From a candidate division LCP-89 bacterium B3_LCP (GTDB lineage: Bacteria > Electryoneota > B3-LCP): a stretch of 64,000 bases of DNA. The DNA is taken from assembly GCA_005223185.1 (NCBI GenBank), contig NJBN01000010.1, forward strand, positions 69,442-133,441, in the 5' to 3' direction. Positions 1-64,000 of the stretch are shown here, piece after piece (the first letter of the stretch is position 1; the number at the start of each line of letters is the position of its first letter). The position numbers and the translations under genes were made by a program. Below the pieces are notes generated by a model, which saw nothing but the letters and a program-made list of their open reading frames with translations, was not told where the DNA came from and searched no databases.

Positions 1-1069
1 ATACCACGTTCACTCCGGAAAGAGCAGCCAGGATTATCCCCAATCCAGATTCCTGACCTGCCTGGTAGTCAACGCCTTTGGAATCGGATAATCCCATATA
101 GGCGTGTGTGGGTAGTCCTAACTTCTTGCCGACCGCCACGTCAACCATGTCGATCATCATGGTTTCGATGGCGCCCATGGGAGTAGTGCCGTAGCGTAAA
201 TCCATGGCCGAGGGCGATCCCCCCCAGATTACCGGCGCGCCGGTTTGAGCAGTCTGAGCCAAAAATACACCCGCCAACGTTTCCGCTGCATGTTGCACCG
301 CAGCGCCGGAAAGCGTAATTGGTGCGGTGGAACCGGTCAACGGCATGGATACAAATTCTGAGGGTATGCCCGCCCGCGCAGCCTCGATTACCGAATGAGA
401 GGTCAAGTCAGACCACATCAGAGGAGGGGAAGGGCAGGCGTCAAATATAGCCAGTGGTTTTTCCTTCAGCGCACTTTCACTTCCTCTTACTGATGTCAGC
501 ATGTCCTTCATGACAGAAAAACTCTCCTTCTCGAATATACCCGTAATGACCGGTTTAAAGCCTAACTTCAAAGCTAAGTAGAGTCTATACGAATCACCGC
601 ATTTCTCAGGAACATCAGAACTTATCAGTGCGGTGGATTGAATATGATAGTTGTCCAGTTTATTCACTAATTTGATGAAGCGGCGCAGATCGTTGGTCAC
701 CGGTTTACGGATGCGGCCTTCGCTGGGATCATGTATGTAGAGCGCTGCTGATCCCGGGTCAAAATGAACCTCATCACCGCCGATGTTAATCTCATTATCA
801 CCGTTTACATCGTATAGTTGGATAGTTCGGGGGGCGGATTTCAATGCATCTTCTATCAGCGATTTTGGAAAGCTCAGTTTGCCAGTTCCCCTGACGCTAT
901 TCCCTGAGTCAATCGGTTTTGCGCCATGTTCCGACAATAATGAATAAGCTTCGCTATTCTCGACGAATATGCCCACCTTATCCAGTATAGCGAATGCCTC
1001 TTCGATGATATCATCCACAAATGAATCGGATATTATCGTCAGTTTTGGTCGCAGTGTGTGTTCGGTCAT
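1..1069 (-). CDS. MttB-family corrinoid methyltransferase, cut off by the window edge
   Basis: Reading leftward from ATG at 1069, 356 codons are open to the window edge, so the 3' part lies outside. The protein begins MTEHTLRPKLTIISDSF and contains GGDEVHFDPGSAALYIHDP and GGSPSAMDLRYGTTPMGA, which I recognise as trimethylamine methyltransferase (MttB) superfamily segments. This family removes a methyl group from trimethylamine (pyrrolysine-containing members) or from quaternary amines such as glycine betaine (members without pyrrolysine) and hands it to Co(I) of a corrinoid protein in the cytoplasm. No in-frame TAG occurs in the visible part, but the remainder is needed to decide whether pyrrolysine is used. 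The start lies 8 bp after the homocysteine methyltransferase gene, and a corrinoid protein is encoded just before that, so all three probably act as one methyl-transfer chain. The substrate is not determinable here. Confidence 0.85.
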   Translation of the reverse strand, partial: MTEHTLRPKLTIISDSFVDDIIEEAFAILDKVGIFVENSEAYSLLSEHGAKPIDSGNSVRGTGKLSFPKSLIEDALKSAPRTIQLYDVNGDNEINIGGDEVHFDPGSAALYIHDPSEGRIRKPVTNDLRRFIKLVNKLDNYHIQSTALISSDVPEKCGDSYRLYLALKLGFKPVITGIFEKESFSVMKDMLTSVRGSESALKEKPLAIFDACPSPPLMWSDLTSHSVIEAARAGIPSEFVSMPLTGSTAPITLSGAAVQHAAETLAGVFLAQTAQTGAPVIWGGSPSAMDLRYGTTPMGAIETMMIDMVDVAVGKKLGLPTHAYMGLSDSKGVDYQAGQESGLGIILAALSGVNVV

Positions 1070-1077
1070 TTATGCCT

Positions 1078-1971
1078 CTAGCGAAAATTTTTGTCTATAA
1101 GAACGCGCAGGGCGCTTATATGCGTAGCATCACTGCCACAACATCCGCCGAAAGCATGCACGCCTGAGCTTAAAATCTGTTGGGCAGATTGTGCGAATTC
1201 GTCAGCTTTCTGTGGGTAGACTACTCCATCTGGAGTTATTTCGGGCGTTCCAGCGTTTGGTTGAATGAGTAATGGTGTGTCTATTTCCGTGACTAAGTAC
1301 TTCGCCAGTTTAACCATACCTTCTGCTTCCAGCGTACAGTTTGATCCTACTAAAAAAGCTCCGTTATCCGATAATGTTTTAAGAGCCTCCACTGCAGAAT
1401 CGCCCATCACTGTAAAAAATCCATTCGGCGTGCTGTTGAAGGTCATTGTCACGGCTACCGGTATCGAAGGCGCGGTCTTCCTGCAGGCGTTTAAGCTGAT
1501 CAGAGCTTCCTTCAGATCGTAATGCGTCTCCAGCAGAAAGAAGTCAATGCTACAGTCCGCTAAAATTCCCGCTTGTTCGATGAATGTCTTGTCTGCAGAC
1601 TCTTCAGTCAGCAGACCGTGCGGTTGGAAGAATTCCCCTGTAGGTCCCATTCCGCCAGCTATATAGGTCTTCCCCTGTGACGCTTCTTTGGCAATTTCAA
1701 CCGCCCTGCGGTTGATCGCATCGCATTTCCGGTCCAGAGATCCCTTCTTCAATCTGATACGGTTCCCCCCAAAGCTACAGGTAGTGATAACGTTTGCACC
1801 TGCTTGGGTGTACTCTTCGTGAACCTGGCGGATTTTGTCAGCTTGAGACAAAATCCATGCTTCCGGCGCCTGTCCGGCAGGCAAGCCCATCCCGATCAAG
1901 CGCGAACCTATGGCGCCATCGAAAAGAAGGGGTGGCGTATGTAGGATTCTATCCGCAATCTGTTCTTTCAC
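1078..1971 (-). CDS. Homocysteine S-methyltransferase domain protein (MetH N-terminal type)
   Basis: A 297-aa single-domain TIM-barrel protein. It opens with the family signature LLFDGAIGSRL and carries the zinc-ligand cysteines: one in VGSNCTLEAEG and the pair in FGGCCGSD near the C-terminus. The family transfers a methyl group to the zinc-bound thiolate of homocysteine to give methionine. The start is GTG at 1971, placed directly against the TGA of the corrinoid gene (TGAGTG), which implies translational coupling. Because pterin-binding, cobalamin and reactivation domains are absent, the methyl group most likely arrives on the neighbouring corrinoid protein, with the MttB-like enzyme as the methyl source. 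A betaine-homocysteine methyltransferase acting without corrinoid is a less likely reading given the neighbours. Confidence 0.88.
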   Translation of the reverse strand: MKEQIADRILHTPPLLFDGAIGSRLIGMGLPAGQAPEAWILSQADKIRQVHEEYTQAGANVITTCSFGGNRIRLKKGSLDRKCDAINRRAVEIAKEASQGKTYIAGGMGPTGEFFQPHGLLTEESADKTFIEQAGILADCSIDFFLLETHYDLKEALISLNACRKTAPSIPVAVTMTFNSTPNGFFTVMGDSAVEALKTLSDNGAFLVGSNCTLEAEGMVKLAKYLVTEIDTPLLIQPNAGTPEITPDGVVYPQKADEFAQSAQQILSSGVHAFGGCCGSDATHISALRVLIDKNFR

Positions 1972-2613
1972 TCAAGCATCCAGAAGTTTAATAGCTAAAG
2001 CTACCGCCCGGGAAGCGTCTGGAGCATATCCGTCAGCGCCGATCTCTTCTGCCCAGTCTGAAGTTACTGGCGCTCCACCAACCAGCACTTTGACTCCGTC
2101 CCGAATTCCTTTATCGTTTAACTGATCTATCAGGTGTTTCTGGTTGATCATCGTCGTTGTAAGCAAAGCCGAGAGCACTAAAAAGTCGGGCTTATGCTGT
2201 TCGGTTTCCTGTACAAACCTGTCCAGAGCCACGTCCGCACCCAAATCAACTACCTGAAACCCGTGAGCAGAAAGCAGCGCACAGACTAAATTCTTGCCGA
2301 TTTCGTGTATGTCACCCTGTATGGTTCCAGCGATAACCGTACCGCGGGAAAGCCGGGCAGCGGATTTTCCTTCGGATGACGGAAACATGACGTCCATGGC
2401 TGCCTGCATAGCCTTGGCAGACAGCAGAAGCTGCGGCAGGAAGAACTCACCCTGATCGAATAGATCACCAGCATGCCGTATCGCCGTGATGAACGGCTGG
2501 AGGGCTTCTGTTGGATTACTACCAGCGTTGACAATCTTTTCCGCCAATATTTTCGTTTTCCCAGCATCTCCATCGAGTATGCAGTTGTGGATTTCCTGAT
2601 TTGGTTTACTCAA
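1972..2613 (-). CDS. Corrinoid (cobalamin-binding) methyl-carrier protein, MtbC/MttC type
   Basis: A 213-aa two-domain protein. Residues about 1-90 form the helical cap (B12-binding 2 type), and residues about 90-210 form the Rossmann-like cobalamin domain with the DxHxxG motif in GDIHEIGKN, whose histidine is the lower axial ligand of cobalt. Members of the family shuttle a methyl group between a substrate-specific methyltransferase (MttB, MtbB, MtaB type) and a methyl acceptor enzyme. Here it is encoded directly upstream of the homocysteine methyltransferase (stop and start touching) and two genes from the MttB-like gene, so it is the natural shuttle between them. A RamA-type reactivator for oxidised corrinoid is not visible next to it; the stand-alone MetH reactivation domain at 19486-20100 could in principle serve, but that is inference. 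Confidence 0.92.
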   Translation of the reverse strand: MSKPNQEIHNCILDGDAGKTKILAEKIVNAGSNPTEALQPFITAIRHAGDLFDQGEFFLPQLLLSAKAMQAAMDVMFPSSEGKSAARLSRGTVIAGTIQGDIHEIGKNLVCALLSAHGFQVVDLGADVALDRFVQETEQHKPDFLVLSALLTTTMINQKHLIDQLNDKGIRDGVKVLVGGAPVTSDWAEEIGADGYAPDASRAVALAIKLLDA

Positions 2614-2639
2614 GGTTGTACCTCATCTGTCATATATCT

Positions 2640-3482
2640 TCATCTCTGACATTTACCGCAGTAAAATGCGCTTCTACCACCGATCTTCACCTTTTTAATC
2701 TCACTTCCGCACGCCTGACATGGTTCACCAGGGCGGCCATAAACTGCAAGCATCTCTTTGAAGCTGCCCGGCTTGTCATCCACCCGCCGGTAATCACTTA
2801 TGGTGGTGCCGCATGCGCGTATCGAAGCCCGCAGGACCTGAACGACAGCCTCAGCCAATCTCTCTCTATCTCTTTTGGTTAATTTGCCACCGTGTCGAGA
2901 AGGGCGTATTCCCGCCAGGTAGAGAGCTTCCGAAGCGTATATATTGCCGATACCCGCAATCAACGACTGATCCATCAGCAGTGTATGCACCGCTCGTGTT
3001 CTGCGTTTATTCCCTCCGGGAGAATGGACGAACTTTAATAGCGAATCCGCTTCGAATTGAGAGGACAGCGGATCGATTCCCAGCCCTTTTAACGATTCGA
3101 TCTCTTCATCAGAACGGTACAATTCCAGCCTTCCGAAACGGCGAATGTCAACGTGACCCAACCATCCGCCATCAGCGAATCGGTAACGACTGCACAGATG
3201 AGCCGGATCAGGATCGCCGTTTTTTGCAGATATAAACTTGCCCGTCATACCCAAGTGAGCGATCAGTTTATTCCCATTATCCAGATGAAAGGTTATGAAT
3301 TTACCCGTTCGATCGATGCCCTGGAAGAACCGACCCATAAAGAATGCGGCGAAACTATCAAAGGTATCCGCAGTTCTTTTGAGCATATCCCCCCGTAAGA
3401 GTTCCGCACTGGTTATGCTCCGCCCCAGGCATTGCGCCCGCAGTTCGCATACTATGGTTTCCACCTCTGGCAGTTCAGGCAC
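2640..3482 (-). CDS. mutM: Formamidopyrimidine-DNA glycosylase / AP lyase
   Basis: A 280-aa Fpg protein of normal length. The mature N-terminus PELPEVETIV supplies the catalytic Pro1 (Schiff base) and Glu2; the TGKF lysine region, the central helix-two-turn-helix part and a C-terminal zinc finger (CQACG and CGKC, paired cysteines) are all present. The enzyme removes 8-oxoguanine and formamidopyrimidines and cleaves the abasic site. Translation starts at GTG 3482, nine bases after the stop of the outer-membrane protein gene, and the corrinoid protein gene follows after 26 bp. All are leftward, so the repair gene sits in a probably shared transcript with the methyl-transfer genes, to which it has no functional tie. 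Confidence 0.97.
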   Translation of the reverse strand: MPELPEVETIVCELRAQCLGRSITSAELLRGDMLKRTADTFDSFAAFFMGRFFQGIDRTGKFITFHLDNGNKLIAHLGMTGKFISAKNGDPDPAHLCSRYRFADGGWLGHVDIRRFGRLELYRSDEEIESLKGLGIDPLSSQFEADSLLKFVHSPGGNKRRTRAVHTLLMDQSLIAGIGNIYASEALYLAGIRPSRHGGKLTKRDRERLAEAVVQVLRASIRACGTTISDYRRVDDKPGSFKEMLAVYGRPGEPCQACGSEIKKVKIGGRSAFYCGKCQR

Positions 3483-3491
3483 TATAACAAC

Positions 3492-4331
3492 TCACTGTAG
3501 AAAGTATCCATAACTCAGATAAAAACGATCATTATTTCCGCCCGTTGGATACCAGTGATAAGCGCAGGATAAACGAGCGCGCCGCTTCTGGATTATACTC
3601 AACCCAAATGTCCAGTATTCATCTGATCCTGCACTCACCCAGCCACCTTGGCCTGCAAAAGAATCAGACAGGCGGATTTCTGCACCGATTCGCCATTCCG
3701 GAAGATCGAAATCCTGCAGATCTTCCCATTCCAGAGCAGAACCCTGTACTGCGGCAGTGATTTTACCATTCATGGTCCAGGAAAGTCCCGTTAAGATACG
3801 GTATGGCACTAAATGACTTCCCGGGTGGGTGATACTCTGTACGCAGGCGCTAAAGAGCCAGGGTCCGTAAGGTAGAAGGAAACCTAAGTCTCCAGTCCAG
3901 TAGCCTTCTCTGTCCTCATCCGACCAGCGTTCGTTGATATATTTAAACGATAACCCTACTGGAAGTCCAATCGGCGTCTTATAAACTGTCGCCATTAGTA
4001 TTGCCAATGCATTACCGCCATCAAGATGACCTTTATCCAGGAATCTGTATATCCCCAAACCCGCGCCGTGGCGCGTTGAACGGGAATAATTGAGGTAGCT
4101 GAATCCCCAATTGTCAGGCAGGTTCAGCTCGTCGAAACGGAAGGAGAAATCCATCGCCATTCTATTTTGCAGGTACAGTCCCGCGGGATTCCAATATACG
4201 GCAGAAACGTCAGTGGGAAGGGCAACACCGGCGCCACCCATTCCCTGCACTCGAGCACTGACCGGTTCTGAAGCATTTACCTGAAACTCAGCAAGTATTA
4301 ACGTGACGAGTAGTATAATGGATTTTCGCAT
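3492..4331 (-). CDS. Outer-membrane beta-barrel protein (PorV/FadL-like, UPF0164-type)
   Basis: A 279-aa secreted protein. Residues 1-20 form a signal peptide (MRKSIILLVTLILAEFQVNA). It is followed by GMGGAGVALPTDVSAVYWNP, the N-terminal signature shared by FadL, PorV/PorQ and UPF0164 outer-membrane barrels. The rest alternates aromatic strands and ends in an aromatic-rich strand (FYLSYGYFLQ) as expected for a barrel inserted by Bam. In bacteria with T9SS, PorV-like barrels shuttle CTD-bearing cargo, but the match here is to the general fold and a transport role in the outer membrane is all I would claim. It is the first gene of the leftward group leading to mutM. Confidence 0.75.
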   Translation of the reverse strand: MRKSIILLVTLILAEFQVNASEPVSARVQGMGGAGVALPTDVSAVYWNPAGLYLQNRMAMDFSFRFDELNLPDNWGFSYLNYSRSTRHGAGLGIYRFLDKGHLDGGNALAILMATVYKTPIGLPVGLSFKYINERWSDEDREGYWTGDLGFLLPYGPWLFSACVQSITHPGSHLVPYRILTGLSWTMNGKITAAVQGSALEWEDLQDFDLPEWRIGAEIRLSDSFAGQGGWVSAGSDEYWTFGLSIIQKRRARLSCAYHWYPTGGNNDRFYLSYGYFLQ

Positions 4332-4336
4332 GTCAT

Positions 4337-4365
4337 AGTATAAATAAAATAAATATCCATCGCAA
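4337..4365 (-). promoter_or_regulatory. Candidate sigma70-type promoter for the outer-membrane protein gene
   Basis: On the minus strand TTGCGA (4365-4360) and TATACT (4342-4337) are separated by 17 bp and lie just ahead of the ATG at 4331. The distance to the start codon is very short, so transcription would begin almost at the start codon; only moderate support. Confidence 0.35.
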
Positions 4366-4451
4366 GTTCATTTAATTCAATCTGCTGATTGCGCTATGAT
4401 GCCTCGTCATCTTTAATTATCCGAACTGCCTCAAAAATAAAGCGAAATTCC

Positions 4452-4480
4452 TTGACATTTTTAGTGCTCTGACCTATATT
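4452..4480 (+). promoter_or_regulatory. Sigma70-type promoter for the response regulator gene
   Basis: TTGACA (4452-4457) and TATATT (4475-4480) with a 17-bp spacer, about 100 bp ahead of the start codon at 4583. This is the consensus spacing and near-consensus sequence. Confidence 0.7.
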
Positions 4481-4582
4481 CCCGTAGATACCGTAGTTAG
4501 GACTGGAATCTGCTTAACGCTGCACGTTAAACACAACCCCGGTCGAACAAGTTTGGACGATTAGTTTAAGAGGTACTTTGGG

Positions 4583-5509
4583 ATGAGTTATTCAATCCTG
4601 GTAGTTGATGATTCCTGGGAATCGCGGGAAGTGATTACTTCCATTCTGTCGATAAATGAAGATTATAGCTTAGCCATGGCTGAAAATGGTGAAGAAGCCA
4701 TGGGCAAACTCCAGACGAATAATTTCGACCTGGTGGTTACTGACATCTCCATGCCGGTGATGGATGGTCTGGAACTTTTAGATCATCTTGTAAAGAATAA
4801 ACCGAGCCTGCCTGTGATCACCTTCACCGGATTCGGCGATATTTTCGGTGTAAAAGCTCTGGAACGAGGCGCAGAAGATTGCATCTTCAAACCCTTCGAT
4901 GCCCGCGATTTTAAGCTGCGGATTGCTAAGGCGCTGAAGTACAGCCGCCTGAAGAAATATCAGGATCTTTTGGAACAGAAGAACAAGGAGCTCCGGCAGA
5001 TTTCCACTATGGATCAATTAACGCAGTTGTACAACCGGCATTATATGCAGGATGTGCTGCAGAGGGAATTTACCCGGGCTAAAAGATACCGCAACAAGCT
5101 TTCCTGTGTGATGATAGACATCGATCATTTTAAGAAGATCAATGATGAATACGGGCATATGCAGGGAGATTCGGTCTTGAGGGAATTTGCCGGTCTCTTA
5201 AAAAATACCTGCCGCGAAGTGGACGTTCCCTGCCGCTTTGGAGGGGAAGAATTCCTCATCATTCTACCCGAAACCGACCGTCGCGGCGCCGAATGTATGG
5301 CTGATCGCCTGCGCCGAGCCACCGAAACTATGCCTATCTTCAGGGTTGAAAGTGCGGAACTGCTGACCGAACTGAAAATTAGCGTTTCAGTCGGTCTGTC
5401 TGCCTATCCCGATCCCCGTATCCGCAGTGAAATGGACATGATAACGCTGGCGGATGAAGCTCTCTATCTTGCTAAGAACCAGGGCCGGAACTGCGTCATG
5501 GTAGCGTGA
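4583..5509 (+). CDS. Response regulator with diguanylate cyclase output (REC-GGDEF, PleD-like)
   Basis: A 308-aa soluble protein. Residues 1-120 are a receiver domain with the acidic pair D9-D10 and the phosphate-accepting D54 (VVTDISMPVMDG). A short helical linker follows at about 125-145, then a GGDEF domain at about 145-305 with the active-site signature GGEEF at 220-224. The intact RxxD inhibitory site (REVD, 211-214) lies five residues before it, so the enzyme should make cyclic di-GMP from two GTP and be product-inhibited. It is monocistronic, with its own promoter and a strong terminator at 5547. The cognate histidine kinase is not in the window. Confidence 0.95.
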   Translation: MSYSILVVDDSWESREVITSILSINEDYSLAMAENGEEAMGKLQTNNFDLVVTDISMPVMDGLELLDHLVKNKPSLPVITFTGFGDIFGVKALERGAEDCIFKPFDARDFKLRIAKALKYSRLKKYQDLLEQKNKELRQISTMDQLTQLYNRHYMQDVLQREFTRAKRYRNKLSCVMIDIDHFKKINDEYGHMQGDSVLREFAGLLKNTCREVDVPCRFGGEEFLIILPETDRRGAECMADRLRRATETMPIFRVESAELLTELKISVSVGLSAYPDPRIRSEMDMITLADEALYLAKNQGRNCVMVA

Positions 5510-5546
5510 AATAAAAGTATAATTTGTAAAACTGAAGCATAAAATA

Positions 5547-5580
5547 GGGGCGCTCTGGCCAAGCAGAGCGTCCCTTTTGT
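5547..5580 (+). terminator. Rho-independent terminator after the response regulator gene
   Basis: An 11-bp stem (GGGGCGCTCTG paired with CAGAGCGTCCC, one G-T pair), a six-base loop and then TTTTGTT, 38 bp after the stop codon. Confidence 0.8.
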
Positions 5581-5584
5581 TGTT

Positions 5585-5632
5585 GCGTCAGGTCTTGGTT
5601 TCTCGCCCGATCGGGAAAGTGTGACCTGACGC
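5585..5632. repeat. Palindromic repeat family A, copy 1
   Basis: Perfect 10-bp inverted ends GCGTCAGGTC / GACCTGACGC enclose an inner palindrome (CCCGATCGGG). The same ends recur at 20502-20535 and, slightly altered, at 29727-29769 with different interiors. This copy lies between the convergent response-regulator and phosphofructokinase genes. Confidence 0.8.
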
Positions 5633-5642
5633 TTTAAAGTTC

Positions 5643-6731
5643 CTACCTCCCCATCGATATCCCAATCGCCTCCGCCGTCTGCACCATCTGCCCGTCGGGG
5701 TCAACGAACTTCTGCTTGCCGATAGCCTCTTCAAGAGGAACGTAAACAATTTTGGCTTTTCGCAACGCCACCATATGTCCGAACTTCTTCTTCACCACCA
5801 TGTGCACCGCTTCCACGCCGAAGCGTGTGGCTAAAATGCGGTCGAAGGTGGAAGGCTTGCCACCCCGCTGGATATGTCCTAAAGTGGTTACCCGCGTATC
5901 CATTCCTAAGTTCTGGGATATTTCATATCCCACCTGCTGCCCGATACCGCCCAATCTGTCCAGACCATGCGTCTGATCCGCCGATTCCACCACAATCCTG
6001 TCACCGCCGGATGGGTGCGCTCCTTCAGCGGCTACCACGATGGAAAACTTCCTGCCGACTTTTCTGCGCCCGTCTATCTTATCATAAATCCGATCCCAAC
6101 TGAAAGGAATTTCCGGTATGAGTATGACGTCAGCGCCGCCTGCTATCCCCGATTCTAATGCTATCCAGCCCGCGTCACGCCCCATTACTTCTAACACCAT
6201 AGCGCGGTGATGCGATTCCGCCGTAGTGTGCAGTTTGTCCAGAGCCTCTGTTGCTGTAGTGATTGCCGTATCGAAACCGAAGGTAACTTCCGTAGCGGAT
6301 AGATCATTATCTATGGTTTTGGGCACACCCACAACCGGAGCCCCCATTTTGTGGAGTTCATTAGCGATATACAGACTGCCATCGCCTCCAATGACGATCA
6401 GAGCATCCACACGCAGATCGTTGAGGCATTCCATCAATTCCTTGGATTTATCCTCCTTGACGATCTTTCCATCCCTTTCCACCGGGTAGTGGAAGGGATC
6501 TCCTCGGTTGGACGTCCCTAAAATCGTTCCCCCCCTGTACAGTAATCCGGCTACGTCCGGCATATCTAAACGCCAGGGATCGGCTTTCTGAACCAAGCCT
6601 TCGTAACCATCCTGGATTCCCAGCACGTGAGCTCCATACTGGAGTTTTGCCGTTTTAACCGCTGCTCTGATTACGGAATTGAGTCCCGGAGCATCCCCGC
6701 CTCCGGTTAAGATTGCTATGTTGTGAAGCAT
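5643..6731 (-). CDS. pfkA: 6-phosphofructokinase, group III (mixed G104/K124 type)
   Basis: A 362-aa PFK-A family enzyme. Visible motifs are the nucleotide-binding GGGDAPGLN near residue 10, GGDGS (the position equal to E. coli Gly104, the residue that allows ATP), PKTIDND (catalytic Asp, with Lys in place of E. coli Gly124), and MGRDAGWIAL. Known groupings: Gly104 with Gly124 marks classic ATP enzymes, Asp104 with Lys124 marks pyrophosphate enzymes, and Gly104 with Lys124 marks group III, usually ATP-using but evolved from the PPi lineage. It phosphorylates fructose 6-phosphate to the 1,6-bisphosphate in glycolysis. ATP use is therefore the best guess. It is followed 60 bp upstream (rightward) by tsaC in the same orientation. 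Confidence 0.93.
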   Translation of the reverse strand: MLHNIAILTGGGDAPGLNSVIRAAVKTAKLQYGAHVLGIQDGYEGLVQKADPWRLDMPDVAGLLYRGGTILGTSNRGDPFHYPVERDGKIVKEDKSKELMECLNDLRVDALIVIGGDGSLYIANELHKMGAPVVGVPKTIDNDLSATEVTFGFDTAITTATEALDKLHTTAESHHRAMVLEVMGRDAGWIALESGIAGGADVILIPEIPFSWDRIYDKIDGRRKVGRKFSIVVAAEGAHPSGGDRIVVESADQTHGLDRLGGIGQQVGYEISQNLGMDTRVTTLGHIQRGGKPSTFDRILATRFGVEAVHMVVKKKFGHMVALRKAKIVYVPLEEAIGKQKFVDPDGQMVQTAEAIGISMGR

Positions 6732-6791
6732 CTCATACCCCCGTTTTATCTTAAATATTATTAATCATCTAAGGTATATCTGATAGTATCC

Positions 6792-7394
6792 TTATTCTAA
6801 AAATTTCCCTTTGCCTTCACGCAGCACCTGAGGAAAGTCGTCACTTAAATCGACGATAGTAGATCTCTCATCAGGCAAAATCCCGCCGTCAATGACGCAT
6901 CCCAATTGGTTGCCGAATTTCTCTTCGATATCTATCGCTTCGGTGAACAATCCATAATCGGTAACCTCAGCGGTGGTAGTCAGGATCGGTTCCTCTAATT
7001 CCTGCACCAAATCTTGTACAATCTGGTTGTCGGGAACCCGAAGCCCAACTGTTTTCTGCTTCGTCAACATGAGCTTGGGGACTTCTCTGGAAGCTTGCAG
7101 GATGAAAGTGTACGGGCCTGGTAGATGTCGCCGTAATACTTTATAAGTCGAGTTGGAAATGCGTGCATAGACTGCGATATGCTTCAAGTCCGCACAGAGA
7201 AGTGCCATCGGGTGCTTCTTGTCCACCCGTTTAATCTGATACAGTTTCGCAATAGCTTTTTTATCCCGTAGTCTGCACCCAAATGCGTACACCGAATCCG
7301 TTGGTAATGCGATAATTTCACCCTGATGCAGAATATCAACCGCTTTTCGTATCAGTCTTATTTGTGGGTTGACGGGATTAACACTAAACAGCAT
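6792..7394 (-). CDS. tsaC: L-threonylcarbamoyladenylate synthase (YrdC/Sua5 family)
   Basis: A 200-aa single YrdC domain. It makes threonylcarbamoyl-AMP from threonine, bicarbonate and ATP for the t6A37 modification of ANN-reading tRNAs. The substrate loop KRVDKKHPMALL and the segments IIALPTDSVYAFGC and RHLPGPYTFILQA are typical. Length fits bacterial TsaC and there is no Sua5 C-terminal domain. The start is ATG 7394. It lies upstream of the phosphofructokinase gene on the same strand, with a 60-bp gap. TsaB, TsaD and TsaE are not in the window. Confidence 0.93.
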   Translation of the reverse strand: MLFSVNPVNPQIRLIRKAVDILHQGEIIALPTDSVYAFGCRLRDKKAIAKLYQIKRVDKKHPMALLCADLKHIAVYARISNSTYKVLRRHLPGPYTFILQASREVPKLMLTKQKTVGLRVPDNQIVQDLVQELEEPILTTTAEVTDYGLFTEAIDIEEKFGNQLGCVIDGGILPDERSTIVDLSDDFPQVLREGKGKFLE

Positions 7395-7538
7395 ATTCGG
7401 TACTACCCCAAAGCAGGCTTAATTCTCTGATCCAAGTTGAAAGATAAGCATGAAACAGGGTCAAATGCAAGTTTTTTCTACAGATTGACAAGCACAAACG
7501 GTAAATTCTCTTCTAAAAACCAATGGTTACAAAAATGC

Positions 7539-7567
7539 TTGACTTTAGGCCGTTCTCTCTTTACATT
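7539..7567 (+). promoter_or_regulatory. Promoter of the tRNA-Leu gene
   Basis: TTGACT (7539-7544), 17-bp spacer, TACATT (7562-7567), ending 14 bp before the mature tRNA 5' end. Position and spacing fit a tRNA promoter. Confidence 0.7.
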
Positions 7568-7581
7568 TAGCATTCCTGAAA

Positions 7582-7666
7582 GCCGGGGTGGTGAAACTGG
7601 TAGACGCAGGGGACTCAAAATCCCCCGACCCTTGCGGTCATGCGGGTTCGATTCCCGCCCCCGGCA
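7582..7666 (+). tRNA. tRNA-Leu (anticodon CAA)
   Basis: A class II tRNA of 85 nt. The acceptor stem GCCGGGG pairs with CCCCGGC, the discriminator base is A (7666), and the anticodon loop CTCAAAA sits between GGGGA and TCCCC and gives anticodon CAA (reads UUG). A long variable arm follows, and the T arm is GCGGG-TTCGATT-CCCGC. The 3' CCA is not fully encoded (ACAT follows). It has its own promoter upstream and a perfect hairpin terminator 15 bp downstream, so it is an independent unit. Confidence 0.97.
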
Positions 7667-7680
7667 CATCAGATATTAAA

Positions 7681-7713
7681 CAAAAGCACTGTTGTTAGCA
7701 GTGCTTTTGCTGT
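7681..7713 (+). terminator. Terminator of the tRNA-Leu gene
   Basis: A perfect 11-bp stem CAAAAGCACTG / CAGTGCTTTTG with a 7-base loop, followed by a short T-rich tract. Confidence 0.75.
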
Positions 7714-7830
7714 TTTGTAAGAATTTCTCAGATAAAACCTGTTGAGTATATTCATATCTTTTAGTATATTACCCGAAATTGTGAATATAGTTAGAACATT
7801 ATTCATACAAATCAATAGAGTGCCCCCACC

Positions 7831-9387
7831 ATGAAAAATCCGACCACAGAACCTGCAAAAGATGACCCCATCCTCCTCCAATTAGCGCGAAAAAAATATC
7901 CTGACCTTAAACCCCATGAGGAGAAGCTATTCCGCGCTGTTGAGGAGGGCGAACCAGCCGATTACAGCACTGGTGATAAAGAAAAGGATAAACCAGACAA
8001 CGCCCACAATTGGGGAGAAGATCGAGTCCTGAAAGCAGAACACATCGCCTGGCTGTGCACTGACAAGCAAGCTTCAAAACAGGTAACCCACCGTGGTATT
8101 CCGATAATTGGTGCGCGAATAGATGGTGATTTTGATTTAGCACTTGCAACAATTAGGTTCCGACTCGGTTTTAGAAGATGCTCCTTTAAAAATAAAATAG
8201 ATTTAAAGCATGCAGAGATCCGAATACTGGACTTGAAGGGGACACATACAAAATCAATCAGAGCGGACGGACTAAAGGTCGGAGGTGATGTCATTCTAAA
8301 GAACGGCTTCAAAGCCGATGGCGAAGTGCGCTTTTTAGGAGCGGAAATTGGCGGTAATCTGGAATGTGATGGGAGCCAGTTCACCAACAGGGATGGATAT
8401 GCTCTCCTCGCCGAAAATCTGAAGGTGAGTGGTAATGTATTTCTTCGTAGTGGTTTCAGAGTCGATGGTAAAATATCGTTCGTCGGCGCAAATGTAGGTG
8501 GTGATTTCAATTGCGATGAGAGTCGGTATGAATTCCACCAAGAAGAGGAGAAAAATTCCCCTCAGAAGGAATACATAGATGATGAAGGAGTCATCTGCCT
8601 GAAGAGAGCTGAAATCAGAGGATGTTTCAACTGGACTCGTATTGATCTGACTGATGACGTTTCTTTAGATCTTCGTTCTGCCAGAATCGGCGTTATTCTA
8701 AGTGAATTAGAAAGCTGGCCAAAAGAGGGTATGCTGCTGATAAACGGCCTGGTTTATGATGAAATCTATATCGAAGGTGAGAAAGGTTATCAAGACAAAA
8801 TTGAGTGGTTACGGTTACAACCGAAAAAAATAAAATATCCTCAACCTTATGAACAACTGGCGAAAACGCTTCTCAGTAATGGTCATGACAGAGAAGCCAA
8901 AAAAACCTTAATTGCGAAAGAACAGGATAGAAAAAAGCGCGGACCAAAACCGACGCCAGGTGCCTGGTTCTGGTATAATATATCTGGTCCTATAATCGGT
9001 TACGGTTACCGTCCCCTTCGACCAGTCTGGATTGGCCTGATAATTTTCGCGCTGGGGTGGTTACTATTCAGTATCGGTAATAATCACGGATTAATGTCAC
9101 CGGTCAAGGAGGGTGATTTCTTCGCTGACGACAGCTCTGCAGTTCACCGGCTACCTCATGATTATCCTGAGTTCAAACCGTTGGTATATTCACTGGATAT
9201 GTTCGTCCCCTTAATCGATCTGCAGCAGGGCAAATACTGGATGCCCACCGGTCAGGGCAACTGTAATATTATCGGAATACCCATCAACTGCAACATGCTG
9301 CAAATATACCTCTGGATCCATATCCTTTCCGGCTGGGCGCTCACCTCTCTGTTTATCGTCGGTTTGACGGGAATAGTCAGAAAGTGA
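7831..9387 (+). CDS. Pentapeptide-like repeat membrane protein with two C-terminal membrane helices
   Basis: A 518-aa protein of unknown function. Residues about 75-310 consist of repeated beta-helical blocks of the form GDVILKNGF..DGEVRFLGAEIGG.LECDGS. The block recurs at least three times and resembles pentapeptide-repeat-like regions of membrane proteins often annotated as membrane-associated oxidoreductase. A charged linker follows (about 320-390). The C-terminus holds a hydrophobic segment near WIGLIIFALGWLLFSIG and a last one near ILSGWALTSLFIVGLTGIV, separated by about 80 residues. There is no signal peptide, so the repeat domain should face the cytoplasm. I see no catalytic motif. It stands alone, followed by repeat-rich DNA. 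No clear ribosome-binding site precedes the ATG. Confidence 0.8.
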   Translation: MKNPTTEPAKDDPILLQLARKKYPDLKPHEEKLFRAVEEGEPADYSTGDKEKDKPDNAHNWGEDRVLKAEHIAWLCTDKQASKQVTHRGIPIIGARIDGDFDLALATIRFRLGFRRCSFKNKIDLKHAEIRILDLKGTHTKSIRADGLKVGGDVILKNGFKADGEVRFLGAEIGGNLECDGSQFTNRDGYALLAENLKVSGNVFLRSGFRVDGKISFVGANVGGDFNCDESRYEFHQEEEKNSPQKEYIDDEGVICLKRAEIRGCFNWTRIDLTDDVSLDLRSARIGVILSELESWPKEGMLLINGLVYDEIYIEGEKGYQDKIEWLRLQPKKIKYPQPYEQLAKTLLSNGHDREAKKTLIAKEQDRKKRGPKPTPGAWFWYNISGPIIGYGYRPLRPVWIGLIIFALGWLLFSIGNNHGLMSPVKEGDFFADDSSAVHRLPHDYPEFKPLVYSLDMFVPLIDLQQGKYWMPTGQGNCNIIGIPINCNMLQIYLWIHILSGWALTSLFIVGLTGIVRK

Positions 9388-9406
9388 TAATATAACCGGT
9401 GTGTGG

Positions 9407-9452
9407 CCGGGACAGCTTCCCCAAAGGGGCTGACGAAGTCAGGATGTCCCGG
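9407..9452 (+). repeat. REP family B, copy 1 (three-way-junction palindrome)
   Basis: 46 bp. The outer stem CCGGGACA / TGTCCCGG encloses two hairpins, CCCC-AAA-GGGG and CTGAC-GAA-GTCAG. It is preceded by GTGG, a 5' tetranucleotide shared by most copies. Other copies are at 9745, 34436, 34903, 36687, 37315 (inverted) and 39220. Confidence 0.9.
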
Positions 9453-9475
9453 TTGGATACATTGAAATACAAACC

Positions 9476-9525
9476 AGTCGCTTCAGCGACTTTACCCAAA
9501 ATTTGGGCGCATGAATTTATTCATG
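9476..9525 (+). repeat. Repeat family H, copy 1
   Basis: Contains the palindrome AGTCGCTTCAGCGACT, then TTTACCCAAAATTTGGGCGC and the palindrome CATGAATTTATTCATG. A near-identical block lies at 32305-32354. Confidence 0.75.
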
Positions 9526-9565
9526 TGACGGGTGGCATGCTTCTGGATCGCCGCAGGTGAGCACC

Positions 9566-9597
9566 GTAGGTTGTGTTAAGCATAGCGCAACCCAACA
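9566..9597 (+). repeat. Repeat family I, copy 1
   Basis: An imperfect hairpin: GTAGGTTGTGTTAAGCATAG then CGCAACCCAACA. A cleaner copy is at 34542-34572. Sequences of this type (GTTGGGTT..AACCCAAC) are common dispersed hairpins in many bacteria. Confidence 0.6.
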
Positions 9598-9744
9598 ATT
9601 ACTGAATCCTGAATCCCGAATCCTGTTTACTAACTCCCCCCCAAACTCCCATAATCCCAAATATCACTTGTTTTTCACCCCCATTTTTCTTATTATTGAA
9701 CGGTAAAGACACCAGGTATATAACCATTTCTATCGGGAGTATGG

Positions 9745-9790
9745 CCGGGACAGCTTCCCCAAAGGGGCTGACGAAGTCAGGATGTCCCGG
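9745..9790 (+). repeat. REP family B, copy 2, abutting serS
   Basis: Identical over 46 bp to copy 1. It ends 9 bp before the serS start codon at 9800, so the hairpin overlaps the region where the serS ribosome-binding site must lie. Confidence 0.9.
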
Positions 9791-9799
9791 GCAGGAGCC

Positions 9800-11071
9800 A
9801 TGTTAGACCTTAAATTTATCCGCGAAAATAAAGAACTGGTTCGCCAGAATATCAAAAACAAGAACGAAACCGCCGGTCTGGATCGCATCCTAGAACTTGA
9901 CGAAGAGAGACGCGGAATTCTGGTTGAAGTCGAAAAGCTGAAAGCCACCCGCAATCGAGTTTCCAAGGAGGTTGGCCAGAAGCTAAAGAGTGGCGCCAAC
10001 GCCGATGATTTAAAACAACAGATGAGAGAAGTATCCAGCCAGATTCAGCAGTTCGATCAGAGTCTGAAGGACGTGGAGACAGAGCTTGACGATCTGATGA
10101 AATGGGTCCCCAATGTAGCTCATCCCGACACTCCTATCGGTGATTCGGAGGAATTTAATCGTTTCTACAAGAGCTGGGGTGAGCCCCCCCAGTTCGATTT
10201 CGATTTGAAAGATCATCTGGCACTTGGTGGAGATCTGGATATATTGGACTTCCCCCGCGGTGCCAAAATAACCGGATCCGGCTTCCCGGTTTACAAGGGA
10301 AAAGGAGCTGCCTTAGAACGCGCTCTGATCAATTTCATGTTAGATCTGCACATCAAGGAACACGGTTATACTGAAATCATGCCCCCCTTTATGACCAATG
10401 CTGAATCCATGTACGGAACCGGACAACTTCCCAAGTTAGCGGACGATATGTATTTTGTGCCCAAGGATGATCTTTACCTGATCCCCACCGCTGAAGTCCC
10501 CCTTACCAACCTCCATCGCGATGAGATAATTCCCGAAGATAACCTGCCTATAAAGTACGCGGCCTATACCCCCTGCTTCCGCCGCGAAGCTGGCTCCTAC
10601 GGTCGTGATACGCGCGGCTTCCTGCGAGTACATCAGTTCAACAAAGTAGAATTGGTCAGATTTGTCAAGCCGGAAACTTCCTACGATGAATTAGAAAAAC
10701 TGCTGCTGGAAGCAGAAAAAGTACTTCAGCTTCTAAATTTACACTACCGCGTTGTCGAACTTTGTACCGGTGATCTATCCTTCGCCTCCGCTAAAACGTA
10801 TGACATAGAAACCTGGGCGCCCGCCGAAGGGAAATGGCTGGAAACGTCATCGATATCCAATTTTACGGATTTCCAGGCGCGCAGAGCCGGAATACGGTAT
10901 CGCCAGCAAGAGGGCAAGAAATCGCAATTCCTGCATACTCTAAACGGTTCGGGCGTGGCGACTTCACGCTTGATGGTAGCGCTTCTGGAAACCTGCCAGA
11001 CCGATGAAGGAACCGTCATGGTACCTGAAGTCCTGCACCCATATCTCGATTTTCGCCTTATCGATAAATAG
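9800..11071 (+). CDS. serS: Seryl-tRNA synthetase
   Basis: A 423-aa class II synthetase that charges tRNA-Ser (and tRNA-Sec where present) with serine. Residues 1-105 form the antiparallel coiled-coil arm that grips the long variable arm. The catalytic core carries motif 2 (TPCFRREAGSYGRDTRGFLR) and motif 3 (GSGVATSRLMVALLE). I place the start at ATG 9800, because the protein then begins MLDLKFIREN as family members do. An in-frame ATG at 9782 lies inside the REP palindrome and would add six foreign residues. AGGAG at 9793-9797 is only two bases from the ATG, unusually close. Followed by a promoter for the microcompartment operon. Confidence 0.97.
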   Translation: MLDLKFIRENKELVRQNIKNKNETAGLDRILELDEERRGILVEVEKLKATRNRVSKEVGQKLKSGANADDLKQQMREVSSQIQQFDQSLKDVETELDDLMKWVPNVAHPDTPIGDSEEFNRFYKSWGEPPQFDFDLKDHLALGGDLDILDFPRGAKITGSGFPVYKGKGAALERALINFMLDLHIKEHGYTEIMPPFMTNAESMYGTGQLPKLADDMYFVPKDDLYLIPTAEVPLTNLHRDEIIPEDNLPIKYAAYTPCFRREAGSYGRDTRGFLRVHQFNKVELVRFVKPETSYDELEKLLLEAEKVLQLLNLHYRVVELCTGDLSFASAKTYDIETWAPAEGKWLETSSISNFTDFQARRAGIRYRQQEGKKSQFLHTLNGSGVATSRLMVALLETCQTDEGTVMVPEVLHPYLDFRLIDK

Positions 11072-11117
11072 CCATGCAATCCCTCCCCCTTCCATTACAT
11101 CCTCACAACCTTTAAGC

Positions 11118-11146
11118 TTGACATTTCCGATAAATTGGAGTATCTT
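11118..11146 (+). promoter_or_regulatory. Sigma70-type promoter of the microcompartment operon
   Basis: TTGACA (11118-11123), 17-bp spacer, TATCTT (11141-11146); the GTG start of the PduL gene is 35 bp further on. Strong match to consensus. Confidence 0.75.
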
Positions 11147-11181
11147 AAGCTGTTGTACATCTCTGTCTTTAAACTATTCCA

Positions 11182-11958
11182 GTGAAGAAGCCCATTTCTG
11201 TAGGAATTTCACCTCGCCACATTCATCTTTCCAAGGAAGATTTCCACCGGTTGTTCGGACCGGATGCTACTCTGACCCGCACGCGTGATCTGACTCAAAA
11301 AGGGCAGTTTGCTTCTGAGCAATTCGTAACTTTGGCAACTTCGGTCGGTCGGATTGAAAATGTGCGCGTTTTAGGACCCTTTCGCGATGCTTCACAGGTG
11401 GAACTATCCGCCACTGACGCGGTTGGACTGGGACTTAATCCTCCGGTGAGGGATTCGGGCGATCATGAAGGATCACCGGGCATAACCATCACTGGTCCAT
11501 CCGGTCGAGTTGATATTCCCGAAGGCGTCATCCTGGCACAGCGTCATGTGCACATGACGCCGAAGGATGCCCGAGAATACAACGTCGTGGATAAAGAAAT
11601 CGTGTTTATGGCGCTGTCAGCCCCGACGCCGAATAGCATGAGATCAGCGCCTCGCACTGTAATCTTCGGCGATGTGTTAATTCGTATTAGTGAAAACTAC
11701 CGCCTCGATTTTCATCTGGATACCGATGAAGCCAACGCTTCCGGTGCTCGTACCGGTGACTCTTCCGTGCTCTTTAAGATAGGGGGAGCTCCTCTTGACG
11801 ATAATCGCCAGTATTATCCTGAGAAGCGACTGTACAGCGAATTCGATGTGAGGAAGGCTAGACAGGAAGGGATGATCATTCTAATCGAGAAGGATACCAT
11901 CCTGACCCCATCTGCCTTGGATCTAGGGCGGGAAAAGGGGCTGTTCGAGTTCCGATGA
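11182..11958 (+). CDS. pduL: PduL-type phosphotransacylase (microcompartment)
   Basis: A 258-aa protein with both halves of the PduL fold. The first zinc-binding segment is SPRHIHLSKEDF, the second AQRHVHMTPKDA, and the later conserved block is FHLDTDEANASG. PduL converts acyl-CoA plus phosphate to acyl-phosphate plus CoA inside bacterial microcompartments, recycling CoA. The protein is longer than the usual roughly 210 residues; the extra length is in the middle and at the C-terminus (about 220-258). It starts at GTG 11182, with no clear ribosome-binding site. It leads a three-gene operon with a shell protein and a small unknown protein. The aldehyde dehydrogenase that would supply acyl-CoA is not in the window, so the substrate (propionyl, acetyl or lactyl-CoA) is open. 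Confidence 0.93.
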   Translation: MKKPISVGISPRHIHLSKEDFHRLFGPDATLTRTRDLTQKGQFASEQFVTLATSVGRIENVRVLGPFRDASQVELSATDAVGLGLNPPVRDSGDHEGSPGITITGPSGRVDIPEGVILAQRHVHMTPKDAREYNVVDKEIVFMALSAPTPNSMRSAPRTVIFGDVLIRISENYRLDFHLDTDEANASGARTGDSSVLFKIGGAPLDDNRQYYPEKRLYSEFDVRKARQEGMIILIEKDTILTPSALDLGREKGLFEFR

Positions 11959-12010
11959 ACGTTTTTTGTACAATAACTTTTGAATTTTCTAATATGACGA
12001 AGCCCTAAAA

Positions 12011-12592
12011 ATGTCTCCCGCAACCCAGAAAACGACGCCCACTCACGCTAATGCTTTGGGCATGGTGGAATTCAATTCCATTGCTGTTGGCATAGAAGCC
12101 GCCGATGCCATGATGAAGATCAGCCAGGTGGATTTAGTCGTTGCCAAGACGATCTGTCCGGGTAAATTCATAGCCATGGTGCGTGGTGATACCGCTGCTG
12201 TGCGAGCTTCCGTGGAAGAAGGCAGAAGAGTCGGTGATATCGCTCAGGTCGCTGATTTCGTAATACCCAACGTGCATCCGGATGTCTTTCCCGCTCTCAC
12301 TGCCGCAACGCCTCAACATAAAGTCAATGCGCTGGGTGTGGTGGAAACTTTTTCCGTGGCTTCCTGCATCCTGGCTGCTGATCGAGCCGCCAAGACTGCA
12401 AAAATCTCACTTATGGAGATTCGCCTGGGTATCGGCATCGGTGGCAAAGCATTCTTCACTATGACCGGTGACGTTGCCGCAGTAAAATCCGCTCTCGAAG
12501 CCGGTGCTGCCGTAGCGCAAGATGAAGGTTTGTTGGTGCGTAAAGTGTTAATTCCACAACCTAAAGAAGAAATCTTTAATTCACTTTCCTAA
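12011..12592 (+). CDS. Tandem-domain microcompartment shell protein, PduT-like (BMC-T)
   Basis: A 193-aa protein with two BMC domains in tandem (about 15-95 and 105-190), giving a pseudohexameric trimer in the shell. The first domain reads ALGMVEFNSIAVGIEAADAM and contains KTICPGKF, in which Cys49 matches the cysteine that, in Salmonella PduT, binds a [4Fe-4S] cluster at the trimer pore. The second has ALGVVETFSVASCILAADRA. The likeness to PduT extends over the whole length, including PNIH/PNVHP between domains and VIPRP/LIPQP near the end. It is therefore likely to pass electrons or a cluster across the shell. It lies 52 bp after PduL and 4 bp before the next gene. No hexamer (BMC-H) or pentamer (BMC-P) gene is nearby. 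Confidence 0.93.
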   Translation: MSPATQKTTPTHANALGMVEFNSIAVGIEAADAMMKISQVDLVVAKTICPGKFIAMVRGDTAAVRASVEEGRRVGDIAQVADFVIPNVHPDVFPALTAATPQHKVNALGVVETFSVASCILAADRAAKTAKISLMEIRLGIGIGGKAFFTMTGDVAAVKSALEAGAAVAQDEGLLVRKVLIPQPKEEIFNSLS

Positions 12593-12596
12593 AATC

Positions 12597-13028
12597 ATGA
12601 ATTCTCTGTCGGAAGAACAAATTCGGGTTATCGCCAGGATCGCTATGGAAGAACTGGGATCCGAAGCCACCCTGGAAAAGATGCGGGAAATCGTCGCCAA
12701 GGCTGCTGACGTCTTGGAACGCCAGGGACCGGTAAGTTATAAATCAGAACCGGTTGGACGTTTCCTGGTTATCTGTATCTCGGACGATGGTCTGAAGAAT
12801 TCGCGCACCTTATCAGAAGCATTAAAAGAGACCAACTGTCGAATAACCGAACGATTCGAAAGAAACCTTGCCGGATTCCACACGCTCTTAGCAGTAATTG
12901 ATACCCAATCCTGTTCTCTGGATTTTGCCAGCCTTAAGGGAAAACTTGCCCAAGCGGGTAATGACGCCAAAATCCGCATTATTATCCAACCTGAAGATAC
13001 TCTGCTGCTTGGATCAAAAGACGACTGA
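12597..13028 (+). CDS. Small microcompartment-associated protein with an encapsulation-peptide-like helix
   Basis: A 143-aa protein I do not recognise. Residues about 4-40 (SEEQIRVIARIAMEELG and onward) form an amphipathic helical segment like the targeting peptides of microcompartment cargo. A Gly/Pro/Ser linker follows at about 43-54, then an alpha/beta domain (about 55-140) with strands FLVICIS, HTLLAVID and KIRIIIQ. The operon position, 4 bp behind the shell protein, supports a role in the compartment, for instance as cargo adaptor or assembly factor. No catalytic motif is apparent. Confidence 0.75.
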   Translation: MNSLSEEQIRVIARIAMEELGSEATLEKMREIVAKAADVLERQGPVSYKSEPVGRFLVICISDDGLKNSRTLSEALKETNCRITERFERNLAGFHTLLAVIDTQSCSLDFASLKGKLAQAGNDAKIRIIIQPEDTLLLGSKDD

Positions 13029-13130
13029 TGGTAGTTATCCTGAAGAAATCCGGTCGTTTTGCTTTATGCTTAACGACCTTTTTTAGTCGCTTCTCATCCA
13101 ACGTTAAGATTATATTAAATGTACCTTTTG

Positions 13131-13216
13131 TGTCATTCCGGAAGGGTTTTAACCCTATCCGGTGCGTAGCACTCTCCATTGGAGTCCTTCGGACCTAAGG
13201 AGAATCCAGTGAAGGC
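13131..13216 (+). repeat. Repeat family D copy 1 plus a family E core
   Basis: 13131-13165 is TGTCATTCCGGAAGGG then TTTTAACCCTATCCGG, a hairpin also found at 34499 and 62454. At 13174-13194 follow the two adjacent hairpins CTCC-ATT-GGAG and GTCC-TTC-GGAC seen in the family E elements at 20362 and 23327, here without their long outer stem. The whole lies between the microcompartment operon and the ABC exporter gene. Confidence 0.7.
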
Positions 13217-13286
13217 TCTAATAGATCTTAACTGAAGTAGCATAAGCAGTTTCACACATTTTAATCAAAAATAAAATATGGTATAA

Positions 13287-15068
13287 ATGCCATCCCCCTA
13301 CGAAGAAGATGAAATAACCGGAAAAGCGTACGACGCCCGCCTCATGAAGAGGCTGTTGAAGTACGGTTCCCCCTACAAACTGCAACTTGTTGTCGGAGTT
13401 CTTTTGTTGCTTATTGTGTCCGGGCTTGAATTGGTGGGACCGTTACTCACCAAAAAAGCTGTGGACGTACATATCCCTGCAAAAGACATCAACGGGTTAC
13501 TATTTATCCTGTTTCTTTATGCGCTTGTTCTGGCAGGTATCTTCATCGGGAGGTTCCTGCAGATATACATCACCAACTGGGTGGGGCAGAAGGTGATATT
13601 CGATATTCGCAGTCAGCTTTTCGACAAATTGACGCAACTGTCCATATCCTTTTTCGACCGTAACCCTGTCGGTCGCATCATGACCCGCATCTCTTCCGAT
13701 GTCGATGTCTTGAACCAGATGTTCACCCAGGGGATTGTGGCGATTTTCGGCGATATTTTCATCCTGTTAGGCATCATCATAGTGATGTTGGTGCTAAATT
13801 GGAAGCTCGCTCTGGTCACATTCGCCGTTCTGCCCATACTTTTCTGGATCGCCTTCTGGTTCAAGATCAGAGTCAGGGATGCTTTCCGGGAAATGCGCCA
13901 GCGGCTTGCTTCAGTGAATTCCTACCTGCAGGAAAACATAATTGGGATGCGTATTGTCCAACTGTTTCGCAGAGAAAAGAAGAACTTAAACAGGTTCACC
14001 GATCTTAATGCAGCGCTGCTGGATTCTCACCTGCGCACCATCTTCTATTTCGCCGTCTTTTTCCCCAGTGTTGAATTGATATCTGCGGTTGCTGTCGCCT
14101 TAATACTCTGGACTGGTGGAGGTATGATTCTCCACGACGCGTTGACTCTGGGCAGTCTCATAGCTTTTCTTCTCTACGCCGAACGATTTTACCGTCCCGT
14201 CCGCGATCTGGCAGAAAAGTATAATATTCTCCAGAGTGCTATGGCGTCCTCCGAACGGCTCTTCAAACTGCTCGACGAAGATCCCGAAATAAAAGACCCA
14301 CCAGCGCCGGCTGATCTGAAATCGACAAATTCGTCCATCGAATTTATGAATGTGAGTTTTTCCTACACCGGGCGTGAAAAAGTCCTGCAGAACGTAAGTT
14401 TCAAAGTTGAACCGGGACAGACTGTTGCTGTGGTGGGCTATACCGGAGCGGGAAAGACTACACTGGTAAATCTGCTTTCACGGTTTTACGATGTGCAGGA
14501 AGGGGAAATACTTCTTGGCGGGATGGACATTCGCAACATCAGACAATGTGATCTGCGTTCACAGCTTGGTGTTGTGCAGCAGGATGTATTTATTTTCGCC
14601 CGCAGTGTCGAAGAGAATATCCGCCTGGGAAGCCCCATCGAATCCGATAGAGTCAAACAAGCTGCCCTGGCTACCAATGTAAATCGCTTTGCGGATAAAC
14701 TGCCTGATGGTTACGATACCAAGTTGGAAGAGAGAGGCGCCACACTATCTTCAGGAGAACGTCAGCTTCTGGCTTTTGCCCGCGCTCTGGTTCACGATCC
14801 CCCCATCCTGATCCTCGATGAAGCAACCTCAGCGGTCGATACCCAAACCGAACTGCTCATCCAGAAAGCAATCGCCAAATTACTGGAAGGGCGAACAGCT
14901 ATTATAATTGCTCACCGCCTCTCGACCATCCAACATGCTGATAAAATACTGGTTCTCCATGCCGGACAACTGCGGGAATCCGGCACACATCAAGAACTGC
15001 TACGCAAAAAAGGTTTATATCACCGCCTCTATCAATTGCAATATCAGGCTAACAGCGGCGCTTCTTAA
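13287..15068 (+). CDS. ABC exporter half-transporter (MdlB/MsbA type)
   Basis: A 593-aa protein with a six-helix membrane domain (about 30-320) fused to a nucleotide-binding domain (about 345-580). Walker A is GYTGAGKTT, the signature motif is LSSGERQ, Walker B is ILILDEATSAVD, and the H-loop is IIIAHRLSTIQHAD. It works as a homodimer or as a heterodimer with a partner encoded elsewhere, exporting lipids, peptides or drugs from the inner membrane. All catalytic residues are intact, so it need not depend on a partner. It is monocistronic here. No ribosome-binding site is visible before ATG 13287. The substrate cannot be inferred. Confidence 0.93.
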   Translation: MPSPYEEDEITGKAYDARLMKRLLKYGSPYKLQLVVGVLLLLIVSGLELVGPLLTKKAVDVHIPAKDINGLLFILFLYALVLAGIFIGRFLQIYITNWVGQKVIFDIRSQLFDKLTQLSISFFDRNPVGRIMTRISSDVDVLNQMFTQGIVAIFGDIFILLGIIIVMLVLNWKLALVTFAVLPILFWIAFWFKIRVRDAFREMRQRLASVNSYLQENIIGMRIVQLFRREKKNLNRFTDLNAALLDSHLRTIFYFAVFFPSVELISAVAVALILWTGGGMILHDALTLGSLIAFLLYAERFYRPVRDLAEKYNILQSAMASSERLFKLLDEDPEIKDPPAPADLKSTNSSIEFMNVSFSYTGREKVLQNVSFKVEPGQTVAVVGYTGAGKTTLVNLLSRFYDVQEGEILLGGMDIRNIRQCDLRSQLGVVQQDVFIFARSVEENIRLGSPIESDRVKQAALATNVNRFADKLPDGYDTKLEERGATLSSGERQLLAFARALVHDPPILILDEATSAVDTQTELLIQKAIAKLLEGRTAIIIAHRLSTIQHADKILVLHAGQLRESGTHQELLRKKGLYHRLYQLQYQANSGAS

Positions 15069-15104
15069 AAAAACAGACCCATACTTCTCAGCATGAGTCT
15101 GTTG
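15068..15104 (-). terminator. Terminator for the cold-shock gene (leftward)
   Basis: Read on the minus strand, AACAGACTCAT pairs with ATGGGTCTGTT (one mismatch) around a 10-base loop and is followed by seven T. It lies 48 bp beyond the csp stop codon. On the plus strand there is no T tract, so it serves the leftward gene. Confidence 0.7.
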
Positions 15105-15151
15105 ATCTGAAAAAAACTACCTTGACTGGAGTACTTAGCCGGTGTCCCCCT

Positions 15152-15385
15152 CTATGCCGGTTCCAATTCCTCCGTCAAAGCCCCCTTCAGTTTTTTCACG
15201 TTAAATGCCTGTTGTCCTTTAGGACTATCCACCAGATCGAAAGATATTTCATCCCCCTGATCGAGGACACGGTAGCCTTTTCCTTTGATAGAGGAGAAGT
15301 GTACGAAGATGTCCCTATCTCCCTCACCTTCAACGAAACCGTAACCTTTGTTCTTGCTGAACCACTTAACGATACCTGTTGCCAA
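15152..15385 (-). CDS. csp: Cold-shock domain protein
   Basis: A 77-aa single-domain RNA/DNA chaperone. It begins (M)ATGIVKWFSKNKGYGFV with RNP-1 (KGYGFV) and RNP-2 (DIFVHFSSI) intact, and ends in a short acidic tail. I place the start at TTG 15385, because GGAGG lies five bases upstream of it on the minus strand and the resulting N-terminus matches the family. An upstream TTG at 15397 would put the ribosome-binding site inside the gene. A non-ATG start suggests limited translation. It is a single gene with its own terminator. Confidence 0.93.
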   Translation of the reverse strand: MATGIVKWFSKNKGYGFVEGEGDRDIFVHFSSIKGKGYRVLDQGDEISFDLVDSPKGQQAFNVKKLKGALTEELEPA

Positions 15386-15515
15386 AATGACCTCCAAGGA
15401 AGTACTTTACAATTCGCAAATCATAACACGGATTAACCCGTTCCCCGCCAATATAGAAAGCTTTCCCATAATTGTCAACCAAATATTGCCTTTTTCAGAG
15501 GGGTACACAGGAGGT

Positions 15516-15740
15516 TCAAATAGGTATGATCTTAGAGTTAAGTTGCGCTTCTTCGGTAGCTTTATGAACGTCGTCTTTATAACTTTCGTCAAATTGTATC
15601 GCTAAACCACAGCCGGATTTACTATACTTCTTGCGAGGCACAGTTTCAAAAGGAATGCCCCGCCGTATCAAAACTTGCTCAGCCTGCATAACCGAACGCG
15701 TATCTTCAAAAATGGCTAAACAGTCCGTCATCCTTCCCAC
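15516..15740 (-). CDS. DUF3343 small protein (putative Se/S carrier-like)
   Basis: A 74-aa protein with a ferredoxin-like pattern: strand CLAIFED, helix TRSVMQAEQVLIRRG, strand PFETVPR, then SGCGLAIQF with one conserved cysteine, and a final helix. DUF3343 proteins have, as I recall, been renamed putative Se/S carrier-like proteins, but biochemical proof is thin. The gene overlaps the end of the pyrimidine-nucleoside phosphorylase gene. The start may be GTG 15740 or the ATG at 15731, which forms an ATGA overlap with the phosphorylase stop and has GGAAGG directly before it. It is the last gene of the leftward MetH operon. The possible selenium link is interesting because of the UGA-containing genes in this window, but remains speculation. 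Confidence 0.8.
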   Translation of the reverse strand: MGRMTDCLAIFEDTRSVMQAEQVLIRRGIPFETVPRKKYSKSGCGLAIQFDESYKDDVHKATEEAQLNSKIIPI

Positions 15741-17062
15741 CGTTCTTCACCCTTCGTAGTAATTTTACTCAATATTAATGGTCTTTCCTCCGGAGGATCC
15801 GCGCATATATCAAATGCTGATTCAAGGTCAGGAACTACCGCATCCAGTTTTTCCTCCGTTGATGCGTAAAGCGATAATAAAGGATCACCTGAGGATACTT
15901 GGTCGCCGCGCTTCTTATGCAGATAAATACCAGCCTTATGATCTATTCCATCTTCCTTCGTCATCCGCCCCGCACCCAAATTCATAGCAGCTTGGCCAAT
16001 AACTAAAGCGTCCACTTCATTGATATATCCGGAAGAAACCGCTTTCATTGTAAATTCATATTGAGCGTTCGGTACCTCAGTGTAATTTTCAATTACTCCA
16101 ATGTCCCCATTCTGCCACTGGACGATCTCTGAAAATTTATCAAAACCTCTGCCGGATTCAAAGGACTCCTGTACTATCCCCCTTGCTTCGGAATAATCTC
16201 CCGCTTTACCAGCCAGCACTATCATCATCGCTGCTTCTGACAATGATAGTTCAACCAGATCCTCCGGCTCTTCACTGCCGGTCAGTACATCCAGACATTC
16301 TTTAACCTCAATCCAATTACCGACCGCACGACCCAGCGGTTGATTCATATCGGTCAAGAGTGCAGTTATCTTCAGACCTAAGTTTTCGCCTATAGTCACT
16401 AAGTTTTGCGCCAGTTCACGCGCTTCGGAAATATCCTGATAAACCGCACCTCTGCCAAATTTAACATCAAGCAAAAGAGCATTACTACCTTCAGCGACCT
16501 TCTTTGAAAGGATGCTGCTGCATATAAGGGGAACCGATTGCACTGTACCGGTAGCATCCCGAAGCGCATACAGCTTTCTATCCGCCGGTACGATCTCTTC
16601 CGATTGACCGATGAATGCGCATCCAATTTCTTCGACTTGCCTTTGGAATCTGTGTAAGTTTAAGTCCGTTTGAAATCCCGGTATCGATTCAAGTTTATCC
16701 AGTGTGCCGCCCGTATGTCCCAATCCTCTTCCCGACATCATGGGCACGGGCACACCCAAAGATGCAACTAACGGTGCAATAATCAGGGAAGCCTTGTCGC
16801 CCACACCGCCGGTGGAATGCTTATCGACCCTGAAACCGACCGAGCTGCCAAACTCCGCCTGGTCACCCGAAGCAATCATCGCTTGGGTTAGATTGACCGT
16901 CTCCCTTTGCGTCATCCCTTTGAGGCAGATCGCCATTAACAGAGCAGCCATCTGATAATCAGGGATCTCGCCTGACACGTAATTATCGACAGCCCACCTG
17001 ATCTCATCAGGATCAAGCTCGTTGCCATCTCTCTTCTTTTTTATTATATTCTGAACGCTCAT
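15728..17062 (-). CDS. pdp: Pyrimidine-nucleoside (thymidine) phosphorylase
   Basis: A 444-aa enzyme of the nucleoside phosphorylase-II family. It splits thymidine, deoxyuridine or uridine with phosphate to the base and (deoxy)ribose 1-phosphate. The signature DKHSTGGVGDK (phosphate-binding loop) and SGRGLGHTGGTLDKLE are intact; the N-terminal helical domain and C-terminal domain have normal length. Start ATG 17062 overlaps the metH stop by four bases, so the two are translationally coupled. The pairing of nucleoside salvage with methionine synthesis is unexpected; a shared role in one-carbon/thymidine balance is only a guess. Confidence 0.95.
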   Translation of the reverse strand: MSVQNIIKKKRDGNELDPDEIRWAVDNYVSGEIPDYQMAALLMAICLKGMTQRETVNLTQAMIASGDQAEFGSSVGFRVDKHSTGGVGDKASLIIAPLVASLGVPVPMMSGRGLGHTGGTLDKLESIPGFQTDLNLHRFQRQVEEIGCAFIGQSEEIVPADRKLYALRDATGTVQSVPLICSSILSKKVAEGSNALLLDVKFGRGAVYQDISEARELAQNLVTIGENLGLKITALLTDMNQPLGRAVGNWIEVKECLDVLTGSEEPEDLVELSLSEAAMMIVLAGKAGDYSEARGIVQESFESGRGFDKFSEIVQWQNGDIGVIENYTEVPNAQYEFTMKAVSSGYINEVDALVIGQAAMNLGAGRMTKEDGIDHKAGIYLHKKRGDQVSSGDPLLSLYASTEEKLDAVVPDLESAFDICADPPEERPLILSKITTKGEERWEG

Positions 17063-19473
17063 GCTTTTCCATTTAGAAGAAGATCTATGATTTTGACAGC
17101 TTCCATGGCGTCTTTACCATAGCCGTCAGCGCCAATTTCATCGGAAAATGATTTATTGACTACAGCCCCTCCCACGATCACCTTGGCGGGAATGCCCGCT
17201 TCTCTCATATCATGAACCACTCTGCCCATCTCTACCATCGTAGTGGTCATTAACGCTGATAACCCCACGAATTTCGCCTTTTCCTCTGCGGCAGCTTCGA
17301 TGATAACACGTGTGTTTACGTTCTTCCCTAAGTTGATCACTTCGTAGCCGTAATTTTCCAGGACCACCGCCACGATGTTCTTACCGATGTCGTGGACGTC
17401 ACCCTTCACGGTGGCTAAAATTATCTTCCCCCGGTTGTGAGCTTCACCCGCTGGAAATAGCTCTTTAAGCCGTTTGAAGGCATCCTGCATAGTCTCTGCG
17501 GCTAAGATCACTTGTGGCAGGAAGAATTCCCGCTTATCATATCTCCTGCCGACTTCCTGCAAGGCGGGAATCAATACCTTCTCATTTAATCCCAACGCTT
17601 CCCATCCTTCGTTTAAAGCTTGATCTATCAGCTCTAAGATCATCTCCCTGTTCCCATAGAGGATGGTATCATAAAGACGATCCTTCAGAGGTCTCGAATC
17701 AATCGCTGCTTTGGCTTTTTCCTCCTCCACATGTCCATAGTTTGATATGAACTTCTTTGCCGCTCTGTCCCTGTTCAGCAGTACGTTGGCAGCATCGATA
17801 GTCTGCCTGGCAGATTCGCTGAATGGGTTGAGTATCGGCAGATCGAGACCGTTCTGTAATGCCATCGACAGAAACGTGCGGTTTAGTAACGCCCGGTTAG
17901 GTAGCCCGTATGACACGTTCGACACACCCATAACAGTGGCGACGCCGACTTGCTCGTGGATCATTCGTAGCGTTCGCAACGATTCCGCTGACCTTTTTGG
18001 CTCCGCCGAAATCGTTAGCGTCAGAGGATCGATAAATATATCTTCATGGCGTAAACCGATTTCCAGCCCGCGTCTGACGATTTTCTGAGCTAATTTCAAT
18101 CGCTCTTCAGCAGTCTCTGGAATGCCGTTTTCATCCAGTGTAAGACCCAATACCGCCGCTCCGAAATGCTTGGCTAACGGGAGTATCTGATCTAACTTAT
18201 CATCCTCAGCCGTGGTGGAATTTATTAATGGTTTCCCCTCTATCTCCTCCAAGGCGACTCTGATTGCTTCCGGATTCGAGGAATCGATGCAAATGGGCAA
18301 GTTGACCGCTTGCTGAACGACCTTTATTACCTGCCGCATAGTTTCCGGTTCGTTGATGCCCGGAACTCCTACATTAATATCTAAAACGTCAGCTCCCGCC
18401 TTGGCTTGTTCGATTGCTTCCTGGCGTACCAGATGGAATTTCCCTTCTCGAAGTTCAGCCCGCAGTTTCTTTCGCCCTGTGGGATTAATCCGTTCACCGA
18501 TCATTCGTATGGGTTGATCCGCGCATATTTCAATTGTGCAGTCGCGGGACGATAATCGCGATCTGCACCTGTCGCGCTTGCGAATTAAAGGCTTCAGACC
18601 TTGTATGGCATCGGAGATAGCCTTAATGTGCGTGGGTCCGGCGCCGCAGCAGGCGCCTATGACGTTTACACCGGCGGCAACGAATTTTTTGGCATATTTG
18701 GCAAGATGTTCAGGTGATGCAGGGAAACAGGTTCGTCCCTCTTCGATGCGAGGCATACCGGCATTGGGTTCTACTACGAGAGGTAAGGTCGTCTTCCGTC
18801 GCACCAGATTGATTGCATCGAAAATCTCCTCCGGACCGGTCGAACAGTTGATCCCAAACGCATCGGCATCCAGAGCTTCAAAAACGGTGAGTGCAGTCAG
18901 CGGATCCGTGCCGGTTACAGTATTGCGACCATCTGCAAAAGTCATCTGGGCTATAATAGGACCATCGAAATTGTGCCTCGCTGCCATCATGGCAGCCCGC
19001 GCCTCGCGAATATCCGACATCGTCTCTATAATCAGCAGGTCAACATCCGCGCCAGCCAGCGCTTTGACCTGGCCTGCAAAGGTATGGTATGCCGGAGCAA
19101 AATCCAGTTTCCCCACCGGTTTTAGATACTTACCACACGGTCCAATACAACCCGCCACCCAGGTATCCGAATTCTTAGCAGCCCGCCGGGCAATTTTGAC
19201 GGCTTGCTCATTTATGACCTTCGCTTTGCTTCCCAGATTATATTCATCCAATTTAATACTGGTGCCGCCAAACGTGTTGGTGAGGATAATCTTTGAACCC
19301 GCCTGGACGAATTCTCTGTGTGCCTGTTCCACAACGTCAGACCGGACGAGATTGAACTCCTCCGGCGCTTGGCCAATGCCTAAGCCCCGTGCTTGCAGTA
19401 ACGTCCCCATCCCTCCATCAAGGATGATTATCTCCCGTTCTGTGCGGTCTAAAAATTCCTGTCGTGTAACCAC
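17059..19473 (-). CDS. metH: Cobalamin-dependent methionine synthase lacking the reactivation domain
   Basis: An 804-aa protein with three MetH modules in order. First, homocysteine methyltransferase (about 1-290; ILDGGMGTLLQARGLG, zinc cysteines in INCSTG and GACCGAG). Second, the pterin-binding barrel for methyl-tetrahydrofolate (about 320-590; IGERINPTGRKK, DINVG, SSNPEA). Third, the cap plus cobalamin domain (about 605-804; DVHDIGKN with the cobalt-ligating histidine, GLSALMTTTM). The fourth module of E. coli MetH, the AdoMet-dependent reactivation domain, is missing and is encoded by the preceding gene. Start is GTG 19473 with AAGGAAG seven bases upstream. It overlaps pdp by four bases. 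Confidence 0.96.
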   Translation of the reverse strand: MVTRQEFLDRTEREIIILDGGMGTLLQARGLGIGQAPEEFNLVRSDVVEQAHREFVQAGSKIILTNTFGGTSIKLDEYNLGSKAKVINEQAVKIARRAAKNSDTWVAGCIGPCGKYLKPVGKLDFAPAYHTFAGQVKALAGADVDLLIIETMSDIREARAAMMAARHNFDGPIIAQMTFADGRNTVTGTDPLTALTVFEALDADAFGINCSTGPEEIFDAINLVRRKTTLPLVVEPNAGMPRIEEGRTCFPASPEHLAKYAKKFVAAGVNVIGACCGAGPTHIKAISDAIQGLKPLIRKRDRCRSRLSSRDCTIEICADQPIRMIGERINPTGRKKLRAELREGKFHLVRQEAIEQAKAGADVLDINVGVPGINEPETMRQVIKVVQQAVNLPICIDSSNPEAIRVALEEIEGKPLINSTTAEDDKLDQILPLAKHFGAAVLGLTLDENGIPETAEERLKLAQKIVRRGLEIGLRHEDIFIDPLTLTISAEPKRSAESLRTLRMIHEQVGVATVMGVSNVSYGLPNRALLNRTFLSMALQNGLDLPILNPFSESARQTIDAANVLLNRDRAAKKFISNYGHVEEEKAKAAIDSRPLKDRLYDTILYGNREMILELIDQALNEGWEALGLNEKVLIPALQEVGRRYDKREFFLPQVILAAETMQDAFKRLKELFPAGEAHNRGKIILATVKGDVHDIGKNIVAVVLENYGYEVINLGKNVNTRVIIEAAAEEKAKFVGLSALMTTTMVEMGRVVHDMREAGIPAKVIVGGAVVNKSFSDEIGADGYGKDAMEAVKIIDLLLNGKA

Positions 19474-19485
19474 TATTTCACTTCC

Positions 19486-20100
19486 TTAAGCTATGGGTTT
19501 GGCGCCTATAATGGCGGAAACTGATTTCTCAGGTATCATCAGGTAGCTATCAGTCAGTTGAATGCCTATTTGCTCCACCTGCAGACTGCCTAATAGTTCG
19601 GATTGTGCAGATATATGCCAATCTCCGTAACCGGGACTGTATCTTTTCGTCGTTGAAAGTCCCTGCTCACGCGCAAATCCGATGATCCTCTTGTTTAATT
19701 CTGCCATTGTTGCTTCAGCTGCTTCAGCACCGTAAGCATTGAGTAAAAAGGCTCTGGTCATATCATCCGATTCGCTAAGCCGTGCGACTTCCCTATCTAA
19801 GCCCGGTCCTATGGTAACCGCTGCTAAATACAAACCGCTGCAGCCCTCCATCCAATTGAATGCCTTACTGCTATTAATGCTGAACGATCCTTCCAACTCT
19901 ATTATATTTGGTGGTATTAATTCGGCTGGCTTATAATCATAGACTGCTTTTGGAGTGCAGATTTCTTGACCGCAGAGTATCATCTCATCCACCAGTTTCT
20001 GCATGTTCTCCGGGATGCCGTCCGTTTTCCCTTTGAATCCCATCCTCGAATGGACATGTTTCAGGTCTGGTTCGCTCTTAAGATCAGTGATTATTTCCAT
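19486..20100 (-). CDS. Stand-alone MetH reactivation (AdoMet-binding) domain protein
   Basis: A 204-aa protein matching the C-terminal activation domain of MetH, with the AdoMet-contact motif RYSPGYGDWHIS and the following LTDSYLMIPEKSVSAIIGA. In MetH this domain reductively methylates inactive cob(II)alamin using AdoMet and an electron donor such as flavodoxin. Here it is a separate gene, 12 bp upstream of the metH that lacks it, so it must act in trans. Thermotoga maritima has a comparable split. It is the first gene of the operon metH-activation, metH, pdp, DUF3343. Confidence 0.9.
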   Translation of the reverse strand: MEIITDLKSEPDLKHVHSRMGFKGKTDGIPENMQKLVDEMILCGQEICTPKAVYDYKPAELIPPNIIELEGSFSINSSKAFNWMEGCSGLYLAAVTIGPGLDREVARLSESDDMTRAFLLNAYGAEAAEATMAELNKRIIGFAREQGLSTTKRYSPGYGDWHISAQSELLGSLQVEQIGIQLTDSYLMIPEKSVSAIIGAKPIA

Positions 20101-20361
20101 GATTTATAATTCAAATATATAGGAGCGCTTCTGTACGCCCCGGTTATATTCACGAAATTTGGGCTCTTAAAGTTTGCGCTGATTGTTGAAGAATGAATTT
20201 AACCGTCATAATGGCAAAAATCAAGGAAAATAAATGTGAAAAGGAGTGCACCATGCCGTTTCACTGTTGTGTTAGGCATGCCTTCGGGGTCTTGTCAGTC
20301 CGTCAACCGACGGACGTAAAGGTTTTGAGCATCCCGCTTGAGCGGGATAGCATAAAATTAG

Positions 20362-20401
20362 CCCGGAAATTCTCCATAGGAGTCCTTCGGACATTTCCGG
20401 G
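20362..20401 (+). repeat. Repeat family E, copy 1 (three-way-junction palindrome)
   Basis: 40 bp. The outer stem CCCGGAAAT / ATTTCCGGG encloses the hairpins CTCC-ATA-GGAG and GTCC-TTC-GGAC. Its partner at 23327-23366 differs by paired changes in the outer stem. Confidence 0.85.
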
Positions 20402-20501
20402 CGGCGTAAGGATATTTATTCAAAAGCCATTAGGGAATCGTGACCTGATGCTGTTTAATAGTAGGGGTCGCCCCAGACCCCGACGGTTCATTTTCACAGT
20501 T

Positions 20502-20535
20502 GCGTCAGGTCCTTAGCGAAGCGGAGACCTGACGC
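20502..20535. repeat. Palindromic repeat family A, copy 2
   Basis: Perfect ends GCGTCAGGTC / GACCTGACGC around a short interior (CTTAGCGAAGCGGA). Confidence 0.8.
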
Positions 20536-20702
20536 TTACTAATCATTTTTTAAATATTGCTACAGAAATACTGTCAGATGCTAAAATACACCTCGGGCAA
20601 AAACCCTACATATTTAACTTGTCTTTCTGGCAGCGCTTTGATATATTAGCTCAAATAATACTTCCCAAAACGTTTACTGGTTCTCACCCTTTTGGATCAT
20701 TC

Positions 20703-21446
20703 ATGATTAAACTGGAAAATTTAACCAAAGATTTCATCAGGTTACGTGCTCTCGATGGTCTGGATCTTCATGTGAAAAAGGGTGAGATATTTGGTTTCTT
20801 GGGTCCTAATGGAGCCGGCAAAACCACCACTATACGCCTCATCACAGGATTGTTACAGCCAACCTTCGGACGAGTTATCATCGGGGGCATCGACATGGCT
20901 GAACGCCCCCGGCATGCTAAGCATCAGATCGGTTATGTTCCCGATCACCCGTTCCTATATGACCGCCTTTCAGGTAGGGAATTCATCGAATTTCAGGCGC
21001 AGCTATTTCTGTTGAAACCCGATAATTTTAAACCGAAATTAGATGAATTGACCGATACCCTTTCAATGGATGAATGGCTTGATGAACGCATCGAAAGCTA
21101 TTCGCGCGGCATGCGGCAGAAAATCGTAATGGTATCCGCCCTTATTCATGATCCCCAATTAATAGTGCTTGATGAGCCTCTGGTCGGTTTGGACCCCAAA
21201 GCAGCCAAGAATGTGAAAGATATCCTGCTGAGACGTTCTGAATCAGGGACAACCATCTTCTTCTCCACACATACTCTATCTTTAGCACAGGAATTCTGCC
21301 ATAATATGGCTATCATCAACCATGGGCGTCTAATCGCTCAGGGAACCTATAGTGAACTTATTGAGAAACAGGACCCAGATCTGGAGACGGCGTTCTTAAG
21401 ACTCACTGAGGAACCCAGCGAAGCGGAGATTCAGGATGGCGATTGA
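20703..21446 (+). CDS. ABC transporter ATP-binding protein (ABC-2 exporter)
   Basis: A 247-aa nucleotide-binding subunit. Walker A is GPNGAGKTTT, the signature is ESYSRGMRQK (the usual SGG partly replaced, as is common in the ABC-2 group), Walker B is LIVLDEPLVGLD, and the H-loop is TIFFSTHTLS. I use ATG 20703 because the protein then starts MIKLENLTKDF, the family N-terminus; the frame is open further upstream but that part reads through non-coding DNA. It overlaps the permease gene by 11 bp, so the two subunits are co-translated and assemble in the inner membrane as an exporter of unknown substrate. Confidence 0.93.
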   Translation: MIKLENLTKDFIRLRALDGLDLHVKKGEIFGFLGPNGAGKTTTIRLITGLLQPTFGRVIIGGIDMAERPRHAKHQIGYVPDHPFLYDRLSGREFIEFQAQLFLLKPDNFKPKLDELTDTLSMDEWLDERIESYSRGMRQKIVMVSALIHDPQLIVLDEPLVGLDPKAAKNVKDILLRRSESGTTIFFSTHTLSLAQEFCHNMAIINHGRLIAQGTYSELIEKQDPDLETAFLRLTEEPSEAEIQDGD

Positions 21447-23139
21447 GTTCAAACTGCTTCTCCTTCTCCTGAATCTTAAAGCTATGGAGATGCTGGGAAA
21501 CCTGCGCTCGTTGAAGCCGTCCCGCCTGTTGAGCTTCACTGTCTCCGGTGTTATAGCTGCGGTGATCGCTTTTTTGGTCTATCGCTTCGATCTTTTCGTC
21601 TTCTCCTACCTGATGGGAGTCCCGGAACTGGGACGCCTGGTCATCGCCCGCTTCTTTGAAATCGCTTTCCTGGTATTTTTCCTGGTTCTGATGATTTCAA
21701 CTGCCCTAACCGCCCTTTCAATGCTTTATCGGGAAGACGAGCTATCGTTATTGCTGACCTTGCCAGTCTCATCAGCTACCATATTCACGGTGAAATACTT
21801 CGAAGTGATCCTGTTCAGCTCCTGGGCGCTGGTGGCTCTAGCGGTTCCTTTTATTCTCTCCTATGCAGTTTATTTCAAGATCAATTTCTCCGCTTATTTC
21901 ACCATATTTGCAGGTTTGATGCTACCTCTTGTGTTAATTTCAGGTTCAGTAGGTGTTGTCGGTGCATTGCTCATCAGACTGCTGTTGGGTGGGAAATCAC
22001 GCCGCTGGCTCTTCAAATGGAGCGCCATAGTTCTTCTTATAATCGTATTAACCGCCACCGCGCTCAAACTTTCCGGAACCAGGGTTAGCGAAAAAGGTTT
22101 AGCTTACCTGATTTCTCTATTGGAAGACAGCCAGACTGATCAGAATTCCCTCCTGCCGCATAAGCTCATCTCGCGAGGATTCTTATCGATCCTCGAAGAT
22201 CGCTGGGATCAACTCCAGCGCGTTGTCTTAACGCTTTTAGGAATGGCGGCTTTGGTAGTTCTTCTGACTCTGGATTTAGGAAAAGTACTGTACTACCGAA
22301 GCTGGCTAAAAGGCAGCGACCGCGCTCCCACTAAGGGGCGATCATCCGCTCTTCTGAAAATCTCTTTCTGGACTCTTAAGCGCTGGATATCGCCTGTATA
22401 TAGAGCGCTCTTCCGCAAAGATATCCTGGAATTCCGCCGCTATCCCCTGCAATGGGGACAATCCTTCCTGCTGCTTGGTTTCTGGGCAATGTATGTGGTA
22501 AACTTTGTGAATATCCCGCATTATTTCAACATTGATGGCTATTTCTGGAAGATGATCTTTTACTATGGCAACTTCTGCTTTGCTTGTTTTTTCACTGCCG
22601 CTCTGGCGGGAAGGTTTGTCTTCCCCATAATCAGCCTGGAAGGTCAGGCTTTCTGGCTGTTGAAAACCGCTCCTCTGGCAATGGAAAGCTTCCTCTGGTC
22701 GAAATTCTGGCAGGCTTTTCTACCGCTGATATTCCTCTCGTCAAGCATGGTGATCATCGGCAACCTGGTACTGGGAGTCGATACCGGCCTTCAACAGGTA
22801 TCCTTGCTGTCAATTATTATTATCACCATTTCTCTGACTTCAGTTTCCTTGGGATTAGGAGCCATCTTCGCCGATTTCTCCCAGCGCAACCCCATGAAAA
22901 TAGCCAACACGCCCGGTGGTATTCTCTGCATTTTCATCAGCCTGACTTTCGTCGTTCTTTTAACTACTGTCTTCGCCTGGCCCGCCTACCTTCATTATAA
23001 ATTCACCACTTTCCAGGGAATCTTCCCCCTAAATGAATGGATCACAGCCATAATCATCTACATCGCTTTGGGGGTCGTAGCCACCCTCCTTCCGCTGAAA
23101 CTGGGACTCAAAGCGCTAAATTCGGATCTAAAAGTCTAA
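21436..23139 (+). CDS. ABC-2-type exporter permease, large
   Basis: A 567-aa integral membrane protein with about ten or more hydrophobic segments in two groups (about 30-290 and 355-565). The conserved EDELSLLLTLPVS between early helices and RKDILEFRRYPLQWGQ before the second group recall the putative ABC exporter permeases of Gram-positive and FCB bacteria. Partner of the preceding ATPase (11-bp overlap). The substrate is not inferable. A near-continuous run of Leu/Phe codons makes other-frame readings misleading here. Confidence 0.85.
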   Translation: MAIEFKLLLLLLNLKAMEMLGNLRSLKPSRLLSFTVSGVIAAVIAFLVYRFDLFVFSYLMGVPELGRLVIARFFEIAFLVFFLVLMISTALTALSMLYREDELSLLLTLPVSSATIFTVKYFEVILFSSWALVALAVPFILSYAVYFKINFSAYFTIFAGLMLPLVLISGSVGVVGALLIRLLLGGKSRRWLFKWSAIVLLIIVLTATALKLSGTRVSEKGLAYLISLLEDSQTDQNSLLPHKLISRGFLSILEDRWDQLQRVVLTLLGMAALVVLLTLDLGKVLYYRSWLKGSDRAPTKGRSSALLKISFWTLKRWISPVYRALFRKDILEFRRYPLQWGQSFLLLGFWAMYVVNFVNIPHYFNIDGYFWKMIFYYGNFCFACFFTAALAGRFVFPIISLEGQAFWLLKTAPLAMESFLWSKFWQAFLPLIFLSSSMVIIGNLVLGVDTGLQQVSLLSIIIITISLTSVSLGLGAIFADFSQRNPMKIANTPGGILCIFISLTFVVLLTTVFAWPAYLHYKFTTFQGIFPLNEWITAIIIYIALGVVATLLPLKLGLKALNSDLKV

Positions 23140-23240
23140 CCCCTAATCCCCAATCCCTAAGATATATTTATCTCCTCGACCTTGATTTTCAAGCCTATTG
23201 GATGTATATTATAGCGGTTTTAAAACTCCCTACCGTCATT

Positions 23241-23263
23241 GTCCCATAGGGATCCCTTCGGGA
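23241..23263 (+). repeat. Double hairpin (TCCC-ATA-GGGA / TCCC-TTC-GGGA)
   Basis: Two adjacent 4-bp hairpins in a GTCCC..GGGAC frame. The same 22-base core occurs at 57397-57418, where it sits inside another repeat. Confidence 0.7.
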
Positions 23264-23326
23264 CGAGGACCGAAGGGACAAAGCAATCTCTTTTCGTCCC
23301 GCTTCAGCGGGACAGAAGTTAAATAG

Positions 23327-23366
23327 CCCGGGAATTCTCCGTTGGAGTCCTTTGGACATTCCCGGG
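23327..23366 (+). repeat. Repeat family E, copy 2
   Basis: 40 bp. The outer stem CCCGGGAAT / ATTCCCGGG encloses hairpins CTCC-GTT-GGAG and GTCC-TTT-GGAC. It ends six bases before the start codon of the DUF5677-like gene. Confidence 0.85.
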
Positions 23367-23372
23367 GAACCA

Positions 23373-24143
23373 ATGAGCAATTACCTTATGTATGAAAAAG
23401 AGGAAGGATTAGCGGCATATCTCCAGTATTTGCCGACAATTCTAAATCGTCGCCACAATAATTGTAATTGCCGAGATTGCGATTTTGACTTTTTGATAAT
23501 TGAAGGAATAAAACACGTACACCATCTATTCTACAGTGAGATAATATTGCTCAAGCACAATAAGCAAACTGCTGCTGAATTAATGATTAGACCAATTGCT
23601 GAAATGACAATCGATTTAATGTTTATTGGTCTTAATATCAATAAATACCTTCCTTTATATCTCGCCTTTGATGTTAATAGACACATCTTTTTTTATGAGG
23701 AAATTTTAGCCGGAAGATCTAATATCGAATTATCACGGCAGGAGAAAGAAAAATTAGAAGCTGATATTGCGAATAGTAAAGAGAGACTACGGAAAGAGAG
23801 TCTTCCTTTCTATTCACGATCGCAATGGATAAATATTACACTTCCAGATCAATTATCACAACTGATTAAAAGCGAAAAGTATCCTTTTTTATTCTCTTCA
23901 AACTATAAGAATCGCATCAAATTATTGCATTTGCTGACTCACAGCTCTGCCTTTCAACTCAGTAGACGTGAAGGCTATAACATCCAATTTTATAAATCAG
24001 ATGAACCAATTAAATTGACAATAGATTGGTTAATGTACTTGCTTGAGTTTGTAAAAATCCGCTTCAATAAAAACAGCATCGAAACCGATATAAAAAAATA
24101 CCACAAAATGTTTTACCCTGAAAAATACACCATATCACCATGA
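23373..24143 (+). CDS. DUF5677-like protein, probably horizontally acquired
   Basis: A 256-aa, mainly helical protein. The centre contains [20 protein letters not shown], the helical segment with R and E that recalls DUF5677 proteins, whose function is not established. There is no signal peptide or membrane segment. The gene is visibly richer in A and T than purL. I place the start at ATG 23373 ([10 protein letters not shown]); the frame runs back into the family E palindrome, whose last G residues are the only ribosome-binding-like sequence. Its TGA overlaps the purL ATG (ATGA at 24140-24143), so purL translation may depend on it. Confidence 0.7.
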
Positions 24144-26380
24144 CACCTCCCCCCGTAACCCTCAACCTTGCCGTCCAGCACGGCTTGAATGAAGAGGAAT
24201 ACGACCGTATCCTGAAAATCCTGGGAAGAACTCCCACCTTCGCTGAATTGGGCGTATTCTCCGTCATGTGGTCGGAACACTGCAGCTACAAGAATTCCAT
24301 CCATGAACTTAAAAAACTGCCCCGCACCAGTCCCCGCATGTTAGCCGAAGCCGGCGAAGAGAACGCCGGGCTGGTGGACATAGGTCACGGGCTGGCGGTC
24401 GCTTTCAAGATAGAATCGCACAATCACCCTTGCGCGGTGGAACCCTACCAGGGAGCCGCCACCGGCGTGGGCGGCATCATGCGCGATATCTTCACCATGG
24501 GCGCCCGCCCCATCGCTTCCTTAGATTCCCTGCACTTAGGACCACTGGAAGTACCCCGCAACCGCTTTTTAATGGACGGCGTCGTACGCGGCGTCGGCGA
24601 TTACGGCAACTGTCTGGGCATCCCCACCGTCGCCGGTGAAGTCGTATTCCATGAAGGTTACAGCGCCAATCCCATCATCAACTGCATGGCTGTGGGTATT
24701 GTTAAAAAGGACCACATCGCATCTGCCACCGCTGAGGGCGAAGGCAACCCCGTAATCATGTTCGGTTCCCGCACCGGCAGAGACGGCATTCACGGAGCCA
24801 CCTTCGCATCTGAAGAGATCAGCGATGAGAGCGAAGAGAAACGTTCCTCCGTGCAGGTTGGTGACCCCTTTGCAGAAAAACTGTTGCTGGAAGCTACCCT
24901 TGAACTGGTCAAATCAGGTGTTCTGGTGGGCATTCAGGACATGGGCGCTGCCGGTATCACCTGCAGTTCCAGTGAGATGTCCGCTCATGGCAAATCCGGC
25001 ATTGAGATAGATCTGGATAAAGTTGCCCTGCGTGAAGAGGGCATGTCAGCATACGAAATCCTGCTTTCTGAATCTCAGGAGAGAATGCTGGCTGTGGTGA
25101 AAAAGGGTAGGGAAGAGGAAGCTGAAGCCATCCTGAACCGCTGGGAACTTCTGCATGCAAACATCGGCAGAGTTACCTCCGATGGCAACATGAGAGTCTT
25201 CTTTCAGGGCGAACAAGTATGTGAAATCCCCTCCGAAATGTTAGCGTTAGGAGGTGGAACGCCCGTATATCAGCGGGAATCGCGCCGCCCAGAATTTCTG
25301 GATGAAACCAATAATATTGATTTGGGTCCCTATCGGCAGGAACGCGACTGGAATGTCGCCCTTCTGTCACTTCTCGCTTCGCCTAATATATGCGATAAAT
25401 CCTGGGTTACAGAACAGTATGATGCCACCGTCAGAACCAACACTATCGCCGGTCCCGGCGGAGATGCCGCAGTCATCTGGGTGAAGGATACACCTCTGGC
25501 TCTTGCTATGACCACCGACTGCAATCCCCGCTTCGTCTATCTGAATCCCCGCCGCGGAGCAGCCCTGGCGGTTGCCGAAGCTGCCCGCAACGTGAGCTGC
25601 ACCGGCGCTGAACCGATTGCCATCACTAACTGCCTGAATTTCGGCAACCCCTACAAGCCCGAATCTTTCTACTACTTCAAGGAAGCTGTTGCAGGTATGG
25701 GTGAAGCCTGCCGCATTTTTGAAACTCCCGTAACCGGCGGCAACGTCTCCTTTTACAATGAAGCAGAAGATACGTCTATCCTGCCCACTCCTGTAATCGG
25801 TATGCTGGGACTCTTGCAGGATGTCGATAAAGCGATAGGTTCGCGCTTTAAGAACGCTGGTGATAGAATCATCCTGCTGGGGCAGACCGGTCCTGATTTA
25901 GGAGGCAGCGAATACCTGTATCACATCCACGGAGTTTTAGCCGGTGATGCGCCCACGCTGGATTTAGATCTGGAAAAACGCACTCAAAAATGCCTCCGGG
26001 AAGCGATCAAACGCGGCTTGCTTCGTTCGGCGCACGACTGTTCTGAAGGTGGATTCACAGTTGCTTTGGCTGAATGCTGTATGATAAGCCAGCACGAAAC
26101 TTTGGGAGCTGTGGTTCAGTTGAAAGAGGGTGACTTAACGACCACTGACCTTTTATTCGCAGAAACGCCTTCGAGGATAATCATTTCTGTTCTACCGGAA
26201 CATATCAACGATGTTATCACCTTTGCTGAGTCAATGCAAGTTCCCGCCATTGAAATTGGTGAGGTTACTGATGATTCCTTAAAAATTGGAGGATGGGTTG
26301 ACCTGCCCTCTGACGCCATGCGAAAAGCCTATTTTGATTCCCTTCATTCCATGTTCAGTAAAGCGCAGGCAATTGAATAG
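24140..26380 (+). CDS. purL: Phosphoribosylformylglycinamidine synthase subunit PurL
   Basis: A 746-aa small-type PurL, which needs PurS and PurQ as partners. It uses ATP and ammonia from PurQ to turn FGAR into FGAM in purine synthesis. Family motifs include [12 protein letters not shown] near the N-terminus, [30 protein letters not shown], and [13 protein letters not shown] in the second half. Length is normal. It starts at ATG 24140, overlapping the preceding gene by four bases, and is followed by the AsmA-like gene 45 bp downstream. PurS and PurQ are not in the window. Confidence 0.97.
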
Positions 26381-26425
26381 ATATATTACTCGTGGTTTAT
26401 TGCATACTCGATAATACAATGAAAG

Positions 26426-29400
26426 ATGAAACCCGGAAGCTTGAAAAAAATTACACTGTGTGTTATCCTCGGACTATTCCTGCTTCTGGTAATAGCCTAT
26501 TTTGGTCGCCCCCTCTACCTGCCTGATTCCACCATCATTTCCTTCATCGAAGATAAGATTTCCAGCGAAACCGGATACCTTGTGGATATCGAGTCAGGGC
26601 ATTTCCGCTTATTTAAAGAATCCACGCTGAATAACATAGTCCTACAGGATTCATCCCAAACGTTCTCCGCATCCTTGCATCGACTTGTCGCTAGTTTTGA
26701 AATACTGCCGCTGCTGCGAAAAAGGCTTGTCCTTGACGAACTCTCTCTTGATAACCCCGTAATCAATATATCCTCATCGAGTTCTCTATCTTCTGCTGTC
26801 GTACAATCATCAGAACATTCTTCAACGGTAAGTGTTGATTCAAGTGGCATAACTCCTCAGGTTGATGCCACTACTTCAACCCTTCCATTCGATTTCGATC
26901 TTCCCATAGAAATCCTCTTGAAAAAGCTTAATATTCATAATGCCGAAATTTACTATGAGCTGATTTACGATTCAACTTTTGTGACCGCTAATCTGCAGGG
27001 ATTAAACGTATATGGTGGGGATATTTTCGTTCAGGACGTCACAACTTCAGATATTCGCTTTGTGGTTGATCTGAATGATACCCTTGACCTGTCCTACGAG
27101 AGCCCTGACTTTACTTTTCAAAGTTCCTCACCGGTCGAGTTTACTCTGGATGGTCTTATTAATTCCCAGAAGAGCATATTATCATTCTCTTCGTGTTTCA
27201 CCCCACAGCTTTACATCACTTCATCAAGAATAGACCTCCCACAGATGAAATGTAACGTCCGCATGACAATGTCGGGTTTTGATAATCTCAGTCTGGATAG
27301 CCTTAATATACTATTCGGTGATCGATCTCATATTGCCGCCAATGGCTCAATGGAGGATGTCTGGAGCGAAGGGAAATACAGTCTCACCATCCATGATGGT
27401 CATCTGGATCTTACCCAACTTAAGCAACAGATACAACAGTTTACTTCTATCCTTGAACAGTCTGCTGCTCTGGAAGATATAAATCTTACCGGATCCTTAC
27501 GTCTCAGTAATACAAATTTCACAGGATATTTCAGCAGAAAATATCCGGAATTACACGGTCAATTAAATTGGGATCTAATTAATATTAATCTTGATGATAG
27601 GGAGATCGGTATCAAGGTGGATAACCTTAACGTCAGGTCGCAGATATCTGGACAATTTCTTCCATCGGATCAGTACTCTACCCAATTCAATGCTGAGATT
27701 CATGTTGATTCCATCGATTACTTAACTGAATTTACTGATATTCCCATCAGCATCAGTGAGGTTGCGTTAACCTGTCAAGGTGGTGTTAATCCTCAGATGA
27801 AGATGCCTTTTCTTAATGTCGCCTGGCGGGGAAATGCACCTTATCAGTGTGATTTTGCTGGGAATATCTCCTGCACAGCAGAGATCCTTGATATTTCTGA
27901 CCCGTTGGAATCACCCGGATTGTCTATCATTGGCGGAAGTTCATTGAATGATATACCCTTGGAAATGATATTACCTGAACATACATCTGGCAGCCTTTCA
28001 CTGGCGGCAGATTTCAATGTTACCGGTTTGGATGACGTCAACTTGCAGCTTGGCGCCCTTTGTCCGAAGTTATCCCTTAAATATGGTGATAAAGTACTCA
28101 TCATCCCGGCGTTCACAACAACATCGAACATTCATGCTGAAGTCAGCCGCGATTTAAAGAATATAAGCGCAGAGAATATTGAAATCCGGATTCCATCTTA
28201 TGCGAACGCCTCTTTTACTGCCAGCATTGATTCCTCTCGCAACTGGAAGGTGGATGATCTATCATGTGATCTCAATTTAACTGAAGTTATGGAGATTGTT
28301 TATCCTATGTTGCCCCCTCAATTAGCTGGTATTTCTGTCGATGGCGAACTGGGATTATCGGGATATGCTAGAGGAAACTTGAACGACCCATTAGCAAGCT
28401 TATCATTGGAATCCGAACTAAAAATAGAACCTGCAAACCTGAATTTGCCTTATTATAACCTTACCCTCGATTCCTTATCGACTGTCATCGAAATCACGTC
28501 AAACAACAAAACCGTCAAAATTTCAAGTCGGATGAATATTGGTTCCATTGCTATTCCAACACTGAGACCGCAGCCTTATCGTGAAGCTTCTATAGATTTC
28601 CAGACCCAAATTCGCAATTACACGCAGTACTATGGTGGATCACTTCGTATAAAACTACCTGAAATCGGTCTTCAGGCGGAAACGTTCTTTCAACCAGCAT
28701 CCGCATCCGGACAACTTCCCGAAGGTCTCTCCATGGATCTACAATTTGCCTCCACAACACCCGTTACTCTGCTTGAAGGTTTGATCACATCCGGAAAAGC
28801 AGATGCTGAAATCAGTTTCTCTATGCTTCCGGACAGTATATATCGTACCTCAGGAATTTTTAACACCGATAGCTTGAACTTACACTACGCTGATGATTTC
28901 GATATTGCCGGGCTAAGCCTGCATATTCCCTTCGATTTTCAAGTTGGAAAAGCTGGAGGAAATTTCACTATAATCCAACTGCAAAACAAATTGTACAATC
29001 TGGATGATCCGGTGCGTTTCAGAACGGTCCAGCATCTGATCCCCACATCAGGAGAATTCGGCAGCTTTAACTGTTCCTACTTGCGAATGATGGATCATGA
29101 GCTTACAAACCTGGATGCAACTATTCAGGTGAAAGGGAATGGATTCAACATTCCCGATTTTTATTCAGAATCATATGGCGGAAATATTACCGGCTCACTT
29201 GCAGTAGGTTTAACGGCTTTAGACCCTGATTCACTGTATTATAGCTTTATAATTTCAGCAAATGATTTGAATTCTGCCTTTCTGCCCGGAGCTGACCGCA
29301 ATGCAGATAAAGAGGGTAAAATTTCCGCCTTCACCAACTTCAGAGGGCAGGGAATTGACTACAGGAGTAAAATACACCTCGACGGCGGTATGAAGATAAC

Positions 29401-29686
29401 CCGCATAGGACAGGGTGTTGCGGATAACATCTTGAGATTCTTGGACCCTGATCAGGTTGATCCCTCAATTCAGACGTACAGAAGGTATATCAGACAGGGT
29501 TGGGGTGTCAAAGTCTTCTCTTTCGATGTTAAGGACGATTTTGTTTACGTATCCGTCACACCGACTAAACCTCCCATAACTAAACCGGGCTTCTTTATCC
29601 TTTCTCGCCTGGTGGGTCTGGGAAAGCATATCTCCTTCGGTCGCCTCCCTTTAAGATACTTCCTGAATCCAGGGCAGACGCAATAA
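26426..29686 (+). CDS. Giant AsmA/TamB-like membrane-anchored protein
   Basis: A 1086-aa protein. Residues about 8-28 form one N-terminal membrane anchor (ITLCVILGLFLLLVIAYF); almost all the rest is beta-strand-rich with long stretches of alternating polar and hydrophobic residues, in the style of AsmA and TamB bridge proteins that carry phospholipids between inner and outer membrane. The segment DIESGHFRLFKESTLNNIVL near residue 52 matches the N-terminal AsmA pattern. A Ser-rich stretch (about 112-150) follows. The C-terminus contains GGMKITRIGQGVADNILRFL and no sorting domain. Start ATG 26426 (MKPGSLKKI). It ends at a convergent terminator shared with the next operon. Confidence 0.8.
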   Translation: MKPGSLKKITLCVILGLFLLLVIAYFGRPLYLPDSTIISFIEDKISSETGYLVDIESGHFRLFKESTLNNIVLQDSSQTFSASLHRLVASFEILPLLRKRLVLDELSLDNPVINISSSSSLSSAVVQSSEHSSTVSVDSSGITPQVDATTSTLPFDFDLPIEILLKKLNIHNAEIYYELIYDSTFVTANLQGLNVYGGDIFVQDVTTSDIRFVVDLNDTLDLSYESPDFTFQSSSPVEFTLDGLINSQKSILSFSSCFTPQLYITSSRIDLPQMKCNVRMTMSGFDNLSLDSLNILFGDRSHIAANGSMEDVWSEGKYSLTIHDGHLDLTQLKQQIQQFTSILEQSAALEDINLTGSLRLSNTNFTGYFSRKYPELHGQLNWDLININLDDREIGIKVDNLNVRSQISGQFLPSDQYSTQFNAEIHVDSIDYLTEFTDIPISISEVALTCQGGVNPQMKMPFLNVAWRGNAPYQCDFAGNISCTAEILDISDPLESPGLSIIGGSSLNDIPLEMILPEHTSGSLSLAADFNVTGLDDVNLQLGALCPKLSLKYGDKVLIIPAFTTTSNIHAEVSRDLKNISAENIEIRIPSYANASFTASIDSSRNWKVDDLSCDLNLTEVMEIVYPMLPPQLAGISVDGELGLSGYARGNLNDPLASLSLESELKIEPANLNLPYYNLTLDSLSTVIEITSNNKTVKISSRMNIGSIAIPTLRPQPYREASIDFQTQIRNYTQYYGGSLRIKLPEIGLQAETFFQPASASGQLPEGLSMDLQFASTTPVTLLEGLITSGKADAEISFSMLPDSIYRTSGIFNTDSLNLHYADDFDIAGLSLHIPFDFQVGKAGGNFTIIQLQNKLYNLDDPVRFRTVQHLIPTSGEFGSFNCSYLRMMDHELTNLDATIQVKGNGFNIPDFYSESYGGNITGSLAVGLTALDPDSLYYSFIISANDLNSAFLPGADRNADKEGKISAFTNFRGQGIDYRSKIHLDGGMKITRIGQGVADNILRFLDPDQVDPSIQTYRRYIRQGWGVKVFSFDVKDDFVYVSVTPTKPPITKPGFFILSRLVGLGKHISFGRLPLRYFLNPGQTQ

Positions 29687-29726
29687 CCTATATACTTGTT
29701 GGAGTCACCTGCCCCTGGTATGCGTT

Positions 29727-29769
29727 GCGTCAGGCTCTTGTCCGTCAGCCGATGGATGTGACCTGACGC
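29727..29769. repeat. Palindromic repeat family A, copy 3
   Basis: GCGTCAGG at the left and CCTGACGC at the right, with an inner TCCGTCAGCCGATGGA. It lies between convergent genes, like copy 1. Confidence 0.75.
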
Positions 29770-29803
29770 TTTATAAATAAATGTTGGCGACAAGTGAACA
29801 TAA

Positions 29804-29831
29804 AAAGGGCGAACCTTGAGGTTCGCCCTTT
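29804..29831. terminator. Bidirectional terminator between convergent genes
   Basis: A perfect AAAGGGCGAACC / GGTTCGCCCTTT stem with a four-base loop and A/T tails on both sides. It can serve the AsmA-like gene (rightward) and the gene ending at 29868 (leftward). Confidence 0.85.
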
Positions 29832-29867
29832 ATCTATAGAAATAAACTGATCACACTGAATTAACCA

Positions 29868-30221
29868 CTATCCATTGTGACGTATTTCTGACCGTATATT
29901 GGGTACTTGTGGTCCCGGATGACCGGGATTTTCTACTTTTATGCACCCGTTGTCACCTCCATCTAACGGAATTGAAGGCTGAGTGCCTAAACCGGTACCA
30001 CCCTCCAGTATTGGCGGTGTGAAACCAAATGAGCCATTGAGAATCACCGATAAAATCCCTCCGAACATTTGGGCCGGGTTATCTGTAATCGTCGTCCAAA
30101 TGCTTTGATCGACGCTACTTTTTACCGGTGTAGCACCCTGAGTTTGCGGCGCAGATACGAAGATGAACAGGAGAATAACCGCCGCGGTTATCGTGATTTG
30201 GAATGGATTGTTTCTCTTCAT
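29868..30221 (-). CDS. Small secreted protein of unknown function
   Basis: A 117-aa protein with an N-terminal signal peptide (about 1-29, hydrophobic core ITITAAVILLFIFVSA, cleavage near TQGA) and a Gly/Pro-rich mature part (LEGGTGLGTQPSIPLDGGDN) holding a single cysteine (NGCIKVEN). I recognise no domain. Its ATG overlaps the stop of the upstream regulator-like gene (ATGA at 30218-30221), so the two are coupled. Confidence 0.7.
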   Translation of the reverse strand: MKRNNPFQITITAAVILLFIFVSAPQTQGATPVKSSVDQSIWTTITDNPAQMFGGILSVILNGSFGFTPPILEGGTGLGTQPSIPLDGGDNGCIKVENPGHPGPQVPNIRSEIRHNG

Positions 30222-31231
30222 GATTGATTCTCCTCTATTGAATCACTCCTTTGACGATCCGCCAAACCAAAATAGAAGGTAAACGGATGCACTTCCCTAA
30301 GATCACTCTCTTGGCTGGCTAATATACCCTCGTGTTCAACGAATTTTCTGACCTCATTGTACACGCATCGGGCAGCCGAAGGCGTGAGATGATACCAGTG
30401 GTTACGGATCATTGATGTTGATTCGGGATCGTTGAAGCGTGCTTTTATTACTTCCAATATTGCTTCAGAAATCGGTGGTCGAGTCCCAGGATTTTTGTTT
30501 GGCGCACTCCCTATGTAGAAATAATAGGGCTTTGTTACTGAATTTGCTTCACTGCATTCATGTTCGTAAGCGTTTCCAGTCCCTAACAAAAATTCATGAA
30601 TTGCCTTGTGAAGTCCTCTTGCTTGGCTGTGACTGACCGCAAAGATCTTGTATAAAGGTCTGCCTATGGTGTTGTTATAGGCATTTATGTGTGTCAGCAA
30701 ACCTGATACTCTGGATGATAGGTCAGTCGTATCAAAGAGACTTATGTGTGGCCCCGAAGCATTAAAGTAGGTCGCGCCATTCTCCTCGGAAGTTCTGAGT
30801 ATGTCCTTTTTGACCATATCCCGAAGGATGGTCTTCAAGGTGCGTTTCTGTAGATCGTGCGGTGCGTGAATTAAGTAGGATATTTCGTGCAGTATCTGCT
30901 CTTCAGTCTGGGGCTCAGCTAAAAGGATGATGGTGATTTCCTTCTGAATCTCACGTATTTTGACGAACCCGCTGGTGAGGTCTTGTACTTCCTCCAGCGC
31001 TTTCAGCGAATACTGAACGTTCCGGAGCGAAATCCCTAAATCCGCAACGATCGCCATCTGCCCGGCCAAAGTTGATTTATCCTCATGCCGCTTATGACAC
31101 GTATCAACCATGGCTAACTTTAGCAGATTCTTCATGCCGGATATGTCCTTATATCCGGTGTCCAATGCCCAGCCGCATATACTCTGAAAAAGACCATAAA
31201 GCAACTGGGTGTTATTGTCTCGCACCTGCAA
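30218..31231 (-). CDS. Unknown protein, winged-helix-like segments
   Basis: A 337-aa soluble protein I cannot assign. Residues about 35-80 (STLAGQMAIVADLGISLRNV) and about 115-150 (KRTLKTILRDMVKKDILRTS) have the spacing of two winged-helix DNA-binding units, the second with a turn rich in charged residues. The C-terminal third has aromatic motifs NHWYHLTPSAARCVY and HPFTFYFGLADR. Translation starts at TTG 31231 with GAGGAGG upstream. It leads a two-gene operon with a small secreted protein, under a near-perfect promoter. A transcriptional regulator is a reasonable guess, not more. Confidence 0.65.
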   Translation of the reverse strand: MQVRDNNTQLLYGLFQSICGWALDTGYKDISGMKNLLKLAMVDTCHKRHEDKSTLAGQMAIVADLGISLRNVQYSLKALEEVQDLTSGFVKIREIQKEITIILLAEPQTEEQILHEISYLIHAPHDLQKRTLKTILRDMVKKDILRTSEENGATYFNASGPHISLFDTTDLSSRVSGLLTHINAYNNTIGRPLYKIFAVSHSQARGLHKAIHEFLLGTGNAYEHECSEANSVTKPYYFYIGSAPNKNPGTRPPISEAILEVIKARFNDPESTSMIRNHWYHLTPSAARCVYNEVRKFVEHEGILASQESDLREVHPFTFYFGLADRQRSDSIEENQS

Positions 31232-31277
31232 GGTTGCCTCCTCGTTAGTTCAGGTCACGAAATTGCCATCTACTATA

Positions 31278-31306
31278 ATTATACGAAACCAGATGATATA
31301 AGTCAA
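31278..31306 (-). promoter_or_regulatory. Strong promoter of the leftward two-gene operon
   Basis: On the minus strand TTGACT (31306-31301), 17 bp, TATAAT (31283-31278), about 47 bp before the TTG start. Confidence 0.8.
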
Positions 31307-31597
31307 GTGCAATTTTTTGCATCTATTCATTATCACCTGATGCACCACCTATAATATAAGCTCTTATTTTGCCAAATGCAATAGTTTTTTTATTTTCTCG
31401 AAAATTTTAAAAAGTGACATATTCGACCGACACGATGCAGTGTCCGTCATTTTCTGCGTCTGTTTTGTGCTTGGAAATAATAGTGGGAGACAGATTTGTC
31501 TTTTTATTGGGATTTGGGATTCACTGGTAGAGATGATTATGGGTGAGTGGCCAGACCCTTCAGGGTCGGGTTTCATATAGGACATTAGAAATAGCTG

Positions 31598-31639
31598 TAG
31601 GGGGGACTAAGCGAAGACGTAGTCGAAGCGCAGTCGACC
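31598..31639 (+). repeat. Repeat family G, copy 1
   Basis: Begins TAGGGGGGACTAAGCGAAGA and ends CGCAGTCGACC. Related copies lie at 31721-31761 and, inverted, at 53711-53752. Confidence 0.7.
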
Positions 31640-31720
31640 AATTATTTTCAGCCCCCTTCAGGGGGGGTTTTACTATCCGTAGGCTGGTGCTTCAGCGCCA
31701 GACACTCCCTGCAGCAAGTG

Positions 31721-31761
31721 TAGGATAGACTAAGTGCAGACGAAGTCAAACGCAGTCTACC
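31721..31761 (+). repeat. Repeat family G, copy 2
   Basis: Begins TAGGATAGACTAAGTGCAGA and ends ACGCAGTCTACC; the ends TAGACT / AGTCTA pair. Confidence 0.7.
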
Positions 31762-31888
31762 AAGAATCCGTGTATACAGCGAGGGTGGCATGGGTGTAAG
31801 CCCCCTTACGGGCTTCTGGACACGCAGTGGACGAAGCATGTCTTTCCACTGGGTGGTTATGAACCATTCCATAACCGCTTGTTGAACA

Positions 31889-31912
31889 GTGGCATGGATC
31901 AATCCATGCCAC
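31889..31912. repeat. Perfect palindrome
   Basis: GTGGCATGGAT, two bases, ATCCATGCCAC: an 11-bp perfect inverted repeat. Part of the repeat mosaic. Confidence 0.7.
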
Positions 31913-32304
31913 CCTAGATACAAGCCTCAGGTCACATCCGCCAGTCAGGATGTCCCGGGTGAGTGGCCAGATCCTTCAGGATCGGGTTTCATATAGGACA
32001 TTAGAAATAGTAAGATAGACCCGCACCCAACATGAGGCCTTTCACTGCGTTCACCGTAGGAGTCCTACGGACAGGATGACAACAAAATGAGGGCTCCTGT
32101 ATATAATATACAACAATTGTTCGGAAAAAGCAAGAGAAATTGCGATGATATCTGATCCCCCCTTTGTTCCACCTTAACAAGAGAGCGTTCCAACCAGATC
32201 CGCGCGAAGGGACACAGGATTGCTCCAAGGGAGTCCCTATGGGAAAATCCTATGCCCAATCTCTCAGGCAAAGTGGATAAATCCACTATTTAGAAATAAA
32301 GGAC

Positions 32305-32354
32305 AGTCGCTTTAGCGACTTTACCTAGAATCCGGGCGTATGAATTTATTCATG
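32305..32354 (+). repeat. Repeat family H, copy 2
   Basis: AGTCGCTTTAGCGACT, then TTTACC and CATGAATTTATTCATG-like end; the near twin of 9476-9525. Confidence 0.75.
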
Positions 32355-32502
32355 CGTCTATAGCAGCTCCACCAAAATTTCCCCCCACAAAATATCTCCC
32401 CACTTGACTTTTGCCGATTTTTTTAGTATATTGACTATCATCACTCTTTTCCAGTCTGAAAATTTCCATTTTGCAATTTGCATTTTGCAATTGGAGGATG
32501 CC

Positions 32503-34155
32503 ATGCGAACCAAAATCTTAATCCTGCTCGCTTCTTTCCTGCTTCTAACTCTAACCTGCAGAGCACAAGGTCAGCTCTACTCCAACTACTGGTTCGCCTA
32601 TAGTACGGTTGAAGTGGACAGACCAATTGCCGCTGACTCGTCAATCTACCAGTCAAGCTGTTCAGCCATTCCCTTCGGAGAAGATCGCATGATTCATTTT
32701 TACTCAGAAGAGGATTTTGGTGATTGTTATCAAATTTATAACATTTATGGCGAAGAGGTTTTTTCAACCCCGCAGTTGCTTCTCCCTGCGCTAGATCCAG
32801 ATTATATGGGCATTCCCCATGTTGTACTAGATGGAATAGGCGGCCTATTTGCTGTGGTCAGAATCTCAAATCTACAAGATGAAGGATTATACGCCCAGCG
32901 GTTGGATTCAGAAGGAAACAGGCTCTGGGGAGATGCAGGGATATTGTTATCTGAGGAAGAATTTCACTCTACTTTAGAAGCCAGCCCTGATGGTGTGGGT
33001 GGTTTTCTTTATACTTTCAGACATGCAGATAGCAACGACATCATAGTTCAGCGAGTAGATTCAACAGGTCAGAAAGAATGGGGTGATAATGGAGTTATTG
33101 TTTGTGACAATCTATATCAGCAGGACATACCAGCAATAACTCATGACGAATGTGGCGGAGCGTATGTCATCTGGCGAGATTATCGACCTCCGCATGTATT
33201 CCCATCGGGAAGAGCCTATATTCAAAAGGTTGATTTTGTTGGTAACACAATTTGGGCAACCAACGGTGTCCAATTTAGCAGCATTAACCGCCAGCCTTGG
33301 TTCTTTCAGCTAATCCCTGATGGTGAAGAAGGATTCGTTTTACATGAAGGTAGTGGTGTGTATAACTTCGCCCACCGAGTCGATCCAAACGGTCATCTTC
33401 TCTGGGAGAGGGACTATGTGAGCTGGGGAGATGAAGCCCAAATTGCTGAAGGCGATTCAGGCTTCTTTTATACTGCCTGGTGTTCTGAATTTGCAGACAG
33501 TATTTATGCCCAAAATATTGACATGGATGGCAACTTTCACTGGGGGGATTTCCCCGGAGTTTTAATGGCTACCGGTAATAATATATACAGTAATCTTGTG
33601 GACGTATACTATAATAATTCACACCTTTTCGGCGCCTTTTATTTCGGTGAATCTTCGCCTTCTTGGGATCTGCACATTCTTGCTCAGTGCTTGGATTCTA
33701 ATGGTCAATACCTGTGGGGACCTGAAGGAACCATGGTGAGCAGTAATGCTGAAGGCGGTTGTTTCAATATTAGCATTGTCTCAGATCAAATTAACGGTGC
33801 CACAACTTTTTTCGATGTCCATTTTAACGGTGAGCATAACGTTTTCGCGAAGCATATAAACGCCAATGGCTCCTTAGGCGGTCCAAAGCCAGTTAGGGTT
33901 ATCCCACCTATAAGAACTCAGATATCCGGCATTTCCGAGGGCTTAGTGCGCTATAATATTTCTAAACCAGGCATAGTTAATATAGATCTTTATAACCTCT
34001 TAGGACAACACATAAAAACTATCCAAAACAATTATCAACAGCCCGGCACCCACACCACTCACATAGACCAATCCTCCCTCTCCTCTGGCATCTATTTTCT
34101 ACGGTTACACACCCCCACCGGCAGTAATGTTTCTAAGATGGTGGTGATGAGGTAG
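32503..34155 (+). CDS. Secreted protein with T9SS C-terminal sorting domain
   Basis: A 550-aa protein. I place the start at ATG 32503 (MRTKILILLASFLLLTLTCR, a signal peptide), with GGAGG six bases upstream. The frame is open further upstream but that part has no ribosome-binding site. The body holds repeated units of about 45-50 residues with the pattern DSxGxxxWGDxG (for example DSEGNRLWGDAGI and DSTGQKEWGDNGV), which probably form a beta-propeller. The last 75 residues (YNISKPGIVNIDLYNLLGQH, later SSLSSGIYFLRL and KMVVMR) are a type A T9SS sorting domain, so the protein should cross the outer membrane and be anchored or released. No enzymatic motif is visible. Confidence 0.88.
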   Translation: MRTKILILLASFLLLTLTCRAQGQLYSNYWFAYSTVEVDRPIAADSSIYQSSCSAIPFGEDRMIHFYSEEDFGDCYQIYNIYGEEVFSTPQLLLPALDPDYMGIPHVVLDGIGGLFAVVRISNLQDEGLYAQRLDSEGNRLWGDAGILLSEEEFHSTLEASPDGVGGFLYTFRHADSNDIIVQRVDSTGQKEWGDNGVIVCDNLYQQDIPAITHDECGGAYVIWRDYRPPHVFPSGRAYIQKVDFVGNTIWATNGVQFSSINRQPWFFQLIPDGEEGFVLHEGSGVYNFAHRVDPNGHLLWERDYVSWGDEAQIAEGDSGFFYTAWCSEFADSIYAQNIDMDGNFHWGDFPGVLMATGNNIYSNLVDVYYNNSHLFGAFYFGESSPSWDLHILAQCLDSNGQYLWGPEGTMVSSNAEGGCFNISIVSDQINGATTFFDVHFNGEHNVFAKHINANGSLGGPKPVRVIPPIRTQISGISEGLVRYNISKPGIVNIDLYNLLGQHIKTIQNNYQQPGTHTTHIDQSSLSSGIYFLRLHTPTGSNVSKMVVMR

Positions 34156-34435
34156 GGGAAGAGAAAAACCTGAACCGCTGATTACCACTGATTTAACTGA
34201 TTTCGCTGATTAACGGGGAAATGTCATTCCTGCCTGCCCCTTCGGGGCTGTGGGTTTTCCTGCGTCAGATGTCCCCTCCTGAGAAACCCCCATCCACCCT
34301 GAAAAAACGTGGGTTTCAACCCACTGAAATTACTTCGCCCGAGGAATTGATTCCCGGGCGTTCATATTTCCGAGGTGGTATAACCCGTTCCATGCCACCA
34401 TTTAGTATCAATCACGGAATTGTCCGAGCGGGTGG

Positions 34436-34481
34436 CCGGGACAGCTTCCCCGAAGGGGCTGACGAAGTCAGGATGTCCCGG
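34436..34481 (+). repeat. REP family B, copy 3
   Basis: 46 bp, as copy 1 except that the first loop is CGA instead of CAA-type (CCCC-GAA-GGGG). Preceded by GTGG. Confidence 0.88.
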
Positions 34482-34498
34482 ATGTATCTATTAAGCAA

Positions 34499-34538
34499 TG
34501 TCATTCTGGGAGGGTTTCAGCCCTATTCGGAATCCAGC
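34499..34538 (+). repeat. Repeat family D, copy 2
   Basis: TGTCATTCTGGGAGGGTTTC followed by AGCCCTATTCGGAATCCAGC; a hairpin also at 13131 and 62454. Confidence 0.65.
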
Positions 34539-34541
34539 TAA

Positions 34542-34572
34542 GTAGGTTGGGTTAGCGAAGCATAACCCAACA
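34542..34572 (+). repeat. Repeat family I, copy 2
   Basis: GTTGGGTTA-GCGAAGC-ATAACCCAAC hairpin preceded by GTAG. It is the same type as the block at 9566. Confidence 0.7.
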
Positions 34573-34655
34573 CCGCGCACGTCACGAATAGTTGGATTAC
34601 ATTCGCCTTTGGCGTCAGAACCAAACCTACAATTCTACTCGCCCTGTAGATCATA

Positions 34656-34874
34656 TTACTCTTCCCTGTCGGTCGGTCGCGACGCAGCCTTTTGGGATGC
34701 TTTTTCTTTCTCTTTTCTCTTCTTCTTGGCGCCCATCAGCCCACCGGTGATCATTATGAATCCTAACACGATAAACACTGCCGTAATGCTGTTATCGATG
34801 ATGTCAAACAATCTCAATGCACCTACTACAATGGCAAAACCGATCAGTATCCAGCCTACATTTTTCTCTGTCAT
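34656..34874 (-). CDS. Small two-helix membrane protein
   Basis: A 72-aa protein: a hydrophobic helix at about 7-23 (VGWILIGFAIVVGALRLF), a second at about 29-48 (AVFIVLGFIMITGGLMG), then a highly charged Lys/Glu tail, so the tail should stay in the cytoplasm. Function unknown. A REP family B variant lies 28 bp upstream. It is followed leftward by repeats. Confidence 0.65.
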   Translation of the reverse strand: MTEKNVGWILIGFAIVVGALRLFDIIDNSITAVFIVLGFIMITGGLMGAKKKRKEKEKASQKAASRPTDREE

Positions 34875-34902
34875 AATTTCTCAGTTGAAATATAGCGGGT
34901 GG

Positions 34903-34944
34903 CCGGGACAGCTTCCCCAAAGGAGCCCTCATGGGATGTCCCGG
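34903..34944 (+). repeat. REP family B, copy 4 (shortened variant)
   Basis: 42 bp. The left half CCGGGACAGCTTCCCCAAAG and the right end GGGATGTCCCGG are kept, but the CTGAC-GAA-GTCAG arm is replaced by a short sequence (AGCCCTCAT). Preceded by GTGG. Confidence 0.8.
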
Positions 34945-34955
34945 ACGGGTGATGT

Positions 34956-36479
34956 TCACTCTAAGCTACCCACTTTTCCTTCCACCTCTTCCAAAATCTC
35001 ACAAGATTTCACTAGTTCTTTCATGCGGGTGTGATCGGGGTATAGCGGTCGGTCGATATCCAGGAATTTGACGTATTTGCGGATGATTTCGTGGGCTTTT
35101 TGAACGCCTTTACCGGGGCTGAATTCACGTAAATCCAGCGCCTGTGCAGCAGCCATGAATTCAATACCTAAAATCCCGTAAGCATTATCCAGGATCTGTC
35201 CGGTCTTGATAGCGGTGTTCATCCCCATAGAGACGAAATCCTCCTGATCGGCAGCAGCGGGAATGGATTGGATCGAAGCAGGCGCTGATAAAATCCGCTG
35301 TTCGACGATTAGTGTATCTGCGGTGTATTGCGAGAGCATCAACCCTGAGAACATACCCGCGCCTTTAGTCAGGAAAGCAGGTAATCCTGCTGATAACGCA
35401 GGGTTGTTGAGACGATTCATGCGCCGTTCGGACATCACCGATACCATAGTTACGGCAGCGCCTACCATATCCATCGGTAGAGATACCGGCGTCCCCTGGA
35501 AATTGGCGCCCGTCAAGGTAAGCTTATCTTCCGGTATGAAAACGGGATTATCACCGACGCCGTTAAGTTCGATTTCAACCTGCTTCTTAGCCCATGCTAT
35601 TGCATCGTGAGCAGCGCCGATAACCTGCGGCGATGAACGCATGGAATAGGCATCCTGAACCCTGATCTTCATCTTGCCGGTCTGCAGGTCACTACCTCCG
35701 ATGCATTTCAGAATCGCGCGGGAACTGCGGATTGCTCCGGCGAAGCCGCGTTTCATATGCAAGCGCTCATCGTATGGTTTTAAGTTTGCCAGCAGGGCTT
35801 CCAGAGTCATCGCGCCGGCGATTTCCGCCTGTTTCAACCAGCGGTTAATATCGTAAAGGTGCAATGCCGACATGGCGGTCAGCAGGTTCGATCCGTTGAT
35901 CACCGACAATCCATCCCGTGCTTTGAGACCCGGAACGGGGATCCCCGCTTTGTCCAGTGCTTCCTTGCCGGGCATGATCTTACCCTGATAGTAGGCTTCC
36001 CCTTCGCCCATCATCAGCAGACCGATCTGGGACATGGGAGCTAAATCTCCGCAGGCACCCACCGATCCCTTCTGACAAACTACCGGCGTTACCCCCTTGT
36101 TAAGCATATCCACCAGCGTCTGCGTGATTTCCGGACGGCAGCCGGAATTGCCGTGAGCGTGCACGTTGATGCGTCCAGCCATGGCTCCGCGCACGTATTC
36201 GATAGGCGCTGGATCGCCGATGCCAGCGGCGTGGTTGTAGATCAGGTATTTCTGGAAATCCTCAACCTGCTGGTCATCCAAGACGACTTCGGAAAATTCC
36301 CCGATGCCGGTGTTGACGCCGTACATGATCTCCCGCGCCTTTATCTTCTCTTCCAGCATGGCACGGCAGACCTTGATCCGTTCCAGCGCTTCTTTGTCTA
36401 ACTCAACCTTCTCTCCGTGGCGCGTAATGCGCTCTAACTTCTCTATGGTCAGGGATTGTCCGTTTAAGGTGATGGGCAT
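34956..36479 (-). CDS. Histidine/aromatic amino acid ammonia-lyase (HAL/PAL/TAL family) with Ala-Cys-Gly triad
   Basis: A 507-aa enzyme of normal HAL length when started at ATG 36479 (MPITLNGQSLTIEKLERI), which has GAGGA upstream. The frame is open further upstream but runs into leader DNA. These enzymes eliminate ammonia from histidine, phenylalanine or tyrosine using the MIO group that forms by cyclisation of an internal Ala-Ser-Gly. Here the motif is KGSVGACGDLAPMSQ: Cys143 stands exactly where Ser143 of Pseudomonas HAL is. YGVNTGIGEFSEV and GDNPVF are intact. In HAL a Ser-to-Cys change at this position has been reported to keep activity, so an active enzyme is likely. There are no other hut genes nearby, so histidine is not assured as substrate. 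Confidence 0.9.
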   Translation of the reverse strand: MPITLNGQSLTIEKLERITRHGEKVELDKEALERIKVCRAMLEEKIKAREIMYGVNTGIGEFSEVVLDDQQVEDFQKYLIYNHAAGIGDPAPIEYVRGAMAGRINVHAHGNSGCRPEITQTLVDMLNKGVTPVVCQKGSVGACGDLAPMSQIGLLMMGEGEAYYQGKIMPGKEALDKAGIPVPGLKARDGLSVINGSNLLTAMSALHLYDINRWLKQAEIAGAMTLEALLANLKPYDERLHMKRGFAGAIRSSRAILKCIGGSDLQTGKMKIRVQDAYSMRSSPQVIGAAHDAIAWAKKQVEIELNGVGDNPVFIPEDKLTLTGANFQGTPVSLPMDMVGAAVTMVSVMSERRMNRLNNPALSAGLPAFLTKGAGMFSGLMLSQYTADTLIVEQRILSAPASIQSIPAAADQEDFVSMGMNTAIKTGQILDNAYGILGIEFMAAAQALDLREFSPGKGVQKAHEIIRKYVKFLDIDRPLYPDHTRMKELVKSCEILEEVEGKVGSLE

Positions 36480-36526
36480 ATTTTGGTCCTCTTTTTTGTA
36501 GCCGTCTAAAAAAATATGTTCGCCGG

Positions 36527-36560
36527 TCATTGCCCCGTAGAAACTCCTATGGAGCAATGA
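36527..36560. repeat. Hairpin in the leader of the ammonia-lyase gene
   Basis: TCATTGC / GCAATGA ends enclose CCCGTAGAAACTCCTATGGA, including an imperfect inner hairpin. It could be a dispersed repeat or a leader structure. Confidence 0.5.
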
Positions 36561-36686
36561 CATTTCAGTGATTTGGTGGCGGTAATATAACAAAAAAAAT
36601 CCAGTTAATAAACTGGAAAATAGGGGAAGTGGGATGGGAGGGTGTTGGTAAGGCTTAGGACTCATTAGATGGTAACGGACGGGTGG

Positions 36687-36732
36687 CCGGGACAGCTTCC
36701 CCAAAGGGGCTGACGAAGTCAGGATGTCCCGG
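36687..36732 (+). repeat. REP family B, copy 5
   Basis: 46 bp, identical to copy 1, preceded by GTGG; the downstream flank of the RAYT gene. Confidence 0.9.
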
Positions 36733-36747
36733 CTAAGCTAAGAAATT

Positions 36748-37284
36748 TCACCACCAATTTATCTTATCCATTTCTATTAGACCAGTTTCTCCTGTAGTAT
36801 AATAGTTTGCACTGGACCATTTCCAATCCAGAGACGACGTGACCAGATGCTCCCTCACGGGATTCAGATGAATGTACTCCAGAGTATGATCGAATGTTTC
36901 CTTTTCAAAGATGTTTCGATCATATCCTCCTCCTGCCTGCCAGAATACTCGAATCGTTCTTGATCCTTTCTTAACGAATAGATCATAATGCAAATCCGGC
37001 CAGAGATCACGAATGTGATTTAGTGCATGATGGCTGAAAGGTTGCTTGATAGCCCTCAGAATCGCCGAAATCGAAATATTGATATTGGGTTGGATCAACA
37101 GATGGACGTGATTGGGCATCACGACAAACCCAAAGAGTTTATAAAGTCCACGATGGCGGGCATGGTCCAAGTACTTGATAATTAAATAATATAGATAGTC
37201 ATCTTTGAATAAGTGCAGGTGTTTATAGCAGGAAAATGTAAGATAATGGATGTGAGGATGGTGATTGTAATGTTTAGGAGGCAT
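36748..37284 (-). CDS. REP-associated tyrosine transposase (RAYT, Y1/HUH family)
   Basis: A 178-aa single-domain HUH nuclease. The metal-binding histidine pair is His59 and His61 in VVMPNHVHLL, and the catalytic tyrosine candidate is Tyr137 in TLEYIHLNPVR; both have normal spacing for TnpA-REP proteins. These enzymes cut single-stranded REP hairpins next to a conserved 5' tetranucleotide. The gene is flanked by inverted REP family B copies with GTGG before them, which probably are its substrate. It is intact. No ribosome-binding site is evident, consistent with low expression. Confidence 0.93.
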   Translation of the reverse strand: MPPKHYNHHPHIHYLTFSCYKHLHLFKDDYLYYLIIKYLDHARHRGLYKLFGFVVMPNHVHLLIQPNINISISAILRAIKQPFSHHALNHIRDLWPDLHYDLFVKKGSRTIRVFWQAGGGYDRNIFEKETFDHTLEYIHLNPVREHLVTSSLDWKWSSANYYTTGETGLIEMDKINWW

Positions 37285-37314
37285 TGTTTTGGTATTTTAT
37301 GGTGTTTAGTGCGA

Positions 37315-37359
37315 CCGGGACATCCCCTGCGGGGTGGCTGAAGCCACAAGCTGTCCCGG
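37315..37359 (-). repeat. REP family B, copy 6 (inverted, with changed arms)
   Basis: Read on the minus strand: outer stem CCGGGACAGC...GATGTCCCGG as in the other copies. The two arms are GTGGC-TTCA-GCCAC and CCCC-GCA-GGGG, different in sequence from the usual arms but again perfectly paired. Preceded (minus strand) by GTGG. Confidence 0.85.
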
Positions 37360-37396
37360 CCACACACCCGTCGGTGTGATGCAATTTAGAGGTAAA

Positions 37397-39004
37397 TTAT
37401 TCATAAGATAAAGAAAGCTGCCCTTGAAGCTCTTCAGAAGTAGGTTTTCTAGGCTTATCGTATGAATTTGAAGACGATGTCTGCGGCGAGTCTTTTTGTA
37501 CTTTGTCAGTAGTTTGGCTAGGCTCAACAGAAATAGGTTCTCTAAGTTTATCAAATAAAATTAATGGTGAGGCTCGCAGTAAATCTTTTCGTGCTTTCTC
37601 ATCAGTTTGACCAGGTTCAACTTGGTTGAATTTTCGCGGTCTAGCATTGTCATACAATGAAATATCAAGCATGTACGCTTCATATCTTCTCCCGTCACTT
37701 GGTGCTTTGCTCGTATTATGGTCAACAAGATGTAAAATACGAAGATCAACAAGCTCCCTTATAGCTTGCCTTCCTTGATCGTCGGATTCTAAGTCATCTT
37801 TTGCGATTAAAAAAGTATTAGTCCTCTTCTCATCGTATACATATCTCTTTATCCGTTTTAAGTAATCTTCCAAAATTACATCTTCATCACCAGAGTCACG
37901 TTTCATTGATTCGAGCTTGTTTCCAAGATTCGCAATAGCAGACTCATTTACTTGGGTCTTACCAATGAGTCCGTCTGAGGAAACTATATTATTAGCTAGC
38001 TTTACAAACAACCATAGGAAATCGCGTGGTACGCCCCCTGAAGCAAGACATAACTGTGGAAACCCATCACCCGAGAACATTTTATCAATATCTACGTGTG
38101 CACATGATTTTTCTATAGCATTACTTAGTAGTTGGTGCATGAAGGCTTGAAGCTCCTCAGAGTTGTCAAGGGTATAATCCATGTCAATTTCGAAAATATC
38201 ATGGCCTATCTCGACACCTATGATTTTATCTTCAGGCCTTCGATATAATTTTGTTCTATACTTAATTGTAGCCAGTTTAAGAAAGAGGTCTGTTCCTTTT
38301 GTTATTCGATGGAAATAATCAACTAATTCCGGCTGGCTATTCTTATCAACAAAATAAAAATCGTCAAGGACTAAATAGATATGTGCATCATTGAAGATTT
38401 CTTTTATATTAATAAGTAGTGATTTATATCCTGTAAGTTTGAGCCTGAGATAATCTATTTTGTTTTTTGGTAGTTTTCTAATTATCTCTTTAGATTTTCC
38501 GATCTGCCCTTTAGCCCCAGCAGCCATAGAGCTCCTCTGGGCAGAAACGCTTAACAGAAGGTTTTCATTCTTGGTTGTTTTAACATCAATAGTTTCTTGG
38601 TCAGGTTCATGTATGTATTGCTTAAGTCCCTTCACTGTCTGATATATTCTGTAAGTCACACGGATTACCTTTGGACGAAATCGCCAGAATCGAATACTCA
38701 TACGAATTTGTTCTTTTAAAGAATTGAATAATTCGACTAATACATGAATAACAATATTTGGAAAAGTAATATCTTTATAATCTTCAAGATTCAGGTATAC
38801 ATAGATGTGTTTGTTGGTATTTTTTATTGCTTGGACTAAAGACGTTTTTCCAGCTCCTCGCCGTCCAAACACTACGTGGTTCTGTCCGGATAATAGTCGA
38901 GTTCGAAAGTGTCGAGCATCTACAAAACTTAGACCTGCTATTTGTGAAGCTCTAAGATTTTCTTCGATGAAAGTAACTAGCTTTGCTATCTCTTTGGTAT
39001 CCAT
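37397..39004 (-). CDS. P-loop ATPase of unknown function with duplicated C-terminal segment
   Basis: A 535-aa AAA/STAND-like NTPase. Walker A is FGRRGAGKTS (Gly47-Thr54), Walker B IYLVLDDFYFVD near residue 233 (aspartate pair), and later segments GVPRDFLWLF and DDQGRQAIRELVDLRILHLV suggest the lid and a winged helix, as in Orc1/Cdc6-type or KAP-like ATPases. The C-terminus holds a direct repeat of 31 residues: VEPGQTDEKARKDLL... then VEPSQTTDKVQKDSP..., the second diverged. The gene is visibly AT-rich compared with its neighbours and lies next to a transposase, both signs of transfer. Such ATPases occur in defence loci, but no effector partner is encoded next to it. Confidence 0.75.
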   Translation of the reverse strand: MDTKEIAKLVTFIEENLRASQIAGLSFVDARHFRTRLLSGQNHVVFGRRGAGKTSLVQAIKNTNKHIYVYLNLEDYKDITFPNIVIHVLVELFNSLKEQIRMSIRFWRFRPKVIRVTYRIYQTVKGLKQYIHEPDQETIDVKTTKNENLLLSVSAQRSSMAAGAKGQIGKSKEIIRKLPKNKIDYLRLKLTGYKSLLINIKEIFNDAHIYLVLDDFYFVDKNSQPELVDYFHRITKGTDLFLKLATIKYRTKLYRRPEDKIIGVEIGHDIFEIDMDYTLDNSEELQAFMHQLLSNAIEKSCAHVDIDKMFSGDGFPQLCLASGGVPRDFLWLFVKLANNIVSSDGLIGKTQVNESAIANLGNKLESMKRDSGDEDVILEDYLKRIKRYVYDEKRTNTFLIAKDDLESDDQGRQAIRELVDLRILHLVDHNTSKAPSDGRRYEAYMLDISLYDNARPRKFNQVEPGQTDEKARKDLLRASPLILFDKLREPISVEPSQTTDKVQKDSPQTSSSNSYDKPRKPTSEELQGQLSLSYE

Positions 39005-39219
39005 TTTCTCTATTCCTAATTATCTAAAAAATCGAACACATAAAGAATCACATTTCATTAATACGGTGAAGAATGACTCTGTGAGGATTTATCCACCTCT
39101 CTTCCAATCTAAACACCTAGTTAACATTTTTCAACCTTGTTTTTCAATATTTCTCATCGTTCTATAGAAAACGCGTCAGATTCTGGACTGGGCCAGAATG
39201 ACGCTTTTTGTCTGGGTGT

Positions 39220-39265
39220 CCGGGACAGCTTCCCCAAAGGGGCTGAAGAAGTCAGGATGTCCCGG
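39220..39265 (+). repeat. REP family B, copy 7
   Basis: 46 bp; the second arm has one change (CTGAA-GAA-GTCAG). The 5' tetranucleotide is GTGT rather than GTGG. It lies just beyond the stop of the TonB-type receptor gene. Confidence 0.85.
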
Positions 39266-39289
39266 TTGAATGCTACAGAACTCCCAGAT

Positions 39290-41719
39290 TCAAAAATCAT
39301 CCTCTCCGAAATCGTTCTGCTGGCGTCCCTTCTCCTTCTTATCGCGGTAGTTGTTGATGGTGTATTTTAAGTTGAACATGACGATGGGAGCTTCTCTTTG
39401 GTAAATGCTGTGTGAATAGAATCCGGGAGCCTCTGAGGTCGATTCGCGTTTGGCAGTCTGAAACAGGTCATTGACTTGTAGCGTGGCGGATAAATCCCCC
39501 TCGAAGAATTCCTGCTTCAGAGCAACATTGGCCATGAAATACCCTTCCCGCTGCCCCTGCGCCGAAGCGGAAGGGCTGTTGTATCGCCCGTTTATCTGCA
39601 GCTTGGTGGAGCGGGTCAGATCGAAGGTATTGTTGAGCCGCAGGTTCCAGTCGAAGCTCTCTTCGGAAAACGGTTCACCGTACAGGGTTCCTTCGATGCG
39701 GTAGTTGAATAGATTCACCATGCAGTTAATATCCCACCATTTCATGGGATTGCCGTTGACCATCAACTCGGTTCCTAAGGCGTAATCGGTGCCGACATTT
39801 TCAGGAGTACGCAAAGTAACACTGGTATCATAAACGCTACGCACGAATTCGATCACGTTATGCGTAACCCGGTAATAGGCTTCGGTCGAGATGAAATATT
39901 TACCTAAAAATGTCTGATACCCCGCCTCGAAGGAATCTATGTACTGTGGTTTCAAGTCCGGGTTTCCCGTGCGCACGTTGTAGGCATCGGTCCAGGTTAT
40001 GAACGGCTCCAAATGCCACCCCCGTGATCGCTGAATCCGGCGGGAATAACTCGCCATGAGCTGTTTCCTGCCGTTAAATTGATAGGACGTATGCAGAGTG
40101 GGAAAATAATCCCAGCGCTCTATGGAAAAGCGCTCATTTTCGCCGACCAAATCTATATTGCGGTTGGTGTATTCGCCACGTAGTCCTCCCTGATACCCGA
40201 AGCGCCCCATCTCACCGGAATATATGCCGTACAATGCATGAATGTCGCGGCTGTAATCCACAGAGTGGCTGTAATCGGGTCGATACTCGTATATTCCCGT
40301 TGCGGGATCATATTCGTATAATCCAGTAATGTCTTCATGAGCGCCGAATCGTCCCTGGTAGCCGGATTCAAATTTATTGGTTTTACCAAGGGGAAGGGTG
40401 TAATCGACATTGACAAATATCCGCCTGCCAGGACCATCCTCCGTGGAAATCTGTCCGCTGGTTAACAGATCGTTGGCATCTACCAGTTCGTTGGTTCCTT
40501 CTTCTTCCATATCACCGCGGAAGATTGACAGCCGGCTGGTGATCTCATGATCCTTCTTCCCGAAACGGCGGCGGTATTCCAGATAAGCCATAGAGAATGC
40601 GCCGGAACGTTGCATGTCGCTTATGCTGGTATAATAGGTATGCAACAGCGCAGGTTCCGACCACTCATCGTAATTCAGGTCTGACGCGTGTACCATCTCT
40701 CGCCTGCCCCAGCGAAAGCCTACACCTAACAGGTCATTAGAGGATAGATCCAGGTCTAAACTCCCGCGAATCCCGTAGCCCGTTCTGCCCCAGAGCTTAC
40801 TCCCTTCAGAGTTGATGTAGGTCTTATTCCCCCCCATAGTAGTATAACTCTCCACTGTTGAAGATCCCGGAAAGTGGCGTTTGCTATAATTCAATCCGAA
40901 GGTTGCGCTGGCTATGCCTCTGCGATAATTGAGCAGAACGTCTCCGCCGTACCTGTCGTCCAATCCACCGTTTAAGTTGATGATACCGCCACCACCCAGC
41001 AGCCGGTTTTTCTTTAAAATAACATTGATGATACCAGCTATGCCATCGGGTTCATACTTGGCGGAAGGATTGGTGATGATCTCGATATTGTCTATGGTGC
41101 TGGCAGGGATCTGCTGCAGGGCATCGTTGGCATCCAGGATAGTCGGGCGACCGTCGATGAGCACGGTAAAATTGCCACTCCCCCGCAGGCTGACGTTGCC
41201 TTCGATGTCCACGATTACCGAGGGGACGTTTTCCAGAACGTCAACTGCAGTACCTGAAACAGCGGTGAGATGCTGTTCCACGTTGATGATCTTCTTGTCG
41301 ATGTGGTATTCGACGGGCGGTTTTTCAGCGGCTATCGAGACGTCATCCAGTTTTAAAGCAATCTGATCAAGCAGTATGTTCCCCAGATTGACTTCTCCTG
41401 AACGGGGACGTACTTCAACCCTATCAATCGTCTTCTTGACATACCCCATAAAGGAAATTTCCAGGAAATAGTTTCCCGGACGCAATTCCGTTATGAGAAA
41501 GAGCCCATTTTGATCAGTAATTGTGCCGGTTACCTGCGAACTATCCCGCAGGCTGTAAAGGACGATATTGGCGTACTCAATCGGCACTTCAAGCGCAGAA
41601 TCAAAGACGTGCCCACGGATAGATCCTCGAGGTGAAGCGCCTCTCTCTCTAGGTTGAGCACTGATGCTGTACGTTATTGTCAGTAATAAGATTATTGCCA
41701 GAACTATGCGGCTATTCAT
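39290..41719 (-). CDS. TonB-dependent-receptor-like outer-membrane protein
   Basis: An 809-aa protein: signal peptide 1-21 (MNSRIVLAIILLLTITYSIS), a carboxypeptidase-regulatory-like beta domain (about 30-118, GSIRGHVFDSALEVPIEYAN and ITDQNGLFLITEL), a plug domain (about 120-225, TAVSGTAVDVLENVPSVIVD and GSGNFTVLIDGRP), then a large barrel of the outer-membrane beta-barrel family 3 (to about 790). It ends in a charged tail (KEKGRQQNDFGEDDF), not in a barrel-closing aromatic residue. Such proteins import or bind oligomers or siderophores. AAAGGAA lies seven bases before ATG 41719. No SusD-like partner is encoded next to it. Confidence 0.9.
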   Translation of the reverse strand: MNSRIVLAIILLLTITYSISAQPRERGASPRGSIRGHVFDSALEVPIEYANIVLYSLRDSSQVTGTITDQNGLFLITELRPGNYFLEISFMGYVKKTIDRVEVRPRSGEVNLGNILLDQIALKLDDVSIAAEKPPVEYHIDKKIINVEQHLTAVSGTAVDVLENVPSVIVDIEGNVSLRGSGNFTVLIDGRPTILDANDALQQIPASTIDNIEIITNPSAKYEPDGIAGIINVILKKNRLLGGGGIINLNGGLDDRYGGDVLLNYRRGIASATFGLNYSKRHFPGSSTVESYTTMGGNKTYINSEGSKLWGRTGYGIRGSLDLDLSSNDLLGVGFRWGRREMVHASDLNYDEWSEPALLHTYYTSISDMQRSGAFSMAYLEYRRRFGKKDHEITSRLSIFRGDMEEEGTNELVDANDLLTSGQISTEDGPGRRIFVNVDYTLPLGKTNKFESGYQGRFGAHEDITGLYEYDPATGIYEYRPDYSHSVDYSRDIHALYGIYSGEMGRFGYQGGLRGEYTNRNIDLVGENERFSIERWDYFPTLHTSYQFNGRKQLMASYSRRIQRSRGWHLEPFITWTDAYNVRTGNPDLKPQYIDSFEAGYQTFLGKYFISTEAYYRVTHNVIEFVRSVYDTSVTLRTPENVGTDYALGTELMVNGNPMKWWDINCMVNLFNYRIEGTLYGEPFSEESFDWNLRLNNTFDLTRSTKLQINGRYNSPSASAQGQREGYFMANVALKQEFFEGDLSATLQVNDLFQTAKRESTSEAPGFYSHSIYQREAPIVMFNLKYTINNYRDKKEKGRQQNDFGEDDF

Positions 41720-41863
41720 GGTGATTCCTTTGAATTTCTACATATTAGACGAAGCGATTAGGTTTTTATTCCATTTTAGACACCCGAAAGATATATAGTT
41801 TAATAAAAAAATCCAGGATTTTACAGTTTTTTTACCGAAAATTTTCATTTTTTTAAAATCCGC

Positions 41864-41892
41864 TTGACTTTTACAATTAAATGAATTATATT
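41864..41892 (+). promoter_or_regulatory. Promoter of the first beta-helix protein gene
   Basis: TTGACT (41864-41869), 17 bp, TATATT (41887-41892), 41 bp before the ATG. Confidence 0.7.
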
Positions 41893-41933
41893 ATAGCTTC
41901 AGACTGCAGCTAACTTGCGAGAGAGGAACATCC

Positions 41934-43910
41934 ATGAGACGGTCATTTACAGCATTCATCCTTATAGCCATTCTGACCAGCATATCATCAGCGCAGCTTT
42001 CCGGTCCCTTGAGTGGTACTTATGGTCCCGGGAGTTTTGCCATTATCGGTGATATTTCCGTACTGGAGGGTGATTCTCTGGTAATTTTACCGGGTACCAG
42101 TTTCCTCTTTGGCAGTTACACATCGCTGAATTTCGAGGTTTACGGTTATCTGTATGCTGTGGGCACGGAAGCGGACAGCATTTACCTGATGCCGGAAATT
42201 CCTGCTTATTCCTGGCATGGCGTGGATTTCAACGATTCCTGCGACGATTCCAGCAGGTTGGGATACTGCCAGATCAGCGGCAGTAACGCCAGCGGCGTGG
42301 ACTGTTTCAGTTCCGGACCGACTATCGCTAACTGCTCTATATACGACAATACAGGTAATTTTGGTGGGGGACTATACAGCAGCAATGGAGGCAGTCCCAA
42401 GATTTATGATTGTGTCGTCAGTGGCAACGCCAGCAACGTTTGCGGCGCAGGCATGTGGGCCTCATCATCGGATATAGTAATCGATAATTGCATTTTCACC
42501 GGCAACAATGCGGGCAATTCTGCTGGTGGGATTTACTGTTACCAGTCTTCCGCGCTAATCACCAACTGTACGGTAACTGAAAACACATCCACAGCCGGTG
42601 CGGGAGGGATCTTCTGTCGTGGCACGAATCAAGTCATTTCCAATTGTACTATATCAGGTAATTCCACAGAAACCATTGGCGGAGGGATATGCTGCAATAA
42701 CGCCACTACGGTGATCGATCACTGCACAATAACCGATAATTACGCGGGAATCGCCGGTGGTGGGATAGAGGCTTACATCTCCACGCCAACGATTGAGAAC
42801 TGTACTATAAGTGGAAACATGACACCAGGCGCTGGCGGTGGTATAGAGAGTTACGATTCCAGTCCGATAATCATCAACACCATCGTGGAAGGAAACTTCG
42901 GTCAGGGTGGTATATACTTCTTCAATGGATTGGGCGCTGATGTCACTTACTGCGACTTCAATGATAACGAAGGTGGAGATTTCATCGGCTACTATTTACC
43001 GGAGCTGGGTCAAATCACTGCGGTCAACGCTAACGGTGATTCTTGCGATATGTTCTGCAATATCTTCGAAGATCCTGTGTTTTATGCAACATCCGGTGAT
43101 TCGGCATATTTTCTAAATCCCGATTCACCCTGTATAGACGCGGGTGATCCTGATCCTCAATATACCGATCCTGACGGAACCGTTGCAGACATCGGTGCTC
43201 ACTATTATCACCAGGAGAGCACTTCACCGATAACCATCACGCTCACTCCCTACAACCCACCGATTACAATCCCTGCTGCTGGCGGAAGTTTAGATTACAA
43301 TATAGGCTTAAGCAACAACGAACCTGCAGCGCAGAATTTCGATCTATGGATTATGGTGATATTACCTAACGGAACTCAGTATGGTCCAGTATTGGGACCG
43401 GTGGATCTGACTCTCGATGGTAATACTTCAGTTGCTCGCGACCGCAACCAGGTCGTTCCTGGCAATGCTCCTGAAGGGACTTATACTTATGAAGGCCGGG
43501 TGGGAATTTACCCGGACATCGTGTGGGATACAGACAGCTTCCCATTTGAGAAGCTGGGAACAGACTTCAGCGGAAATGCCACTGGCTGGTTCAACAGCGG
43601 GGAGGAATTCCATTCAATCGAGGAGACATATACAGAAGCGAACCCGGACGATCTGCCTCTGTTATCAGCCTATCCTAATCCCTTCAATCTATCCACAGTA
43701 TTTGGCTTTACTCTACGGCAGGATGCCTATATCGAACTATCGCTTTTCGATATAGCGGGCAATCTCGTTTGCACAGTTGAGGAGGGTAATTTTCTACAGG
43801 GATACCATGAGATCAGCTTTGATGCCACTGACTTATCATCAGGGATTTATGTAAGCAGATTAAGGGCTGAAAATACCTGTATCAGTAGCAGGGTGATCTT
43901 GATAAAGTGA
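41934..43910 (+). CDS. Secreted right-handed beta-helix protein with T9SS domain (no in-frame UGA)
   Basis: A 658-aa protein: signal peptide 1-20 (MRRSFTAFILIAILTSISSA), then about ten parallel beta-helix coils (about 110-340) of the form NCTISGN...GGGI, an Ig-like region near 430-540, and a T9SS sorting domain from LLSAYPNPFNLSTVF to the end. A purine-rich GAGAGAGGAA precedes the ATG. It is a paralogue of the three TGA-containing genes that follow. It aligns with them through NGDSCDMFCNIFEDPVF and NPDSPCIDAGDP, but at the place of their TGA it simply reads NFGQGGIYFFNG, without the extra loop and without cysteine. Probably an extracellular adhesin or polysaccharide-binding protein. Confidence 0.88.
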   Translation: MRRSFTAFILIAILTSISSAQLSGPLSGTYGPGSFAIIGDISVLEGDSLVILPGTSFLFGSYTSLNFEVYGYLYAVGTEADSIYLMPEIPAYSWHGVDFNDSCDDSSRLGYCQISGSNASGVDCFSSGPTIANCSIYDNTGNFGGGLYSSNGGSPKIYDCVVSGNASNVCGAGMWASSSDIVIDNCIFTGNNAGNSAGGIYCYQSSALITNCTVTENTSTAGAGGIFCRGTNQVISNCTISGNSTETIGGGICCNNATTVIDHCTITDNYAGIAGGGIEAYISTPTIENCTISGNMTPGAGGGIESYDSSPIIINTIVEGNFGQGGIYFFNGLGADVTYCDFNDNEGGDFIGYYLPELGQITAVNANGDSCDMFCNIFEDPVFYATSGDSAYFLNPDSPCIDAGDPDPQYTDPDGTVADIGAHYYHQESTSPITITLTPYNPPITIPAAGGSLDYNIGLSNNEPAAQNFDLWIMVILPNGTQYGPVLGPVDLTLDGNTSVARDRNQVVPGNAPEGTYTYEGRVGIYPDIVWDTDSFPFEKLGTDFSGNATGWFNSGEEFHSIEETYTEANPDDLPLLSAYPNPFNLSTVFGFTLRQDAYIELSLFDIAGNLVCTVEEGNFLQGYHEISFDATDLSSGIYVSRLRAENTCISSRVILIK

Positions 43911-43982
43911 GATATTTAGTTATATTACTGATCCTATTAGATTTATTAACTTGAGAAATCCGGGTGAATTTAAAATAGTGCT

Positions 43983-44010
43983 TGACAAATTGCGATTTTT
44001 TTATTATATT
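43983..44010 (+). promoter_or_regulatory. Promoter of the first UGA-containing beta-helix gene
   Basis: TTGACA (43983-43988), 16 bp, TATATT (44005-44010), 60 bp before the ATG. Confidence 0.7.
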
Positions 44011-44070
44011 AGTTATGATATAAAAGTTGTGCGAAGCTAATAAACCAATCATAGCGAACGGAGGTTATCC

Positions 44071-45630
44071 ATGAAGAAAGTCTTAATGCTAACGCTTGCA
44101 TTAACGTTTCTGTCTCTCACCGCATATGGAGCAACACTGTTAGTGCCGTCTCAATATACCACGATTCAGGCGGCGATAAATGCTTCCAGTGATGGAGATA
44201 CAGTTTTGGTAGCAAGCGGAACCTACACGGGTGAAGGTAACAGGAACCTCGATTTCTGGGGACGTGCCATTGTGGTGATGTCCGAAAACGGCCCGCTGAA
44301 CACCGATATTATCTGTGATAATAGCGGCCGAGGGCTTTATTTCCATTCAGGTGAAACCAGCTCTTCTGAGTTCCAGGGCTTCACGATTGCAGGCGGGAGT
44401 TCAGCCTATGGTGGTGGTATAAATATCACCAATGCCAGTCCGTACATCCACCACTGCATAATCTGGAATAATTCCAGTGCCAACAGCTACGGTGGCGGTG
44501 TATATATCACCAATGGAAGCCCCATTATCGAGCACTGTACCATCTCAGGTAACTCCTCCAAGTACGGTGGTGGTGTTTATGCTGCTGCCTCGAATATGGA
44601 GTTCAATTCGAATATCGTGTCTAATAACACGGCATCTGGTTGAGGCAGCCTCTGCAGTGGGATCTACTGCGCTTCTGGAAGTCCAACCATAACTTACAAC
44701 GACATCAACAACACTGGTGGCAATTTCTACGGTGGCGCCGTTCCTGCAGGAGCTGGCACCATAACCACCACTAACTACAACGGCGATCCCTGTGATCAAT
44801 ACTTTAACATCTTCATGGATCCTGCTTTCATCGGAGTCAGTGGCGATTTCCGGCTGTCCGAAAATTCACCGTGCATCGACGCCGGTGATCCGGCATTGCC
44901 AAATGACCCGGACAATACCATCAACGACCAGGGAGCCGTTTACTTCTTAGCACCTTGCGTTCAGTGTACTACTACCCCTGAAAATCCGCCAATCTTCATT
45001 CCTGCTACCGGTGGAAGTTTCAATTTTACCATAGAGCTCGAAAATATCTGCGACAGCTTAGTAGTCGTTGACGTCTGGACGGACGTCACGCTTCCCAACG
45101 GATCTCCCTATGGTCCGATAATTCTACGTACTGGAATGTCTCTGCCGGTTGGTACACTTATCACCAGAGACCTCACTCAGGATGTTCCTGCAGCAGCGCC
45201 TTCAGGTTACTATACCTACAGGTTCGCTGCGGGCACCTACCCGAGTGACGTAATTTCCGATGATACCTTCAACTTCGGAAAGGTAGGGAATGACGGCGTC
45301 TCCGGACCTGGTGGTGAATGGATGCTTTCCGGATGGGAAGAAGATTTAGTGCAGACAGTGGCACCGTCTGATTACGGTCTATCGTCTGCTTATCCGAATC
45401 CCTTCAATCCCGAAACCAAATTGACATTCACCTTGCCACAAGCCGGTGAAGTTTCGCTGTCAGTTTATGACCTCTCAGGTCGCGAAGTAGCCACGCTCTA
45501 CGACGGTTACTATCCTTCCGGAAGTCATGAAGCGATTTTCAACGCACAAGGCTTGACCAGCGGTGTTTATTTCATCCGCTTAGCAACCGGTGATTTCCAG
45601 CAGACACGGAAGTTGATGCTGCTGAAGTAG
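44071..45630 (+). CDS. Candidate selenoprotein: secreted beta-helix protein with in-frame UGA, paralogue 1
   Basis: I read one gene of 520 codons with TGA at 44641 (codon 191) translated, probably as selenocysteine. Signal peptide 1-20 (MKKVLMLTLALTFLSLTAYG), then LLVPSQYTTIQAAINASSDG, the usual start of DUF1565-type beta-helix proteins, coils to about residue 250, an Ig-like domain, and a T9SS domain from YPNPFNPETKL to the end. After the TGA the frame stays open (GSLCSGIYCASGSPTITYND) into the sorting domain. Stopping at TGA would leave a secreted half-helix without sorting signal, and the second half would have no signal peptide. A hairpin starts 10 nt after the TGA. Cysteines follow at +4 and +9. 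Translation as Trp, or a real split gene, are the alternatives. Confidence 0.75.
44641..44670 (+). promoter_or_regulatory. In-frame UGA and SECIS-like hairpin, paralogue 1
   Basis: TGA 44641-44643, 10 bases, then stem GCAGT (44654-44658) / ACTGC (44666-44670) around GGGATCT. With G-U and G-C pairs inside the loop the stem lengthens to GCAGTGG / CTACTGC with the 3-nt loop GAT, which begins 17 nt after the UGA and has G first. This fits the known limits for bacterial SECIS elements. Confidence 0.7.
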
Positions 45631-45661
45631 GGTAGAAAACAGAGAATAGGAGACAGAAATT

Positions 45662-45693
45662 GGGGCTGTCCTGAAGAGGTCAGCCTCTTTTAT
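45662..45693 (+). terminator. Terminator after UGA-gene paralogue 1
   Basis: GGGGCTG / CAGCCTC stem around TCCTGAAGAGGT, then TTTTATT. It is homologous to the terminators after paralogues 2 and 3. Confidence 0.75.
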
Positions 45694-45853
45694 TATCCCG
45701 GCAGAAGTTCGGATGTATTTCAGGCAGCTTTTTCACTTATATTCTAAAGAGCCCTCCTTTCTATGATGCAATTAAGAATATTGTTGACTTTGAATTGAAA
45801 TGGGGTTACCTTATCATGGATAGGGTAGAACTTTACACATGGGGAGTTAGAGA

Positions 45854-47338
45854 ATGAAAAAAATAATCATAGTAGTGATGGTTCTCGCTTTAGTAGCTAC
45901 GAGCGCTACTGCCACGGTTCTTTCCGTTCCTGATTCTTATTCTACCATACAAGCAGGAATAAACGCTGCCAACGAAGGGGACACGGTTATAGTAGCCGAT
46001 GGCGTTTATGAGGGGACTGGAAACTGCGCAATCAACTATTACGGCAAATCCATCGTGGTTATGTCAGAAAACGGACCTGATGACTGCATTATCACTTGCG
46101 GTGGTCAAGCGCAGGGTTTTATTTTCATTTCCGGTGAGACGAATGTTGCCGTCCTTCAAGGATTTACGGTAACCAGCGGTTCAGCGATCAATGGCGGTGG
46201 GATTCACATAGCTAATTCAAGTCCCACAATTATGCGCTGTATTTTCTGGAATAACAACGCTGGTAATGGTGGCGGTGTTTACGTGAACAGTGGAGACCCG
46301 CGATTCATCAACTGTACTATCTGCCAGAATTCGGCTACTAGTGGCGGCGCTATCTATCTGGTGAATTCAGATATGGTAATAAATAGCTGCATTATAGCTC
46401 AGAATTCGGCATCCGGTTGAGGCAGCCAATGCAGTGGGATCTACTGCGTATCCGGAAACCCAACCATCACCTACAATGACATAGACAACAGCGGCGGTAA
46501 CTTCTATGGAGCCAGCATACCGCCGGGTGCAGGCACCATCACCACCACCAACAATAATGGCGATCCATGCGATCAATACTTCAATATTTTCCTGAATCCC
46601 GAATTTGAGGGTGGAACCAGCACTTTCGCTCTGGCGACCACGTCTCCCTGCAGGGATGCTGGACATCCTCAACTGCCACTTGATCCCGATGCCACCATCG
46701 CGGATATCGGCGCACTTTACTATCTTCCATCTGCAGTTGTAGGTACATCCACTATCCAGCATTTGTTCGGTGCGGTAACCGTGGGACAGGATTTGACCCT
46801 ACCGCTGACCATCTACAATTACGGCGAACTGGAGCTGGTTATCTACGATGTATTTACCAGCGATCCCTGTTACACTACCGATTACAATGAAGCAGATAGC
46901 CTTGTTGCAGCCGGGGATAGTCTGGGAATCAATGTAACGTTCACACCAACTGAAGCGGGGCCGTATATCGAGACCCTCACCATCGAAAACAACGATGAAA
47001 CGGTTGAGGTGGGATTACTGGGCATAGGTGAAGGTTCTGCAGGTATCACTCCGGTAGAAGTTGATAACCAGCCGGATAGATTTGCACTTTATCCACCTTA
47101 CCCCAATCCCTTCAATCCGGAGACTACCATCAGTTACTCATTACCGATGGCGGGAATGGTAAACCTGTCCGTGTACGATATTTCAGGCAGCAGAGTTGCC
47201 AATCTGGTCAATGGCTGGCGCCTTGTGGGAACACACGAGCTAACTTTCGATGCATCAAAATTGTCTGATGGTGTGTATATCGCCAGGCTCATCGTTGGTG
47301 ATTTCCAGCAGACACGGAAGTTGATGTTGGTGAAGTAA
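45854..47338 (+). CDS. Candidate selenoprotein: secreted beta-helix protein with in-frame UGA, paralogue 2
   Basis: One gene of 495 codons with TGA at 46418 (codon 189). Signal peptide 1-20 (MKKIIIVVMVLALVATSATA), then LSVPDSYSTIQAGINAANEG, beta-helix coils to about 250, a different middle domain (residues about 295-395, with TIENNDETVEVGLLGIG, resembling abnormal-spindle/Ig-type repeats) and a T9SS domain from YPPYPNPFNPETT to KLMLVK. The frame after the TGA reads GSQCSGIYCVSGNPTITYND without a stop for more than 300 codons. The middle domain differs from paralogue 1 while the UGA region is the same, so the UGA segment is conserved beyond recent duplication. A TTGACT-like promoter (45784) precedes it. 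Confidence 0.75.
46418..46447 (+). promoter_or_regulatory. In-frame UGA and SECIS-like hairpin, paralogue 2
   Basis: TGA 46418-46420, 10 bases, then GCAGT (46431-46435) / ACTGC (46443-46447) around GGGATCT. Sequence and spacing equal those in the other two genes. Confidence 0.7.
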
Positions 47339-47368
47339 TTGCAAGATACAAGTTGTATTTCATGAATT

Positions 47369-47403
47369 AGAGGCTGTCCTGAAAAGGTCAGCCTCTTTTT
47401 TTT
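47369..47403 (+). terminator. Terminator after UGA-gene paralogue 2
   Basis: AGAGGCTG / CAGCCTCT perfect 8-bp stem, then a run of T. Confidence 0.85.
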
Positions 47404-47449
47404 ATGCGAAAGGGAGATGTAAAAAACTGCAAAATGTGAAAAATATTAC

Positions 47450-47478
47450 TTGACATACGCTTAAAAATTCCTTATTTT
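47450..47478 (+). promoter_or_regulatory. Promoter of the HTH regulator gene
   Basis: TTGACA (47450-47455), 17 bp, TATTTT (47473-47478), 60 bp before ATG 47539. Confidence 0.7.
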
Positions 47479-47538
47479 ACATAAAACACATAAAATCCAT
47501 AATATCACTATAAACCAGAAAGCCCTCTCTCTAAAACT

Positions 47539-48297
47539 ATGAGTGAATTTCTCACAACTGGAAAAGCTGCTGCACTTTGTTCCGTAACACCGGATACCGT
47601 GCTCAAATGGGTGAAGGCGGGCAAGATCCCTGCCAAACGCACTGCCGGCGGACACTGCCGCATTCGGAGGGGGGATTTATTCGCGCTTCTCAAGCAGATG
47701 GATGATCAGCAGCTATCAGTTATTGAAGATGATCGCCAGTTTAAGTTTTGCTGGGAATTTTACTCTGAAACGGAAGAGATCCAGGCTGAATGTAGTCAGT
47801 GCATCGTGTACAGGTCGCGTGCGCATCGGTGCTATGAAATGAGTCAACTTCCTTATGAGAACGGACACGCAAAACTTCACTGCCAGGAATCTTGTGAAAA
47901 TTGTGGCTACTATCATCTTGTAAGATGGCAGAATCAGAATATCCTCGTAATCACGGAACAGCATTCATTACAAACAGAGTTGGAAGATGGTACCAGCCTA
48001 AAACAGTATAACCTTTGCTTCACGGACAGCGAGTATAAATGCTCCATGCTGATGGAAGACTATCGTCCCGACTATATAATCTTAGATTGTTCGATAGGAT
48101 CAGGTAGAGTCTGGCACTTTGTACGGAATATTGCAGCAGATCCTCGCATCCCGTTCGTCAAGATTGTATTAGTTGGGGAAGGGTATGAATTCCCTCAGGA
48201 TTGTGAGAAAGAGATATTTGCTCAGGTTGAAAGCCCATTAACCAGAGTAACATTAATGAAGCTTTTAGGAGCTTCGAATCAGAATTCCTACGATTGA
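47539..48297 (+). CDS. Excisionase-type HTH protein with cysteine-rich centre and receiver-like end
   Basis: A 252-aa probable regulator. Residues 4-52 are an excisionase/MerR-like helix-turn-helix (LTTGKAAALCSVTPDTVLKW then GGHCRIRRGDL). Residues about 68-125 contain nine cysteines in patterns such as ECSQC and CQESCENCG, suggesting a metal or Fe-S sensor. Residues about 135-245 resemble a receiver domain with PDYIILDCSIGSG, in which the aspartate of a phosphorylation site may be kept. The gene precedes the DsrC/DsrMK operon by a 334-bp structured gap on the same strand, so it may control that operon in response to redox or metal state; that link is inference. Confidence 0.75.
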   Translation: MSEFLTTGKAAALCSVTPDTVLKWVKAGKIPAKRTAGGHCRIRRGDLFALLKQMDDQQLSVIEDDRQFKFCWEFYSETEEIQAECSQCIVYRSRAHRCYEMSQLPYENGHAKLHCQESCENCGYYHLVRWQNQNILVITEQHSLQTELEDGTSLKQYNLCFTDSEYKCSMLMEDYRPDYIILDCSIGSGRVWHFVRNIAADPRIPFVKIVLVGEGYEFPQDCEKEIFAQVESPLTRVTLMKLLGASNQNSYD

Positions 48298-48363
48298 TAT
48301 ACAGTAATGGCATAGGAAGATCACAAGCCAAATGTGAGGAGTCAGTACTGGTAGAATAGAGTC

Positions 48364-48536
48364 AGGAGGGTATATAGAGAAGCCCGACGGGTTTGCTGGA
48401 GCCACCAACCTCCCGTCGAGCTATGGTGCAGTTCATCAGGGTTCCGAACTCTGTTCGGGATACCCTGCTTCACCGCACTTTAATGTACAAAAAAGCAGGT
48501 TCTGAAGTCAAGCTTTAATCGTATTAATACCCTCCT
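48364..48536. other. Structured 173-bp element ahead of the DsrC-like operon
   Basis: Closed by a perfect 10-bp inverted repeat AGGAGGGTAT (48364-48373) / ATACCCTCCT (48527-48536). Inside are a hairpin CGACGGG / CCCGTCG (48385-48418) and a longer one built on CAGGGT-CCGAAC / GTTCGG-ACCCTG (about 48437-48468) flanked by GGTGCAGT / ACCGCAC. On the minus strand there is also a promoter-like TTGACT-18-TACATT. It could be a leader RNA, a small RNA gene or a mobile palindrome. I match it to no known riboswitch. The rest of the 334-bp gap (48298-48631) shows nothing more. Confidence 0.5.
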
Positions 48537-48631
48537 CATTACCTTTAAGTCCTATAAATGCACGTGTGGTGGACACCAATCCCAGGATAGCTATATACCA
48601 CAAAATCCTTAGTAAAAAGTTAGGAGGAGAA

Positions 48632-48943
48632 ATGGACACCGCTGACAATCAGAACAATCAAGAGACCATTGATGGTTACGTAAAAGAGATGTCCAATTGG
48701 AGTCGCGAGCTGGCCAAAGAGCTTGCCGCCAGGAATGATATTGGTCCTCTTACAGATGATCACTGGAAAGTGATTGAACATATCAAGGAATACTATCAGG
48801 ATTACCATCAGGGACCACCAATCCTCAAACTGTGTAGAGACACGGGATTTACCAGGAAATATATCTGCGAACTATTTCCTTGCGGCTATGTTCGTGGCGC
48901 GTTCAGATTGGCTGGACTACCCAGACCTGCGGGCTGCATCTAA
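48632..48943 (+). CDS. DsrC/TusE-family sulfur-carrier protein keeping only the C-terminal cysteine
   Basis: A 103-aa DsrC/TusE-family protein; ATG 48632 is chosen because AGGAGG lies four bases upstream. The helical core (DDHWKVIEHIKEYYQDYH) and C-terminal arm ICELFPCGYVRGAFRLAG are typical. The penultimate cysteine (Cys102 in LPRPAGCI, CysA of DsrC) is kept, but the second redox cysteine (CysB, in GAC of DsrC) is Phe91. Extra cysteines are Cys68, Cys79 and Cys84. In DsrC the two cysteines form an intramolecular trisulfide that is reduced by DsrMK; with only CysA this protein can act as persulfide carrier (as TusE) or pair with another protein. Leads the operon with DsrM, DsrK and tandem DsrC-like genes. 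Confidence 0.92.
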   Translation: MDTADNQNNQETIDGYVKEMSNWSRELAKELAARNDIGPLTDDHWKVIEHIKEYYQDYHQGPPILKLCRDTGFTRKYICELFPCGYVRGAFRLAGLPRPAGCI

Positions 48944-49024
48944 GTTGATAACAATTGTGATTTGAGTAATTCAGTATAGGCTATGGATGAAATCGTAGCC
49001 GTATATAAATGAAAGGAATGAATC

Positions 49025-49726
49025 TTGAGTAACCTAATCGGATTGATACTACCCTTCATCACGGTGCTTATTTTCGTGATCGGAATGGGATACAGGTTTT
49101 ATATCTGGACAAAAACACCCCAACCGGGAAAGATGACCCTTTTCCCCACGCCAACTCCAGGCGGTGGAACCTTCATAAGCATAATTAAGGAATCGTTCTT
49201 CTTTCCGGGACTCTTCAAGGGTGATAGATCGCTGTGGATTGCTGCCTGGGTTTTTCATGCTTCCCTGGCATTGATCATCTTAGGGCATCTGCGTGTGTTT
49301 TCAGGATTCTTCGATCGAATTCTGATCAATATGGGCGTTGACGTTGACTTGATGAGCTCCACGGGTGGGGGTGCGGCGGGGATTCTCATCCTGATAACCG
49401 CGATCTGGTTGTTGCTGAGAAGGTTCGCTTTAAGGCGGGTCAGAGAGATCTCCAATGCCTCCGACTTCCTGGCGCTCCTCTTAGTTTTGGCGATTATTTT
49501 TACCGGCAATTCGATGAGATTCGGGGAACACTTTGATCTCGAGATCACCAGAAATTACTTCGCTCATCTGTTTACGTTTTCCTTCGCCGAAATGACGCTA
49601 CCTCAGAGTGGTATATTCTGGACTCATTTCTTCTTAGTCCAGTTGCTTATAATGTACATTCCCTTCAGCAAGATTCTGCATTTCGGAGGGATTTTCTTCA
49701 CACAGTCGTTAATCCAGAAATCATAG
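49025..49726 (+). CDS. DsrM/HdrE/TmcC-type cytochrome b membrane subunit
   Basis: A 233-aa membrane protein of the nitrate-reductase-gamma family, with about five hydrophobic segments (8-26, 75-95, 110-130, 155-172, 200-222) and membrane histidines (FHASLALIILGHLRVF, FAHLFTF) suited to ligate heme b. It should take electrons from, or give them to, menaquinol and exchange them with the Fe-S partner encoded next. It starts at TTG 49025 with AAAGGAA upstream. The operon order DsrC-like, this gene, DsrK-like, tandem DsrC-like indicates a complex that reduces or oxidises protein thiols. No sulfite reductase (DsrAB) gene is in the window. Confidence 0.88.
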   Translation: MSNLIGLILPFITVLIFVIGMGYRFYIWTKTPQPGKMTLFPTPTPGGGTFISIIKESFFFPGLFKGDRSLWIAAWVFHASLALIILGHLRVFSGFFDRILINMGVDVDLMSSTGGGAAGILILITAIWLLLRRFALRRVREISNASDFLALLLVLAIIFTGNSMRFGEHFDLEITRNYFAHLFTFSFAEMTLPQSGIFWTHFFLVQLLIMYIPFSKILHFGGIFFTQSLIQKS

Positions 49727-49741
49727 AGAGGGAATCTAACA

Positions 49742-51091
49742 GTGTCAGACGAAAATACTATATCACACGAGAAAGTCCGTGAAGAAGTTATCAACGCTAT
49801 CAAGGCGATTGATAACGGGCCGCAAGTTCTCAAATTATACATGGAGATGTGCGCCAGATGCGGAACTTGTGCTGAGCAGTGTCCTGTTTACTATGGCGAA
49901 CCCACCAAGGAACGCAACCCGGTGCTTCGCTCCGATCTCATTCGCAGCACCTTCAAGAAACACACCACAATTGCAGGTAAGCTTTTAGGCGCTCTGGATG
50001 GAGCGGGTGACTTCGATGGCGATATGGAAAAGTGGGTTACCCAGTTCTACGAATGCACAGGCTGTCGACGTTGCGCCACGTTCTGCCCTTTCGGGATCGA
50101 TAACTCGGTTATCACGCGGAAAGGTCGCGCCATCGCCGATAAACTGGGACTGACACCCGACACCATGAAAAGCGTCGTCAAGACGTCTCTGGAAACCCAC
50201 AATACCGACGGCGCTTCTCCGGAAGCTTTCAAATCTGCAATCGATTTTCTCGAAGAAGAGATGAAGGACGAGCACGGGATCGACATCAAGATTCCCGTCG
50301 ATGTAGAAGGCGCTGAATTCTTCTACGTCCCACCATCGGGCGACGTGTTGGTCAATCCTGAAGCCACTACTGGCATAGCCAAGGTGTTCTACGTACTGGG
50401 GATGCAGGACAACTGGACCATGAGTTCGAAGTGCTTCGATGGCGCAAATTACGGTCTCTTCACCGGCAATGATACTGACATGAAAGCCGATAATAAACCT
50501 TATGTAGATGAGGCAATAAGCCTTGGTTCCAAGTATATGTTCATGGGTGAGTGCGGTCATGCGTACAGAATTATGAAGATGATGATGGAGAAGGGAAAAT
50601 GGTGGGGCGATCTTCCCTTCAAGGTTGTCAACTGCATGGAATGGACCGCAGACCAGATCGAAGCGGGTCGGCTGGAATTCGATAAAAGCAAGAACCCGAT
50701 GCCGGTCACCTATCACGACCCCTGCAACTTTGGGAGGAGTTGCGGGATTGTCGAAGACCCGCGAGTAATCCTCAAAGCTACTTGCCAGGATTTCAGGGAG
50801 ATGTATCCGAACCGTGGTGAAAACTGGTGCTGCGGAGGTGGCGGCGGGCTCTCGGCGATGGATGACATCCACGATTTCAGAATGAATGTGTCGGGTAGAA
50901 AAAAGATGGAACAGGTTAAAGACACCGGAGCAAAATATGTTGCTACAGCATGTTCCAACTGTAAGCGGCAGTTCATGCAGCTAATTGAGTATCATAAAGC
51001 TGACTTCGCCGTGGGCGGCGTCCACGATATGCTCTCCAGAGCGATCATGATTAATGGAAAAGCTGCCGAACGCATTGACTACGAATCGTAG
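49742..51091 (+). CDS. DsrK/HdrD/TmcB-type iron-sulfur protein
   Basis: A 449-aa cytosolic Fe-S protein. Two [4Fe-4S] ferredoxin motifs lie near the N-terminus (CARCGTCAEQCP and CTGCRRCATFCP), each with the full cysteine set. A CCG domain near the C-terminus (HDPCNFGRSCG, NWCCGGGGG, ATACSNCKRQ) should bind the non-cubane cluster that reduces disulfides in HdrB/HdrD and DsrK. The first CCG half seems degenerate (SSKCFDGANYG). It starts at GTG 49742 with GAGGGAA upstream and follows the cytochrome gene after 15 bp. The likely substrate is the DsrC-like proteins encoded on either side, as disulfide, trisulfide or persulfide. Confidence 0.9.
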   Translation: MSDENTISHEKVREEVINAIKAIDNGPQVLKLYMEMCARCGTCAEQCPVYYGEPTKERNPVLRSDLIRSTFKKHTTIAGKLLGALDGAGDFDGDMEKWVTQFYECTGCRRCATFCPFGIDNSVITRKGRAIADKLGLTPDTMKSVVKTSLETHNTDGASPEAFKSAIDFLEEEMKDEHGIDIKIPVDVEGAEFFYVPPSGDVLVNPEATTGIAKVFYVLGMQDNWTMSSKCFDGANYGLFTGNDTDMKADNKPYVDEAISLGSKYMFMGECGHAYRIMKMMMEKGKWWGDLPFKVVNCMEWTADQIEAGRLEFDKSKNPMPVTYHDPCNFGRSCGIVEDPRVILKATCQDFREMYPNRGENWCCGGGGGLSAMDDIHDFRMNVSGRKKMEQVKDTGAKYVATACSNCKRQFMQLIEYHKADFAVGGVHDMLSRAIMINGKAAERIDYES

Positions 51092-51133
51092 GTTCATGCT
51101 GACTTAATACGAACATAATACCGGGGAATAAAC

Positions 51134-51796
51134 TTGAGTAATATTGAACCTGAAACAGTAACTTTTGCAGGAAAAATCTACTCTCTCGATCAGCGGGGAT
51201 TTCTAAAATCCCCGGAACAGTGGGATGAGGATTTTGCTGAAGGTATGGCGGAAGTGCAGGAGATCTACGGCGGTTTGACAGAGAAGCACTGGGATTTGAT
51301 ACATTACATCAGAAGGAAATTCACTGAAGAGGAGACAATCCCCGTTGTGGTTTTAGCCTGCGCCGATAACAATCTAAAGCTAAGCGATCTGAGGTTCCTC
51401 TTTCCCACCGGTTATCATCGCGGCGCTTGCAGGATTGCGGGGATAAACTACGACTTCATGTATAAGACCAATTTCTGGCTCACGTATGAAACCACTACCC
51501 TACAAAAAGAGGAATATAAGCTGACCCATCGTGGGTTTCTGGAAGATTTCAGCAAGTGGGATGAGCGTTTCGCACAGATTATCATCCGTGAATGGAAACT
51601 GCCCGGAGGACTTACAGACAGGCATCGGGAGATCATCAGTTATCTGCGTGATTTTTATGAAAGAATGAAGAACATCCCCACGTTTTTCGAAATGTGCAAA
51701 GCCAATAATTTAGACGTAGATGAGTTCAAAGAGCTATTCCCCGAAGGATACCGGCGGGGAGCATGCCGAATAGCGGGACTGCCGTTTTTCGGGTGA
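51134..51796 (+). CDS. Tandem DsrC-like protein keeping only the upstream cysteine in each half
   Basis: A 220-aa fusion of two DsrC/TusE-family domains (about 8-105 and 126-220). Each has the fold signature and the arm LFPTGYHRGACRIAG or LFPEGYRRGACRIAG, so CysB is kept (Cys99, Cys211). The C-terminal CysA arm (PKPTGCV in DsrC) is absent: the first half runs on as INYDFMYK and the second stops at LPFFG. Both halves also have a cysteine at the same interior place (Cys76 in LACADNN, Cys188 in EMCKANN), matching Cys68 of the 103-aa partner but not canonical DsrC. Start TTG 51134. Together with the 103-aa protein it completes the CysA/CysB pair in trans. Confidence 0.9.
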   Translation: MSNIEPETVTFAGKIYSLDQRGFLKSPEQWDEDFAEGMAEVQEIYGGLTEKHWDLIHYIRRKFTEEETIPVVVLACADNNLKLSDLRFLFPTGYHRGACRIAGINYDFMYKTNFWLTYETTTLQKEEYKLTHRGFLEDFSKWDERFAQIIIREWKLPGGLTDRHREIISYLRDFYERMKNIPTFFEMCKANNLDVDEFKELFPEGYRRGACRIAGLPFFG

Positions 51797-51868
51797 TTCG
51801 ACTGCCAATGTATATCATTAGAAAATTATGCTAAATCCACTAAAATCAAGATGAAAGGAAAGTTAATT

Positions 51869-53449
51869 ATGGTTAGGTTATCTTCAGCGCTGCTCGCTGT
51901 CATGCTTCTGGTTCTGGCTGCAAGCGGTACAACACTACTGGTTCCCAGCCAATATGGCACTATCCAGGCCGGCATTGACGCTGCCAGCAATGGCGATACC
52001 GTTTTGGTAGCAGATGGAACTTATACTGGAACTGGAAATAAAGACTTGGATTTCGGCGGTCGGATTATCGTCGTCATGTCCGAAAACGGACCGGATGTTT
52101 GCATCATCGACTGCGAAAACGACGGTCGTGGATTCTACTTTCACTCCGGTGAAACCGCAGATGCAGTTATTTACGGCTTCATGATCCGTTATGGTTATGC
52201 CAGCAACGGTGGTGGAATCAATGTTACAGATTCCAGTCCCACTATCGATCATTGCATTGTCTGGGATTGTGCCAATGGTGGTACTGCCGGCGGCGGTATC
52301 TACTTGAACAACGGTCATTCACTGATCGTCCACTGCACCGTTAATGATAACTTCTCCGGTCATGGAGGAGGAATTTACGCCATAAACTCGAATATGACGG
52401 TTAGTAGCTGCATCATTTCCGATAACTATTCAACTGGTTGAGGCTCCAATTGCAGTGGGATCTACTGCGTTTCGGGTAATCAAACAGTCGAATATACCTG
52501 CCTTTACAATTCCGGTGGCAACTTCTGGGGTTCAGCCATCCCTGCAGGAGCCGGACAAATCACAACCACTAACAACAATGGCGATCCCTGCGACGTCTAT
52601 TACAACATCTTCCTGGATGAGCAGTTTGTAGGAGCTGGTGATTTTCATCTGCAGCCTAATTCACCCTGCATCGATGCCGGTGATCTGACGCATCTGCCGG
52701 ACCCGGATGCCACCATCTGCGAAATGGGTGCTCTATACTATCCACAATCAGCGCCAGACTTGACTTTAACAATGACACCTCTGGGTACAACTAATTTCCC
52801 GCCAACTGGAGGTCTCTTAGAGTACAATATCGCCGCTCAGAATAACGGAACTTCGACGGAAATCGTGGACATCTGGGTGGACGTATCATTACCTACAGGC
52901 GGTCTGTACGGACCTGTCCTGGGTCCAGTCAGCGATTTCACCATGGCAGGCGGCTTTTCCGCTGATAGAGATCGCGAATTGACCGTTCCCGGTGCAGCGC
53001 CTCCTGGCCCATATTCGCTCAATGGATACTTAGGTGAATACGATCCAGTCAGCCCGATTATCTATGCTGAAGATAGCTTCAACTTCAATAAAGCTTCCTT
53101 CGGTGATGGTGGAGAATGGATCAGCAATTGGTTTGTCGATAGCGGCGAATCGTTCGAGGAGCTGGCTGAAACTGTCAACTCAGTCGAGGTGTACGGTCTG
53201 ATTCAATGCTACCCCAATCCGTTCAATCCGGAGACCCAACTGAACTTCAGTTTACCGGAAAATGGGGAAATATCGTTAATCGTTTACGATATTCAGGGTC
53301 GTGAAGTTGCTACGCTTTACGATGGCTGGTATCAAGCCGGAAGCCACAAAGCAACTTTCAGCGGAGCCGCTCTGCCCACCGGAGTTTACTTCGCCCGCTT
53401 AACTGCAGGCAGCGTCCAGCAGACACAAAAGCTGGTCCTGATGAAGTAG
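51869..53449 (+). CDS. Candidate selenoprotein: secreted beta-helix protein with in-frame UGA, paralogue 3
   Basis: One gene of 527 codons with TGA at 52439 (codon 191). I prefer ATG 51869 (MVRLSSALLAVMLLVLAASG, signal peptide), because AAAGGAAAG lies at a normal distance and the UGA then falls at codon 191 as in paralogue 1. An ATG at 51851 would add six residues. The architecture is the same: LLVPSQYGTIQAGIDAASNG, beta-helix, UGA followed by GSNCSGIYCVSGNQTVEYTC, Ig-like domain with NIAAQNNGTSTEIVDIWVDV, and a T9SS domain from CYPNPFNPETQ to KLVLMK. It begins 72 bp after the tandem DsrC-like gene on the same strand, so it may be co-transcribed with the thiol-redox operon. Confidence 0.75.
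52439..52468 (+). promoter_or_regulatory. In-frame UGA and SECIS-like hairpin, paralogue 3
   Basis: TGA 52439-52441, 10 bases, then GCAGT (52452-52456) / ACTGC (52464-52468) around GGGATCT. The hairpin is identical to those in paralogues 1 and 2, although the ten bases between TGA and stem differ. Confidence 0.7.
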
Positions 53450-53475
53450 GGACTATCAGCTAAGATATGTATACT

Positions 53476-53512
53476 AAAAAGGGGCTGTCCAACACGGGGC
53501 AGCCTCTTTTTA
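53476..53512 (+). terminator. Terminator after UGA-gene paralogue 3
   Basis: AAAAAGGGGCTG / CAGCCTCTTTTT stem with one G-T pair around TCCAACACGGGG. Confidence 0.85.
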
Positions 53513-53710
53513 GTAACGAGGTTGTTCTTAAAAGGGTCACTCTGTTCGTAGGACTCGTACGGAGAGTCCGCCTAAGGCGGATAAACCCGTTGAAAACGAA
53601 GCGAAGAGTATCATGTCGGGGTCGGGGGTGACCCCGAATACGGAAATAATTGGAGCTTGGTCGAAGTAAAAAAGCTGAACCGCAGATTCCACAGATTTCG
53701 TAGATTAGCT

Positions 53711-53752
53711 GGTAGACTGCGTTCCGGCTACGCTTACACTTAGTCTACCCTA
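53711..53752 (-). repeat. Repeat family G, copy 3 (inverted)
   Basis: Begins GGTAGACTGCGTTCCGGCTA and ends CTTAGTCTACCCTA; the reverse-oriented relative of 31598 and 31721. Confidence 0.7.
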
Positions 53753-53807
53753 CAGGCTTTCTGTCACTCCCGCGAACGCGGGAGTCCAGTGAATGAGGGT
53801 AGAACCA

Positions 53808-53892
53808 GGGTGGCCAGATCCTTCAAGATCAGGTTTCATCTAAATTTTCAGGAACAATAAGAGAAACCCGGCTCTGAAGAGCTGGACCACCC
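53808..53892 (+). repeat. Repeat family C, complete palindrome
   Basis: 85 bp with outer ends GGGTGGCCAG / CTGGACCACCC. Inside are GATC-CTTCAA-GATC, GGTTTC / GAAACC and CTC-TGAA-GAG. The left half equals the half copies at 31543 and 31959. Confidence 0.75.
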
Positions 53893-53895
53893 GTC

Positions 53896-54789
53896 CTATA
53901 AGAATTGGGAGATTGTTCTCCATTCGCTATTTTTCACCGGAAAATTAGTACCTTGAAAATGCCTTAGAATTGATAGACTACCTAATTCAGCCATTCCTTT
54001 GAGCGTCTTCTTTAAAACTGGCTTATTGATTAATCTTCTTAATATTGTCATTTCAACACGAATTTCGTTCTCTTTTTCTGATGTTCCTAACCAATACTTC
54101 TTCTCTGCTGGGAATTCTGCCTTAAAAGATGGATCAGATTCGATTCGTGTCAATGCATATATTCCAGCATCAGCTCCTGACATCCATATTAATCCAATGT
54201 GGCCTTTCTTAATCTTCTTTCTATGTTGATTAACAAGCCAATGAATGTTATTTCCTATTTCAGCATCAGAGAGTGCGTTTAGAATATCGTATCTCTGAGG
54301 ATTTCCTTGAAATATCCATGCAGAAATATCGTTGTCATCGGTAGAATCGATTAAGGATGAAGTATCTCCGGTTTTCGAAGAAGCGTCACTTTCAAATGAA
54401 CTACGGTCATCAAGAAACGTATAGTCATATTTCTTAGCAAGTTCAGAAACGGAGGAAATCCCGAGCTCTTTACATTCTATTCCTATATTCTCAAGGAATA
54501 ATCGTCTCTCCTTGGGTATAACATTTGCGCATAAAATCATCTCATAAAAATCAGTGGGGTACTGACTCTTCAAAAGCCCGTAGTATTCAGCAATCTGACC
54601 GGAGGCTTCTCTACTTAGTATTCCTCTTTTTACTTCAATTATCACCTTCCTGTCAAATTTATCCTCAAAAAGAATATCAATTCTTCTTCCTCCAATTGGA
54701 TACTGCTGGCGGATAAGTTTAAAACCTTCTTCGGGAAAAATATCTTCAGGATGCTCTGCGATCAGATTCTCAATGTCTTTCTCTAACAT
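53896..54789 (-). CDS. NucS-type nuclease fused to an EVE domain
   Basis: A 297-aa fusion. Residues 1-115 are a PD-(D/E)xK nuclease of the NucS/DUF91 type: Asp38 in GGRRIDILFED and Glu52-x-Lys54 in VIIEVKRG, preceded by the N-terminal helix MLEKDIENLIAEHPEDIF. After a Ser/Asp-rich linker (about 132-155), residues about 156-297 form an EVE domain (SAWIFQGNPQRYD, HIGLIWMSGADAGIYALTRI). EVE domains bind modified bases in DNA or RNA, so the fusion probably cuts nucleic acid bearing a modified base, as in type IV restriction. The gene is AT-rich compared with its neighbours and stands between repeats, consistent with a defence gene gained by transfer. No partner gene is seen. Confidence 0.82.
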   Translation of the reverse strand: MLEKDIENLIAEHPEDIFPEEGFKLIRQQYPIGGRRIDILFEDKFDRKVIIEVKRGILSREASGQIAEYYGLLKSQYPTDFYEMILCANVIPKERRLFLENIGIECKELGISSVSELAKKYDYTFLDDRSSFESDASSKTGDTSSLIDSTDDNDISAWIFQGNPQRYDILNALSDAEIGNNIHWLVNQHRKKIKKGHIGLIWMSGADAGIYALTRIESDPSFKAEFPAEKKYWLGTSEKENEIRVEMTILRRLINKPVLKKTLKGMAELGSLSILRHFQGTNFPVKNSEWRTISQFL

Positions 54790-54841
54790 TGTTTCCTCAT
54801 ATTGAGAGTTATACTTATCTATATCTGAAATGAATCCTATT

Positions 54842-54965
54842 CACCGGACTAAAGTTCCAGTGCTCAAATTCAAGATCCAATTGACTTAAGTCAATAAGTT
54901 ATTAATACCTCAGTCTCTTCAGAGACTTGGATCTATATTATGAGCACCCGAATTTTAATCGGGTG
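54842..54965 (+). repeat. Repeat family F, copy 1
   Basis: 124 bp. Terminal hairpins CACCGGACTAAAGTTCCAGTG and CACCCGAATTTTAATCGGGTG flank GCTCA / TGAGC; inside are TTGACTTAAGTCAA and AGTCTCTTCAGAGACT. Other copies are at 57351-57496 and 62529-62650 (inverted). Confidence 0.82.
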
Positions 54966-54991
54966 GTGTTGACTGATTGATCCGGGGGTCT

Positions 54992-56641
54992 CTACCTAAA
55001 CCTCCTATGCTCCCTGGAAAAATAATCCTTCTGCCAGGTAGCGACTTTTACTGCTAAGATTAGCAGCGCTAAGAGATTGGGGAAGCTCATCAGAGAGAGC
55101 GCCACGTCGCCTAAGCCCCAGACTACCTCCAGCGCCAGTATCGAACCTAAGAAATTGAAGCATACGTACACCCATTTATAGGGCAATACCGCTTTATCTC
55201 CCCAGAGATACTGCACGCTGCGGTCGCCATAATACGACCAGGAAATCATCGTGGAAATGGCGAACAGAAAGACGCCTATGGTCACCAGCCAACTGCCCCA
55301 GGGACCGCCACCCAATCCAATCGAGAAGGCGAAGCTGGTCAACAGCGATCCGTTCTGGCGCATCATGCCGTACACTAACAGATCACCGGTTTTGACTTCA
55401 CTATCCACAACCGCAATGTTGCCGTCATCATCGACAACCAGCTTTCCGTTGAACGGTTCATCCTCAGTATATCCGATCAAGGCGCCGTCTATAATCCCGT
55501 GATTGGCGGCTAAACTGACCTCTTCCGGTTTACCATAATTCACCACGAATTCACCTACGAACTCTTCCCCGTCCAGTTTTGTGTTCGTTGTGTATTCTGA
55601 GCCCGGCTGCAAAAATTCTACATCGGTCAATGGTTTGTTGGTCATCTGCTTGCCTGTCCAGGCGCCGGTTACCAGTATGACCAGACCGGTCATCGTGCAG
55701 ATTATCAACGTATCCAGCAGTGGTCCTACCATGGCGACTGCGCCTTCGCGGATCGGTTCTCCGGTTTTGGCTGCAGCGTGAGCTATCGGCGCTGATCCCT
55801 GCCCGGCTTCATTAGAAAAAAGACCCCGCTTCACGCCCCAGTTAAGAGTGTACAGCATGGTGGCTCCGGCGAATCCCCCCAATCCCGCCAGCGGCGTGAA
55901 TGCTCCTTCCATGATGCGCCCGAAGGCAACGGGTATTTCGGAGAAATACATTCCTAATATCGTCAGCGCCGCGATGATGTATAGAGCGCTCATGAAGGGA
56001 ACCAGTTTGGATGCCACCAGTCCGATCCGCTTGATTCCCCCGATGATCACTAACGCCACGAGAGAAGCGATGGCGAGCCCGGTTACCCAGGTAGGAATGC
56101 CGAATTCAGTGCGGAAGCTGTCCGCTACGGTGAAACTCTGCACCATGTTGCCGGTGCCGAAACTGCACAGCACCGCGCAGAAGGCGAAGATGACTGCCAG
56201 CGGTTTCCAGCCCGTACCCAGCCCCTTTTCGATGTAGTACATAGGACCGCCGGATGCAGAACCATCCGGATTGATCTTGCGGTATTTTTGCGAAAGCGTG
56301 CATTCGACGTACTTGGTGCACATGCCGAAAAATGCCGTAACCCACATCCAGAAGAGTGCTCCGGGACCGCCGTAATGAATCGCTGTCGCCACACCGGCTA
56401 TATTGCCGATGCCGATAGTCGCCGACAGTGCGGCCGATAACGCCTGGAAATGGGTTATGTCACCAGCGTCCTCAGGATCGTCATAGACTCCTCGGATGAT
56501 CTCCCAGGAATGTTTCAGTTTGCGTATCTGCACGAAACGCATGCGCAGCGTTAGATAAATGCCCGTGCCCACCAGCGGTACGATTAAAACCATGCCGATG
56601 TAGCTGCCAATGGTGTTGATGATGTCTGTTAGTGTTTGCAT
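54992..56641 (-). CDS. Sodium:alanine symporter (AGCS family) with a soluble insertion
   Basis: A 549-aa inner-membrane carrier for sodium-coupled uptake of alanine or glycine. Family motifs are AGVATAIHYGGPGALFWMWV, SASGGPMYYIEKGLG and GLFSNEAGQGSAPIAHAAAK. Family members usually have about 450-490 residues; the surplus is a polar stretch of about 95 residues (about 335-430, KPLTDVEFLQPGSEYTTNTK through SEVKTGDLLVYGMMRQNG) between membrane helices, which carries beta-strand-like segments. The insertion should face one side of the membrane as a separate small domain. It could be a regulatory or ligand-binding addition. Start ATG 56641, with a Gly/Ala-rich helix following. Confidence 0.93.
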   Translation of the reverse strand: MQTLTDIINTIGSYIGMVLIVPLVGTGIYLTLRMRFVQIRKLKHSWEIIRGVYDDPEDAGDITHFQALSAALSATIGIGNIAGVATAIHYGGPGALFWMWVTAFFGMCTKYVECTLSQKYRKINPDGSASGGPMYYIEKGLGTGWKPLAVIFAFCAVLCSFGTGNMVQSFTVADSFRTEFGIPTWVTGLAIASLVALVIIGGIKRIGLVASKLVPFMSALYIIAALTILGMYFSEIPVAFGRIMEGAFTPLAGLGGFAGATMLYTLNWGVKRGLFSNEAGQGSAPIAHAAAKTGEPIREGAVAMVGPLLDTLIICTMTGLVILVTGAWTGKQMTNKPLTDVEFLQPGSEYTTNTKLDGEEFVGEFVVNYGKPEEVSLAANHGIIDGALIGYTEDEPFNGKLVVDDDGNIAVVDSEVKTGDLLVYGMMRQNGSLLTSFAFSIGLGGGPWGSWLVTIGVFLFAISTMISWSYYGDRSVQYLWGDKAVLPYKWVYVCFNFLGSILALEVVWGLGDVALSLMSFPNLLALLILAVKVATWQKDYFSREHRRFR

Positions 56642-56656
56642 GAGGATTCCTTTATT

Positions 56657-56696
56657 CCGTAATCGGGGTCGTCCCCGACCTCGAAGGTCTGGTCAC
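56657..56696 (+). repeat. Repeat family J, copy downstream of the second RAYT
   Basis: CCGTAATCGGGGTCGTCCCC then GACCTCGAAGGTCTGGTC: the hairpins CGGGG-TCGT-CCCCG (sharing a G) and GACC-TCGAA-GGTC. A related block is at 57310-57346 and an inverted piece at 53617-53644. Confidence 0.65.
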
Positions 56697-56708
56697 TATA
56701 TTATTAAT

Positions 56709-57266
56709 CTAACTGTTATCTGGATTCTCCGAATCGGTAGACCAATCGGCCGGATTGTCATGGATATATTGACGGTAGTGATTTAATTCACCACGACGCA
56801 GTACTCGTTCATAGTAATTGCGTTGCCAGAATGAGACTCCGGGGGTATGACGGATTTTGTTTATCCTTCTCGAAGAAAAGGTCTTGAGTGCACGTATTAT
56901 TTCTGATAATGGATGATGCCGTGTAGGGGCGGGTTTACCCTTTAGGGTGCCTTCGGCAAAACCCGCCCCTACATTGATCTCGTCGTTAATCTCGGTATCT
57001 GTTAATACAATTATCCCGTGCACATGATTTGGCATGACAACGAAATCATCCAATTTAATATGCGGATAATGATTGGGTAAATCATCCCAACACGTCTTTA
57101 CGATTTTGCCAAATTCGCTCAAATGCATCTCCCCTTCCACAACCTCTCCCAACACGCATTCCCGATCCTTGACGCAAATTGTCAAGAAGTATAAACCCGG
57201 TTTTCCATAATCCCGGTTCCGCAAGCGGATAGATTGGCGGTGGTTGGGACTGATTCTTCTTGTCAT
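56709..57266 (-). CDS. REP-associated tyrosine transposase, second copy, with in-frame palindrome insertion
   Basis: A 185-aa HUH nuclease: His81 and His83 in VVMPNHVHGI and Tyr167 in YRQYIHDNPADW. It is only distantly related to the 178-aa RAYT at 36748 and has a different N-terminus (SIRLRNRDYGKPGLYFLTIC). Residues 99-115 (VGAGFAEGTLKGKPAPT) are encoded by a 52-bp palindrome inserted in frame between the HUH motif and the tyrosine. The reading frame is intact on both sides, so the enzyme may still work. Direct family J repeats flank it. Confidence 0.9.
   Translation of the reverse strand: MTRRISPNHRQSIRLRNRDYGKPGLYFLTICVKDRECVLGEVVEGEMHLSEFGKIVKTCWDDLPNHYPHIKLDDFVVMPNHVHGIIVLTDTEINDEINVGAGFAEGTLKGKPAPTRHHPLSEIIRALKTFSSRRINKIRHTPGVSFWQRNYYERVLRRGELNHYRQYIHDNPADWSTDSENPDNS
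56922..56973. repeat. Palindrome inserted inside the RAYT coding sequence
   Basis: A perfect 15-bp stem TGTAGGGGCGGGTTT / AAACCCGCCCCTACA encloses two hairpins, ACCC-TTTA-GGGT and TGCC-TTC-GGCA. It keeps the reading frame of the transposase. Confidence 0.85.
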
Positions 57267-57309
57267 CGTATAAACAGGGTGTAGGAGCAGAACTTTGTGT
57301 TTGCCCGAT

Positions 57310-57346
57310 CCGTATTCGGGGTGGTCCCTGCCCTCGAAGATTCACC
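57310..57346 (+). repeat. Repeat family J, copy upstream of the second RAYT
   Basis: CCGTATTCGGGGTGGTCCCT then GCCCTCGAAGATTCACC; in the same direction as the copy at 56657. Confidence 0.6.
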
Positions 57347-57350
57347 TATC

Positions 57351-57496
57351 CACCGGACTAAAGTTCCGGTGCTCAAATTTAGGATACAATTGACTATCCC
57401 ATAGGGATCCCTTCGGGAAAGTCAATGAGCTCAGAATCACTCAGTCTCTTCAGAGACTTGGATTTGTTATATGAGCACCCGAAATTTATTCGGGTG
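57351..57496 (+). repeat. Repeat family F, copy 2, carrying a nested insertion
   Basis: 146 bp with the same ends as copy 1. Its inner hairpin TTGACT / AGTCAA (57390-57395 and 57420-57425) is split by a 22-base double hairpin TCCC-ATA-GGGA, TCCC-TTC-GGGA (57397-57418), the element also seen at 23241. Confidence 0.82.
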
Positions 57497-57517
57497 GGGA
57501 TTAATGCAAACAGGTAC

Positions 57518-58204
57518 TTATAGACCACGAATATAAAGGAAATCCTCCTGCTTCACTGATCGGTCTGTTGGGTCCCAACCAGATATAATAGTTACACCGG
57601 GCTCTACATCCGGAGCATTTAATCGATCTTGTGGGATTGAAAATATACCCACCCATACAGGATTCTTTAAACCTTCAGGTTTATGTTTTACATGAAAATA
57701 TGAATAGCAATCCTCTACCACAAAACGTTCCTCGTTACCGTTAATACATATTAAAACTCTTCTGCTTTCTTCGTTATCGCCAATCTTGATAGCGATTCTC
57801 TGACTGTTTTTGTGTTTTTTATTTTCTTCTTCAATTTGAAGCGCATCAAATGAATCACATGTTATCGAAGCCACATGTTCACCGTTCAGCCGGGAGAAGC
57901 TGGGAATTTTGCATGGACCTATTATTTGATTTAATTGGGGAATTCGTACGTGAACTTGCCCGGAATTATGTATTGAAAGATGAGGTATATTTTCAGAAGT
58001 TTCGTTTTCATTGAATTTTAAAGTCGCTTCAATATCATGTTGTGCAAATGATTTTTGACCGATGCGATATGAATTATTTCTAGCATATGGGATGATGTAT
58101 AGACTAGAATCATTCTTCTTAAAGTTAAGCGTTGCCACCTTCAACAATTCCGAAGAACCATTCCTGAAGAAGTAGATCCTTATTGTTCGGCTAATTTGTA
58201 TCAT
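57518..58204 (-). CDS. Hypothetical protein, AT-rich
   Basis: A 228-aa soluble protein I do not recognise. It is rich in beta-strand-like stretches (RIYFFRNGSSELLKVATLN, SRRVLICINGNEERFVVED) and has no signal peptide or membrane helix. Its first 14 bases overlap the end of the symporter gene; a later start is possible but I see no better ribosome-binding site. The base composition is visibly more AT-rich than the symporter, so it may be an acquired gene that landed directly behind it. Confidence 0.65.
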   Translation of the reverse strand: MIQISRTIRIYFFRNGSSELLKVATLNFKKNDSSLYIIPYARNNSYRIGQKSFAQHDIEATLKFNENETSENIPHLSIHNSGQVHVRIPQLNQIIGPCKIPSFSRLNGEHVASITCDSFDALQIEEENKKHKNSQRIAIKIGDNEESRRVLICINGNEERFVVEDCYSYFHVKHKPEGLKNPVWVGIFSIPQDRLNAPDVEPGVTIISGWDPTDRSVKQEDFLYIRGL

Positions 58205-59630
58205 TCAGCATCCCCCCCCTCGTCACCACCGTCACTCCCCACGCCGCCAGAAACGCTAGCACGAACGCGGGAACCAGTTCATATATCACCGAATCGGATA
58301 AACCTGTCAATTTCCATATTACCGTTACCCCGAAACCAGTGATCATACAGCTCAGAGCGCCCCAGAAGTTCACCTTGAACTTCGACACTGACAGGAGCAT
58401 TATCGGTCCGAACGCCGCGCCCATTCCCGACCAGGCGAAGAGAACGAACCAGAATATCACTCGCACTTCAGCCAGCGCCAAGAGAATGGCAAGCGTCCCC
58501 AATAGAAGCACCGCTATGCGCGAGAGGTTGACCAGTTTCTTTTCACCTGGATCCTTGCCGAAAAGGCTCTCGTACAGATCCTTCACCACCGAAGATGCCG
58601 CAACTAAAAGCTGCGAAGATGCTGTGGACATGATCGCCGACAGTATTGCCGACAGCATAATGCCAGCCACTATGGGATGAAGCAGCAGTAGAGCTGCTCT
58701 CGGGAACAAGTGTTCGGAATCTTCCAGGTTGGGAATTAATGCTCTGCCCACCAGACCCAATAGCACCGCTCCCCCGAAAACCAGCACACCCCAAACGATG
58801 GATATGATTCTGCCCCGCCTGATAACCTCATCGCTGGCAGCACCCATGTATCTGGTGATGACGTGCGGCTGCCCCGGATACCCCAAGCCGATTCCTAATA
58901 ACCCCACAATCAGACCGAACAGAGCGGAACCAGTCTTACCTCCAGCCCAGGTGAAGAATTCAGGATTGGGAGCAGCGTTCAGCACCACATCTGCACCGCC
59001 CACCGCGAAAAATGCTACGATCGGCATAACCACCAGTCCGAATGCCATCAGTATTCCCTGGATCAAATCCGTCCAGACTACGGCAAAATAGCCTCCCATC
59101 AGCGTATAGATGACGATTATCACCGCTCCCAGGAGAACGCCCGTGGCGTAATTCCAACCAAATATTGCTTCAAACGCTTTCCCTGATGCAGTGAACTGCG
59201 CGGCTACATATCCTAACATACAGAAGAAGATGATGAGTACTGCCACTGAACGCAGTGTGTTTAGCCTGTCTCCGAAACTGTAAGAAATGTAATCAGGTAC
59301 AGTGATGGATTGGTTATCCTCAGAATGCTGGCGCATCTTACCTGCTAAAAACAGCCAGTTGACCAGATAACCAGCCAGACAGCCCGGCATGAACCACCAC
59401 GCTGAAAGACCGTTCGCATATACCATGCCGGTAGCACCCAATACTACCCATCCCGATTCTGATGATGCTGTTGATGAAACCGCGGTCAACCAGGGACCTA
59501 TTTTGCGTCCACCTAAGAAATAATCGGCTACAGTTTTTGTGCGCCGGCGCGTCAGGAATCCGACTGTCAACAATACAGCTAAATAGATGATATAGATTAT
59601 GAGGATCAACTTTGGCGCTGAACTTTCCAT
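58191..59630 (-). CDS. Sodium/solute symporter (SSS family, proline-permease-like)
   Basis: A 479-aa inner-membrane carrier with about 12-13 hydrophobic helices. SSS-family features are GGRKIGPWLTAVSSTASSES, GYVAAQFTASGKAFEAIFGW and the region SAILSAIMSTASSQLLVAAS, which holds the conserved serines of the sodium site. The closest functional type by motif is sodium/proline symport, but substrates vary in this family. It stands alone apart from the overlapping unknown gene at its 3' end. Start ATG 59630. Confidence 0.92.
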   Translation of the reverse strand: MESSAPKLILIIYIIYLAVLLTVGFLTRRRTKTVADYFLGGRKIGPWLTAVSSTASSESGWVVLGATGMVYANGLSAWWFMPGCLAGYLVNWLFLAGKMRQHSEDNQSITVPDYISYSFGDRLNTLRSVAVLIIFFCMLGYVAAQFTASGKAFEAIFGWNYATGVLLGAVIIVIYTLMGGYFAVVWTDLIQGILMAFGLVVMPIVAFFAVGGADVVLNAAPNPEFFTWAGGKTGSALFGLIVGLLGIGLGYPGQPHVITRYMGAASDEVIRRGRIISIVWGVLVFGGAVLLGLVGRALIPNLEDSEHLFPRAALLLLHPIVAGIMLSAILSAIMSTASSQLLVAASSVVKDLYESLFGKDPGEKKLVNLSRIAVLLLGTLAILLALAEVRVIFWFVLFAWSGMGAAFGPIMLLSVSKFKVNFWGALSCMITGFGVTVIWKLTGLSDSVIYELVPAFVLAFLAAWGVTVVTRGGMLNDTN

Positions 59631-59843
59631 GGGAACTTCCTTAATAGTCAGCAGGCGAAGTGTTTTTTAAAGCTGTTAAGTAAAATAGCCAATAAGGTTG
59701 AATTTGTCAATAGTTTTTTTGGGCAGAGGCGGGAAAGAGAAGCGCCCATGAACCGTGCTGTTGTACGCCCACGCGCGGAGGCTCCAGCACATTAATTCCA
59801 TCAAATCTCATGAAATGAATTGCAAAATGTACTGACAACCTCC

Positions 59844-59872
59844 TTGATTTTCATTTGAAAATAGCTTATCTT
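59844..59872 (+). promoter_or_regulatory. Candidate promoter of the SpoIIE phosphatase gene
   Basis: TTGATT (59844-59849), 17 bp, TATCTT (59867-59872), 35 bp before ATG 59908. Confidence 0.6.
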
Positions 59873-59907
59873 CTTTCCATCTTGGCAATCTTCCTGAATA
59901 ATTAGAT

Positions 59908-62439
59908 ATGAATAAGCTGAAGCTACTCTACCCCAAACTACTGAAGGGATTCATCTTCGTTTTAGGAACAGCACTTTTCCTGTATCTATTAGCAAACTAC
60001 GCTCGCGAAGGGACCAAGGTCGTCAAGTACTATCAATCCGGATCCATCGAAAGCGCGGTAAGTGTTTCTGAGGATAGCGTATTAGTCTTCATCCGTGTCG
60101 ATCCCGCTGATTTTGTGTCACCTAACCTGCCCATTGTCGGTGATACCCTAACAAGTGTTAATGATTCTGCAGCTACCATTCAAAGCCGAAATGAGTACTT
60201 TATTGCTCCCAGAGATGCGGGAGATACGTTCCCTGTAGTTTATATCCATAATGGAAAATCATTCAGCACAACTATGGCTGCTGACCAACCTGATTTCCTG
60301 ACTTTCTCATCTGTTCTGATTCTCCAAATCATAAGAACTATCCTGGCGTTATCATTTTTAGCAGTCGGATTCTGGGCTTTCTTGAAAAGACCTGATTCTG
60401 CAGGTATCCGGGCGCTTACCATGTTCTGTTATGGTATGGCAGCTTTCTTTACATTTATGGTGTCTGCGCTTTCCGGAAGATTTGCCCTGTTTGACATCCC
60501 GCTGCAGCAAACCTTCAACATGATTTTCAGCATGTTAGGTTTCTTCTTCAGCGCTTTCTGGTTGAATCTACAACTTCTGTTCCCCCAACCTAAGAAAATC
60601 ATAAAAGAATGGCCCATTTCTACTTACCTATTGTGTTATGTGCCTTCAATAATTGTATTAATTGTAGCAATCCTGCAGCTTGCCAATATCGGCATATCGG
60701 TATTCACCATGATATCCTTACAAATTACTATCGGTTTTACCATTTTGGGATTCAGTCATTCCCGAGCGACAGACGCCATCCAGAAACGTCAGGCTGCATT
60801 GGTTCTGTGGGGATCCGGTATCGGTCTCGTTTCCCTGTTCTTTCTCCTGATATTTGCAGGAATTTTATTCACCGCCTGGTTCCAAGCTTCCAGATGGACG
60901 GCGTTAATCGTTACGGTTTTCTTCCTTCCATTGCTCTTTTCACCTCTGTCGTTCGCCTATGCCTTCGGACGTTACCGCCTGCTTGAAGTAGAAGGTAAAA
61001 TCAAACGGGGTACGAGATACATTTCCACAACTGTCACCTTGCTTGCCGTATTTGTCGGAGTAACATACCTCATCGGCGAAATTCTGCTGCGTCAATTTGG
61101 CATTATGGACCGCACGCCCACTTTCATGATAGCTTTGGGCTTGGCTTTGGGCTTTACACCAGCCTGGCGGCGGATGCAGAACGTAATGGAACGCCGCTTC
61201 TATCCGGAACGGCACCACTTGAGAACCATGGCGCGAGATTTCCTCCACAAGGTGATAGCCGTCCCCGATAGAGATACTTTATGGCGTCGTCTGGAAGTTC
61301 GCTTGAAAGAATCCCTGGGCGTCGAACGCATTTATCCTGTGGTCGCCTCCACAGATCAAACTAAATTCCACTATCATCGTGATGGTGTGCAGGATGTAAC
61401 TCCTTTTCAGATGGGACAGGAATTGATGCAGAAACTGCAGACGTCAAACCGCCCTCTATTGGTTGATGAAGCTGTAGCCAGCGGAAAGATTGCCCTGTCT
61501 GTCGAATCGTATTCATGGTTGACAGCGAGGAAGATTGCACTGCTTTTACCACTTATTGTTCAATCTCAAATCCGCGGTTTCTTAGGGTTGGAATTCAGCG
61601 AAGGAAAGGAGGACTATGCGCCGGAAGATTTGCAGATTCTGGGTTCTTTAGCTTCGCAGGTTGCCTTAGCCAGTGAAAACATACGCCTTTTAGAAGAGAA
61701 CATAGATAAGAAACGCATGGAAGAGGAACTGCAGTTAGCCCGCCGCATCCAGGAACGCTTCCTGCCCCAGGAAATCCCCCCAACGCCTGGTCTAAAAATA
61801 GCTGCCCAGAGCCTCTTCTGCCTCGAAGTTGCAGGTGATTATTACGACGTCATCGGTATGCCGGATGGGCGCACTGTTTTAGCGGTTGGGGACGTTTCCG
61901 GTAAGGGTGCTGGAGCTGCCCTTTTGATGGCAAACCTGCAAGCTTCTCTGCGCACCGCCATTGCCGCCGAACTCGATCTCTCCAGCCTGGTGGGGCGCAT
62001 CAACAACCTGATTTTCCAGAATACGCCTCAAGAACAGTACATTACCTTCTTCGTAGCGGTATTTGATCCCCACAAGAGGAGTTTGGTATATGTAAATGCC
62101 GGGCACAATTGGCCCGTGTTAGTGAAGGAAGATGGTTCTTCGCAGGAATTGAACGTGGGCGGATTAATCTTAGGCGCTCTGCAGGATATGCCTTACGAAC
62201 AGGCTGAAATAAAGATGGATTCCGGGGATTTGGTGCTGATGTTCACCGACGGTATAAGCGAAGCCATGAACGCTGACGAAGAAGAATTCGGTGAAGACAG
62301 GATATTGGAATACGTGATACAGCAGCGCCAGCAACCTACCGATAGCATCCTCACAGGTCTGGAAGAAACCGCCAAGAGCTTCTCCGGCGACGTACCCTGG
62401 ACCGACGATTTGACTATGTTGTTGATTTGTGTGGAATGA
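59908..62439 (+). CDS. Membrane-bound SpoIIE/RsbU-type protein phosphatase with PDZ-like and GAF domains
   Basis: An 843-aa signalling protein. Order: membrane helix at about 12-31; an extracytoplasmic PDZ-like domain (about 45-125, ending GKSFSTTMAADQP); about seven membrane helices (130-390); a GAF domain (about 430-600); a short coiled linker (600-620, MEEELQLARRIQERFLPQEI); and a PP2C/SpoIIE phosphatase (625-840). The metal-binding aspartates are present in EVAGDYYDVIG, AVGDVSGKGAGAALLMA, MFTDGISEAM and WTDDLTMLL. It probably dephosphorylates an anti-sigma antagonist (STAS protein) in a stress-type partner-switching pathway, sensing an outside signal with the PDZ-like part. No partner genes are adjacent. 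Confidence 0.93.
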   Translation: MNKLKLLYPKLLKGFIFVLGTALFLYLLANYAREGTKVVKYYQSGSIESAVSVSEDSVLVFIRVDPADFVSPNLPIVGDTLTSVNDSAATIQSRNEYFIAPRDAGDTFPVVYIHNGKSFSTTMAADQPDFLTFSSVLILQIIRTILALSFLAVGFWAFLKRPDSAGIRALTMFCYGMAAFFTFMVSALSGRFALFDIPLQQTFNMIFSMLGFFFSAFWLNLQLLFPQPKKIIKEWPISTYLLCYVPSIIVLIVAILQLANIGISVFTMISLQITIGFTILGFSHSRATDAIQKRQAALVLWGSGIGLVSLFFLLIFAGILFTAWFQASRWTALIVTVFFLPLLFSPLSFAYAFGRYRLLEVEGKIKRGTRYISTTVTLLAVFVGVTYLIGEILLRQFGIMDRTPTFMIALGLALGFTPAWRRMQNVMERRFYPERHHLRTMARDFLHKVIAVPDRDTLWRRLEVRLKESLGVERIYPVVASTDQTKFHYHRDGVQDVTPFQMGQELMQKLQTSNRPLLVDEAVASGKIALSVESYSWLTARKIALLLPLIVQSQIRGFLGLEFSEGKEDYAPEDLQILGSLASQVALASENIRLLEENIDKKRMEEELQLARRIQERFLPQEIPPTPGLKIAAQSLFCLEVAGDYYDVIGMPDGRTVLAVGDVSGKGAGAALLMANLQASLRTAIAAELDLSSLVGRINNLIFQNTPQEQYITFFVAVFDPHKRSLVYVNAGHNWPVLVKEDGSSQELNVGGLILGALQDMPYEQAEIKMDSGDLVLMFTDGISEAMNADEEEFGEDRILEYVIQQRQQPTDSILTGLEETAKSFSGDVPWTDDLTMLLICVE

Positions 62440-62453
62440 AAGCTGTCATTCCG

Positions 62454-62482
62454 GAAAGGCGTTAGTCTTATCTGGAATCCAG
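62454..62482 (+). repeat. Repeat family D, copy 3
   Basis: TGTCATTCCGGAAAGGCGTT then AGTCTTATCTGGAATCCAG; an imperfect hairpin just beyond the phosphatase stop codon. Confidence 0.6.
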
Positions 62483-62528
62483 TGGATAAACTTATAAGGT
62501 TCAATAACTTGTTATTGTAAAGTAGAGC

Positions 62529-62650
62529 CACCCGATTAAAATTCTGGTGCTCACAATGTGGATTCAAGTCTCTGAAGAGACTAAGGTATTAAACACTCAT
62601 TGACTTCAATCAATTGGATGTCCTATGTGAGTACTGGAACTTTTCTGTAG
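62529..62650 (-). repeat. Repeat family F, copy 3 (inverted, degenerate)
   Basis: CACCCGATTAAAATTCTGGTG at the left, GAGTACTGGAACTTTTC at the right, with AGTCTCTGAAGAGACT and TTGACTTCAATCAA inside. Confidence 0.7.
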
Positions 62651-62810
62651 GAGCCCTTATACACAGTCCAGTGTGGAAAATCTGGCAACTGAAGATGTAA
62701 GGAAGTTTTAAAATATCTGTTGTATTATAGAAAATAATTCTGTAAATCCAGGAGAAATGTGAAAATTAATTTGCATAAAAATGTTGTTTACAGAAAAAAT
62801 GGCATAAAAG

Positions 62811-63759
62811 ATGACAATTAAAGAACTTATCAGAAAGACTTCTCGTTACTCCCTTGCTGATTGGGGTGATCAATATGAAAAAGGGGCCTTTAAAGTTGTT
62901 CAATACTACTTCCCTAAATATGAAGATTTTAGCGTTCATTCGTTTTTCCATATCACGCAAAATCAGAAGAAAATATTGATATTGGCCTAAATAGAGAACT
63001 GCCCCGAAGTCATGAAGCAATGTGTATGTATAATTATTCAATTTTTCGAACAAATTTAAATTATTTGAAAATTTGAAAAATGCAGAAAAGAACAAACTGT
63101 TGTATGACGATGTATCAGAACGTGTGTTTGCAACATCTTTAATAGAACTAGGAATAGCATATAGTCAAGTTAGACAATTTTTGGGAGCTGCTTATTATGT
63201 ATTTTTCAAACGTCAAGATGGGGATGGAGTTGACATAAAACAATGGGAAGAAAAACTAAATGAGCCGGATTTTAATAGTTTAGTATCACACGAACTTAGG
63301 GATCACTTAAATAATATGAAAGATGATAAGAGAGAAGTACATGTGTATAGAAATTTGATTATCCATGGCGCTAAGTTCCCAGGTAAAGCAGATAAAATAT
63401 TCAAACTGGATTTTGCAGAAAGGTGTTCATATTGGAGTGATTTTCATAGAACAGCACTTAGTAATGATGAGATTTTAGTGGAGCGCCTTACGTTAGTTGA
63501 TAATTTTACAAAGCGCTACTTCCAATCTGTAAACAGAATATGGGAAATATTACTTTCAAACTTACTAGATAATTTAGCTGACAGTGATCCACCCAATAAA
63601 ATTCTTATCAACTCTAACTTTGTATCTGAAACCCTAGAAGAAACTGATGTTACAATACCGAAATATTATGTAGAACCTAATGTCTCTGGGACAACTAATT
63701 ATAGCACCGGTGGTCATACCCTAACAAGCATCTACCATATTGGATCAAGTGATTCCTAA
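62811..63759 (+). pseudogene. AT-rich hypothetical gene broken by two frameshifts
   Basis: Three consecutive frames read as one protein. Frame 1 starts at ATG 62811 (MTIKELIRKTSRYSLADWG) and runs to TAA 62988. A second frame continues from about 62968 (SEENIDIGLNRELPRSHEAM) to TGA at about 63074. A third frame carries on as LKNAEKNKLLYDDVSERVFA to TAA 63757 (about 228 residues). The last part alone lacks a ribosome-binding site and an ATG. Either a pseudogene, sequencing errors in AT runs, or an intact third-frame gene with a TTG start at 63073. No family is recognised; charged helical content with a Thr/Gly-rich tail. Low GC suggests acquired DNA. Confidence 0.55.
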
Positions 63760-63782
63760 GTCTTGTAGATTTAGTTTGTCAT

Positions 63783-63808
63783 GCAGTCAGACGCCCTCGT
63801 CTGACTGC
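63783..63808. repeat. Perfect hairpin after the frameshifted gene
   Basis: GCAGTCAGACG / CGTCTGACTGC, an 11-bp stem with the loop CCCT. There is no T tract, so it is more likely a dispersed palindrome than a terminator. The remaining bases to 64000 show no gene. Confidence 0.6.
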
Positions 63809-64000
63809 CCCCTTCCTCACAAATTTCCCCCAATCCCCATAACAAATGCAAAGTATTTGTCATTCCTGCGAACGAGTCTGTCCGAGAATAATTCTATTAA
63901 AAACAATAGATATTTTGTAAGTTCTTTGAAAACAATAGGGAGCCTTCGGCAAATTCAATCGTATAATAAACAAGCCAATTTTAATCAGGTATCCCTATGT

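Follow-up and report, generated by a model that had tools for sequence, protein, structure and literature searches.

The E. coli-type bacterial selenocysteine (Sec) insertion signal, or SECIS, is a hairpin right after the UGA in which G opens a small apical loop, usually as G[G/U]. The bacterial model whose criteria we applied (PMC13188914, Fig 2A) specifies an apical loop of 3-9 nt with a G within its first two positions ("mostly" G then G/U), a stem of 4-16 bp, a gap of 16-37 nt between UGA and loop, and an energy of at most -7.5 kcal/mol. The same 2026 review counts 119 bacterial selenoprotein families and subfamilies; the words "helix", "T9SS" and "secreted" do not occur in its text. In the open-access literature that we searched, the terms "selenoprotein" and "type IX secretion" occurred together in a single, unrelated paper. 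For Candidate division LCP-89 bacterium B3_LCP, a deep-Sep scan reported four selenoproteins, all of them already known; the authors of that scan state that their filtering may remove proteins that lack Cys homologues (PMC12013277). Photobacterium profundum 3TCK carries two complete selABC operons and two tRNA-Sec genes (PMC5330540).

Here we analyze a 64,000-nucleotide stretch of the B3_LCP genome (the window) containing three members of a beta-helix family with an in-frame UGA. The family shares with the E. coli-type SECIS the position of the hairpin, the G that opens a small loop and a spacing within range, but its loop is a GAU triloop, with A after G. Like the UxxC selenoproteins (PMC13188914), it combines a UGA and downstream hairpin with a Cys three residues after Sec, whereas it differs from them in being a putatively exported, multi-copy repeat scaffold for which no Cys homologues were found. 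Its signal peptide, right-handed beta-helix and C-terminal TIGR04183 domain are those of T9SS type A beta-helix cargo; beyond these it has an extra loop with a predicted Sec and, in most cases, two Cys, and at the mRNA level a SECIS hairpin. The short motif U-G-S-C recalls the UGSC-containing protein NF041046, but five TGA-bearing proteins tested gave no match to that family at E 0.001 and are beta-helices instead. As in P. profundum 3TCK, two full Sec gene sets and two tRNA-Sec occur in one bacterium; in LCP-89, by contrast, the two lineages are conserved family-wide, with selA and selB of both in two more families, and their presence goes along with a separate class of hairpin and a new protein family.

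Results

Three Beta-Helix Genes Share an In-Frame TGA

A sequence-only reading of the window had proposed three T9SS beta-helix genes with TGA at codons 191, 189 and 191, each followed by about 305-340 open codons into a T9SS sorting domain. Both points held (Table 1), the open frame past the TGA being 328, 305 and 335 codons in genes 1, 2 and 3. The proposed division, with the signal peptide upstream and the sorting domain downstream of the TGA, held as well: the N-terminal parts start with signal-peptide-like residues, and the post-TGA parts score 38-50 bits against TIGR04183, for which the cut-off is 23. All three genes show exactly the motif SG-U-GSxCSGIYC, which places Cys at +4 and +9, and the paralogue at 41934 is as described, without TGA, extra loop or either Cys. 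An ATG at 51851 is a possible alternative start for gene 3. Overall, the earlier observation is confirmed and its interpretation supported, and the phenomenon is larger than was described. No hairpin figured among its observations; we find one after the TGA in all three genes.

Table 1. Features of the three UGA genes and the TGA-free paralogue, in window coordinates (Sec is predicted computationally)
Feature	Position	Strand	Remarks
Putative selenoprotein gene 1	44071..45630	+	519 aa: signal peptide, beta-helix with Sec191 loop, Ig/Fn-like domain, T9SS tail
Gene 1 in-frame TGA (Sec191)	44641..44643	+	
Gene 1 SECIS-type hairpin	44653..44671	+	TGCAGTGG-GAT-CTACTGCG
Gene 1 T9SS type A sorting domain	45391..45618	+	TIGR04183
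Putative selenoprotein gene 2	45854..47338	+	494 aa: beta-helix with Sec189 loop, choice-of-anchor-D-like Ig domain, T9SS tail
Gene 2 in-frame TGA (Sec189)	46418..46420	+	
Gene 2 SECIS-type hairpin	46430..46448	+	
Gene 2 T9SS type A sorting domain	47099..47326	+	
Putative selenoprotein gene 3	51869..53449	+	526 aa: beta-helix with Sec191 loop, T9SS tail
Gene 3 in-frame TGA (Sec191)	52439..52441	+	
Gene 3 SECIS-type hairpin	52451..52469	+	
Gene 3 T9SS type A sorting domain	53210..53437	+	
Contrast paralogue	41934..43910	+	no TGA, loop or loop cysteines

Between genes 2 and 3 (48566-51796) lie genes for DsrC, DsrM-like, DsrK-like and double DsrC proteins, of the kind associated with thiol/trisulfide electron transfer. 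These genes may have a functional connection with the Sec proteins.

A SECIS-Type Hairpin Is Conserved as RNA

The hairpin TGCAGTGGGATCTACTGC is identical in genes 1, 2 and 3, and comprises a stem of 7-8 bp closed by the triloop GAU; in each gene TGCAGTGGGATCTACTGCG starts nine nucleotides 3' of the TGA, without a single difference. The distance from UGA to the GAU loop is 17 nt in this subfamily and 20 nt in a larger one. Across the family, all 49 members have the GAU triloop and one of these two spacings, both within the model, while 48 of 49 have 4 bp or more of uninterrupted stem and the energy limit is likewise passed by 48. The usual loop pattern G[G/U] is not met, since G is followed by A in all 49.

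Covariation was assessed on 35 sites, at which 98% of the cells of the seven-pair stem are paired and 13 cells are changed on both sides. None of 500 shuffles matched the value for paired cells or for double changes, and slid versions of the stem were only 36-67% paired. An earlier test on 14 sites had been positive for paired cells and covariation score but not for the count of double-change pairs; our conclusion rests on the 35-site test, which settled that mixed result. In one member GGNGIR is coded by GGAGGCAACGGGATCCGTTGC and a different member carries GGAGGCGGGATCCGCCTC, examples in which the stem is preserved though protein or codons differ. Codon usage and substitution rates were also recorded: GGG-ATC is present in all of the first 14 genes, in which GGG makes up 12% of Gly codons (naive probability 4e-17, ignoring kinship among the genes), and over nine genes synonymous change drops from 0.73-0.78 in the surrounding codons to 0.34 in codons +1 to +11. 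We note that 45 of the sites were gathered using the GGGATC pattern; genes found by protein profile are independent of it. Apart from the A after the first loop G, the sequence after the UGA is a bacterial-SECIS-type element conserved as RNA.

The Family Extends over Nine Genomes

A profile of the three proteins, run against 39 genomes of the phylum, found homologues with a single TGA at the same site in five of the six genomes of the source family and in one other family. A covariance model built from 14 UGA sites matched nine of the 39, adding genes in the sixth genome of the source family and in a third family; outside these three families it gave one weak match (E 0.047). All 21 of the extra matches that we read are beta-helix ORFs running through the TGA, nearly all of them reaching a T9SS-type tail (two run off a contig end), and their usual motif is T-U-G-[ST]-C-GGGGIRC (UxxC motif). 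With a profile of this UxxC subfamily, the best 32 matches (E up to 4.5e-16) each contain exactly one TGA and all fall in the three families; the next match, at 4e-11, has none. Two further members, with motifs UGIC and UTGC, occur in the TA06 MAG SM23_40, and no T9SS tail was seen in these two. A UGA relative was not found in Cloacimonadota NIOZ-UU1, where selB over the cut-off is also absent.

Together these searches give at least 49 UGA beta-helix genes in nine genomes, none with a second stop: 14 in B3_LCP and 2-7 in each of the eight other positive genomes. The family thus spans every genome of the source family, two more families of the phylum and one TA06 genome. Many UGA-free beta-helix T9SS paralogues are present in the same genomes. 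A scan of 747 kb of the B3_LCP genome for TGA with coding signal on both sides and a hairpin returned 19 sites, at least 11 of which belong to the family, so the in-frame TGA pattern is not a product of chance. One of the 14 UGA beta-helix genes of B3_LCP (L302; genome G000, contig C16, ~55000) lacks its N-terminal part, the frame opening 20 codons before the TGA; it may represent a pseudogene, a frameshift or an assembly error.

Selection Persists past the TGA

In the codons beyond +11 and before any possible start, pN is 0.21 and pS 0.78 (nine genes), indicating that protein selection continues beyond the TGA. The in-frame UGA is conserved among homologues, with coding sequence on both sides. 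Apart from these sites, TGA serves as a normal stop codon in this genome: among 377 ORFs of 200 aa or more, it terminates 117 (31%).

Examination of the UGA site in homologues showed that relatives keep TGA and that no Cys-for-Sec homologue is found among them. Prediction software customarily asks for such a homologue, but it does not define a selenoprotein; without one, the usual Sec/Cys exchange test is unavailable for this family. The TGA-free relatives inspected lack the entire loop and have no Cys replacing Sec, from which we infer that Sec was gained together with the loop rather than swapped for Cys. We regard it as very likely, and nearly certain as far as computation alone can go, that the UGA of genes 1-3 is read as selenocysteine to give one full-length protein each; selenium itself has not been measured.

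Protein Architecture and Export

Members consist of a signal peptide, a beta-helix, an Ig/Fn-like domain (missing from some) and a sorting tail, which scored above the TIGR04183 cut-off in all five members tested. A search for the T9SS core in the stretches read found only PorU-like C25 domains at 55-90 bits, under the 420-bit cut-off. Export via T9SS is likely but inferred from sequence, the core machinery being unconfirmed.

In AlphaFold models (mean pLDDT 71 and 77), Sec sits within or beside a turn that joins helix strands; in the UxxC member the loop region has a pLDDT of ~90. Foldseek matched mostly the Ig-like part of gene 1 (to the biofilm scaffold protein RbmA), and for the UxxC member returned weak beta-helix matches (Rhombotarget A, PL6 lyases, Pel9A) and T9SS tails; neither search names a function. 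A Sec-Cys redox pair on a secreted scaffold had been proposed. The pair holds in 46 of 49 members, which have a vicinal Cys at +3 or +4 (a Cys at the motif end is found in 38 of 49), while its redox role remains an inference. The three exceptions (UGPN, UNTSG and UGSNG) show that a Sec-Cys pair is not obligatory.

Two Lineages of Sec Machinery

Absence of Sec machinery would have been the main ground for refuting the Sec reading. A search of the B3_LCP genome for selA, selB, selD and tRNA-Sec found all of them, so this objection fails: there are two selA, two selB over the cut-off, two tRNA-Sec (UCA), both exceeding the Rfam cut-off as tRNA-Sec, and one selD, which itself holds an in-frame TGA. 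A search of the Fdh family found few Sec genes.

Trees of SelA, SelB and tRNA-Sec each split into two deep, concordant lineages, which we call type I and type II. Type I is the sole lineage in family f2 and type II in f3-f6; both occur in f1, to which B3_LCP belongs, and, for SelA and SelB, in f7 and f8. UGA beta-helix genes are confined to these double-lineage families and TA06, and single-lineage genomes, TA06 apart, have none.

In stretches of type I-only genomes, candidate selenoproteins are mostly exported and nearly all have a GAU triloop; they include carboxypeptidase-regulatory-like proteins with a T9SS tail, FG-GAP proteins with a T9SS-type tail, and redoxins. The SelD hairpin of these genomes has AGUUG or AGUUA, not GAU. 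The type II-only genomes sampled show GGA/GGU loops in SelD and GUC/GUU in a molybdopterin oxidoreductase, with no GAU. B3_LCP itself has GAU in the beta-helix genes, one FG-GAP T9SS protein and one redoxin, and GGA in SelD. Because GAU loops are present in type I-only genomes and absent from the sampled type II-only genomes, we assign the beta-helix family to system I by inference. In the SelD protein tree the source family groups with type I families. This is at odds with the SelD loop types, so that SelB specificity is only inferred, and assignment by SelD alone was dropped for the same disagreement. The TA06 SelB does not fall clearly within type I and does not help to settle the assignment. 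In B3_LCP (G000), at C18:55476-56613, a TGA-bearing selD with the GGA loop of type II-only genomes is followed immediately, in the same orientation, by the type I tRNA-Sec.

Other Selenoprotein Candidates

Further in-frame TGA genes with GAU hairpins were observed. An FG-GAP protein with a T9SS tail (L125:6500-8146, minus strand, contig C18 of B3_LCP; VSYGUCIGATPRIVD) would, judging by sequence, represent a second exported selenoprotein family, with a relative at L358:15628-16953. A carboxypeptidase-regulatory-like T9SS-tail protein (L358:13111-15435, also L258, L259, L261 and L263; YYCPGUGGG) is found in at least five family f2 genomes. ResA/AhpC-TSA-like redoxins occur at L123:2007-2927 (minus strand), L358:18207-19523 and L358:19619-19999, with motifs GUSFC, TUEIC and QUPQC.

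Discussion

The explanation that we consider likely as a whole is hairpin-directed Sec in a T9SS-exported scaffold bearing a surface Sec-Cys redox loop; export and redox role are inferred, and catalytic residues and substrates are unknown. Each gene would yield a single full-length protein, its UGA decoded as Sec under direction of the hairpin, which would be read by type I SelB and type I tRNA-Sec, one of the two Sec systems. The protein would exit through the Sec export route and then T9SS, and the Sec-Cys loop (UGSxC or UxxC) would sit on the rim of the right-handed beta-helix. Such a loop would provide a redox site, displayed at the surface or bound to the matrix, whose substrates would be thiols, disulfides, peroxides or polysulfides; the additional Cys would be the resolving residue.

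One objection is that translation stops at the UGA and what follows is an independent or defunct frame, making these two-piece genes or pseudogenes. Ordinary annotation would indeed give a 190-residue ORF, and gene 1 has an ATG 58 codons past the TGA. Against this, the same TGA without a second stop recurs in 49 genes of nine genomes, protein selection is already seen between the TGA and the first possible start, the TGA separates signal peptide from sorting domain, and the hairpin covaries; we regard termination as all but excluded. That UGA encodes Trp, Gly or some unknown residue instead of Sec, via a suppressor or a context-dependent code, gains some room from the lack of a Cys homologue that would fix residue identity. 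It is very unlikely given that TGA ends 31% of ORFs, that both UCA tRNAs score as tRNA-Sec, that SelD has its own in-frame TGA, and that the hairpin fits the SECIS model.

Two further alternatives accept Sec and remain possible. Sec may have a non-redox role, as a soft metal or metalloid ligand or as half of a permanent selenosulfide crosslink by which a surface protein is made stiffer or fixed in place. Consistent with this, the three members without an adjacent Cys still keep Sec and hairpin, the scaffold is repetitive, and the next domain of gene 1 resembles RbmA; on the other side stand the 46 of 49 members whose Cys at +3/+4 recalls the layout of UxxC redox motifs, and the thiol-disulfide redoxins among the other GAU-loop selenoproteins. 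Alternatively, system II, or both systems indiscriminately, could insert Sec, the second being mere redundancy. The tRNA-Sec of both lineages carry UCA and SECIS loops vary within one lineage; yet SelA, SelB and tRNA-Sec keep two concordant lineages, and the sampled type II-only genomes show GGA, GGU, GUC and GUU without GAU and lack the beta-helix family.

Returning to insertion by system I, a bolder reading is that each cell runs two separate Sec insertion systems, each with its own SelA, SelB, tRNA-Sec and hairpin class, system I (GAU) serving largely an exported selenoproteome of T9SS beta-helix, FG-GAP, carboxypeptidase-regulatory-like and redoxin proteins. This division of labor is inferred, and at present we lean slightly against it.

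Compared with PMC12013277 and PMC13188914, the UGA beta-helix proteins represent a previously unlisted family of secreted selenoproteins, which is apt to escape current prediction software because it has no Cys homologues. For B3_LCP, they add at least 14 selenoproteins to the four previously reported (PMC12013277), and they extend selenium chemistry to T9SS-exported, repeat-built proteins, which were not listed there before. With two conserved Sec systems and different loops, orthogonal readings of UGA as Sec within one cell become testable, a possibility that may also interest genetic-code engineers.
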